Assembly: GCF_014306095.1 (NCBI RefSeq)
Contig: NZ_JACRWC010000103.1
Span: forward strand, 1-38,911
Source: Lentihominibacter faecis
GTDB lineage: Bacteria; Bacillota; Clostridia; Peptostreptococcales; Anaerovoracaceae
DNA length: 38,911 nt
Direction: 5' to 3'
Shown here piece after piece: positions 1 to 38,911 of the stretch. The stretch's first letter is position 1; each line of letters begins with the position of its first letter. A model generated the notes under the pieces. That model worked only from the letters and a program-made list of their open reading frames with translations, did not search any database and was not told the DNA's origin. Position numbers and translations under genes: made by a program.

Positions 1-789
1 GTATAAGAGACAGTACTCATACTTTTTACTGTATTTTGCCCACCGATGTTTTAATTCATCGCTCTCTTTAACATCTCGAAATGCTGCTTCATTTTCAGCA
101 ATAATCCACTGTGAACCTCTCTTTTCCACAGTACTTTCGAAAGCATTCTTTAAAATAGTTTTGTCCACCTGATACCATCTTAACTGGTATAAAATAAACA
201 CATCATAAAAATCTCTTGGACGAGTATTGGCAGTTCCTCTTGATAAAATTGTTTCAAGTTTTTCTGCAAGTACTGTTTCAAGATTATAAGCCATAATACT
301 TATCTCTTTATTGTCAAATAGACAACTAAATTTATATTCTATCTCCTTTGGTGTTATTTTATCACCTGTTGTTACATCAACTGTAATCGCTGTACAGATT
401 GGCGGGTATTCTCCAAAAAGATAAACTCTGATTCCAGGGTAGTCATCACCCTCTCTAATATCTTCTGTTCTATCCAAAATAAATTTAATATCGTCATCTA
501 TTTCTATGCTGCATATCTCCGTAAATATATCTTCAATAGAATCATGCGACAAATCAAACCCCTTAATTGTAGTATCCAAATCCATTGTTGTTCTTGTATC
601 AAGCCCAACAATAGCTGAAATAAGGAAGCCACCTTTTAAAATAAAATTGTTTTTATATCTTGAAACGGAGATACGTTCTAACAATCTTTCCAACATATAA
701 TTCTGCATTACGAGTTGAGCACTGATATGCTTTTCTTCCGCCTGTTTTTTTATAAATGCTTTTAACTGCATTGGATTCTTCGTTTTCAT
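1..789 (-). CDS. AbiEii-type nucleotidyltransferase toxin, type IV toxin-antitoxin (3' end beyond window)
   Basis: The frame is open from an ATG at 789 to base 1, giving 263 codons; the C-terminus lies outside the window. Seen: the nucleotidyltransferase signature KGG (residues 52-54) followed by MDLD (69-72), then a downstream AEKLETIL...RPRDFYD block typical of AbiEii/AbiGii proteins. Known of the family: a GTP-binding nucleotidyltransferase-like toxin that stops growth reversibly and can abort phage infection, neutralised without direct binding by AbiEi. The ATG overlaps the stop of the upstream antitoxin gene (ATGA), and its GGAGGTG ribosome binding site lies inside that gene, so translation is probably coupled. 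The AT-rich composition fits horizontal acquisition. The family call is firm; toxicity is inferred. Confidence 0.85.
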   Translation of the reverse strand, partial: MKTKNPMQLKAFIKKQAEEKHISAQLVMQNYMLERLLERISVSRYKNNFILKGGFLISAIVGLDTRTTMDLDTTIKGFDLSHDSIEDIFTEICSIEIDDDIKFILDRTEDIREGDDYPGIRVYLFGEYPPICTAITVDVTTGDKITPKEIEYKFSCLFDNKEISIMAYNLETVLAEKLETILSRGTANTRPRDFYDVFILYQLRWYQVDKTILKNAFESTVEKRGSQWIIAENEAAFRDVKESDELKHRWAKYSKKYEYCLLY

Positions 790-1379
790 AACAGCACCTC
801 CATATAGTTTCTGATTTTCTTTTCTACTTTAAGCAATTTAGCATACTCCATGAGCCTTCGTAAATTTCTGTTTTTATCCTTTGCATATCGTTTCATTGCA
901 TTATTCACAATTTCAATATCAAAGGTCTCATTTCCTCTTACAACATCACACAAACTTTTTTCCAAATCATAAACTTTTATTTTATGTCCTGCCGGAGATT
1001 CCATAGTTATAATTCCAAGCTGGTAAATTTCTTTTACTGCATATCTCTCAAGAATAGGAATATCCCAATTCTTTTTTATATGATATCCTCTTGGAAATGT
1101 CATATTAAATGATGCCGGTGTTCTATCAGAATATCCGTGCAAAAATAAAGCTGTTTCATGAGAATAAATTCCCTTTGAATAGCGATATTGAGCAATCAAC
1201 CATTCATCTTCCCATGCAGTAGGGAGCTGATAAAGACCTCTTGCAGTTTTAATCAATAGTTGCCGATTTACCATATCAGTTAATACTCTTCTCGGAATAC
1301 CATTAGCAGTAATTTCACTTGAAGTTACCATTCCATTATTTTTTTCAGCCATATTTAATACTAATTCAATATTGGTCAT
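786..1379 (-). CDS. AbiEi-type antitoxin / autoregulator, type IV toxin-antitoxin
   Basis: About 197 residues. Seen: an N-terminal winged-helix segment (about residues 1-60, with NGMVTSSEI and ARGLYQLP), the SHETALFLHGYSDRTP block typical of AbiEi, and a C-terminal domain ending YMEVLL. I chose the ATG at 1379 over a start at 1400 because GAGGAAG lies about 9 bases upstream of it. Known of the family: AbiEi antagonises the AbiEii toxin and represses its own promoter by binding inverted repeats. A long inverted repeat with a -10 box lies directly upstream (1402-1450). The stop codon overlaps the toxin start by four bases, the usual arrangement. Confidence 0.88.
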   Translation of the reverse strand: MTNIELVLNMAEKNNGMVTSSEITANGIPRRVLTDMVNRQLLIKTARGLYQLPTAWEDEWLIAQYRYSKGIYSHETALFLHGYSDRTPASFNMTFPRGYHIKKNWDIPILERYAVKEIYQLGIITMESPAGHKIKVYDLEKSLCDVVRGNETFDIEIVNNAMKRYAKDKNRNLRRLMEYAKLLKVEKKIRNYMEVLL

Positions 1380-1401
1380 TATTCTCACTTCCTCACCCAT
1401 T

Positions 1402-1450
1402 CTGTACTTTTACACTACATATTATATATCATTGCAGTGCAAAAGTACAG
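1402..1450 (-). promoter_or_regulatory. Inverted-repeat operator with embedded -10 box upstream of the left AbiE module
   Basis: The arms are CTGTACTTTTACAC (1402-1415) and GTGCAAAAGTACAG (1437-1450), matching at 13 of 14 positions, separated by 21 bases. A minus-strand TATAAT (1426-1421) lies between them; the -35 region is poor and overlaps the distal arm. AbiEi proteins are known to autorepress through paired inverted repeats, so this is the natural operator. The repeat is seen directly; the binding is inferred. Confidence 0.75.
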
Positions 1451-1485
1451 TATTCATTTGCTTTTTAATTTCATTTAAAATTATC

Positions 1486-1872
1486 CTATAGCGCCGTAAT
1501 AATATTAAATTTATTTGTAAGTGGACTGCCAAAGCGAGGATTGCTATATAATATTGATTCTACTTTCATTATCTCTCCTAGTGCAACGGACCTAAACGTT
1601 TGATTATATCTGTTCTCGTCATTGCCTATTAACGTATGGCTTTTTTCATCTAAATTATCCCAAGTCCATAAATATATATAATCATGTACACTATCATCAA
1701 AAGAATCCCTGTCATGAGTTCTTAACGGATCTGCAAAACCAACTTTCACAGTACCGTTTCTTAAAGTACATCTTGTCATCATTCCATTTATATGTCTTAA
1801 ATTATGATTATTCAGCAGTTCTGTTCTATCCAGCTCACCGTTCAATTTATAAAACAATATCTTATTGTTCAC
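1486..1872 (-). CDS. Hypothetical protein, AT-rich accessory region
   Basis: I do not recognise this protein of about 128 residues. It has no signal peptide or membrane segment, is rich in Asn and Asp, and has a central block reading LRHINGMMTRCTLRNGTV followed by an aromatic DYIYLWTWDN stretch. I chose a GTG start at 1872 because AAGGAG lies 8 bases upstream; a GTG at 1881 is possible but overlaps that ribosome binding site. The gene begins inside the last codons of the broken gene upstream (1862-2551), so the two were probably one translationally coupled unit. The reading frame is intact, but function is unknown and it may now be orphaned. Confidence 0.55.
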   Translation of the reverse strand: MNNKILFYKLNGELDRTELLNNHNLRHINGMMTRCTLRNGTVKVGFADPLRTHDRDSFDDSVHDYIYLWTWDNLDEKSHTLIGNDENRYNQTFRSVALGEIMKVESILYSNPRFGSPLTNKFNIITAL

Positions 1873-2551
1873 TATAGTCACTCCTTATAGAATCAAACGC
1901 CTGCTTAATCTCTACTGCCCATTCTTTAATCATAGTATTAGTATTTCTGAACTTACTATCAGGTCTTTTACATACAACTATTTTTCTATTATCAAAATAT
2001 CCTGTTGAAACTACAAATTGATTATTATTACAATTCTGTAGTCCTAATTTTTCAGAAAAAGAAGGAGCATCTTCAAAAGGATTCATACAATTCCAATCCG
2101 TTATAAATAATATTTTATCAGGCTGATTTATTTCAATTTCTTCCATCAAAATATCTATATACGTTTGCATATTGTTTTTTATGAATTGCTCATTAGGATT
2201 GCCACCCAGACTAGGGGATATTTTATATAAATTTGACCAAACAATCTTTTAATTCCATTCAGGTTCACCATTATCACAATACCATGAAAACTCTTTTGCT
2301 TCTCCATACTCCTCTAAAACATATTTTATTAATTTCCAAAACTTTGACTTGGAATAATAGTAAGTGCCATCCTCCGTATGAATTCCTCCACGAGTGGTAA
2401 CATCAGCAAGAACATTCTTTTCCTCTAAAAGTCTAAATGTATCTGTAATTGCACTATCTACATCATGAATATCCTTAAAGCTTCCCCAACCATTCATTGC
2501 TCTTCCAACAAACATTAGTTTTAATTTACTTTCAACATACCATGAAATCAT
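1862..2551 (-). pseudogene. Broken gene resembling a uracil-DNA-glycosylase-fold protein
   Basis: Two minus-strand segments, 2551-2252 and 2170-1862, lie in one frame and are interrupted only by a TAA at 2251-2249. Reading through that codon gives a continuous protein: KLMFVGRAMNGWG near the start, then WSNLYKISPSLGGNPN just after the stop, then PDKILFITDWN and IVVCKRPDSK near the end. A Gly/Asn motif early, a WSN...K segment in the middle and a late HPS-like strand are reminiscent of the UDG superfamily, but I cannot confirm this. The 5' end seems lost, because the frame runs directly into polC with no separate upstream region. It could be a nonsense mutation in a truncated import, or a sequencing error at one base. 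No function should be assumed. Confidence 0.5.
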
Positions 2552-2591
2552 CTGCTTTTTTGATACAGTTTCTATTTTCCAGATCAGATCC

Positions 2592-5500
2592 CTACCCGAA
2601 CAAGCTGATCTGCGCCGTCTCCGGCAGCCCGTCCAGAACGCCATGCTGGCGCAGCTCATCGATAGCGGATTTATTGACTTTGCCGCGGTCTGCAATATCC
2701 TCCACCGTCTCATACGGTCTTCTCGCATATTCCTCCGCAAACTGCTTTGCAGCACCTTCACCGACACCGGTGATTGCCACAAACGGCAGCAGCACCTTGC
2801 CGTCATGGGCCAGAAAACGCAGCGGATCAGAGATCCCCAGCCGCGCCGGTGCGAATTCATAGCCTCTGGCGCACATTTCATAAGCGACCTCCAGCACCGG
2901 GATCTCGTCCTCTTCCTTCTTTGCAGCGTCCTTGCCTTTACGCAGGATCTCATCCATCCTGTCTAAAATTGCATCCTTTCCCTTCAAAATGACCTTCTCA
3001 TCAAAGTAAGCCACCTTGGCAGTAAAATACACCGCATAGAACGCCACCGGATGGTACACCTTGTAATACGCGATCCTGTTGGACATCATAACATAAGCCA
3101 CTGCATGAGCTCTAGGGAACATGTACTGGATCTTCTTACAGGACTCGATATACCACTCCGGCACATCGTTTTCCCGCATGAGATTTTCCTGTTCTTCCGT
3201 CAGTCCTTTCCCTTTACGGACTTTTTCCATGATGGTGAACGCGTCCTTGTTCGGCACACCTTTTAGACGCAGGTAGTTCATGATATCGTCTCGCGTGGAG
3301 ATGGCATCCTTCATAGTAGCAGTTCCGTTGACGATCAGCTCCTGCGCATTGCCCAGCCACACATCGGTTCCGTGAGAAAATCCGGAGATCCGCACCAGAT
3401 CTGCGAAGGCCTCGGGCTTGGTATCGTCCAGCATCTGCCGGACGAACTTGGTCCCAAACTCCGGGATACCATAGCTTCCGTGTACGAACCGGTACTCCGG
3501 ATCCTTGATATCCAGACCCTCGATACCGTTGAATATGCTCATCACCTTGTCATCCCGGATCGGCACATCCTGTGGATCCAGGCCTGTCATATCCTGCAGC
3601 TGCCGGATCATGGACGGCGCATCGTGCCCCAGAATATCCAGCTTCAGCAGGTTCTTATCGATAGAATGATAATCAAAATGTGTCGTGATAATGTCCGATT
3701 TCACGTCGTTGGCCGGATGCTGTACCGGACAGAACTCATAGATCTCATGACCATCCGGCACGATGATGACGCCGCCCGGATGCTGTCCCGAAGTCTTTTT
3801 GACCCCTGTACAGCAGTCCGTCAGACGATCCATTTCAGCCTTGTTGACGCTGATCTCCCGCTCTTCAAAATACCGCGCTACATAACCATAGGCGATCCTG
3901 TCCTTGACCGCACTGATGGTTCCTGCTTTATATACATTTTCCTTGCCGAAAATCTCTTCGACATACTTCTGCGCCGTACCCTGATACTCCCCGGCAAAAT
4001 TCAGGTCGATATCAGGCTCCTTGTTGGCTTCAAATCCCAGGAACGTTTCAAACGGGATCGTAAACCCTTCCTTACGATACGGTGTGCCGCATTCCGGGCA
4101 GACCTTGTCCGGCATATCCACGCCGCAGTCGTAAAGCTCTTTGTCGCCCCATTCCAGGTGCTTGCAGTCAGGACACAAGTAGTGCGGCGGCAGAGGATTT
4201 ACTTCGGTGATTCCAGACATGGTTGCTGCAAAGGAGGATCCTACGGATCCTCTCGATCCTACCAGGTATCCATCCGAAAGGGATTTCTTTACCAGAAGCT
4301 CCGCCGACCGGTACATTACGGCGTACCCGTTGTCGATGATGGAGTTGAGTTCCTTGTCAAGCCGCTCCCGTATCTCCTGCGGCAGCGGCGATCCGTACAT
4401 GTTGGCAGCACGTTCCTCGCAGGCCTTCCGCAGATCTTCTTCTGCTCCTTCGATCTTCGGCGGGAATTTACCATCCGGCACCGGCATCATGGATTCGATT
4501 TCGTCTGCAATCTTATTGGGATTGGTGATAACGACTTCATAGGCCTTTTCCTCTCCCAGATACATGAATTCTTCCATCATTTCATCGGTCGTCCGGAAGT
4601 AGAGACCTTCATCTCCCTCAACATCTTTAAATCCCTGTCCCGCCATAATGATCCGGCGGTACAGTGCCTCTTCTGCATCAAAATAATGAGCATCGCAGGT
4701 CGCCACCACAGGCTTGCCGTACTGCTCTCCCAGCGCGATGATCTTTCGATTGATTTCCCGCAGCGCCTCCTCATCCTTGACATGCCCGCCTTCGATGAGA
4801 AATCTGTTGTTGATCAGCGGCTGGATCTCCAGATAATCGTAGAATTCCACAAGGCGTTTCAGTTCCGCTTCACTTTCCTCGTGAAGGACAGCCTGATACA
4901 CCTCTCCCGCTTCACAGGCCGATCCGATGATAAGCCCTTCTCTATATTTTGTCAGCACGGATTTCGGCATCCGCGGTTTTTTATAAAAATAGTTGAGATG
5001 TGACATGGAAACCAGCCGGTACAGATTTTTCAGCCCATCCCTGTTCTTGGCAAAAACGATGACATGGTTGGTGGGACGTCCTTTGTAATTGATGGTCCCG
5101 TCCTCTGCGATGAGATCCTTATCCTCCAGCAGATACCCCTCACAGCCGTACAGGATCTTGATATCCTTGCCCGCATGCGACGCCTCCGGGAACGCCTGCA
5201 CCACTCCATGGTCGGTGATGGCAACGGCCCTGTGGCCCCATTTTTCCGCGGTCTTCACCATGCGCTTGGCATCGTTCAATCCATCCATAGCACTCATCTT
5301 GGTATGAGCGTGAAGTTCGACACGTTTCTCCGGATAGGTGTCCATCCGTTCCTTTTTCTCCGCTTTTTCAATACTGTCCGCCATGATCACGGTACAGTTA
5401 TCAAACCGGTCCCACTGAGCCTGGCCCTTGATCTTGACGCCGTCTCCTGCACCCAGATAATGATCTATATCGTCCCATTTCTCATTGACCACGAATGCCT

Positions 5501-6422
5501 TGATGCAAATACTTGTCCGCTTATCTGTCACGAACAGAGTCACCAGCTTGCTGTCGCTCTTGGTCGTACGGGAATCCTTTTTGAACAGCTCCCCTTCGAT
5601 GCAGACGACACCACTCTCAGAATTGACCTGTCCGATGGATAAAAACGGACCGTACACAGCCGAGCCCATGATCACATTTCCCTTTACAGGCACATAGCTT
5701 CGCTTTCTGCGTTTGAATCCGCCCTGGCTGCCGCCAGAGCCCGAGCTGAAGCCGCCTCCGTTAGATCCTCCGGATGCCCCGGTTTCTTTTGCAAAGCCGC
5801 CTCCGCCGGCAGTGTTTCCCGCAGCTCCCGGCCGGTTTCCCTTCGTCTGTCTCTGCTTTGCAAATTCATCCATCTGTTCTTCCACCGCACGACGTTCCTT
5901 TTCTTCCACATGAAGTCCAGCCTGTTTATATACGTCCACCTGGTTCTTGAAAACAACCTTTGCATCCAGGTTCAGGTCGCGCTTCAAAAGCTTCTGAAAC
6001 TCTGCGGCGGCTTCCTTGTTGAGGATCTTTACCGAAAGTTCTCCCAGTGCAAAGATAGTCAGGACTCCGTCCTCAAGGCTGCACGCTTCCTTCTCGATGG
6101 TTTTCGTCACATGAGCGAATCTGCCGTTGACGATACTGATCATGTGTCCTATGTAAAAAGGCAGAGCTTCCTCGATCGTCTGCCTTAAATCACTGTAGGA
6201 AATCAGCAGAACAACGTCCTCAATGCCCGGCAGCTGTGCCACAAGACTTCTCTTGAACAGATCCAGATCTTCTACAGGCAGCACAAAATTAAGGTCCATT
6301 TCCAGTTCCAGCACCTTGCTTTCCTGCAGGATCACAGCCCGTTTCACTTCAGATTTCAATTCTTCTTTTGTGTGATTTCCCAGTTTCGAAAAATCAATGG
6401 AATTCTCCAGTATTTTTATCAT
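2592..6422 (-). CDS. polC: DNA polymerase III alpha subunit, PolC type, lacking the exonuclease domain
   Basis: 1276 residues, against about 1430-1460 for typical PolC. Domains seen: N-terminal domain (1-190), an unusual Gly/Ser-rich linker (about 196-236), OB-like domain (about 245-355), PHP domain (about 367-600), palm with SRGSVGSS (723-730), a zinc-ribbon-like Cys cluster (C750, C753, C775, C778), catalytic PDIDLNF (803-809), and a C-terminal clamp-binding motif AQISLFG. In usual PolC a DnaQ exonuclease of about 170 residues splits the PHP domain; here the sequence passes from YGCEGYLLEDKD (426-436) straight to the RPTNHV segment (449-454) and no DxETTG motif occurs anywhere. PHP ligands are present: H371, H373, D380, H405, E428, H453, C503, D577, H579. 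The start overlaps ispG by 29 bases. Polymerase identity is certain; loss of intrinsic DnaQ proofreading is read from sequence. Confidence 0.97.
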   Translation of the reverse strand: MIKILENSIDFSKLGNHTKEELKSEVKRAVILQESKVLELEMDLNFVLPVEDLDLFKRSLVAQLPGIEDVVLLISYSDLRQTIEEALPFYIGHMISIVNGRFAHVTKTIEKEACSLEDGVLTIFALGELSVKILNKEAAAEFQKLLKRDLNLDAKVVFKNQVDVYKQAGLHVEEKERRAVEEQMDEFAKQRQTKGNRPGAAGNTAGGGGFAKETGASGGSNGGGFSSGSGGSQGGFKRRKRSYVPVKGNVIMGSAVYGPFLSIGQVNSESGVVCIEGELFKKDSRTTKSDSKLVTLFVTDKRTSICIKAFVVNEKWDDIDHYLGAGDGVKIKGQAQWDRFDNCTVIMADSIEKAEKKERMDTYPEKRVELHAHTKMSAMDGLNDAKRMVKTAEKWGHRAVAITDHGVVQAFPEASHAGKDIKILYGCEGYLLEDKDLIAEDGTINYKGRPTNHVIVFAKNRDGLKNLYRLVSMSHLNYFYKKPRMPKSVLTKYREGLIIGSACEAGEVYQAVLHEESEAELKRLVEFYDYLEIQPLINNRFLIEGGHVKDEEALREINRKIIALGEQYGKPVVATCDAHYFDAEEALYRRIIMAGQGFKDVEGDEGLYFRTTDEMMEEFMYLGEEKAYEVVITNPNKIADEIESMMPVPDGKFPPKIEGAEEDLRKACEERAANMYGSPLPQEIRERLDKELNSIIDNGYAVMYRSAELLVKKSLSDGYLVGSRGSVGSSFAATMSGITEVNPLPPHYLCPDCKHLEWGDKELYDCGVDMPDKVCPECGTPYRKEGFTIPFETFLGFEANKEPDIDLNFAGEYQGTAQKYVEEIFGKENVYKAGTISAVKDRIAYGYVARYFEEREISVNKAEMDRLTDCCTGVKKTSGQHPGGVIIVPDGHEIYEFCPVQHPANDVKSDIITTHFDYHSIDKNLLKLDILGHDAPSMIRQLQDMTGLDPQDVPIRDDKVMSIFNGIEGLDIKDPEYRFVHGSYGIPEFGTKFVRQMLDDTKPEAFADLVRISGFSHGTDVWLGNAQELIVNGTATMKDAISTRDDIMNYLRLKGVPNKDAFTIMEKVRKGKGLTEEQENLMRENDVPEWYIESCKKIQYMFPRAHAVAYVMMSNRIAYYKVYHPVAFYAVYFTAKVAYFDEKVILKGKDAILDRMDEILRKGKDAAKKEEDEIPVLEVAYEMCARGYEFAPARLGISDPLRFLAHDGKVLLPFVAITGVGEGAAKQFAEEYARRPYETVEDIADRGKVNKSAIDELRQHGVLDGLPETAQISLFG

Positions 6423-7473
6423 ATTCTCCTGCCAGTTTTATAATCTCATCTGCAATCTTTTCTTCCGGTACAGTCTTTAAGATCTCACCACCGGAAAAAA
6501 TCACGCCTTTTCCCTTGCCGCATGCTACGCCGAGATCTGCGCCTCTTGCCTCTCCCGGTCCGTTGACGGCACAGCCCATAACAGCGATCTTGATACCGCA
6601 AACGCCTTTTTCCGTCACTTCATGGATCCTGCGTTCTATGCTTTCTGCGATCTTTTCCAGATCCACTTCTGTCCGGCCGCATGTTGGACAGGAAACGATT
6701 TCGATTGCATCCTTTCTGATGCCTAAAGCCGCCAGCAGTTCCTTTGCAAAGAGCACTTCTTCTACCGGATCCGCCGTCAGAGAAATACGCATGGTGTCTC
6801 CGATATCCTCCAGCAGCAAAGCACCTACGCCTGCCGCCGATTTTATCTTGCCCCGTGACGGCGTTCCTGCCTCAGTCACGCCGATGTGAAGCGGGTAGTC
6901 CGATCTGTCATTTACGATCTTATATGCTTCATAATTCATTTTGACGTCAGATGATTTCAGAGAAATCACGATATCATCAAAGTCATATTTTTCAAGAAGG
7001 GCAACATTTCTGAGAGCACTTTCTGCAAGGCCCTCTGCTGTGACCTTGCCGTACTTCTGCAGAATGTCTTTTTCCAGGGAGCCGGAATTGACTCCAACAC
7101 GAATAGGGATGCGGTATTCTTTTGCCAGATCCACCACTTCCTTTACCTTGTCTTGCGAGCCGATATTTCCCGGATTGATGCGGATCTTATCCATGCCGGC
7201 ACGGATCGCTTCCAGTGCCAGCCGGTGATCAAAGTGTATATCTGCTACAAGCGGCAGATCCGTCTGCTTTCGGATATCATACAGTGCTCTTGCTGCCTCC
7301 ATATCCGGCACCGCCATCCGCACGATCTGACAGCCTGCTTCCTCAAGACGCCGAATCTGCTCCATCGTTGCCTTGACGTCAGCCGTCGGCGTATTGGTCA
7401 TAGACTGTATAGAAACAGGAGCTCCGCCTCCGATTTTCACATTTCTGCACAGAACAGCTTTTTTTTCACTCAT
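6394..7473 (-). CDS. ispG: (E)-4-hydroxy-3-methylbut-2-enyl-diphosphate synthase
   Basis: 359 residues. It reductively opens methylerythritol cyclodiphosphate to HMBPP, the penultimate step of the MEP isoprenoid pathway, in the cytosol. Seen: N-terminal SIQSMTNTPT, the TIM-barrel body with RINPGNIG, and the [4Fe-4S] ligands C262 and C265 (SCPTC), C301 and E308 (GCAVNGPGE). GAGGTG precedes the ATG at a good distance. It is embedded between rseP and polC; its 3' end overlaps the start of polC by 29 bases, which suggests coupled translation. Together with dxr in the same operon it marks the MEP rather than the mevalonate route. Confidence 0.97.
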   Translation of the reverse strand: MSEKKAVLCRNVKIGGGAPVSIQSMTNTPTADVKATMEQIRRLEEAGCQIVRMAVPDMEAARALYDIRKQTDLPLVADIHFDHRLALEAIRAGMDKIRINPGNIGSQDKVKEVVDLAKEYRIPIRVGVNSGSLEKDILQKYGKVTAEGLAESALRNVALLEKYDFDDIVISLKSSDVKMNYEAYKIVNDRSDYPLHIGVTEAGTPSRGKIKSAAGVGALLLEDIGDTMRISLTADPVEEVLFAKELLAALGIRKDAIEIVSCPTCGRTEVDLEKIAESIERRIHEVTEKGVCGIKIAVMGCAVNGPGEARGADLGVACGKGKGVIFSGGEILKTVPEEKIADEIIKLAGEYDKNTGEFH

Positions 7474-7506
7474 ATGATTTCACCTCATCTTAGAAATTCA
7501 GATTAT

Positions 7507-8520
7507 TTAAGAAAAAATCGGTACGACAAATCGCACGATATCGTTCCATGTCACATAGACCATCAGCAATAACAGCAGCATGATCCCTACAAAATGGACC
7601 TTTCCTTCCATCTCATCGGTCATCCGTTTGCCTGTGAACTTACGGATCACCAGGAACAGGAGTCTGCCTCCGTCCAGTGCCGGAAGTGGAAGCAGGTTCA
7701 TGATCGCCAGGTTCAGACTCAGCAGCGCCGACAGATAGATCACATATATGACCCCGGCCTTCGCCGAATCATTTACGGCATAAACGATCCCCACCGGCCC
7801 GGAAAGCTCTTTCACAGAAACCTCACCTGTCACCAGTTTTTTAAGGATATCGTACATCATAACGGTCATTTTCCCGGTGTTCTTCACACCGTTGACCGTT
7901 CCTTCTGCCAGACTGTGTTTGAAAACAGGTGAAACGCCCACCTTGTTTCGCTGTGCCTGCTCATCGTATTCCACGCGGGACTGTATCGTCATTTTTTTGC
8001 CATCACGATCCAGTTCAAAGGAGACCGTATCGTTTTTTGTTTGACCGACCACAGTCAGAAGATCGTTCCATTCATCGATCTTCTTTCCGTCTATCCCCAG
8101 GATCTCATCCCCTTTCTGAAGCCCTGCTTCATAGGCCGGTGATCCATCTATAACCTTGTTGATCGTAGTCGTAGGCTGTCCTGCCCAGGTTGCAATGACA
8201 ACAAGAAGCAGCATAGCGGTCAGCAGGTTCATAAAAGGTCCTGCCGCAAGTACACATGCTCTCTGCCAGGCAGGCTTATTATTAAAAGCCCGTTCATCTT
8301 CCGAGTCTTCATCTTCCCCTTCCATGGCACAGAAACCGCCGATAGGAAAAATTCGCAGGGAATACTGTGTTTCCCCTTTCTGCTTTTTGAAAAAAGCCGG
8401 CCCCATGCCTATCGCAAATTCGTTGACCTTGACGCCGCAGGCTTTTGCAGCGATAAAATGTCCGAATTCATGGACGAATATCAACAGGCAAAATATAAGG
8501 ATGGCGTAAATTATCGTCAT
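7507..8520 (-). CDS. rseP: RIP metalloprotease RseP (site-2 protease family)
   Basis: 337 residues, a zinc intramembrane protease that cleaves membrane-spanning regulators such as anti-sigma factors or remnant signal peptides. Seen: HEFGH (residues 17-21) within the first membrane helix, a PDZ domain (about 115-180, SPAYEAGLQKGDEIL), and LDGGR (282-286), which carries the third zinc ligand, followed by C-terminal helices. A GGAGG site lies six bases before the ATG. It sits between dxr and ispG, the usual Firmicutes order. The ECF sigma/anti-sigma pair at 33708-35064 is a conceivable client, but nothing in the sequence shows this. Confidence 0.96.
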   Translation of the reverse strand: MTIIYAILIFCLLIFVHEFGHFIAAKACGVKVNEFAIGMGPAFFKKQKGETQYSLRIFPIGGFCAMEGEDEDSEDERAFNNKPAWQRACVLAAGPFMNLLTAMLLLVVIATWAGQPTTTINKVIDGSPAYEAGLQKGDEILGIDGKKIDEWNDLLTVVGQTKNDTVSFELDRDGKKMTIQSRVEYDEQAQRNKVGVSPVFKHSLAEGTVNGVKNTGKMTVMMYDILKKLVTGEVSVKELSGPVGIVYAVNDSAKAGVIYVIYLSALLSLNLAIMNLLPLPALDGGRLLFLVIRKFTGKRMTDEMEGKVHFVGIMLLLLLMVYVTWNDIVRFVVPIFS

Positions 8521-8532
8521 ATGGTTCCTCCG

Positions 8533-9693
8533 TTATATGGTCTTCTCAACCAGTTTTCTCACGTCTTCTCTTCCCCTCATATCCTCTTCCAGTATTGTTT
8601 CAAGATCCAGGTTTCTCTTCGTCTGATGGGCCTCCATCATCTGTATCAGGAAATTCTGGATGTCGATAAAACGGATCTTTCCGTGGAGGAACAGATCCAC
8701 TAAAACTTCATTGGCACCGTTGAGCACCACGGGACAGCTTCCGCCCTCTCTGCATGCTTCGTAAGCCAGATCTATCGTTTTGAATACACTGCGGTCCGCC
8801 GGATAAAAAGACATGCCTTCTTTAAGGGAGAATAGATCCAGCGGCTGCGTCACATCTGAAAGATCCATCCGCTCAGGATAAGAAAAGGCATAGGCGATCG
8901 GGATCCGCATATCCGGGTTTCCCATCTGTCCGATAACCGAGGAGTCCATGTATTCCACTGCGGAATGAAGGATACTCTGCGGATGAACCACCACCTGGAT
9001 CTTTTCCAGCGGCACATCGAACAGCCATCTGGCCTCGATGACTTCCAGACCTTTATTCATCATGGTAGCAGAATCTATGGTGATCTTGCTCCCCATAGAC
9101 CAGTTAGGATGGTTTAATGCCTGCTCCAGGCTCACCTGCTCCAGCTGCTCAAGACTGTATCCTCTAAACGGCCCTCCGGATGCTGTCAGCAGGATCCTGC
9201 GTATCTCGTTATCCTGATTTCCCTGCAGACTCTGGAAAATAGCACTGTGCTCACTGTCTACCGGCAGCATGGCAACACCGTGCTTTTTCACAGCATCCAT
9301 AACAAGCTGCCCTCCGGCAACCAGAGTTTCTTTGTTTGCAAAGGCAATGTCCTTGCCGCTTTCGATCGCGGCCATAGTTGGCTCAAGCCCTTTCATACCC
9401 ATGAGCGAATTAAGCACCATATCGCAGCTTTCCATGGACGCAATAGTCTTTAGCCCTTCGGCGCCCCAGAAAACCTCCAGATCCTTATACTTATCAGCAA
9501 GCTCCTTTGCATCCGTCTCGTCCCTTACCGCGACAGCCTCCGGCGAAAACTCCTCGATCTGTCTGCAAAGCAAAGGAAGGCTCTTCGCACAGGAAAGAGC
9601 CGTCACCTTAAATTTATCTTGATTGTGTGCGATCACATCCAGCGCCTGCGTTCCGATAGAACCGGTGCTTCCGAGAATCGAAATCTTTTTCAT
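8533..9693 (-). CDS. dxr: 1-deoxy-D-xylulose 5-phosphate reductoisomerase
   Basis: About 386 residues. It converts DXP to methylerythritol 4-phosphate with NADPH, the committing MEP-pathway step. Seen: N-terminal NADPH loop ILGSTGSIGTQ, the substrate segment LPVDSEHSAIFQ, NHPNWSMGSKITIDSATMMN, and a C-terminal helical domain. Three starts are close together (TTG 9702, ATG 9699, ATG 9693); I prefer 9693 because AGAGG lies nine bases upstream and the protein then begins MKKISILGS, as in homologues. Twelve bases separate its end from rseP. Confidence 0.96.
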   Translation of the reverse strand: MKKISILGSTGSIGTQALDVIAHNQDKFKVTALSCAKSLPLLCRQIEEFSPEAVAVRDETDAKELADKYKDLEVFWGAEGLKTIASMESCDMVLNSLMGMKGLEPTMAAIESGKDIAFANKETLVAGGQLVMDAVKKHGVAMLPVDSEHSAIFQSLQGNQDNEIRRILLTASGGPFRGYSLEQLEQVSLEQALNHPNWSMGSKITIDSATMMNKGLEVIEARWLFDVPLEKIQVVVHPQSILHSAVEYMDSSVIGQMGNPDMRIPIAYAFSYPERMDLSDVTQPLDLFSLKEGMSFYPADRSVFKTIDLAYEACREGGSCPVVLNGANEVLVDLFLHGKIRFIDIQNFLIQMMEAHQTKRNLDLETILEEDMRGREDVRKLVEKTI

Positions 9694-9705
9694 ATCCATC
9701 AACCT

Positions 9706-10497
9706 CTATGGCATGTAGCCGATGACCAGTACAATATAATAATATACCATCGGGCCTGTAAATAATACACTGTCGAATCTGTCCAGAATCCCGCCATGGC
9801 CCGGGATCAGATGGCCATAGTCCTTGATTCCCATCTTTCTCTTGAAGATAGACGCGGTCAGATCACCGAACTGTGAAACGATTCCGCCCAGCACACCGAT
9901 CACCAGACAGTGGATCAGCAGATCAGGCAGGAAGAACCAGCCGAAAAGTCCGCTTAAAATCACACTGCCCAGCACACCGCCGACAGAACCTTCTATGGTT
10001 TTCTTCGGGCTGATATGCGGACAAAGTTTATGTTTTCCCAGCAGATATCCGGAAAAATATGCCATGATATCCGTTCCAAACGCCGTTATCACTATGAGCC
10101 ACAGCATCAGTCCGTAAGGACCGGCCTGATCCACCAGCGTCACATGGAATGAGAAAAACACCACATAAAAAATACCTGTGATGGTCGCCATGGCATCTTC
10201 CAGCTTCCGATGTTCGATGTTGAACAGGTACAACATGCTCACCAGCACAACGCCAAAGAACCACAGCATATACCACTCTGATTTTTCTCCAAATATATTG
10301 ATGATATACAGTGCTGCCGCTGCTGCTACCGCGATCCCGTAATTCGGTTTTACTCCCATCGCATGGAATCCGTTGTAAAACTCCCGGACGCCCATGATCC
10401 CGATGAGAAAACATGCAGCGGTCAGTACGTAACCGCCAAAATACAGGATAGCCAGAAGCGGTATCATTACAAGTCCTGAAATAACTCTTGTTTTCAT
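9706..10497 (-). CDS. cdsA: Phosphatidate cytidylyltransferase (CDP-diglyceride synthase)
   Basis: 263 residues, an integral membrane enzyme that makes CDP-diacylglycerol from phosphatidic acid and CTP for phospholipid synthesis. Seen: several hydrophobic helices and the C-terminal family signature, KRKMGIKDYGHLIPGHGG followed by ILDRFDS. The ATG is only three bases past the uppS stop, with its GGAGG inside the uppS end, so the two are likely translated together. Confidence 0.96.
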   Translation of the reverse strand: MKTRVISGLVMIPLLAILYFGGYVLTAACFLIGIMGVREFYNGFHAMGVKPNYGIAVAAAAALYIINIFGEKSEWYMLWFFGVVLVSMLYLFNIEHRKLEDAMATITGIFYVVFFSFHVTLVDQAGPYGLMLWLIVITAFGTDIMAYFSGYLLGKHKLCPHISPKKTIEGSVGGVLGSVILSGLFGWFFLPDLLIHCLVIGVLGGIVSQFGDLTASIFKRKMGIKDYGHLIPGHGGILDRFDSVLFTGPMVYYYIVLVIGYMP

Positions 10498-10500
10498 CCT

Positions 10501-11223
10501 TTATCTTCCTCCAAAACGTCTGTCTCTGCTCTGATATTCTTCGATTGCTTTCTCATATTCCTCCGGAGTAAAATCCGGCCAGAGGGCATCGGCAAACACC
10601 AGCTCACTGTATGCGCTCTGCCACAGCAGGAAATTCGAAAGCCGTTCCTCTCCGCTGGTGCGGATGATCAGCTCCGGATCCGGGGAATCTGCATGAGAAC
10701 TTCCCGTGAACAGTTCTGCACCGATCATGTCTTCTGTGATCTCCTCCGGCTGCAAAGCGCCTTGTGCTACTTTCTCTGCCAGTGTCTGAACGCTGCGACG
10801 GATCTCGTCTCTGCCGCCGTAATTCAATGCAATGTTGAACTGCAACCCTGTATTGTTCTTCGTTTCCTCCAGTGTCTTTTCCAGACTCTTTACCGCATCT
10901 TTCGGCAGTGTGGAGTAGTCTCCCAGCACCTGCACCTTGACGTTGTTTTCGATCAACCCCTTCAGATCGCTGTTCACATAAGTCACCAGCAGCTTGAAGA
11001 TCCCTGACACTTCTGCCAGAGAACGCTTCCAGTTTTCTGTGGAAAAGGCATAGACCGTCAGATATCTGATTCCCAGTTTATCTGAATGATCTACGATTTT
11101 TTTCATAGCCTTCATGCCGGCATTATGTCCTGCCAGTCGCGGAAGACCTCGGTTTTTAGCCCATCTGCCGTTGCCGTCCATGATAATGGCAACATGTCTG
11201 GGCATTCTCTCTTGATCGAGCAT
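10501..11223 (-). CDS. uppS: Undecaprenyl diphosphate synthase (cis-prenyltransferase)
   Basis: 240 residues. It condenses FPP with eight IPP units to undecaprenyl-PP, the lipid carrier for cell-wall synthesis. Seen: HVAIIMDGNGRWAKNRG with the catalytic Asp16, YLTVYAFSTENWKR, and the C-terminal block PDPELIIRTSGEERLSNFL. It takes isoprenoid units from the pathway encoded by dxr and ispG in the same operon. GAGGA precedes the ATG by about eight bases. A small hairpin lies in the 63-base gap to frr. Confidence 0.97.
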   Translation of the reverse strand: MLDQERMPRHVAIIMDGNGRWAKNRGLPRLAGHNAGMKAMKKIVDHSDKLGIRYLTVYAFSTENWKRSLAEVSGIFKLLVTYVNSDLKGLIENNVKVQVLGDYSTLPKDAVKSLEKTLEETKNNTGLQFNIALNYGGRDEIRRSVQTLAEKVAQGALQPEEITEDMIGAELFTGSSHADSPDPELIIRTSGEERLSNFLLWQSAYSELVFADALWPDFTPEEYEKAIEEYQSRDRRFGGR

Positions 11224-11248
11224 AGTATATCCTCACTCATACACGCAT

Positions 11249-11267
11249 GCCGCTGACAAGCAGCGGC
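11249..11267 (-). other. Hairpin between frr and uppS
   Basis: A perfect 7-bp stem, GCCGCTG/CAGCGGC, with a five-base loop in the frr-uppS gap. It has no T-tract, so it is not a standard terminator. It may protect or process the operon mRNA, or simply be a fold in an otherwise featureless spacer. Confidence 0.45.
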
Positions 11268-11286
11268 AACCTTCGATTTTCTAAAT

Positions 11287-11844
11287 TTATACTTCCAGGA
11301 TTTCCTGTTCCTTTTCTTCTACGATCTTATCGATATCTTTTATGGTCTTATCGATCAGCTTCTGGATATCATCCAGCGTACCCTTAGCGTCATCCTCTGT
11401 GAAGTCACCCGCTTTTTCCATTTTCTTGACCTTGTCATTAGCGTCTCTTCTCAGGTTTCTGACAGCGACTTTAGTATCTTCGCCCATCTTCTTTACGACC
11501 TTGGTGAGTTCCTTTCTTCTCTCTTCCGTTACCTGCGGGATCTGCAGACGGATCACTTTCCCGTCGTTTACCGGATTGATCCCGATGTTAGCTGCATTGA
11601 TCGCATGTTCGATTTCCGGGATGCTCTTCGGATCGAACGGTGAGATCATGAGAGTCCGCGGATCCGGAACCGAAATATTGGAAAGTGCTTTCAGCGGTGT
11701 CGGTGATCCGTAATAGTCAACTGTCACCTTGTCTACCAGTGCTGCATTGGCACGTCCGGCTCTTACTGTTCCCAGCTCTTCCCTTAATACGTTTAAGCTT
11801 TTTTCTGTTTTTTCTTTCAGTATGTTAATATCAAAACCACTCAT
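11287..11844 (-). CDS. frr: Ribosome recycling factor
   Basis: 185 residues, the standard length. It works with EF-G to split post-termination ribosomes in the cytosol. Seen: LREELGTVRAGRANAALVDK near the N-terminus, SPFDPKSIPEIEHAI in the middle, and a long charged helical C-terminus (EERRKELTKVVKKMGED). GGAGGT sits seven bases before the ATG. It lies between pyrH and uppS, the conserved bacterial order. Confidence 0.98.
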   Translation of the reverse strand: MSGFDINILKEKTEKSLNVLREELGTVRAGRANAALVDKVTVDYYGSPTPLKALSNISVPDPRTLMISPFDPKSIPEIEHAINAANIGINPVNDGKVIRLQIPQVTEERRKELTKVVKKMGEDTKVAVRNLRRDANDKVKKMEKAGDFTEDDAKGTLDDIQKLIDKTIKDIDKIVEEKEQEILEV

Positions 11845-11860
11845 TTTCCTACCTCCAGGA

Positions 11861-12565
11861 TTATCTTACGATCGTACCGATTTTTTCGCCGCATACGGCT
11901 TTCATTACATTACCTTCTTCAGCCAGTGCAAATACGTGGATCGCAATGTCATTGTCTCTGCACAGAGATGCTGCTGTAGAATCCATCACCTTCAGATCCC
12001 GCTCCAGGACTTCCTTGTGAGTCAGGGATTCATAGCGTACTGCGTTCGGATTGGTTTCCGGATCATCAGAATATACCGCATCCACTTTTTTGGCCAGTAA
12101 AATCACTTCTGCGTCGATCTCAGCTGCACGCAGAGCCGCTGTCGTATCTGTAGAGAAGAACGGATTGCCGGTTCCTGCTCCGAAAATGACGACTTTACCA
12201 TGATCCAGATGGCTGATCGCCTTTCTTCTTACATACGGTTCTGCCACCTCACGCATTTCGATAGCGGTCTGCACTCTTGTCGGAAGGCCTTCTGCCTCAA
12301 ATGCATCCTGCAGTGCCATAGCATTCATCACCGTTGCCAGCATTCCCATGTAGTCTGCTGTTGCACGATCCATGCTCTTGCTGGTTCTTCCTCTCCAGAA
12401 GTTTCCGCCACCGACTACAACGGCGACCTGCACTCCCATTTCTGAGATTTCCTTTACCTGCAGAGCGACCTTCTTCAGCATCTCTTCATTGATGCCGAAA
12501 TGATCTTCCCCAGCCAGGGCTTCTCCGCTTATCTTCAAAAGTACGCGCTTATATTTTGCCTCCAT
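11861..12565 (-). CDS. pyrH: UMP kinase
   Basis: 234 residues of the amino-acid-kinase fold. It phosphorylates UMP to UDP and is normally inhibited by UTP. Seen: [23 protein letters not shown], and [22 protein letters not shown] (quoted here in part: [13 protein letters not shown]). It is the first gene of the eight-gene operon in this window; rpsB and tsf, often just upstream, are absent, and a divergent mgtC-like gene is there instead. An extended -10 box (12613-12605, minus strand) lies about 45 bases upstream, and AAGGAG precedes the ATG. Confidence 0.98.
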
Positions 12566-12604
12566 AACAAAACTCCTTTATCTACTTTTCAATTCTTGGC
12601 ATTT

Positions 12605-12613
12605 ATTATAACA
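12605..12613 (-). promoter_or_regulatory. Extended -10 promoter element for the pyrH-polC operon
   Basis: TGTTATAAT reads on the minus strand, a perfect TATAAT with the TGn extension, about 40 bases before the pyrH ATG. There is no good -35 box, which extended -10 promoters tolerate. It faces away from the plus-strand element at 12629-12637. Confidence 0.6.
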
Positions 12614-12628
12614 CAAGATACTCGCATA

Positions 12629-12637
12629 TGCTATAAT
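12629..12637 (+). promoter_or_regulatory. Extended -10 promoter element for the mgtC-like gene
   Basis: TGCTATAAT on the plus strand, a perfect TATAAT with TGn, 39 bases before the ATG of the MgtC/SapB gene. It is divergent from, and within 20 bases of, the pyrH promoter element, so the two promoters may interfere. Confidence 0.6.
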
Positions 12638-12676
12638 GAAGACGAAATTAGTATGTATCTGAACGGAGGCTTTCTT

Positions 12677-13366
12677 ATGTATCATTTGCCGGATTTTCTT
12701 TATGAGATCAACCTTTTATCCGTTTCCCTGCGGCTGACCCTTGCCCTGCTCTTCGGGGGCATCATCGGTCTGGAACGAGGATCCAACCGGCATCCGGCCG
12801 GATTCCGGACCCATATCCTCGTCTGCGTAGGCGCTGCACTGGCCATGATGACCAACCAGTTTATCCTGCAGCAGTTCGATACAGGCGATCCCGCCCGTCT
12901 GGGCGCACAGGTCATCACCGGAGTCGGTTTTCTTGGTGTGGGTACGATATTAGTGACCGGACGTCATAAAATCAAGGGGCTGACCACAGCAGCCGGGCTT
13001 TGGGCTTCTGCCTGCCTGGGTCTTGCCATCGGAATCGGGTTTTATTCCGGCGCTCTCGTGGCTGCTCTGATCATCTTCATCAGTCTGACCATGCTGCCGC
13101 GCATGGAAAATTATTTCTACCAGAGATCCCGTGTACTGGAGGTGTATCTGGAAGCCGAAAGCCTGGAGCATTACAAAGAAGTCACACACTATATCAAATC
13201 CCTTGGAGCAGCTTTCATGGAATCTCATATCATCCAGACCTCACCGGTGACAAACGGTTCCATCGCCATCAATCTTTCCGTGATGCTTCCTAAAGAAATA
13301 AGCCGCCAGGAAGCCCTGGCGGCTATCGAGTCCATGGATGGAATTTTCCTTGTCGAGGAGATCTGA
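12677..13366 (+). CDS. MgtC/SapB family membrane protein
   Basis: 229 residues. Seen: four to five hydrophobic helices in residues 1-145 with the family signature GGIIGLERGSNRHPAGFRTH (about 28-47), RLGAQVITGVGFLGVGTI, and KGLTTAAGLWASACLG; then a soluble C-terminal ACT-like domain (about 150-229). Members are linked to Mg2+ limitation, acid tolerance or F-ATPase modulation, but the exact role varies. I chose the ATG at 12677 because GGAGG lies seven bases upstream; longer frames starting at 12500 lack this. The gene stands alone, convergent with hisIE and only seven bases from it. A 9-bp perfect hairpin (13302-13323) lies inside its 3' coding end. Confidence 0.9.
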   Translation: MYHLPDFLYEINLLSVSLRLTLALLFGGIIGLERGSNRHPAGFRTHILVCVGAALAMMTNQFILQQFDTGDPARLGAQVITGVGFLGVGTILVTGRHKIKGLTTAAGLWASACLGLAIGIGFYSGALVAALIIFISLTMLPRMENYFYQRSRVLEVYLEAESLEHYKEVTHYIKSLGAAFMESHIIQTSPVTNGSIAINLSVMLPKEISRQEALAAIESMDGIFLVEEI

Positions 13367-13373
13367 TTCGGAT

Positions 13374-14018
13374 CTATTTCATCCGTTCCTGCTTGATCTT
13401 GTGGTCGATCACATGGCGCTTGGCCAGTTCTGCTGTCACATCCTGCAGCGTGATCCCCTGCTCCACCATCATCACCATCAGATGGTATGCCAGATCGGCC
13501 ACTTCATAAATCGTTTCTTCCTTGTCATTCTTTGCTCCGGCAATGATGACTTCGGTGGATTCTTCTCCTACTTTTTTCAGGATCTTATCCATTCCCTTTT
13601 CAAAGAGATATGTCGTATAACTTCCTTCTTTTGGCTGAGTCTTTCTTCCTTCGATCATCTCATACAGGCCTTTATAAGAAAACGGCGTCTCTTCCGGATT
13701 GACATATTCCATATTGTGAAAACAGCTCTCTGCTCCCGTATGACATGCCGGACCATTCTTTATGACCTCGATTACCAGCGCATCGTTATCGCAGTCGGAA
13801 ACAATGCTGACTACTTTTTGTTTATTGCCGCTTGTTTCTCCCTTTCTCCAAAGTTCCTGCCGGCTTCTGCTGTAGAAACAGGTATATCCTTCCTTCACGG
13901 TGATTTCCAGAGATTCACGGTTCATATATGCCACCGTTAAAACTTCCTTCGTAAAATAATCCTGTACCACTGCAGGCACTAATCCTTTTTCATCAAATCT
14001 TATTTTTTCAAAATCCAT
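13374..14018 (-). CDS. hisIE: Bifunctional phosphoribosyl-AMP cyclohydrolase / phosphoribosyl-ATP pyrophosphatase
   Basis: 214 residues, catalysing steps 2 and 3 of histidine synthesis. Seen: HisI domain (about 1-110) with [26 protein letters not shown], the zinc-ligand segment [11 protein letters not shown] and CHTGAESCF; HisE domain (about 125-214) with [17 protein letters not shown] and [14 protein letters not shown]. It is the last gene of the his operon, 17 bases after hisF, and converges on the mgtC-like gene. Confidence 0.97.
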
Positions 14019-14035
14019 TGCCTTGCCTCCTGCTT

Positions 14036-14791
14036 CTAAAGACGTACTTCCACGCCCTGATCCCTGAGATATTTCTTCAGATCTTCGATCCTGATCTCTT
14101 TATAGTGAAAAATGCTGGCAGCCAGCCCTGCATCTATCCCTTCATGAGAAAACAGCTCCGAAAAATCTTCCATCTTACCGGCACCTCCTGATGCGATGAT
14201 CGGCACATTGACACGAGCCGCGATAGCATCTAAAAGTTCCAGGTCAAAACCACCCTTGACTCCATCAGTATCGATGCTGTTTACTACCAGCTCTCCCGCA
14301 CCGCTGTTAACGCCGTCGACTGCCCACTGAAGCGCATCGATCCCCGTGTTTTCCCGGCCACCTTTGGCAAACAGACGGAACACGCCGTCGACTCTCTTGA
14401 TATCCATGCTCAGCACCACGCACTGATCGCCGTATTTCTTTGCAGCCTGTCCGATGATATCCGGATTGCGGATGGCACCGCTGTTGACGCTGACTTTATC
14501 TGCACCACATTTCAGTACCCGGTCAAAGTCTTCTAAGGTATTGATCCCGCCTCCTACCGTCAGCGGGATAAAAATCTCCGAGGCCACCTTTCGCAGGATA
14601 TCCGTAAACAGACCCCGTTCCTCAACACTGGCTGTGATGTCGTAGAACACCAGCTCATCAGCACCTTCCCGATTGTAGAACTTCGCCATTTCCACAGGAT
14701 CCGACACATCCTGGATCCCTTCAAAATTCTTTCCTTTTACTACTCGTCCGTTCCTCACATCAAGGCACGGAATGATACGTTTTGTAATCAT
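14036..14791 (-). CDS. hisF: Imidazole glycerol phosphate synthase, cyclase subunit
   Basis: 251 residues, a TIM barrel. With HisH it converts PRFAR and ammonia to imidazole glycerol phosphate and AICAR. Seen: [20 protein letters not shown], the early catalytic Asp in [19 protein letters not shown], and [15 protein letters not shown] with the second catalytic Asp. It lies between hisA and hisIE in the same orientation. Confidence 0.98.
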
Positions 14792-14827
14792 GATCTACCT
14801 TCCTAACGAACTAACTTATCCATCCGG

Positions 14828-15538
14828 CTAACGAGCCAGCTCCACAGCACGCGAAAGATCAAGCGCTCCGCTGTAAACAGCCTTGCCTAAGATCGCCGCC
14901 GCAACAATATCTTTAAGTTCCGTGATTTCCCGCTCAAAACTGATCCCGCCGGACGCAGTCACTTCCAGTCCTTCGATCTGCTGCAGCTTCCGGTAAGCAT
15001 CCATATTCGTACCTTCCAGACCGCCGTCCCGTGAGATATCCGTATAGATCACAGTCTTCACACCCATATCTCTCAGGTCCCTGCAGAAGGAGAAGCTTTC
15101 CTGAGCGGTGATCTCTTTCCAGCCGTTGATAGCCACATAACCGTCTCTGGCATCCACGCCGACCGCTATCTTTTCTCCATATTTCCCAACCATTTCTTTT
15201 AAGAATTCCGGTTCCTTGACAGCGATGGTGCCCAGGATCACACGACCTACGCCAAGATCCAGATACTGACAGATCCGTTTTTCGTCGCGAATGCCGCCAC
15301 CGACTTCCACGAACAGATCCACTTCTTCCACGATACGCCGGATCGTTTCAAAATTCACCAGCTGCCCGTCCTTTGCACCATCCAGATCCACAAGATGCAG
15401 ATAAGATGCGCCTTTCTCCTTGAAGCTGCGGGCCACATCCACAGGATCCTCGCTATATACCGTCATCTGGTCGTAATCGCCCTGATACAGACGAACGGCC
15501 TTGCCGTCTCTCAGATCGATCGCAGGAAAAATCTTCAT
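14828..15538 (-). CDS. hisA: ProFAR isomerase (phosphoribosylformimino-AICAR-P isomerase)
   Basis: 236 residues, a TIM barrel homologous to HisF. It performs the Amadori rearrangement of ProFAR to PRFAR. Seen: FPAIDLRDGKAVRLYQGDY with the catalytic Asp, FVEVGGGIRDEKRI, and IYTDISRDGGLEGTN with the second Asp. It starts six bases after hisH, and its GGAGGT lies within the hisH end. Confidence 0.98.
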   Translation of the reverse strand: MKIFPAIDLRDGKAVRLYQGDYDQMTVYSEDPVDVARSFKEKGASYLHLVDLDGAKDGQLVNFETIRRIVEEVDLFVEVGGGIRDEKRICQYLDLGVGRVILGTIAVKEPEFLKEMVGKYGEKIAVGVDARDGYVAINGWKEITAQESFSFCRDLRDMGVKTVIYTDISRDGGLEGTNMDAYRKLQQIEGLEVTASGGISFEREITELKDIVAAAILGKAVYSGALDLSRAVELAR

Positions 15539-15544
15539 AATAAT

Positions 15545-16165
15545 CTATACCTCCATAAATGCTTTCAGCATCTTCAAACCGGCTTCACCGCTCTTTTCCG
15601 GGTGAAACTGAGTCCCATACACCTTGCCGCTGCGCACCGCACCCGTGATGGTCACGCCATACTCCGATGTCGCTATGGTGCTTTCTTCGCAGTCCGTCCC
15701 ATAAAAGCTATGGACATAGTACACATAGTCTCCCGGCTTATTATAGCGAAACAGAGGCTCATCTTTCTCAAACTGCAGAGAATTCCAGCCGATATGCGGG
15801 ACTTTCAGTCCAGCGATCCCGGCCTTTTTCAGATCTTCATCAATAGATGCGATCTTCCCCTTGATGAGCCCAAGACCCTTGTGCACGCCGTATTCATGAC
15901 TTTCGTCAAACAAAAGCTGCATACCCAGGCAGATCCCCAGAAGCGGCTTGCCGTCTGCCGTCTGCTCTAAAATAGTCTCCACAAGACCCGTCTGATCCAG
16001 CTTCTCCTTAGCATCGGCGAATGCTCCCACGCCCGGCAGTATGATCCTGTCCGCAGCCTCTATCTCTTCTTTTTCACCTGTCACCTTGACGTCCGCCCCC
16101 AGATATTTGAGAGAAGCAGTAAGGGAAAACAGGTTTCCTACTCCGTAATCGATCACAGCAATCAT
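15545..16165 (-). CDS. hisH: Imidazole glycerol phosphate synthase, glutaminase subunit
   Basis: 206 residues, a class I glutamine amidotransferase that feeds ammonia to HisF. Seen: IDYGVGNLFSL at the start, ILPGVGAFADA, nucleophile Cys in LLGICLGMQLLFDES, and the catalytic His/Glu in GTQFHPEKSG. It abuts hisB with no gap. Confidence 0.98.
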   Translation of the reverse strand: MIAVIDYGVGNLFSLTASLKYLGADVKVTGEKEEIEAADRIILPGVGAFADAKEKLDQTGLVETILEQTADGKPLLGICLGMQLLFDESHEYGVHKGLGLIKGKIASIDEDLKKAGIAGLKVPHIGWNSLQFEKDEPLFRYNKPGDYVYYVHSFYGTDCEESTIATSEYGVTITGAVRSGKVYGTQFHPEKSGEAGLKMLKAFMEV

Positions 16166-16753
16166 CTATAACACTCCTTTTGTAGATGGGATCTCGTCCG
16201 CATATTCCTCTTCGATGGCGCACGCCTGACGCAGCGATCTGCCCAGGCTCTTAAAGATCCCCTCAATGATGTGATGGGTGTTTTCTCCTGCCAGCATCCT
16301 GATATGCACTGTCAGTCCCATTTCTCTCGCCAGTGCCAGCACGAACTCTTTCACCAGCTCCGTATCAAAATCTCCAACTTTCTGAGCAGGTATCTCCACA
16401 TCGAAGTTTACGCTGCTTCTGCCTCCTATATCCACTGCCGTCAGGATCAGAGCCTCGTCCATCGGCAGCAGCATGCTCCCATAGCGATAAATGCCCTTTT
16501 TATCACCCAGAGCTTCCCGAAAGGCACGCCCCAGTGCGATCCCGATGTCTTCCACCGTGTGATGGTAGTCCACATCAGTATCGCCCTTACAATCTATGGC
16601 GATATCGAATCTTCCATGGCGAGTGAACAACTCCATCATGTGATTGAAAAAACCGCATCCAGTATCGATTTCATAGGCACCGGTGCCATCCACTTCCAGT
16701 GCCAGTATGATCTGGGTTTCCTTGGTGTCTCGAACGATCTTCTTTCTACGCAT
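16166..16753 (-). CDS. hisB: Imidazoleglycerol-phosphate dehydratase
   Basis: 195 residues, the monofunctional enzyme without the phosphatase domain of enterobacterial HisB. It dehydrates IGP to imidazole acetol phosphate. Seen: GCGFFNHMMELFTRHGRFD, DYHHTVEDIGIALG, and the late ENTHHIIEGIFKSLGRSLRQA, the metal-binding His/Glu motifs. GGAGG lies nine bases upstream of the ATG, inside the hisC end (8-base overlap). Confidence 0.98.
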   Translation of the reverse strand: MRRKKIVRDTKETQIILALEVDGTGAYEIDTGCGFFNHMMELFTRHGRFDIAIDCKGDTDVDYHHTVEDIGIALGRAFREALGDKKGIYRYGSMLLPMDEALILTAVDIGGRSSVNFDVEIPAQKVGDFDTELVKEFVLALAREMGLTVHIRMLAGENTHHIIEGIFKSLGRSLRQACAIEEEYADEIPSTKGVL

Positions 16754-17825
16754 CCTGTCGTTCCTCCTCTAATATTTCCTTCGTAGCCTCCACCAGCGCA
16801 TCCATAGCCTCCGGCGTCCCAATGGTGATCCGTACATACTCACAGATTTTAGGATCCTTGAAATGGCGCACGATGATCTGACGTTCTCTCAATTTTTCAA
16901 AATATGTCTGCCCTGCCATATCCGGGTGAGTTGCAAAGACAAAGTTGGCTTTCGACGGGAGCACGGTAAATCCCAGTGCCTCCATCTGTGCCACGAAGGT
17001 CTCTCGTGTCTTTATGATCCACGTTCTCGTATCGTTAAAGTACTCCACATCTTTCAGTGCTTCTGTTCCCGCCAGGATAGACAGGCGATTGAGATTATAC
17101 GGGTTGAAACTGAACTTGATCCGATTGAGATCTTCGATGATCTCCTTATTGGAAATGGCAAGCCCTACACGTGCTCCCGCAAGACTTCTCGACTTGGAAA
17201 GAGTCTGCACCACAAGCAAATTATCGTACTTGTCCAGCAGCGACACAGCACTCTCTGCGCCGAAATCCACATACGCTTCGTCGATCACCACCAGCTGCTC
17301 CGGATTGTGCTGTAAGATCTCTTCAATGTCAGCAAGAGCCAGGGCGATCCCTGTCGGAGCATTGGGGTTGGTGATTATGATCGTCCCGTCTACGCCGTAA
17401 TAATCCGACGGATCGATGGAAAAATCCTCTTTCAAAGGAACTTTCACGGCTTCTGCTCCGAACACGCTGCAGTATACCGGATAGAAGCTGTAGCTGATCT
17501 CCGGGAAATAGAACCTTCCCGATTTCTGCTGAAATGCCATGAACAGGAAAGCAAGCACCTCGTCGGAGCCATTTCCCGCCATGACCATATCACGACCCAC
17601 GCCATAGAATCCTGCAGCGGCTTCTATCAGCGGTGCTGCTTCCGGATCTGAGTAAAGTCGCAGCTTTTCGATTTCTTCATTGTTGATCGCCAGCATCACC
17701 TCCGGCGCCGGATCGTATGGATTCTCGTTGGTATTCAGCTTGATCAGCTTCTTCATATTCTTCGGCTGTTCTCCCGGCGTATATGGCTCCAGGTCTTCAT
17801 ATTTATTGCTTAAAAATCTGCTCAT
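16746..17825 (-). CDS. hisC: Histidinol-phosphate aminotransferase
   Basis: 359 residues, a PLP-dependent class II aminotransferase making histidinol phosphate from imidazole acetol phosphate and glutamate. Seen: KLNTNENPYDPAPEV near the start, IITNPNAPTG, VVIDEAYVDFG, and the Schiff-base Lys in QTLSKSRSLAGARVG. It overlaps hisG by four bases and hisB by eight, so translation is tightly coupled. Confidence 0.97.
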   Translation of the reverse strand: MSRFLSNKYEDLEPYTPGEQPKNMKKLIKLNTNENPYDPAPEVMLAINNEEIEKLRLYSDPEAAPLIEAAAGFYGVGRDMVMAGNGSDEVLAFLFMAFQQKSGRFYFPEISYSFYPVYCSVFGAEAVKVPLKEDFSIDPSDYYGVDGTIIITNPNAPTGIALALADIEEILQHNPEQLVVIDEAYVDFGAESAVSLLDKYDNLLVVQTLSKSRSLAGARVGLAISNKEIIEDLNRIKFSFNPYNLNRLSILAGTEALKDVEYFNDTRTWIIKTRETFVAQMEALGFTVLPSKANFVFATHPDMAGQTYFEKLRERQIIVRHFKDPKICEYVRITIGTPEAMDALVEATKEILEEERQDA

Positions 17826-18442
17826 TTGATCTGCTCCCTTAATTTCGTCATCATATCGCTGATGATGGCATTTTCAAATTTAAAACTCGTTTTATTTGCG
17901 ATGAACCGCGCACTGATATTGCGGAATTCTTCGATCACTTTCAAATGGTTTTCCCGCAGCGTGCTCCCGGTCTCCACGATATCCACGATCACATCCGTCA
18001 GCCCTAGAAGCGGCGCCAGTTCGATGCTCCCGTTCAGTTTGATGATGTCAATTTCCCGGTTTCGTCCCGCATAAAATTCTTTTGTGATGTTCACGTATTT
18101 CGTCGCGACCCGCAGCGTCCTGTTCTTGTCTTCCACATAGCCTTCCGGCGCCGCTACAGCCATCCTGCATTTACCAATGTTGAGATCCAGCAGCTCGTAC
18201 ACATCCGAACCCTGCTCCAGCAGGATATCCTTTCCAACGATACCTACATCTGCAGCGTGATGCTCCACATAGATCGCCACATCGCTGGGCTTTACCAGAA
18301 GATAGCGAACATTTTTCTCCGGACTTTCAAATACCAGCTTCCGGTTCTGCTCGTAATAGCCCGGGCAATCGTAACCAGCCGCCGCCAGCATATCATATAC
18401 TTTATCTCCCAGCCGCCCCTTGGGGAGTGCTATATTCAACAT
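17822..18442 (-). CDS. hisG: ATP phosphoribosyltransferase catalytic subunit, short form
   Basis: 206 residues, the short HisG lacking the C-terminal regulatory domain. It condenses ATP and PRPP in the first committed histidine step and needs HisZ, whose gene is immediately upstream with no gap. Seen: LNIALPKGRLGDKVYDML, KPSDVAIYVEHHAADVGIVGKD, and LNGSIELAPLLGLTDVIVDI followed by ETGSTLREN. Confidence 0.97.
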   Translation of the reverse strand: MLNIALPKGRLGDKVYDMLAAAGYDCPGYYEQNRKLVFESPEKNVRYLLVKPSDVAIYVEHHAADVGIVGKDILLEQGSDVYELLDLNIGKCRMAVAAPEGYVEDKNRTLRVATKYVNITKEFYAGRNREIDIIKLNGSIELAPLLGLTDVIVDIVETGSTLRENHLKVIEEFRNISARFIANKTSFKFENAIISDMMTKLREQIK

Positions 18443-19555
18443 TTATTTCGCCTCCATTTCCGGCCTGCCGTCTCGCAGCACATATTTTTCACGGTATCTC
18501 AACTCCGTATCTTCACTGGTCTGCGCACTTACCGACATTCCTTTTTCCTGCAAAGCGCACACCGCCATAAATACGTCGGTCATCTCATCTTTTTCGCTGT
18601 ACAGCAGCACTGCATCCACATCATATCTCTGCGGATCCTGCGTGCCTTTCGTCAACTCGTCCAGGTAAATAGCGAATCCCACCGCACCTCCGGCCTTTCC
18701 CAGGATCTTCATAGCCTTGTCATACTGTCCGCCTGCCAGTACGCATCCTGGCAGTTTGCGGATATAGCCGCGAAAAATAACGCCATTGTAATAATCGATA
18801 TCGTTGACCAGGGACAGATCCAGCTGGATCTTATCTCCATAGCCCAGGTTTTTCAGCGCTTCACAATATGCCTGCAGATCCTCTGCATCCCGCCTCATTT
18901 CATCGTTTTGCGCCATTTCCTTCGCTCTGTTCAGGGTTTCATCCATAGTGCCGTACAAGAATGGAATGCTGCAAAGAAGCTCGCTCTGTGCTTCTGTCAG
19001 TCCCGCACGTTTCGCGCTCTCCTGGATGCCGGTCTGATTCTTCTGACGGATACCGGAAAGCAGTTCCACGTAGGAACTTTCACTTAAATCCATGCCCGCA
19101 AGCAGATGAAGTACATAATCCATATTGGAGATCTCCAGAAGGTAATCCTCATCGATCTCATTCAGGGATCTTGCCGCCAGAGTGATCACCTCCAGGATAC
19201 TGTAGCGATCTACGTTTCCCAGGTATTCCAGGCCCATCTGATTGATTTCTTTAAAGCAGTGGCTCTCTTTGTTTTCCCGATAGACGTTCTCAATATAATA
19301 AAGCTTCTCTCTAGTCTCTTCCGTTGCGCTGGTATTGTTGATAACGCTCAAGGTTACGTCCGGCTTCATGGCCAGCAGACGGCCGTCCAGATCGGTGAAG
19401 GTCAGGACTTTATCGCCCGCCAGGAAGTCCCGGTTGTTGACGTACAGAGAATATTCCTCAAATTTTCCCATCTTGTATTTCTGATAACCGTATTCCTCGT
19501 AAAGCCCCCGCAGCTGCAGAGTTGCTTTCTCGTCCGGTTTTAAGTTGTATTCCAT
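18443..19555 (-). CDS. hisZ: ATP phosphoribosyltransferase regulatory subunit (HisZ)
   Basis: 370 residues, a catalytically dead histidyl-tRNA synthetase paralogue that assembles with short HisG and gives feedback inhibition by histidine. Seen: class II synthetase-like blocks, including MKPDVTLSVINNT, the segment YYNGVIFRGYI, and GCVLAGGQYDKAM, but no anticodon-binding domain. It is the first gene of the his operon; GGGAG precedes the ATG, and a strong sigma-A type promoter lies about 85 bases upstream. Confidence 0.93.
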   Translation of the reverse strand: MEYNLKPDEKATLQLRGLYEEYGYQKYKMGKFEEYSLYVNNRDFLAGDKVLTFTDLDGRLLAMKPDVTLSVINNTSATEETREKLYYIENVYRENKESHCFKEINQMGLEYLGNVDRYSILEVITLAARSLNEIDEDYLLEISNMDYVLHLLAGMDLSESSYVELLSGIRQKNQTGIQESAKRAGLTEAQSELLCSIPFLYGTMDETLNRAKEMAQNDEMRRDAEDLQAYCEALKNLGYGDKIQLDLSLVNDIDYYNGVIFRGYIRKLPGCVLAGGQYDKAMKILGKAGGAVGFAIYLDELTKGTQDPQRYDVDAVLLYSEKDEMTDVFMAVCALQEKGMSVSAQTSEDTELRYREKYVLRDGRPEMEAK

Positions 19556-19600
19556 AAAATTTCTCCCGTTTTGATTTGAGCGTCGCTGCTCTTTATCACT

Positions 19601-19665
19601 TTATCGCATTAAACCGATAACTTCTTACAGTGTTTTATTATACACTCTGCCTTTATCGTTGTAAA
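19601..19665 (-). promoter_or_regulatory. his operon promoter with a downstream palindrome (candidate operator)
   Basis: On the minus strand: -35 TTTACA (19665-19660), 17-base spacer, -10 TATAAT (19642-19637), among the best promoter matches in the window. It overlaps the 3' end of larB. About 10-30 bases past the expected start site is TTATCG-N8-CGATAA (19601-19620), a perfect 6-bp inverted repeat placed where a repressor could block transcription. I see no T-box. The operator role is inferred. Confidence 0.7.
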
Positions 19666-20450
19666 GTGTTTTCCGCAATTTTTCGGTTGATGACAGATGC
19701 CAGATACGCTGCCCCATAACCATTATCGATATTCACCACGCCGATGCCGTTGGCACAGCTGTTGAGCATGGAAAGCAAAGTCGTGATACCACCCAGGTTC
19801 GCACCGTATCCCACGCTGGTAGGCACCGCGATCACCGGCAGATCCACAAGACCACCTACCACGCTGGCAAGAGCGCCTTCCATCCCCGCCACAACAATAG
19901 CCACGTTACAGCTTCGGATGATGTCCAGCTTGCTGAACACACGATGGATACCTGCTACGCCTACATCATAGACACGATGGACTTCATTTCCCAGAAGTTC
20001 CGCTGTTACTGCAGCTTCCTCCGCAATTGGAATATCCGCTGTTCCGGCGCTTACCACCGCTACGGTTTTCTGCCTGCGCAGCTTTGCAGCATCCTCATCC
20101 TCTTTCCCCGAAAGTCCGCTGCCTGCCGCCAGGATCTTTGCATCTTTATAATATATAGCTTCGGGGAGATCTTTACGTACAGCCTCCGCCTTTTCTGCCT
20201 CTAACCGCGTCGCCATGATGGTTCCGCCCTTGCTCAGCAGTTCCGTCATGATGGCACTGATTTGTGCCGCCGACTTGCCCTGTCCGAAGATCGCCTCCGG
20301 AAAGCCTGTCCGCAGTGCCCGGTGATGATCTACATTGGCGAATCCCATCTCATGATACGGGATGTCCTTTAGAGCTTTCAGTGCGTCGTCCACGCTTCGA
20401 TCCCCGGTTTTGACCTTTTCCAACAGTTCCTTGATCTCGTTTTCCTGCAT
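19653..20450 (-). CDS. larB: LarB, nickel-pincer cofactor biosynthesis protein (PurE-related)
   Basis: About 265 residues. Known of the family: LarB carboxylates and hydrolyses nicotinic acid adenine dinucleotide in the first step of nickel-pincer nucleotide synthesis for lactate racemase-type enzymes. Seen: N-terminal LLEKVKTGDRSVDDAL, a DHHRALRTGFPEAIFGQGKS block, and the PurE-like C-terminal half (VVSAGTADIPIAEEAA, VYDVGVAGIHR, VVAGMEGALASVVGGLVDLP). I prefer the ATG at 20450, with AAAGGA nine bases upstream; the frame could extend to 20522 but would overlap the preceding gene. No larC, larE or larA is in view. Confidence 0.88.
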   Translation of the reverse strand: MQENEIKELLEKVKTGDRSVDDALKALKDIPYHEMGFANVDHHRALRTGFPEAIFGQGKSAAQISAIMTELLSKGGTIMATRLEAEKAEAVRKDLPEAIYYKDAKILAAGSGLSGKEDEDAAKLRRQKTVAVVSAGTADIPIAEEAAVTAELLGNEVHRVYDVGVAGIHRVFSKLDIIRSCNVAIVVAGMEGALASVVGGLVDLPVIAVPTSVGYGANLGGITTLLSMLNSCANGIGVVNIDNGYGAAYLASVINRKIAENTLQR

Positions 20451-20472
20451 CTTGCCAAATCCTTTCTGCCCC

Positions 20473-21039
20473 TTATAATAAAATTTGTTCTTCGCTGACG
20501 ATGGCGTCCGGTCTGATATCATGCTCTTCCGCCGGCAGGTCGTCTACGATCTGCAGATCGTGACAGACTGCCATAGTGCGGCACTGTGGATGCTCCGACA
20601 GATACCTGTCATAATATCCTCCGCCGTATCCGATCCTGTCGTGACTCTTAGAAAAAACAGCTCCCGGCATCACCACCAGTGTGGCTTCTCCCGGCTCTAA
20701 GACTTCGCCGGCTTCCGGTTCTAAAATACCATAAGCACCTTCTTCAAGCCGGCTTTCCGGCCCGAAAAAATGAAACTCCATCTGCTTGCCATCGACTTTC
20801 GGCAGCCATACTCGCTTACCATCTTCCCAGGCGGCTTTTCGCAGGATTTCCAGATCCACTTCGTTACGGATCGGCATATAAAGACAAAGATCTTCCGCTT
20901 CCTCATACATGTTCAAAGCCTGTATCATATGGCAGATCTCTGCGGATGCTTCCGCTACCATTTCTGCTTCCAGTGCTTCCCTGCGTTTCAAGATCTCTTT
21001 TCGAAGTTCTTTCTTTGTTTTCCCTGTATTTTCGTTCAT
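20473..21039 (-). CDS. 5-formyltetrahydrofolate cyclo-ligase
   Basis: 188 residues. It converts 5-formyl-THF to 5,10-methenyl-THF with ATP, rescuing the dead-end folate. Seen: KKELRKEILKRREAL at the N-terminus, YMPIRNEVDLEIL, and the signature DRIGYGGGYYDRYL near residues 143-156. GAGGTGG precedes the ATG. It is probably cotranscribed with larB, 22 bases downstream, and divergent from the SCIFF genes; folate-synthesis genes lie separately at 26233-29020. Confidence 0.94.
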   Translation of the reverse strand: MNENTGKTKKELRKEILKRREALEAEMVAEASAEICHMIQALNMYEEAEDLCLYMPIRNEVDLEILRKAAWEDGKRVWLPKVDGKQMEFHFFGPESRLEEGAYGILEPEAGEVLEPGEATLVVMPGAVFSKSHDRIGYGGGYYDRYLSEHPQCRTMAVCHDLQIVDDLPAEEHDIRPDAIVSEEQILL

Positions 21040-21167
21040 TTTACCACCTCACACTACTCCTATATTATCAGAATTTCGTCTACTTTACAATCCGAACAAA
21101 ATGTGATACCATAGCAATGTTAAATACAATTGTGTTATAGAAAACTATCAGAAAGGTGGAATTCCAA

Positions 21168-21314
21168 GTGAAAAGAATCAAGACTTTAGTATCACGTGAT
21201 CTTGAAAAGTCCGCTAAGACAGGTGGATGCGGCGAATGCCAGACTTCCTGCCAGTCCGCAAGCAAGACTTCCTGCAGCGTTGCTAACCAGCAGTGCGAAA
21301 AGTGCAAGAACTAG
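21168..21314 (+). CDS. scfA: SCIFF ranthipeptide precursor (six cysteines in forty-five)
   Basis: A 48-residue peptide that begins with GTG; AAAGGTGG lies about eight bases upstream. Seen: a basic leader-like start (MKRIKTLVSRDLEKSAKTGG) and a core with exactly six Cys at 21, 24, 28, 36, 43 and 46, separated by Ser/Thr/Gln residues. This is the nearly universal clostridial SCIFF family. Known: its radical SAM maturase links Cys sulfur to acceptor residues, such as Thr, as a thioether of the ranthipeptide class; the function has been tied to community or quorum behaviour but is not settled. The maturase gene follows 115 bases later. It is easily missed because it is short and starts with GTG. 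Confidence 0.95.
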   Translation: MKRIKTLVSRDLEKSAKTGGCGECQTSCQSASKTSCSVANQQCEKCKN

Positions 21315-21350
21315 TTCGATAAGATCGAGCGTGTAACACAGACTATAATT

Positions 21351-21383
21351 GCTGCATTCCAGCGCGGATGCAGCTATTTTCTT
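21351..21383 (+). terminator. Hairpin with T-rich tail between scfA and scfB (candidate attenuator)
   Basis: GCTGCAT (21351-21357) pairs perfectly with ATGCAGC (21368-21374) around a 10-base loop and is followed by TATTTTCTT. It sits between the precursor and maturase genes, where partial termination would yield more peptide mRNA than maturase mRNA. The structure is seen; its effect is inferred. Confidence 0.6.
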
Positions 21384-21429
21384 ATTATGCAGGAATATCA
21401 TCGTAATCATATCAGAAAGGACATTCTAC

Positions 21430-22803
21430 ATGGTTCATCAATATAAATTAAACGGCTATAACATCGTTCTAGACTCCGAAAGCGGCTGTGTCCACACTGT
21501 CGATGACGTCGCCTACGATGTGATCGAGCTGTATCAAAACACACCGCGGGAAGAGATCGTGGATATCATCACAAAGCGCCACAGCGTTACGGCAGAGGAC
21601 GTCGAGGAGACGCTTTCCGATATCGACACACTAAAAGACGAGCATCAGCTGTTCACCCGCGACCTCTTTGCAGGGCAGGCGGAATTGTTCAAGGAACGTC
21701 AGTCGGTCGTAAAAGCCATCTGCCTCCACGTAGCCCATGCCTGCAATATGACCTGCGGCTACTGCTTTGCAGGAGAGGGAGAATACCACGGAGAAAAGGC
21801 TCTTATGAGCTACGAAACCGGCAAGCGTGCGCTGGACTGGCTCATCGAAAACTCCGGCACCCGGCGCAATCTGGAAGTGGATTTCTTCGGCGGCGAACCG
21901 CTGCTCAACTTCGACGTTGTGAAAAAACTGGTGGCCTATGGGCGCAGCAGAGAAAAAGAATGTAACAAGAATTTCCGGTTCACGCTGACCACCAACGGCA
22001 TGCTGCTCAATGACGAGGTCATCGAGTTTGCCAATAAGGAAATGAGCAATGTGGTCATCAGTCTGGACGGCAGGAAATCAGTCAACGACAACATGAGAAA
22101 GACCCACGAGGGCGGCGGCACTTACGATGCGATCCTGCCGGCCTTCCGCAAACTGGCGGAATCCAGAAACCAGCAGAATTACTATGTACGCGGTACATAT
22201 ACTCACTATAACACGGATTTTGCCAGCGACATCATACACATGGCGGATCTGGGCTTTAAGGAACTTTCCATCGAACCGGTAGTCGCTCCGCCGGAAGCAC
22301 CGTATGCACTGCAGGAATCAGATATCCCGAAGCTCCTGTCCGAATACGAACGACTGGCAACGGAAATGCTGGAACGAAAACGGGAAGGCAAGGGACGCGA
22401 CTTCACTTTCTATCACTACATGATCGACCTGACCGGCGGACCATGCATCGTCAAACGGATCTCCGGCTGCGGCGTGGGGACGGAATACGTTGCGGTGACC
22501 CCGTCCGGAGACCTGTACCCGTGCCATCAGTTCGTCGGTGAAAAGGACTTCCTGCTGGGCAACATCTACGACGGTATCACCAACTCATCCGTCTGCGATC
22601 AGTTCAAGTGCTGCAATGTCTACTCCCACGAGGAATGTGCCGACTGCTTCGCCAAGCTGTACTGCAGCGGCGGCTGCGCGGCCAACGCCCATCACACCAC
22701 AGGCTCCATCACCGGAGTCTACGACCTGGGCTGCCAGCTCCACAAAAAACGGATCGAATGCGCCATCATGCTGAAAGTGGCGGAGATGTGCGAAGATCTA
22801 TAA
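21430..22803 (+). CDS. scfB: SCIFF radical SAM maturase
   Basis: 457 residues. Seen: N-terminal RRE-like peptide-binding region (about 1-90), SAM-cluster motif C105-x3-C109-x2-C112 (CNMTCGYC), GGEP (154-157), and a C-terminal SPASM region rich in Cys (347, 365, 389, 394, 395, 403, 406, 412, 416, 435) for auxiliary [4Fe-4S] clusters. Known of the family: it installs thioether crosslinks from Cys thiols in the SCIFF peptide using 5'-deoxyadenosyl radicals. I chose the ATG at 21430 because AGAAAGG lies nine bases before it; the frame is open back to 21349, but that extension runs through the intergenic hairpin. A terminator follows at 22847. Confidence 0.95.
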   Translation: MVHQYKLNGYNIVLDSESGCVHTVDDVAYDVIELYQNTPREEIVDIITKRHSVTAEDVEETLSDIDTLKDEHQLFTRDLFAGQAELFKERQSVVKAICLHVAHACNMTCGYCFAGEGEYHGEKALMSYETGKRALDWLIENSGTRRNLEVDFFGGEPLLNFDVVKKLVAYGRSREKECNKNFRFTLTTNGMLLNDEVIEFANKEMSNVVISLDGRKSVNDNMRKTHEGGGTYDAILPAFRKLAESRNQQNYYVRGTYTHYNTDFASDIIHMADLGFKELSIEPVVAPPEAPYALQESDIPKLLSEYERLATEMLERKREGKGRDFTFYHYMIDLTGGPCIVKRISGCGVGTEYVAVTPSGDLYPCHQFVGEKDFLLGNIYDGITNSSVCDQFKCCNVYSHEECADCFAKLYCSGGCAANAHHTTGSITGVYDLGCQLHKKRIECAIMLKVAEMCEDL

Positions 22804-22846
22804 ATACGTTCTGACCTCAGGAAAATCGAAAGGGATCTTCATAAAA

Positions 22847-22900
22847 AAAGAGACTATTGCCTTAGCTGTAACAGCCAAGTCCAATAGTCTCTTTATTTTT
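22847..22900. terminator. Bidirectional Rho-independent terminator between scfB and etfA
   Basis: AAAGAGACTATTG (22847-22859) and CAATAGTCTCTTT (22882-22894) form a 13-bp perfect stem, with A-runs on one side and T-runs on the other. It serves the converging scfB (plus) and etfA (minus) transcripts. Confidence 0.9.
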
Positions 22901-22934
22901 CATCTGATCTGACTCTAAGTCAAACTGTCAAATA

Positions 22935-24008
22935 CTAGTTCTGAGCAGCCTTGTACTTCGTCAGTGCGTCGATCAGCTTCGGAATGATCACCTTAACGTC
23001 TCCTACGATACCCAGATCGGATACATCGAAGATCGCTGCTGTGTCATTCTTGTTGATGGAGATAACGCATTCGGAGTTTTCCATACCTGCGATGTGCTGG
23101 ATTGCTCCGGAGATTCCGCATGCCAGATACAGGTCAGGTCTTACAGTCTTACCAGTCTGTCCTACCTGTCTGTCCTTAGCGATCCATCCTGCATCAACGT
23201 TTGCTCTGGAGGAGGAGATTTCTCCGCCCAGCAGATCTGCTACCTTCTGCAGTTCCTTGTAGTAATCTGCGGAACCGATTCCTCTACCGCCGGATACCAG
23301 AACCTTAGCGTCTGTGATATCAACAGCCTTCTTCGTTTCCTTGATTACTTCCTTGATGGTTACGTTCATATCTTCTGGTGTGAATTCTACCTTGAAGTCT
23401 TCTACTTCACCCTGCTTTCCTGGCTGAGCCTCAGCAAGCTTCATTACTCCAGGTCTTACAGTTGCCATCTGCGGTCTGTAATCTGCGCAACGAATAGTTG
23501 CCATTACGTTTCCGCCGAATGCAGGTCTTGTCATCTTCAGTGTCTTGTCGTCCATGCCCAGCTTCTTAGCGATCGCATCTGTATCAGCTGTAGAAGTTGC
23601 GTGCAGGAACTCGAAGTATTTTTCCATGTCGATGTCCAGGTGAGTACAGTCAGCTGTCAGTCCTGTGTGGATTCTTGCTGCTACTCTTGGTGCCAGGTCT
23701 CTACCGATGGAAGAAGCTCCGAACAGTACGATGTTCGGGTCATATTCCTTGATCAGTGCAGTCAGAGCCTTCGTATACGGTTCTGTTACGTATTCTGCCA
23801 GCATCGGATCTTCGATCACGATTACCTTGTCTGCACCAGCTTCGATCATTTCCTGTGCCTTGCCCTTGATTCCATCTCCCATCAGAACTCCAACTACTTT
23901 TTCACCGAGATCTGCTGCGAGCTTTGTTGCTTCGCCTAAAAGCTCCAGAGTGACTTTAGCGATTTCTCCGTCTCTCTGTTCTGCTACTACATATAAATCT
24001 TTGCTCAT
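22935..24008 (-). CDS. etfA: Electron transfer flavoprotein alpha subunit
   Basis: 357 residues. With EtfB it carries electrons to and from acyl-CoA dehydrogenase; in Clostridia such complexes bifurcate electrons from NADH to crotonyl-CoA and ferredoxin. Seen: N-terminal Rossmann-like half (to about 200) and the C-terminal FAD-binding block with VSGGRGIGS, RQVGQTGKTVRPDLYLACG and SGAIQHIAGM. GGGAGGAG precedes the ATG. It is last in acd-etfB-etfA and ends at a bidirectional terminator. Bifurcation is inferred from context and was not tested from sequence. Confidence 0.97.
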   Translation of the reverse strand: MSKDLYVVAEQRDGEIAKVTLELLGEATKLAADLGEKVVGVLMGDGIKGKAQEMIEAGADKVIVIEDPMLAEYVTEPYTKALTALIKEYDPNIVLFGASSIGRDLAPRVAARIHTGLTADCTHLDIDMEKYFEFLHATSTADTDAIAKKLGMDDKTLKMTRPAFGGNVMATIRCADYRPQMATVRPGVMKLAEAQPGKQGEVEDFKVEFTPEDMNVTIKEVIKETKKAVDITDAKVLVSGGRGIGSADYYKELQKVADLLGGEISSSRANVDAGWIAKDRQVGQTGKTVRPDLYLACGISGAIQHIAGMENSECVISINKNDTAAIFDVSDLGIVGDVKVIIPKLIDALTKYKAAQN

Positions 24009-24029
24009 TGTTCTTGGCTCCTCCCTTTC

Positions 24030-24821
24030 TTAAATGATGTGCTTTTCTTCCATCTTAGCGATGATTGCAGCTACTGCTTCATCCGGTGTAACGTCCAGCT
24101 TTTCGCCAGCGCCCTTCGCCATTTTACCGAAGGAAGTTACTACCTTTGTCGGGGAACCGTTCAGTCCGATGTGATCCGGATTCAGTCCATCCTTTAAGTC
24201 GTCAAAGCCCCATACAGTGATGTCTTTTGCGTAAGCGTCGATGATTCCGCCTGCGTGCATGTATCTTGGCTCTGCCAGTTCCTGCAGTGCAGTCAGCAGG
24301 CAAGGAGTCTTGGCTTCGATCATGTGATATCTGTCTTCATACTGTCTCTTTACTGTTACAGTGTCAGCTGCATCGTTGATGTCCAGTTCTTCTGTGTAAG
24401 AGATCTGTGGGATTCCCAGGTTTTCTGCGATCTGCGGTCCAACCTGTGCTGTATCTCCATCGATAGCCTGACGGCCAGTGATTACGATGTCGTATCCGAT
24501 CTTCTTCAGTGCAGTGGAGATGATGATCGCTGTTGCGCAAGTATCGGATCCACCGAATTCTCTTGCGGACAGCAGGTATGCTTCGTCACATCCCATTGCC
24601 AGTGCTTCTCTCAGTGCTACGTCAGCCTGTGGAGGTCCCATACATACTACTGTAACAGTTCCGCCTACTTTTTCTTTTAACTGCAGCGCTGCTTCGATAC
24701 CGGATTTATCGTCATGGTTGATGATGCTTGGTACACCATCTCTGATCAGTCTGTTGGTTTTAGGATCCAGCTTTACTTCGTTTGTGTCCGGAACCTGCTT
24801 TATGCATACTACTATTTTCAT
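24030..24821 (-). CDS. etfB: Electron transfer flavoprotein beta subunit
   Basis: 263 residues, the partner of EtfA that binds the second nucleotide or flavin. Seen: MKIVVCIKQVPDTNEVKLDP, INHDDKSGIEAALQLKE, GCDEAYLLSAREFGGSDT, and IVITGRQAIDGDTAQVGP (the beta-subunit nucleotide loop). It lies 24 bases after the acyl-CoA dehydrogenase and 21 bases before etfA, each with a good AGGAG-type site. Confidence 0.97.
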   Translation of the reverse strand: MKIVVCIKQVPDTNEVKLDPKTNRLIRDGVPSIINHDDKSGIEAALQLKEKVGGTVTVVCMGPPQADVALREALAMGCDEAYLLSAREFGGSDTCATAIIISTALKKIGYDIVITGRQAIDGDTAQVGPQIAENLGIPQISYTEELDINDAADTVTVKRQYEDRYHMIEAKTPCLLTALQELAEPRYMHAGGIIDAYAKDITVWGFDDLKDGLNPDHIGLNGSPTKVVTSFGKMAKGAGEKLDVTPDEAVAAIIAKMEEKHII

Positions 24822-24845
24822 CTGTCTTTTTCTCCTTTCACACTA

Positions 24846-26012
24846 CTACTTGATCTTCATCGATCCTGCAACTACCATCTTCATTACTTCAGATGTACCT
24901 TCATAGATCTCTGTGATCTTAGCATCTCTCAGTGCTCTTTCTACAGGATATTCACGGCAGTATCCATATCCACCCATCAGCTGTACAGCTTCACGGCAAA
25001 CCTGGTTAGCTACATCGGAAGCGAACAGCTTAGCCATAGCAGCTTCTGGTCCGTAGTTACCACCTTCATCCTTAGTCTTAGCAGCTCTCCAAGTCATGAG
25101 TCTTGCTGCATCGATCTTAGTCTGCATATCAGCCAGTTTGAACTGAGTAGTCTGGAATGCTGCGATCGGTCTTCCGAACTGCTTTCTTTCCTTAACGTAT
25201 GCCAGTGCTTCGTTCAGAGCACCCTGAGCCAGACCTACGGACTGAGCAGCGATACCGATACGTCCGCCGTCCAGAGCCTTCATAGCGATCTTGAAGCCCT
25301 GTCCTTCTTTGCCTAAACGGTTAGCAGCCGGTACTCTTACGTTTTCATAGGATACTTCGCAGTTGGATGCTGCTCTGATACCCATTCTTCTGATGTTGTC
25401 ACTTACAGTAACGCCTTCAGCTCTGCTTCCATCTTCGTTCTTGAGAGGAACTACAAATGCGGAGATACCCTTCGTTCCCAGGCTCTTGTCTGTCAGTGCG
25501 AATACTACACACAGATCAGCAAAACCGGAGTTTGTTGTGAAGATCTTTCCTCCGTTGATGATATATTCGTCAGTTGCTTCATCATATACAGCCTGAGTCT
25601 GCTGTCCAGCAGCGTCAGATCCTGCATTTGGTTCTGTCAGACCGTAGCATCCAGTCTTGGATCCGTCGATCAGCGGTCTTAAGAACTTTTCTTTCTGTTC
25701 CTTAGTACCGAATCCATCGATACAGGAGCAGCACAGGGATGTGTGTACGGAAATCGTGATACCAGTACTTCCGTCAATCTTGGATACTTCTTCCATGCAG
25801 AGTGCATAGCTGAGGTAGTCTCCACCTACGCCGCCGAACTCTCTGGAGTAAGGGATACCCATCAGTCCGTACTTATGCATCTTTGCAAGAAGCTCCTGGT
25901 CGTACACTTCTGTTTCGTCCATTTCTTCTGCGATCGGCTTAATTTCGGTCTCTGCGAATTTCCGGTACATTTCCTGCTGAAGCAAATGTGTCTTTGATAA
26001 TTTGAAGTCCAT
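24846..26012 (-). CDS. Acyl-CoA dehydrogenase, probably butyryl-CoA dehydrogenase
   Basis: 388 residues, FAD-dependent. Seen: GLTEPNAGSDAAGQQTQA (flavin/substrate site), KIFTTNSGFADL, RKQFGRPIAAFQTTQFKLAD, and the C-terminal QLMGGYGYCREYPVERALRD and ITEIYEGTSEVMK with the usual catalytic-Glu position of short-chain dehydrogenases. With etfBA next door it probably reduces crotonyl-CoA to butyryl-CoA (bcd), though crt, hbd and thl are not in the window, so another short-chain acyl-CoA is possible. It leads the operon, with AGGAGG before the ATG, and lies downstream of a Rex-type palindrome. Confidence 0.93.
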   Translation of the reverse strand: MDFKLSKTHLLQQEMYRKFAETEIKPIAEEMDETEVYDQELLAKMHKYGLMGIPYSREFGGVGGDYLSYALCMEEVSKIDGSTGITISVHTSLCCSCIDGFGTKEQKEKFLRPLIDGSKTGCYGLTEPNAGSDAAGQQTQAVYDEATDEYIINGGKIFTTNSGFADLCVVFALTDKSLGTKGISAFVVPLKNEDGSRAEGVTVSDNIRRMGIRAASNCEVSYENVRVPAANRLGKEGQGFKIAMKALDGGRIGIAAQSVGLAQGALNEALAYVKERKQFGRPIAAFQTTQFKLADMQTKIDAARLMTWRAAKTKDEGGNYGPEAAMAKLFASDVANQVCREAVQLMGGYGYCREYPVERALRDAKITEIYEGTSEVMKMVVAGSMKIK

Positions 26013-26119
26013 TATTTATCCTCCTAAACTTTTTACTAACCATTTAATTGATCACTTCTGACTATAACCTTAAAGTTTAGCATAACGCTCTCTAATTTCC
26101 CTAAATGCCCTACAGGTAG

Positions 26120-26148
26120 AATATAGCATACTAAAATACGTTTTGCAA
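26120..26148 (-). promoter_or_regulatory. Promoter of the acd-etfBA operon
   Basis: On the minus strand: TTGCAA (26148-26143), 17-base spacer, TATATT (26125-26120) preceded by TGC (extended -10). This leaves a leader of about 100 bases before the acd ATG. The Rex-type site lies five bases upstream of the -35 box. Confidence 0.6.
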
Positions 26149-26150
26149 CC

Positions 26151-26174
26151 ATTTTGTTAACCACTTAACAAAAT
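26151..26174. promoter_or_regulatory. Rex-type operator upstream of acd-etfB-etfA
   Basis: A perfect palindrome with 10-base arms, ATTTTGTTAA-CCAC-TTAACAAAAT. Its core (26154-26171) matches the published Rex consensus TTGTTAA-N4-TTAACAA at every fixed position. Rex senses the NADH/NAD+ ratio and commonly controls fermentation and butyrate genes in Clostridia. The match is seen; regulation by Rex is inferred, and no rex gene is in the window. Confidence 0.82.
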
Positions 26175-26232
26175 ATAAGGTTGTTTTAATTTACTGACAA
26201 TTCGCTAGATTTCAACGTTTCTGCCTATTCGC

Positions 26233-27045
26233 CTATTTCAGCTCCTCCCAAAGCTCACGCACCGTCTTTCCAAGCCCCGGATGATAAGCCCACGGAGCTA
26301 TCTGCAGCAGGGGATCCAGCACAAAGCTCCGCTTGTGCATCTCAGGGTGCGGTAACGTGAGAGTTTGAGAGTTCCAGATCATCTCATCATAAAGAATAAT
26401 ATCCAGATCCAAAGTTCGCGGCCCCCACCGGATAGTTCGCTTCCGATCCGCCAAACCCTCTATTTCATGCAGTTTTTCCAGAAGCGCCTCCGGCTGCAGC
26501 CTGGTCTCCATCAGAAGCGCGCTGTTGAGAAAATCATCCTGTTCCACGCCTCCGTAAGGTTCCGTCTCGATATAATCCGCAACTGTAACGATGCGGCAAC
26601 CATCCAGATCATCCATTGCTTTCACCGCATCATCCAGGTACTTCTTCTTATCTCCCATATTGGAACCTAACGCTATGAAGGCTTGATGCCATCCTCGTGA
26701 GATCTCCACCGACACAGACTCCAGAGGCAGCCCGATAGGTGCCCACGGCTTTTCGATTTCCAGATCGATCCGCTTCACCAGCGGGAAACGATCCAGCACA
26801 GCAGCCGCCGTATGCTCTGCAAGACTTTCCAGGAGTTTGAAAGTTCGACCTTCGGCAAACTCCCTGATAAAATGACACACCTCTCCGTAATTCACCGAAT
26901 CCTCGAGCTCATCGCTGACGCCAGCCTTTGCAGTATCAAGATACAGCACAGCTGAAAATACGAATTTCTGCCCCAGCACATTTTCTTCCTTATATACACC
27001 GTGCTTTGCAAACACGTCCAGCTTCTTTATCTTTATGTTATCCAT
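26233..27045 (-). CDS. FolB-FolK fusion: dihydroneopterin aldolase / HPPK
   Basis: About 270 residues. N-terminal FolB domain (about 1-115): KKLDVFAKHGVYKEEN, VNYGEVCHFI, FKLLESLAEHTAAA. C-terminal FolK domain (about 118-270): FIALGSNMGDKK, YGGVEQDDFLNSA, RWGPRTLDLDIILYDE with the metal-binding Asp pair. The two act in succession, cleaving dihydroneopterin and then pyrophosphorylating 6-hydroxymethyl-dihydropterin. I prefer the ATG at 27045 with AGGTGG seven bases upstream; a GTG at 27054 is in frame. It is the last gene of the folate operon. Confidence 0.95.
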   Translation of the reverse strand: MDNIKIKKLDVFAKHGVYKEENVLGQKFVFSAVLYLDTAKAGVSDELEDSVNYGEVCHFIREFAEGRTFKLLESLAEHTAAAVLDRFPLVKRIDLEIEKPWAPIGLPLESVSVEISRGWHQAFIALGSNMGDKKKYLDDAVKAMDDLDGCRIVTVADYIETEPYGGVEQDDFLNSALLMETRLQPEALLEKLHEIEGLADRKRTIRWGPRTLDLDIILYDEMIWNSQTLTLPHPEMHKRSFVLDPLLQIAPWAYHPGLGKTVRELWEELK

Positions 27046-27077
27046 ACATTCCACCTGTCAACCCTTTCCCGTTAAAC

Positions 27078-27899
27078 TTACCGATCCACGTTATCACTCT
27101 TTAAGATCGCTTCCGTCATCTGAATGACCCGTTTGTTTTCCCTGATATCATGCACACGCACAAAACTACAGCCTTTCATAACGCCAACAACCGTCGTTGC
27201 CAGCGTGCCTTCCACCCGCTGATCCACCGGCAGATCCAGGCTCAGCCCGATCATGGACTTTCTGGACGTTCCCAGCAGCACCGGACATCCCAGTGCCTTT
27301 AAAAGATCCACATGCTTTGTGATCTGCAGGTTCTGTTCCAGCGATTTCGCAAATCCAACGCCTGGATCCAGCAAAATCTTGCCTGGCGCCACGCCGGCAT
27401 CATCGGCCAGTGCCAGGCACTCCTTCATATCCGATATGACATCCTGCAAAAAATCTCCATAGACCGCTTCCTTCCTGTTGTGCATCAGGCAGCATGCCGC
27501 ATCATAACGCGCTGTCACCTCTGCCATTTTAGGATCGTACTTGAATCCCCAAATATCATTTACGAGATCCGCCCCCGCCTGCAAAGCTGCCTCAGCAACG
27601 GAGCTCTTGTACGTGTCTATGGATACCGGTACATCGTAATTTTTCTTGACTGCCTCGATCACCGGAACGACTCTGGCGATTTCCTCCTCATCGGTGATCT
27701 GCTGATGTCCCGGTCTTGTAGACTCGCCTCCCACGTCGATCACATCCGCCCCTTCCTCGATCATCTGTCCCGCATGGCTCAGAGCCGCATCCAGCTGATC
27801 GAACCTGCCGCCATCCGAAAAGGAATCCGGTGTTACATTCAGTATCCCCATGATATAACAATGATTGTCTGTGTCAAAATTACGATTTCCGATCTTCAT
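27078..27899 (-). CDS. folP: Dihydropteroate synthase
   Basis: 273 residues, a TIM barrel joining 6-hydroxymethyl-dihydropterin-PP with p-aminobenzoate; the sulfonamide target. Seen: MGILNVTPDSFSDGG (about 17-31), GADVIDVGGESTRPG, SIDTYKSSVAEAAL, LLDPGVGFAKSLEQN, LLGTSRKSMIG, and the final VRVHDIRENKR. The frame is open upstream to 28097, but the extension overlaps the HD gene and reads as non-homologous basic sequence, so I place the start at 27899. The ribosome binding site there is modest (GGAAGG, 13 bases away). Confidence 0.96.
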   Translation of the reverse strand: MKIGNRNFDTDNHCYIMGILNVTPDSFSDGGRFDQLDAALSHAGQMIEEGADVIDVGGESTRPGHQQITDEEEIARVVPVIEAVKKNYDVPVSIDTYKSSVAEAALQAGADLVNDIWGFKYDPKMAEVTARYDAACCLMHNRKEAVYGDFLQDVISDMKECLALADDAGVAPGKILLDPGVGFAKSLEQNLQITKHVDLLKALGCPVLLGTSRKSMIGLSLDLPVDQRVEGTLATTVVGVMKGCSFVRVHDIRENKRVIQMTEAILKSDNVDR

Positions 27900-27918
27900 G
27901 TTTCTTCTGTTTCCTTCC

Positions 27919-28458
27919 TTATAATATGATCTCCATGTTTTTTTCTTCTTCACTCCATTTGCAGCTTTCTGCCGCGTCGCAGCAAAAGCAAAGTCTCGAC
28001 ATTTTATCCGCCCGGTAAAGATAATCGCCCAGCGAACCCTTTGCAGTATTCTCCGGATCGCCCGCCGCTGGCGCCTCAGCCGGTTTCGCCGCACCATGGC
28101 CTCTATGCTGTAGGATCGCTTCTTTTATCAGGCTTCGTTCTTCTGCTGCAAAGCCGCAATCTGTCAGGATCTGTTCTGCAAGACAAGCGCTCGCTTCCTC
28201 ATGAGGTATTCCTTCTGCGATCTGCCTGTATCTTCCCAGATCATGGAGGAGAGCCGCCCCGTAGATCAATTCCCGCGAGATCTCCGCTCCATCCTGCAGC
28301 ACCATGATGTAACAGATCCGCGCCACGTCCAGAAAGTGCTCCATTGTATGATTGCAGTAGATCCGCTCCTGCTCCGCTTTTTGCAGCGCAGAGAACTCCT
28401 GCTGATAAAGAGGGTGCGTAACTATCTGACGCACCCTGATGTTTTCTTCTCTATTCAT
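27919..28458 (-). CDS. HD-domain hydrolase in the folate operon
   Basis: 179 residues. Seen: HTMEHFLDVARI (early His), LLHDLGRY (HD pair), a middle EAILQHRGHG, and ADKMSRLCF with the late Asp: an H...HD...H...D metal-binding set typical of HD phosphohydrolases. The C-terminus is Cys-rich (LCFCCDAAESCKW). It lies between folE and folP, four bases after folE. The operon has no recognisable enzyme to remove phosphates from dihydroneopterin triphosphate, so this protein is a plausible candidate for that step or another pterin/nucleotide dephosphorylation. That role is inferred from position only. Confidence 0.82.
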   Translation of the reverse strand: MNREENIRVRQIVTHPLYQQEFSALQKAEQERIYCNHTMEHFLDVARICYIMVLQDGAEISRELIYGAALLHDLGRYRQIAEGIPHEEASACLAEQILTDCGFAAEERSLIKEAILQHRGHGAAKPAEAPAAGDPENTAKGSLGDYLYRADKMSRLCFCCDAAESCKWSEEEKNMEIIL

Positions 28459-28462
28459 GTTT

Positions 28463-29020
28463 CTATCCTTTATTGACCATCTGCAGAAAAGTCTGCTGCA
28501 GCATCATATCTTCTGCAAAGGCTCCACGCACGATGGTTGTTACCGTTTTTGTTCCAGGCTTCTGTACGCCCCGCATGGTCATGCACATATGCTCCGCCTC
28601 CAGCAGGACCATGACGCCTTTCGGCTCCAGATGCTGTTCCAGAGCATCCGCGATCTGCGCCGTCATGTTTTCCTGGATCTGCGGTCTGCGAGCAAAGACT
28701 TCCACAGTCCGCGCGATCTTACTCAGTCCTGCCACTTTGTCGCCGGGAATGTAAGCCACGTGTGCTTTGCCATAAAACGGCAGCAGATGATGTTCACAAA
28801 CAGAATAAAAAGTAATATCTTTCTCTAATACCATGTTGTTGCTCGTCGCATGGAATTTCTTCTCAAAATGCTCCGCAGCATCCTGCTCAAGTCCTCCAAA
28901 TATTTCTTCACACATACGCGCGATCCGGTCAGGCGTATCCATGAGTCCTTCTCGCTCCGGATCTTCTCCGATCCCTTCCAGGATCAGTTTTGCACCTTGT
29001 TTGATTTTTTCTAAGTCCAT
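28463..29020 (-). CDS. folE: GTP cyclohydrolase I
   Basis: 185 residues, making 7,8-dihydroneopterin triphosphate from GTP, the entry to folate synthesis. Seen: [37 protein letters not shown] (first zinc Cys and the His pair), [20 protein letters not shown], and [12 protein letters not shown] with the second zinc Cys. It is the first gene of folE-HD-folP-folBK. A possible -10 (TATACT, 29067-29062) lies about 40 bases upstream without a good -35. Confidence 0.97.
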
Positions 29021-29215
29021 ATTTCTCAGTTCTCCTGTAATCCAATCTTCTACGATTCAACAGTATACCATTCTGCAGGAAAATATTCCATACTTCACGG
29101 CAAGATAATCGGTTAAAATCCTGTTTTTCCCTTGTAAAACTCTGTCTTCAGGGATATACTTTTACTGTTCGGCTGCAGTCTTTGCAGTACAAAAAGAAAA
29201 GAAAGGAAGCATTTT

Positions 29216-30100
29216 ATGTCATCCATAAGCAAGAAACAACAAGCGATCATCTACATTATCTGCTCGGCATTTTTCTTCGCCCTGATGAATATGTTCGTCC
29301 GCATGTCCGGCGATCTGCCGTCCATCCAGAAAAGTTTCTTTCGAAATCTGGTCGCTTTCTTTTTTGCATTGATCATCCTGCTCCGTTCCAAAGAAGGATT
29401 TTCCTTTCAGAAGAAAAATCTGCCTGCCTTTATTGGCAGATCATTTTTCGGCACGCTGGGTATTCTCTGCAATTTCTATGCGGTGGATCATTTAGTGCTC
29501 TCCGATGCTTCCATTTTAAATAAATTATCACCGTTTTTTGCGATCCTGTTTTCCTATTTCATCTTAAAGGAAAAACTGACCCTGGTACAGGGGTCAGCAG
29601 TTGCCGCGGCATTCTGTGGTGCGATCCTGGTGGTAAAACCCGGTTTTGCAGGGGCGAATGTGCTGATCCCGTCCCTCGTAGGCGTTACCGGGGGCATGTG
29701 TGCAGGTCTGGCTTATACGCTGGTGCGGGTGCTGGGACAGCGGGGCGAACGAGGCCCGTTTATCGTCCTGTTCTTTTCGGCCTTTTCCTGCCTCATCACA
29801 CTGCCGTATCTGATCTTTGATTTTCATCCCATGACTGCCGGGCAGTTCTTCACGCTTCTATTAGCGGGGCTTTCTGCCGCCGGCGGCCAGTTTACCATCA
29901 CCGCAGCCTACACCCGTGCTCCCGCCCGCGAAGTTTCAGTCTTCGACTACACACAGATCGTCTTCGCCGCAGGACTAGGCTTCCTCTTTTTCGGCCAGCT
30001 CCCCGATATCCTCAGTGTCATCGGTTACTGCATCATCTCCGGTGTTGCGATCTGGATGTTCCTCTACAACCTTCGCAAGGATCACCATCTGCAGCAATAG
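29216..30100 (+). CDS. EamA/DMT-family transporter
   Basis: 294 residues with about ten hydrophobic helices in two EamA repeats (about 8-140 and 150-290). Seen: FALMNMFVRMSGDLPSIQK, LSPFFAILFSYFILKEKL (end of repeat one), and a matching second-repeat end YTQIVFAAGLGFLFFGQLPD. Known of the family: drug/metabolite exporters with very varied substrates; the substrate here cannot be told. AAAGGAAG precedes the ATG. It stands alone, divergent from folE and convergent with the GTPase-NYN gene, nine bases apart. Confidence 0.92.
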   Translation: MSSISKKQQAIIYIICSAFFFALMNMFVRMSGDLPSIQKSFFRNLVAFFFALIILLRSKEGFSFQKKNLPAFIGRSFFGTLGILCNFYAVDHLVLSDASILNKLSPFFAILFSYFILKEKLTLVQGSAVAAAFCGAILVVKPGFAGANVLIPSLVGVTGGMCAGLAYTLVRVLGQRGERGPFIVLFFSAFSCLITLPYLIFDFHPMTAGQFFTLLLAGLSAAGGQFTITAAYTRAPAREVSVFDYTQIVFAAGLGFLFFGQLPDILSVIGYCIISGVAIWMFLYNLRKDHHLQQ

Positions 30101-30109
30101 TTGATTGTC

Positions 30110-32695
30110 TTACTTCTTCGGGATCTTGATATTGTTTCTGTGGCGGATCTGGTTCTTTCGCGCATACTCTTTCAGAAAAGAACTGATCTCCAGATTCGTC
30201 CGCTCGATCTCTCCTTTAAGCTCCGATGCCGAAAGCCTGAAAGCACCATTTCCCAAAGCAATTATCTGCTCCTGTCTATCCGATGTGGCCACTCTCACAC
30301 GGTATTTTCCGTTCATTTCATAAGTCAGCCGCTCTATATAAGTATCGGCAGTCTCGCCTTCTTTCGTAAACACCACATCGACAGACCCGTGCTTTTCCTG
30401 ACGTCGCTCGCCACCCTTTATTTTATAAGCATCGAATACGATGATAACCTTGCATCTTCGATAACCCTGGTAATTGGAAAGGATCTCTATCAAAGCAGTC
30501 CGCGCCGCGTCCATACTGGTCTTCGCCAGCGATTTCAGCTCTTCCCATGCAAAAATAATATTATACCCGTCCACCACCAGATATTCCTTCTGGATCTCCG
30601 CCGACTTGGTTTTTTGATATCCCTGCTCCCCTTCTATGACACGCGGTCCGATGGATCCCTGCGTTCGTTTCTGCAAAGGTGCCTCCGGCATTCCTGCAAA
30701 ATCTTCTACCCCTATGGATCTGCTGTTTTCCTCAGGCCGTCCCATCGTTTTGTTTTGATCGGGAAGCACGCTCCGGTCCAGTATGATATGTACGTGATCA
30801 TCCACCTGATCCCATGGCACAAGGTATCCTGCACCGTGACTGCAGAAAACAGAATCCGCCGTGTTTTCTGTATCTTCATCCACACGGTATCCTGTCTCTT
30901 CCATAACTTTCTCCGCATCGTGGCACGGCTCATATCCTGCCACACTGCAGCTGAGGTGTCCATAGCCTCTCGTATAGGAGTTCACTTCGGCCATATAACC
31001 TTTCATTTCAGATACAGGTGCTTTTCCTGCGATCAGGGATAGATCACCTCTCGTCTGAGGCAATTCAAAAGAGCCTCCCATTCTCTGGATATCCGCCATT
31101 GCTCTGCCCGTCATATCCTGTGGTACTTCCAGCTCAAAATCGTACCAGGGTTCCAGCAAAATGCTCTGCGTCTTTCTAAGACCCTGCCGTACTGCCCTGT
31201 AAGTTGCCTGCCGGAAGTCTCCGCCCTCCGTATGTTTCAAATGAGCACGCCCTGCCAGCAGTGTGATCTTCACATCGGTTAGAGGAGAACCTGTAAGAAC
31301 TCCCGGGAAATCTCTTTCGGCCAGATGTGTCAGGATCAATCGCTGCCAGTTGCGATCCAGCAAATCTTCTCTGCATGCGGTATCCAGCACGACACCGCTT
31401 CCGGGATCACCCGGTTCCAGCAGCAGATGAACCTCTGCATAATGACGGAGCGGTTCGAAATGTCCTGCACCGATCACCGGTTTGGCAATGGTTTCACGAT
31501 ACGCCACCTTGCCTTCTCCAAATTCCAGTTCCAAATCGAACCTCTGCCGGATCATCTCTTTTAAAATCTCCAGCTGCACTTCTCCCATGAGCTGGATCTG
31601 GATCTCTTCTGTCTGGCTGTTCCATGCTATGTGAAGCTGTGGATCCTCTTCTTCCAGCTGTTTTAGCTGCTGCAGCGTGCGATGTACATCTGCTCCGTCC
31701 GGCAGCAGTACACCGTAACTCATGGCAGGCTCCAGCACGAAACGATTCTCACTTTCTTCCACGCCAAGGCCTTGCCCTGCGTGGGTGTGTTCCAGTCCTG
31801 CCACAGCACAGACTGTGCCGGCTTCCGCTTTCTGCACCGTTTGATATTTTCCTCCGGAATAGATCCTTATCTGGTTCACTTTTTCCCCAGATGCTCCGGG
31901 AGCATCTGACAGATCCAAAGTTTCTTTTACAGAAAGTGTTCCACCGGTGATTTTCATATGCGTCAGCCTCATCCCCTGCGGATCACGGGTGATCTTATAG
32001 ATCCGTACTCCGAACTGCTGCGGATAAGAAGGCTCCTCTGTAAACTGCACGATCCCATCCAGGAATCCTTCCACCCCGCTCATACGTAAAGCCGATCCAA
32101 AATAGCAAGGGAATATCTTTCTGTTAGAAATACTGTTTCTTATACTTGGCACAGAAATATGACCTGTTTCCAGATATTCTTCCAGCAAACCCTCCTCGCA
32201 CATAGCAGCCTGCTCTTCTTCCGGATCCTCGAAATCAAGGCAGCCCGCGCTTAGTGAACTTTGCAGTTCCTCTAAGATCTGCGCACGGTCAGCTCCTTCC
32301 AGATCCATCTTATTGATAAAAAGAAATACAGGTATCTCGTATTTCTGCAAAAGTTTCCACAGTGTCACGGTATGCCCCTGTACACCTTCCCTTCCGCTGA
32401 TGACCAGCACGGCGTAGTCCAGCACTTGTAGCGTTCTCTCCATTTCCGCAGAAAAATCCACATGCCCCGGGGTGTCAAGCAGCATCAGCTTCGTATCTTT
32501 GTACGTCATTTCTGCCTGCTTGGAAAAAATGGTGATCCCTCGATCACGCTCCTGTATATCGGTATCTAAAAATGCATTTTTATGATCCACCCGTCCCAGG
32601 TTCCGGATCGCTCCCGTCTGATAGAGCATCGCTTCGGACAGTGTGGTCTTGCCCGCATCTACGTGGGCTAAAATTCCAATTACGATATTTTTCAT
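30110..32695 (-). CDS. Tet(M)-like ribosomal-protection GTPase fused to a YacP/Rae1-type NYN nuclease domain
   Basis: 861 residues; classical Tet(M) proteins have about 640. GTPase part: AHVDAGKTTL (10-19), RGIT (52-55), DTPGH (74-78), NKMD (128-131), SAL (201-203), then EF-G-like domains II-V (about 225-635, including MGEVQLEILKE and YTRGYGHLSC). A linker (about 640-700) leads to an NYN/PIN-like domain (705-845): VVDGYNII (D709), VFDAYK (D755), ETADTYIE (D784), TSDRQEQ (D806), the acidic set expected of this nuclease fold. Known: ribosomal-protection GTPases act at the ribosomal A site; B. subtilis Rae1 (YacP) cleaves mRNA in the A site. A ribosome-rescue or antibiotic-response role is inferred; tetracycline resistance should not be assumed. 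AGAGG lies 10 bases before the ATG within a small palindrome (32699-32708). Confidence 0.93.
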   Translation of the reverse strand: MKNIVIGILAHVDAGKTTLSEAMLYQTGAIRNLGRVDHKNAFLDTDIQERDRGITIFSKQAEMTYKDTKLMLLDTPGHVDFSAEMERTLQVLDYAVLVISGREGVQGHTVTLWKLLQKYEIPVFLFINKMDLEGADRAQILEELQSSLSAGCLDFEDPEEEQAAMCEEGLLEEYLETGHISVPSIRNSISNRKIFPCYFGSALRMSGVEGFLDGIVQFTEEPSYPQQFGVRIYKITRDPQGMRLTHMKITGGTLSVKETLDLSDAPGASGEKVNQIRIYSGGKYQTVQKAEAGTVCAVAGLEHTHAGQGLGVEESENRFVLEPAMSYGVLLPDGADVHRTLQQLKQLEEEDPQLHIAWNSQTEEIQIQLMGEVQLEILKEMIRQRFDLELEFGEGKVAYRETIAKPVIGAGHFEPLRHYAEVHLLLEPGDPGSGVVLDTACREDLLDRNWQRLILTHLAERDFPGVLTGSPLTDVKITLLAGRAHLKHTEGGDFRQATYRAVRQGLRKTQSILLEPWYDFELEVPQDMTGRAMADIQRMGGSFELPQTRGDLSLIAGKAPVSEMKGYMAEVNSYTRGYGHLSCSVAGYEPCHDAEKVMEETGYRVDEDTENTADSVFCSHGAGYLVPWDQVDDHVHIILDRSVLPDQNKTMGRPEENSRSIGVEDFAGMPEAPLQKRTQGSIGPRVIEGEQGYQKTKSAEIQKEYLVVDGYNIIFAWEELKSLAKTSMDAARTALIEILSNYQGYRRCKVIIVFDAYKIKGGERRQEKHGSVDVVFTKEGETADTYIERLTYEMNGKYRVRVATSDRQEQIIALGNGAFRLSASELKGEIERTNLEISSFLKEYARKNQIRHRNNIKIPKK

Positions 32696-32760
32696 TATAG
32701 GTTAACCTCTCTTATCAAGATTGTACATGATTTCTGCACGAAAACATCCCAGGCATAAGA

Positions 32761-32800
32761 AAAACTCTGAAACACCTTGCGGCATCCCAGAGTTTTCTCT
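32761..32800 (-). terminator. Rho-independent terminator between the 49-residue gene and the GTPase-NYN gene
   Basis: AAAACTCTG (32761-32769) pairs with CAGAGTTTT (32788-32796) around an 18-base loop; on the minus strand the stem is followed by TTTTTCTT. It follows the small membrane-protein gene by about 45 bases and precedes the GTPase gene by about 65, so it could also attenuate readthrough into the latter. Confidence 0.75.
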
Positions 32801-32842
32801 CGCTTTTGTACTGTTTCTTCTCATTATTTTTCAATAGGTCGT

Positions 32843-32992
32843 TCACATACTCCAAAAAAATCCTATAAACATGCCGAAGCAAACGAGCACCACCATGACT
32901 GCAAGGAACAAGGTCGCATGCAGATAACGTTCTGAATATTCCATATGGTTCTCATACTCTTCTTTAGGTTCTGTTTTCTTTTTTCTGGACAT
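32843..32992 (-). CDS. Small membrane protein, 49 residues, unknown function
   Basis: Not recognised. The ATG at 32992 has AAGGAGT eight bases upstream, an excellent site. Seen: a highly charged, Lys/Glu-rich N-terminus (MSRKKKTEPKEEYENHMEYS), then one hydrophobic helix (about 26-48) ending GFFWSM. It is likely a single-span protein with the N-terminus in the cytoplasm. It lies upstream of, and in the same direction as, the GTPase-NYN gene, with a terminator between. It may be an independent small protein or, less likely, a translated leader controlling the downstream gene. Confidence 0.7.
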   Translation of the reverse strand: MSRKKKTEPKEEYENHMEYSERYLHATLFLAVMVVLVCFGMFIGFFWSM

Positions 32993-33203
32993 TTTAAAAC
33001 ACTCCTTTTTTAGTACAAACGTTTGAATCCGTTCTCTATTTTAGGTCACCCCTAAATGATCGGATAGGTTTGAAGTGTGGAATATACCCTGTTACCGTAA
33101 TGTACGCTTTTTTTCGACAAAACTAGTGTTTTTCCGTTCAAAAAAACACCTCACACAACCACCCTTACTATGTCTATTGGTGAAAAAAAGGAGGTTTTCT
33201 AAC

Positions 33204-33656
33204 ATGAAGAAAACAATACTCGCCACACTGATCATTTCGATCTTTTTCGCTTTCACCTGTACGGCGTCGGCCACCACATCAGGAGGACAGGCTGCTGCAA
33301 AATCCACTCCGGCATCCACTGACACGGTGAGCCTGTCGAATGATACCGTGATGCCAGCATCCGGCTCTGGAATTACAATGGTATTTAAACGTACTTCATC
33401 TAGTCAAGCTAAAGCACAAGCTCTAGCAAATCGCGCAGGGGCATCTTCTATTACATCCACTATCACTTTACAGAAAAAATCCGGCGGTAGTTATAAAAAA
33501 GTTACATCGGCATCAAAAACAGTCCATGATGATCAGATCAACCATATCAAATATTTCTCTATAGCCTCTTCTGGAACTTATAGAATCAAGGTTACGATCT
33601 CTTACAAAGAAGATGGCGTTACAAGAGGAAACACATATTACAAATCTATGAGTTAA
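33204..33656 (+). CDS. Secreted small protein, unknown function
   Basis: 150 residues. Seen: a signal peptide (MKKTILATLIISIFFAFTCT, cleavage probably after ASA near residue 23), a Ser/Thr/Ala-rich stretch, then a beta-rich domain (about 52-150) with repeated Ser/Lys/Thr strands and SSGTYRIKVTISYK near the end. It resembles small secreted clostridial proteins of unknown function, but I cannot name the family with certainty. AAGGAGG lies nine bases before the ATG. It is followed at once by a strong terminator and converges on the anti-sigma gene. The preceding 210 bases hold no clear promoter. Confidence 0.8.
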   Translation: MKKTILATLIISIFFAFTCTASATTSGGQAAAKSTPASTDTVSLSNDTVMPASGSGITMVFKRTSSSQAKAQALANRAGASSITSTITLQKKSGGSYKKVTSASKTVHDDQINHIKYFSIASSGTYRIKVTISYKEDGVTRGNTYYKSMS

Positions 33657-33664
33657 CTCCACAA

Positions 33665-33700
33665 AAAAGTCCGACTAAAGCTTCGTCGGACTTTTCATTT
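33665..33700. terminator. Bidirectional Rho-independent terminator
   Basis: AAAAGTCCGAC (33665-33675) and GTCGGACTTTT (33685-33695) form an 11-bp perfect stem with a nine-base loop. It lies between the converging secreted-protein gene and the anti-sigma gene and can serve both. Confidence 0.92.
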
Positions 33701-33707
33701 GTTTTAT

Positions 33708-34505
33708 CTATTTTGTCATTCTTTTTCCTATTTCAATCAATTGATCTTTTTCAGAGCTCCCTGAAATATCTATATTACACGTTTCAGTATAAACAGACAC
33801 CCATGGTTCACCAGACACAGAGTCCTCAGTAACAAAAATTTTTCGATCACTCATTTCAATTAATTCCCCATCTTCTGGCCATTGATTGCTGCGTTCTGAA
33901 TCCATAGAATAGTATAATAAAATCTTAATTATTCTATCTTCACTATTGTATGCATAATCACACAGATAATCTCCCGAATAGTACTTTTCAATTTTCAACT
34001 GCTCCAACTCATACCCCTCCGGTATATAAGTCGGCACATACAATCCTGGCAAAAATTCTTTCGCTTTCTTTAATTCCTTTTCTCCCAAACGGTCAAACGT
34101 CATAAACTCTTCCACATCCGATTCTTCCGTTTCTTCTTCGGAATCGGTAAAAAGACCGGTCACACCCTGATACAATCTGTGAAGGATACCTTTGTCGCCA
34201 TATGATTCGGTGGAATCTCTTCCCAGCATGATGATATTCGTACAAAGCAGGAAGATGATGAGAACTGCCGCGACCTTGGCAAACCGGCTGAAGCGACGCC
34301 TTTTCTCCTCTTTCGAAGACATAAAGCCTTCTTCTCTGGCCGCATCGTTTTCTTCGGTCGGTTCATATGGCTGTTCATCCAGAAATGACAGATCGAATTC
34401 CGGGATCTTCTCCTCTGGCGTCTCTCGTTTCAAATACGCCTTCTCCAGCTCCTCCCCCAGCTTCTTGTGAACTTCTTCGTAAGATCTTTTGCAGTCCTTA
34501 CTCAT
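33708..34505 (-). CDS. Membrane anti-sigma-like protein with a DUF4367-like C-terminal region
   Basis: About 265 residues. Seen: a charged cytosolic N-terminus (1-75), one membrane helix (about 77-95, VAAVLIIFLLCTNIIML), and an extracytoplasmic domain (about 100-265) with LPGLYVPTYIPEGYELEQLK, the pattern found in DUF4367-type anti-sigma partners. The start at 34505 has AGGAGG five bases upstream and overlaps the sigma-factor stop by eight bases, so the two are translationally coupled. Proposed role: to hold the ECF sigma factor until an envelope signal arrives. That is inferred from gene order and topology; no zinc-binding anti-sigma motif is evident. Confidence 0.78.
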   Translation of the reverse strand: MSKDCKRSYEEVHKKLGEELEKAYLKRETPEEKIPEFDLSFLDEQPYEPTEENDAAREEGFMSSKEEKRRRFSRFAKVAAVLIIFLLCTNIIMLGRDSTESYGDKGILHRLYQGVTGLFTDSEEETEESDVEEFMTFDRLGEKELKKAKEFLPGLYVPTYIPEGYELEQLKIEKYYSGDYLCDYAYNSEDRIIKILLYYSMDSERSNQWPEDGELIEMSDRKIFVTEDSVSGEPWVSVYTETCNIDISGSSEKDQLIEIGKRMTK

Positions 34506-35064
34506 CGGAGCCTCCTTCCTCAAGACTCAAGCAGGAATTCCGCAGCTTCCGGATCCCACGAGAATACAGCGAGCGTACCGTACTGTACTCCATCCCCTTC
34601 ATATTCGCAATTTCCTTCAGTGAAAACTGCAGGATCAAATGCATCTTGATCACACTCTTATATTTTTCATCCATCTGCTCCAGAAGCTCAGTGATCTGAG
34701 CTCCGGTTTCCTTTTTCACGATCGAATCTAAAACATCCTGCTCGTAGCACAGAAGATCATCCTCCCCGATATATTCGCAAGCAGGTTCCCAGATCTCCAT
34801 AGCTGGAGATTCTTCTTTTTTTCTAATATGTGTACGGGATTCATTCCGAAGGATCCCCTTTAACCACGCCCAGCTTTTATTCTGATCTTTCAACGTGTCC
34901 AGACCTTTCCACGCATGTTCCAAAACACCCTGCGCTATTTCCTCAACAATATCAGGATCACCAAACATACTCCACAGAATACGGTACACATCCTTCCTGT
35001 GACTGTAAATGTGATCCATATAAAATTGTCGCTTTTCTTCGTTATTCATGGATTGACTCATCAT
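34498..35064 (-). CDS. ECF-type RNA polymerase sigma factor
   Basis: 188 residues. Seen: a sigma-2 region (about 20-90) with MFGDPDIVEEIAQGVLEHAW and WLKGILRNESRTHIRK, a short acidic spacer, and a sigma-4 region (about 125-180) with the helix-turn-helix FSLKEIANMKGMEYSTVRSL. It is cotranscribed with the XRE gene upstream (10 bases) and overlaps the anti-sigma gene downstream. The ribosome binding site is weak, so translation may depend on the XRE gene. Target promoters are unknown. Confidence 0.92.
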   Translation of the reverse strand: MMSQSMNNEEKRQFYMDHIYSHRKDVYRILWSMFGDPDIVEEIAQGVLEHAWKGLDTLKDQNKSWAWLKGILRNESRTHIRKKEESPAMEIWEPACEYIGEDDLLCYEQDVLDSIVKKETGAQITELLEQMDEKYKSVIKMHLILQFSLKEIANMKGMEYSTVRSLYSRGIRKLRNSCLSLEEGGSDE

Positions 35065-35074
35065 TTAAATTATA

Positions 35075-35320
35075 TTACAGCTCGGTTTTGATTTCAAATA
35101 TTTCTTCATAGCTGGCGTGAAAAATCTCCTTGAGTGCCAGCAGAACGCTGACTCTGATATGATGCGATCCACCTTCGATCTGAGCATAGATTTCTCTGGA
35201 GACATAAAGACCCCGCAATTCCAGCTTGGCAGCCACTTCAGCCTGGGTCATACTCGCTCTTCTCCGAAGTTTCTTGAGATTGACCCCTATATTCACATCC
35301 TGCACGATACGCTGCTCCAT
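35075..35320 (-). CDS. XRE/Cro-type helix-turn-helix regulator
   Basis: 81 residues, a single DNA-binding domain. Seen: NLKKLRRRASMTQAEVAAKL (recognition-helix region), SREIYAQIEGGSHHIRVSVL and LLALKEIFHASYEEIF, the standard XRE pattern. It is the first gene of a three-gene minus-strand unit with the sigma and anti-sigma genes. GGAGA lies about ten bases upstream. The 247 bases to the divergent membrane-protein gene hold no promoter I can call with confidence. Confidence 0.9.
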   Translation of the reverse strand: MEQRIVQDVNIGVNLKKLRRRASMTQAEVAAKLELRGLYVSREIYAQIEGGSHHIRVSVLLALKEIFHASYEEIFEIKTEL

Positions 35321-35567
35321 TCCGTTCCGTCTCCTTCTATGATAATAATTGATTTTATCGGAAAGAGCGCCATCGTTTGTTATGAATTCGTTACAATCAT
35401 TGCAATCAGTGACAAATTTCGCGCCTTTTTTCTTTTTTATGTAAAAATCGAGTCATTCGGTCGTTCCATGTATTTCCAGTAAATAACGGTACAATCAAGA
35501 AATCAAAAGCTTGCAATTCCTCAGCGCTTTCGGTAAACTGTGAGTAAATGTAAAAAGGAGGGGGACC

Positions 35568-36188
35568 ATGAAACAAAATCACAAAACCTTTTTAACAAGA
35601 AAACGGTGGATCGGTCTGATCGTTCTGATCCTGGCAACTATTTTCACTGCAATATATGCCTGCAAAACCAACATCGATCCTGCACCGGCTACCATTGCAG
35701 GTTCCTTTGGATCTATAGCTGCTCTGCTGTTGATTTCCTACATACTAAAAGTACGGGATGATCTTTTCTTCTGCGGATTGCTGTTCGTATATTTTGCATC
35801 CCCTGTAGGATCAGTGCTTAATCTTTATCGCAGTGTAGATCTCTATGATAAAGTCGTACACTTCTTCAGTGGTCTCCTGCTGGCGAGCCTGGGGGCAATG
35901 ATCATGTCCGTGCTTCTAAAACATGCCGTTCAGACCATAAAAAAAACAAAGGTATACCTGTTTGCTGAGGCAACCTTTGCATTTTTCTTTTCCTCTGCCT
36001 TCGCAGGGATCTGGGAAATTTTCGAATTCACTGCAGACCGGCTTGCTGGAGGAGATATGCAGCGAGGCATGGTCGATACCGTGACGGATATCATCGCCGG
36101 CAATCTCGGTGCGCTCACTTATTTTCTGATTTTTACCGTACTGATCCTGGCAGGAAAAGCACGCATTGATGACAAACTGCTTAACTGA
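35568..36188 (+). CDS. YjdF/DUF2238-like integral membrane protein
   Basis: 206 residues with about six hydrophobic helices. Seen: DLYDKVVHFFSGLLLASLGA, FAGIWEIFEFTADRLAGG and the following VDTVTDIIAGNLGAL, conserved polar motifs (DK..HF, WE..EF, DT..D) that place it with DUF2238/YjdF-like membrane proteins. Function is unknown. AGGAGG lies before the ATG. It stands alone at the right end of the core-like segment, and the DNA becomes AT-rich just beyond it. Confidence 0.82.
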   Translation: MKQNHKTFLTRKRWIGLIVLILATIFTAIYACKTNIDPAPATIAGSFGSIAALLLISYILKVRDDLFFCGLLFVYFASPVGSVLNLYRSVDLYDKVVHFFSGLLLASLGAMIMSVLLKHAVQTIKKTKVYLFAEATFAFFFSSAFAGIWEIFEFTADRLAGGDMQRGMVDTVTDIIAGNLGALTYFLIFTVLILAGKARIDDKLLN

Positions 36189-36224
36189 TGCTCTTTGCAG
36201 AAAAATTTGCAAAAAATGATGGGG

Positions 36225-36485
36225 CTATCGCATTAACAACGATTTCAGATCGTTAGGACGGCGTCCCTTTTTTCTAAAAGAAAATTCATTCTTTTTTAGG
36301 TCCTTTGCAATACGATTCAACGATTCCATGTGCCCCTTGGAAAGTCTGCTGAAATGGAGCCCGTCAGCATTCATCCTAACTGCTTCGTAATCCAAGATTA
36401 ACGATGAAACGCCCTCTAATTCATGCTCCTTACAAAGGCGTTCATCCTTATTTTGAGATATTGCGATTTTAGGATGAAAAACCTC
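36225..36485 (-). pseudogene. C-terminal remnant, probably of an ISL3-like transposase
   Basis: An open minus-strand frame of 86 codons without a usable start. It reads as real protein: LILDYEAVRMNADGL, then SKGHMESLNRIAKDLKK, then RKKGRRPNDLKSLLMR at the stop. The order S-G-xxE-xxNR-xxK-xLK followed by a basic GRxxxDLLxxR tail resembles the C-terminal end of ISL3-type DDE transposases, with the catalytic Glu in HMES. The rest of the element and its terminal repeats are not evident. The family call is tentative; that this is a coding remnant is more secure. Confidence 0.4.
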
Positions 36486-36547
36486 CTAAAGATTTCCATT
36501 TTTTCATCCTGACTCGCGCCAGATATATCACTGGATCAAAAAACGAT

Positions 36548-36575
36548 CCCCGCGTCAAACGCGGGGTTTTCTCTC
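36548..36575 (+). terminator. GC-rich Rho-independent terminator
   Basis: CCCCGCG (36548-36554), loop TCAAA, CGCGGGG (36560-36566), then TTTTCTCTCT. It is a 7-bp all-GC stem in AT-rich surroundings. On the minus strand it is followed by GATCGTTTTTTG, so it may also stop transcripts from the mod remnant. No intact plus-strand gene directly precedes it. Confidence 0.7.
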
Positions 36576-36640
36576 TACAAAAAACGAGATTCCGAAGGGA
36601 GACACTTCGTAAGGAAGTTATCTTCCTTGGGCTTTTGTAA

Positions 36641-37073
36641 TCAGTCAGAATGATTGGATTGTAGGTGAAAATCAATCATATCTGAATAAATAAAATCTTT
36701 ATTTCCTGTATTATACGGCGGATCTATGTAGATAAGGTCGATTTTGCCCTTATGCGTTTTTTCTAACAGCTTCAATGAAGCAAGATTATCACCCTCTATA
36801 AGAAAATTCATCTGACCGCCGTTGTCGATGAAAAAGTCTTTGCCTTCGGTCAATACAGGGGTATGTGTGTCCAATACCTCATCAATTTCCTCACGATGCT
36901 CCTCAAACACAAGACCATATTTCTTGCCGTTTACATTTTTCTCAAGGTCGGAAAGAGTAAGAGAGTAGATTGCCCGTGTTCTCGTCCTGTGGTGCAGCAG
37001 AAATAAAGGTGCGGATTTCTTTGATTTTATTCAGCAAGTCCTCACGCTTTTGTTTTGATATATTCGTGCTCAT
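36641..37073 (-). pseudogene. Type III restriction-modification methyltransferase (mod) remnant, frameshifted and truncated
   Basis: The ATG at 37073, with GGAGGAG upstream, starts MSTNISKQKREDLLNKIKEI and runs to about 36965. There the frame breaks at a repetitive stretch (36953-36965) and continues in another frame with NVNGKKYGLVFEEHREEID, GGQMNFLIEGDNLASLKLL and the methyltransferase motif IDLIYIDPPYNTGNKDFIY. The homology stops shortly after DFIYSD, and a stop follows at 36643-36641. A full Mod has about 600 residues; only about the first 140 remain. It follows the AbiEii gene by 28 bases. No res gene is visible. It is non-functional as it stands. Confidence 0.85.
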
Positions 37074-37101
37074 TTCTACTCCTCCGTATTTTTCTGCTCC
37101 C

Positions 37102-37998
37102 TTATATCCACTCGCCATTATTGGCAGACCATTTTGGGGTAAATTCTTTGCCCCCGACCGCCGCTGTAAACGGTTTTGTCAGGAAAACTTTTATTGTTTT
37201 CAGCACGGTACTGTAATCATCGGTTTTGATGCCAATTTTACGGACAAACGCTTTCCATTTCTTCTGCATTGCTTCATCATTATCAAACCTCATAACCTGT
37301 TCAAACTGTTCAATCGTAAAGCTATGTCCACGGTTTTCAAATGTCTTTTTCAGTGCTTCTGTCAGCGTTGCACCGTCAAAATCAAATTTATTAGCAAGAT
37401 AATAAATATCGTAATAGTCTTTCATGCGGCTAGAAAATTCCATCAGGCTAAGGATTGCGTCAATTTTCTCAGCAACAGTCGTTTCAATGGAATAAGTATT
37501 AACTGTGGGTGCAACAAAATCATCAAGCTGAGTGGGAATTTTTCTTTTTTCCTGCTTCGGCACAATAACATCGCCAACACCAAAATCAATGCCAAACGGT
37601 GTGCGTGTGTTTTTTATACGAGCAACTATTGATACACCTATACCAGCATATTTCTTCGCAACGGCAATAGGTGCAACATCCTTTATCTCAAAGGCAACAA
37701 AATCATTGCCAGTATGAACTGCAATAATTTCCTCAAGTATACCCCTTAACTGTTCCGGTGTATTGGGTATTTTCCGAAGCAAAAAATCTACATCAACCGT
37801 TACTCGGCTATCAAAGTCAGTAAGGGAATAGAGGAACAAGCCGCCTTTCAGCACGAGGTTTTCAGCATACTTAGACTTTTCCAAACGGCGCAAAAATTCC
37901 TCTTGGCAAAAGAGTTGCAAGCAGAGCTGATAGCTTCTGCCACTTTCAGCAGCTTTGTTTTTGAGCCGTGCCAGCACGGACGCAGCTATATCAGCCAT
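37102..37998 (-). CDS. AbiEii-type nucleotidyltransferase toxin, type IV toxin-antitoxin
   Basis: 298 residues, complete. Seen: LVLKGGLFLYSL (KGG at 51-53) and VTVDVDFLL (D69, D71), the nucleotidyltransferase core; then VAEKIDAILSLMEFSSRMKD and YYDIYYLA, the later family motifs. The start overlaps the antitoxin gene by eight bases, with GGAGGTG seven bases upstream, inside that gene. This is the second AbiE module of the window; it differs clearly in sequence from the left one and is not a recent duplicate. The AT-rich surroundings and the adjacent mod and transposase remnants suggest a defence or mobile region. Confidence 0.9.
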   Translation of the reverse strand: MADIAASVLARLKNKAAESGRSYQLCLQLFCQEEFLRRLEKSKYAENLVLKGGLFLYSLTDFDSRVTVDVDFLLRKIPNTPEQLRGILEEIIAVHTGNDFVAFEIKDVAPIAVAKKYAGIGVSIVARIKNTRTPFGIDFGVGDVIVPKQEKRKIPTQLDDFVAPTVNTYSIETTVAEKIDAILSLMEFSSRMKDYYDIYYLANKFDFDGATLTEALKKTFENRGHSFTIEQFEQVMRFDNDEAMQKKWKAFVRKIGIKTDDYSTVLKTIKVFLTKPFTAAVGGKEFTPKWSANNGEWI

Positions 37999-38596
37999 TA
38001 AGCAGCACCTCCATTACATTCATAACCTTTGTATAAAGCTTCATTTCCTTTGCGTATTTAGACAAATTTGCAAGGTTCTTTTTTTCATCAGCAGCATAGG
38101 CATTGACAGCCTTATTAAAAATTTCGTTGTCAAGTTTTGTGCGGTACTTAAAACAATCGCATATTGTTCGTTCACGATCATATACAGGCAATATTACACC
38201 GTTAAAATTGCTTATGGACTTACCTATATCTAAAAATTCCTTTTGAATATAGTAAGCTTTCATCGGAAATTCTTCAATGTTCTTTACTGCACGGGACGCT
38301 GTTCTCGGCACAGCAATCGACCATTCACGGGGAGAAAAATCACTATATCCGTGGTGAAACAAAGCGGACTCCACACAAATAATTCCCTGCGGAAGAAGCT
38401 CCCGTATGAGCTGTTCTTCTGTAATACTTTTACTTTGGGGGAGCTGATAAAATCCTCTGCGAATTCTTTCAATGACTCCTTCTTTACAAAAAGCCGCTAC
38501 CTCGTATTTATTTATCCCGTTAGCGGCAAAATCTGAAGTTTTTGCAATGCCGCCGTTATTTTCAATTACCGTTTTTAAAATTTCTTTTTTACTCAA
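37991..38596 (-). CDS. AbiEi-type antitoxin / autoregulator, type IV toxin-antitoxin
   Basis: About 201 residues. Seen: N-terminal winged helix (SKKEILKTVIENNGGIAKTS, then IRRGFYQLPQ), the ESALFHHGYSDFSPREW block shared with the left AbiEi, and the end VMNVMEVLLNG. I chose the TTG at 38596 because family members begin near KKEI and because the predicted promoter (38644-38672) would start transcription near 38637, after a possible TTG at 38641. GGAAAG lies about 11 bases upstream. Confidence 0.87.
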   Translation of the reverse strand: MSKKEILKTVIENNGGIAKTSDFAANGINKYEVAAFCKEGVIERIRRGFYQLPQSKSITEEQLIRELLPQGIICVESALFHHGYSDFSPREWSIAVPRTASRAVKNIEEFPMKAYYIQKEFLDIGKSISNFNGVILPVYDRERTICDCFKYRTKLDNEIFNKAVNAYAADEKKNLANLSKYAKEMKLYTKVMNVMEVLLNG

Positions 38597-38643
38597 GCAG
38601 ACACCAACTTTCCACACGCAAAAAATAAATAATGTACGCAATT

Positions 38644-38694
38644 GTTATACCATATGATTTCGTAAATTGCAACAACTATATGCATATATTGTTT
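38644..38694 (-). promoter_or_regulatory. Promoter and palindrome upstream of the right AbiE module
   Basis: On the minus strand: -35 TTGCAA (38672-38667), 17-base spacer, -10 TATAAC (38649-38644). Just upstream is a perfect 12-bp palindrome TATATGCATATA (38677-38688) flanked by near-complementary AACAA and TTGTT arms (38671-38694). It is a plausible AbiEi operator, though unlike the left module's repeat. TGTACGC also occurs twice in the same direction, at 38633-38639 and 38701-38707. Confidence 0.55.
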
Positions 38695-38707
38695 AACATT
38701 TGTACGC

Positions 38708-38911
38708 TGAAAGTTATTGCAAGAATTGATTAAGATTTATCTTTCCAAGACTAAATCCTAAATTTAATAGTATGTCTCGATTTTTAGAGAATTATTCAAA
38801 ACTTTTCTCAAAAGTATTGGCAAACATATGTTCCGTAATTTATAATAAAAAAATAATTGAATATAAAATGAAACTCGATTTAAGAAATGCCAGCGGTAGC
38901 TGATAATTGAC
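38708..38911. other. AT-rich sequence with no gene seen
   Basis: Very AT-rich DNA to the window end. I see no frame with coding character, no RNA gene and no clear repeat. It may be the upstream region of a gene outside the window. Confidence 0.5.

Follow-up and report, generated by a model that had tools for sequence, protein, structure and literature searches.

A translational GTPase fused to a Rae1-type nuclease domain, with separate rae1 nearly always missing from the sampled genomes which carry the fusion

Background

What is a protein in which an EF-G-like translational GTPase runs, in a single reading frame, into a nuclease domain of the Rae1/YacP type, and what becomes of the separate rae1 gene in the bacteria which carry it? 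The question is raised by a gene located at 30110..32695, on the minus strand of a 38,911-nucleotide stretch of Lentihominibacter faecis DNA, analysed as a whole and referred to below as the window. The initial annotation of this sequence had proposed the fusion of a Tet(M)-like ribosomal-protection GTPase to a Rae1-type NYN nuclease, possibly coupling the clearing of a stalled A site to mRNA cutting.

Rae1 of B. subtilis is described as a translation-dependent mRNA endonuclease, S1025 being one known Rae1 substrate, and its route to paused ribosomes is given as a proposal only; EF-G and Tet-type factors act at the A site via the tip of their domain IV (PMC4342817 among the sources). From ten clostridial species, PMC4342817 (Atkinson 2015) describes Tet-type GTPases joined to an NYN domain like that of YacP; it reports no experiment on them and suggests a tetracycline-protection reading for the fusion. 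The initial remark that no experimental description was known may still hold, but the architecture itself has been in print since 2015. Background statements are drawn from parts of PMC4342817, PMC10632193, PMC11780869, PMC8161019, PMC4750697, PMC12320835, PMC1780047, PMC10100781 and PMC8266666.

Results

Gene and domain organization

The gene encodes 861 amino acids from an ATG start in an uninterrupted frame, and Pfam domains are recognized in both halves, bearing out the proposed joining of a GTPase to a Rae1-type NYN domain. PF00009 and PF05991 occur together in the best 120 of 7974 scored matches and, in a second search, in the best 120 of 7989; moreover, the NYN domain lies in frame with the GTPase in 41 of 148 sampled genomes. 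A chance or assembly fusion is thereby ruled out.

All features listed here lie on the minus strand. The G domain (GTP_EFTU, residues 4-219, 32039..32686, 176 bits in Pfam) lacks none of the expected motifs, P-loop AHVDAGKT, RGIT, DTPGH and NKMD all being seen, as previously claimed for this protein; among 44 fused homologues, P-loop, RGIT, DTPGH and NKxD are found in 42, 42, 43 and 44, respectively. It is followed by Pfam domains II (EF-G_D2, residues 231-310, 31766..32005), III (EFG_III, residues 322-393, 31517..31732), IV (EFG_IV, residues 395-509, 31169..31513) and V (EFG_C, residues 513-593, 30917..31159). Domains I-V and the motifs identify an EF-G-like translational GTPase; domain II alone falls slightly below its Pfam cut-off (24.8 bits against 27), and its fold aligned to EF-G. 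In the Agathobacter rectalis fusion (L004, about 5980-8781) the G domain contains an insert of about 25 residues shortly before DTPGH.

After domain V come residues 594-640 (30776..30916), SVFCSHGAGYLVPW, a C-terminal tail which is conserved in this GTPase family, with the consensus S(V/I)FCxxGxGxxVxW. Unfused relatives stop at about the equivalent of residue 640, just past this tail, while most fused proteins retain it and then continue, so that the join corresponds to the former C terminus. Of the 44 fused proteins 42 match a loose tail pattern, and of 18 unfused relatives 17 match a second pattern, written differently; the SVFC/SIFC tail is seen at the C termini of L107-L123, and in 0 of 7 Tet and EF-G references.

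The linker proper covers residues 641-704 (30584..30775) and is predicted to be disordered at 645-700. The description of a 60-residue linker, as first given, is apt for this disordered segment (pLDDT <50) but not for residues 594-640, the tail common with unfused relatives, predicted as ordered (block pLDDT 74-90). Among fused relatives the linker varies in length and sequence; an ELxxIFxxTYG-like motif is found by a loose pattern in 31 of 44, the window's protein being one of the 13 in which it was not found. The predicted model of the whole fusion has a mean pLDDT of 77 and a pTM of 0.56 and, the linker being disordered, is uninformative on the relative placement of the domains.

The surroundings of the gene are chromosomal in character, neighbours in the window including DNA polymerase III alpha, isoprenoid, ribosome recycling factor, histidine and folate genes. 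At 32696-33300, before the gene start, a search for promoters and terminators of consensus type gave no match; one terminator-like match inside the gene is at chance level, and an Rfam search of the whole window gave no match. A small ORF of about 49 codons, apparently a short membrane peptide as judged by eye, lies upstream of the fusion gene at about 32845-32991 (minus strand). An AbiEi/AbiEii type IV toxin-antitoxin pair is found at one window end (37102-38641, minus strand), and a second AbiEi-like regulator near the opposite one (786-1400, minus strand).

The nuclease half

The NYN_YacP domain (residues 706-852, 30140..30580, minus strand) scores 168.5 bits against a Pfam cut-off of 24.6, which assigns it to the Rae1/YacP type, and the NYN part alone matches the solved YacP structures 5mq8/5mq9 (E 1.4e-30). 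D709, D755, D784 and D806 are present as originally reported, and align with D7, D53, D81 and D104 of B. subtilis Rae1. Loss of these residues in most homologues, named in the initial annotation as a refutation of its proposal, was looked for and not seen: all four catalytic-site Asp are kept in every NYN row compared, 44 of 44 from fusions and 52 of 52 from separate genes. The latter comprise 50 genes (from 49 of the 95 genomes with only a separate gene, described below, and from G097), B. subtilis, and one gene entered twice (L007 and L125). In five of six pairs of related fused genes the NYN dN/dS is 0.03-0.10, with dS >1 in three of these five computable pairs, and the sixth pair is saturated. 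By sequence, both halves are intact and under purifying selection.

Other positions conserved in Rae1 are relaxed in the fusion: the residue of B. subtilis R118 is kept in 51 of 52 separate against 23 of 44 fused rows, that of L91 in 51 of 52 against 6 of 44, and that of K58 in 45 of 52 against 20 of 44. This suggests that substrate or docking may have changed, and would fit a change in docking or codon choice. The same relaxation could be taken to mean that rRNA or tRNA is the target of the NYN domain, the fusion being a ribosome-maturation or rRNA-damage factor; PMC4342817, in the parts consulted, raises rRNA and tRNA maturation for this NYN domain, and rae1 ordinarily adjoins the rRNA enzyme genes mrnC and rlmB. 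We consider this very improbable, given the mRNA endonuclease activity described for B. subtilis Rae1 and the unchanged Asp set.

The GTPase half

The name "Tet(M)-like" proved to be a loose label. Over residues 1-600, the protein is 27.7% identical to Tet(M), 28.7% to Tet(O), 29.7% to Tet(W) and 32.3% to TetB(P), compared with 27.5% to a partial C. difficile EF-G. Among NCBIfam models the window's protein scores best with tet_protect (NF012153), at 409 bits, where the curated cut-off is 775; in the identical scan the positive controls score 880 bits for Tet(M) and 959 for TetB(P), the Agathobacter fusion scores 389, and two unfused relatives 380 and 440. In a tree of 66 GTPase rows, the family of the window's GTPase and the Tet proteins form separate clades, each supported at 100/99; Tet(M), Tet(O), Tet(W), TetB(P) and an OtrA-like protein make up the Tet clade, and the window lies outside. 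The bootstrap of this tree is not fully settled, some rows are long, and F_L106 and U_L120 were left out.

The two groups also differ at the tip of domain IV. Loop III (residues 485-494, 31214..31243, minus strand) reads HLKHTEGGDF, its Tet(M) counterpart being YSPVSTPADF, in which Pro-509 is described as part of the tetracycline site. At the equivalent position the window has Lys; of the 44 fused rows, 38 carry Lys, 3 Arg and 2 Glu, and one is gapped, while of the 18 unfused rows 14 carry Lys and the remaining four each a different residue. Pro is thus found in none of the 43 fused rows having a residue there, nor in any of the 18 unfused ones. Since Tet(M) altered at positions 508-510 is reported to be still active, Pro is, by that report, not strictly required in Tet(M), and loop letters alone do not exclude resistance.

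These data bear on the reading of the fusion as a tetracycline ribosomal-protection protein to which an RNase has been joined. Its EF-G-like domains follow the same order as in Tet(M), tet_protect is its best model, some homologues are named "TetM/TetW/TetO/TetS family" by NCBI, and the activity of the loop III variants makes the missing Pro less decisive. Still, we judge this reading quite unlikely: score, clade and loop all set the family apart, the window copy sits among chromosomal housekeeping genes, and the region before it and the window as a whole gave the negative promoter, terminator and Rfam results reported above. The identity as a ribosomal-protection protein was not upheld by the low score, the separate clade and the different domain IV tip; by sequence, the GTPase of the fusion is not a Tet(M)-type resistance protein.

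Relatives are also found in other settings. The window's protein is 41-51% identical to the four unfused relatives measured, and a Paenibacillus cellulosilyticus replicon encodes a relative 63% identical to L107. On a Ligilactobacillus salivarius plasmid (L005, 4529-6920) an unfused GTPase of the family adjoins, in divergent orientation, a plasmid copy of rpsN.

Fused and separate rae1 in sampled genomes

The main sample consisted of 148 genomes from the group labelled as the order of G001, a genome which holds a 64%-identical relative. An NYN_YacP domain is present in 136 of them: 95 have a separate gene only, 40 the fusion only, and one, G097, has both; 12 have neither. Fused and separate rae1 are thus mutually exclusive, nearly always, in the sampled genomes (Fisher p 3e-24, ignoring relatedness), and G097 may be a mixed assembly. 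Fused and separate states were called by hand from frame length and confirmed, in this sample, by GTPase hits in the same frame as NYN, found in all 41 fused genomes, among them G123, whose 635-aa protein lacks its middle part, and G139, where the gene meets a contig edge. In one of the 95 genomes with a separate gene, G046, rae1 is split in two pieces.

Two further samples were searched. In the phylum-group sample (149 genomes, G001 belonging to both this and the main sample) 85 genomes have a match; 11 of the matching frames, that of G001 included, measure 877-914 aa and were counted as fusions solely on length. A weak, sub-cut-off match in a 714-aa frame and one match in a 308-aa frame were left unclassified. 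None of the 149 genomes has two NYN matches. In the closer-group sample of 60 genomes, in which fused state was likewise read from frame length and completeness was not filtered for, 29 have a match, the frame measuring 841-976 aa in 26 of them and less in 3, one of the 29 also having a second, short fragment, and 31 have none. These 31, together with the 12 genomes lacking both forms in the main sample, make the function look dispensable.

The genomic position of separate rae1 is constant: in 31 of 31 loci read, from 30 genomes, it lies between rlmB and sigH. These loci (L006-L033, L035, L124 of G097, and L125, a longer stretch of the genome of L007; L034 is a fusion) represent the best-scoring 29 of the 148-genome sample, plus G097 and L125. 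The fusion does not share this location; no match to CysS, MrnC, RlmB or SigH was found in the ORFs of 41 fused loci, with flanks of at most 6 kb, cut at contig ends. Conversely, rlmB junctions were read in 30 of the 41 fused genomes, and rae1 was not seen at 29 of them, the exception being G097. At 24 of the 30, a sigH-like gene comes next after rlmB, the gap measuring -35 to 313 nt and the sigH match being weak in one case (28% identity); five have no sigH hit, among them L151, where only 623 nt are available downstream. A recent swap is seemingly illustrated by two sister genomes of the RpoB tree (100/99): G078 carries the fusion and an empty slot, G068 a separate rae1, and the latter is not among the genomes with a GTPase match.

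Since separate rae1 is nearly always missing from the sampled genomes which carry the fusion, the fusion is probably the Rae1 of these bacteria. The same loss strengthens the Rae1 half of the coupling idea put forward in the initial annotation.

Origin and spread

In the NYN tree the 44 fused domains form one side of a branch against the 52 separate rows, with support of 100/99 and in all 200 bootstrap trees. The fused GTPases likewise form one clade, save for the unfused L. salivarius protein, which falls inside it at a position left open by the tree. When the fused state is mapped on an RpoB tree of 120 genomes (19 of 139 rows were dropped, and no RpoB match was found in 9 of the 148 genomes, including three with the fusion), 10 changes are counted, at least 9 of which are forced by well-supported branches. 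Independent contrasts are few and stay short of the 0.05 level: leaving out genomes with neither form, separate rae1 changes in the direction opposite to the fusion in 5 of 6 pairs and shows no difference in 1 (p 0.06); including such genomes, 4-5 of 9 pairs are opposite and the rest show no difference (median p 0.06).

Each half being essentially a single clade, yet with at least 9 changes of state, the fusion seems to travel as one gene and to displace rae1. The simplest account of these trees would be essentially one fusion event, after which the gene was passed on horizontally in its entirety and the resident rae1 was lost; alternatively, an ancient fusion may have been lost repeatedly.

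The GTPase also occurs in unfused form. It accompanies a separate rae1 in 16 of the 148 genomes (G046, with its split rae1, included), and G001 has an additional unfused paralogue besides the fusion; in 79 of the 95 genomes with separate rae1 no GTPase was found at E 1e-90, with at most 8 candidates scored per genome. Both figures would agree with halves which act separately, fused only for co-expression or general localisation at the ribosome and with no GTP-driven hand-over, and so would a long disordered linker, variable in length and sequence. This alternative seems unlikely to us, because the fusion persists over a deep clade with the L. salivarius protein as the single unfused row inside, displaces rae1, and often conserves the linker motif mentioned above.

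Discussion

On the whole, the initial observation is confirmed, and its interpretation is supported in part. The reading that we favour, with some confidence, is that the fusion is Rae1, a ribosome-dependent mRNA endonuclease, tethered by a flexible linker of about 60 residues to an EF-G/Tet-like GTPase and acting on paused ribosomes. Sequence evidence carries the argument as far as the organism's probable Rae1; beyond that point we infer that the protein binds ribosomes and acts as a nuclease, in which order the steps occur, and that the two activities are coupled. Against this reading stand the Rae1 positions relaxed in the fusion, the small number of independent contrasts, the presence of both genes in G097 and the genomes with neither.

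The proposed coupling of action at the A site to mRNA cutting is a reasonable one, but simultaneous action there is unlikely, as domain IV and Rae1 would compete. The A site is the proposed place of Rae1 as well as of domain IV in a bound EF-G-type factor, so that a sequential mechanism would be needed. The GTPase would bind paused ribosomes at the factor site, its domain IV reaching into the A site, and GTP hydrolysis would release it from the ribosome; the tethered NYN domain would then enter the vacated A site, of the same or of a neighbouring ribosome, and cut the mRNA there.

A broader picture is proposed more tentatively, and we rate it somewhat below an even chance: the fusion may represent a mobile, GTP-powered ribosome surveillance nuclease, whose GTPase delivers Rae1 to paused ribosomes, and which, from what was essentially a single origin, spread as one gene among Clostridia by horizontal transfer and took the place of the resident rae1 repeatedly, bringing mRNA cleavage in these bacteria under GTPase control. 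The joining of Rae1 to a ribosome-type GTPase, in replacement of the separate gene, suggests a testable mechanism for the recruitment of Rae1. There is also a practical side: some homologues are named as tetracycline-resistance proteins, and the scanned members of their family fail the cut-off of tet_protect itself, so that name-based counts of resistance genes can be misleading.

Among known systems, B. subtilis Rae1/YacP has the NYN_YacP domain and all four Asp in common with the fusion, with 48% identity over 128 residues; it is, however, a separate protein of 170 aa, encoded in the cysS-mrnC-rlmB-rae1-sigH cluster, whereas the window's domain is fused and located elsewhere. Tet(M), Tet(O), Tet(W) and TetB(P) feature the same EF-G-like domains and GTPase motifs, but the fusion is only 28-32% identical to them, falls below their family cut-off and in a separate clade, and has a different domain IV tip, a different C-terminal tail and an extra nuclease. 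The unfused proteins annotated as "translation factor GTPase family protein", such as that of Ligilactobacillus salivarius (L005), belong to the same GTPase family and have the SVFC/SIFC tail; unlike the fusion, they stop at the tail, with neither linker nor NYN domain.

The Tet-NYN proteins described from Clostridiales in PMC4342817, like the window's protein, combine a GTPase of the EF-G/Tet type with an NYN domain resembling YacP. The window's fusion has the Tet-NYN architecture of Atkinson 2015, though its GTPase lies outside the resistance clade. The parts of that paper at hand suggest that genes of the Tet subfamily in general were transferred horizontally, and contain no report of horizontal spread of the fused gene, of the loss of separate rae1, or of the separation of the GTPase from resistance proteins. 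The displacement of rae1 is not claimed here as unpublished, the comparison being with PMC4342817; measured against the parts of that work consulted, the architecture is not new, while rae1 displacement and the separation from resistance proteins go beyond it.
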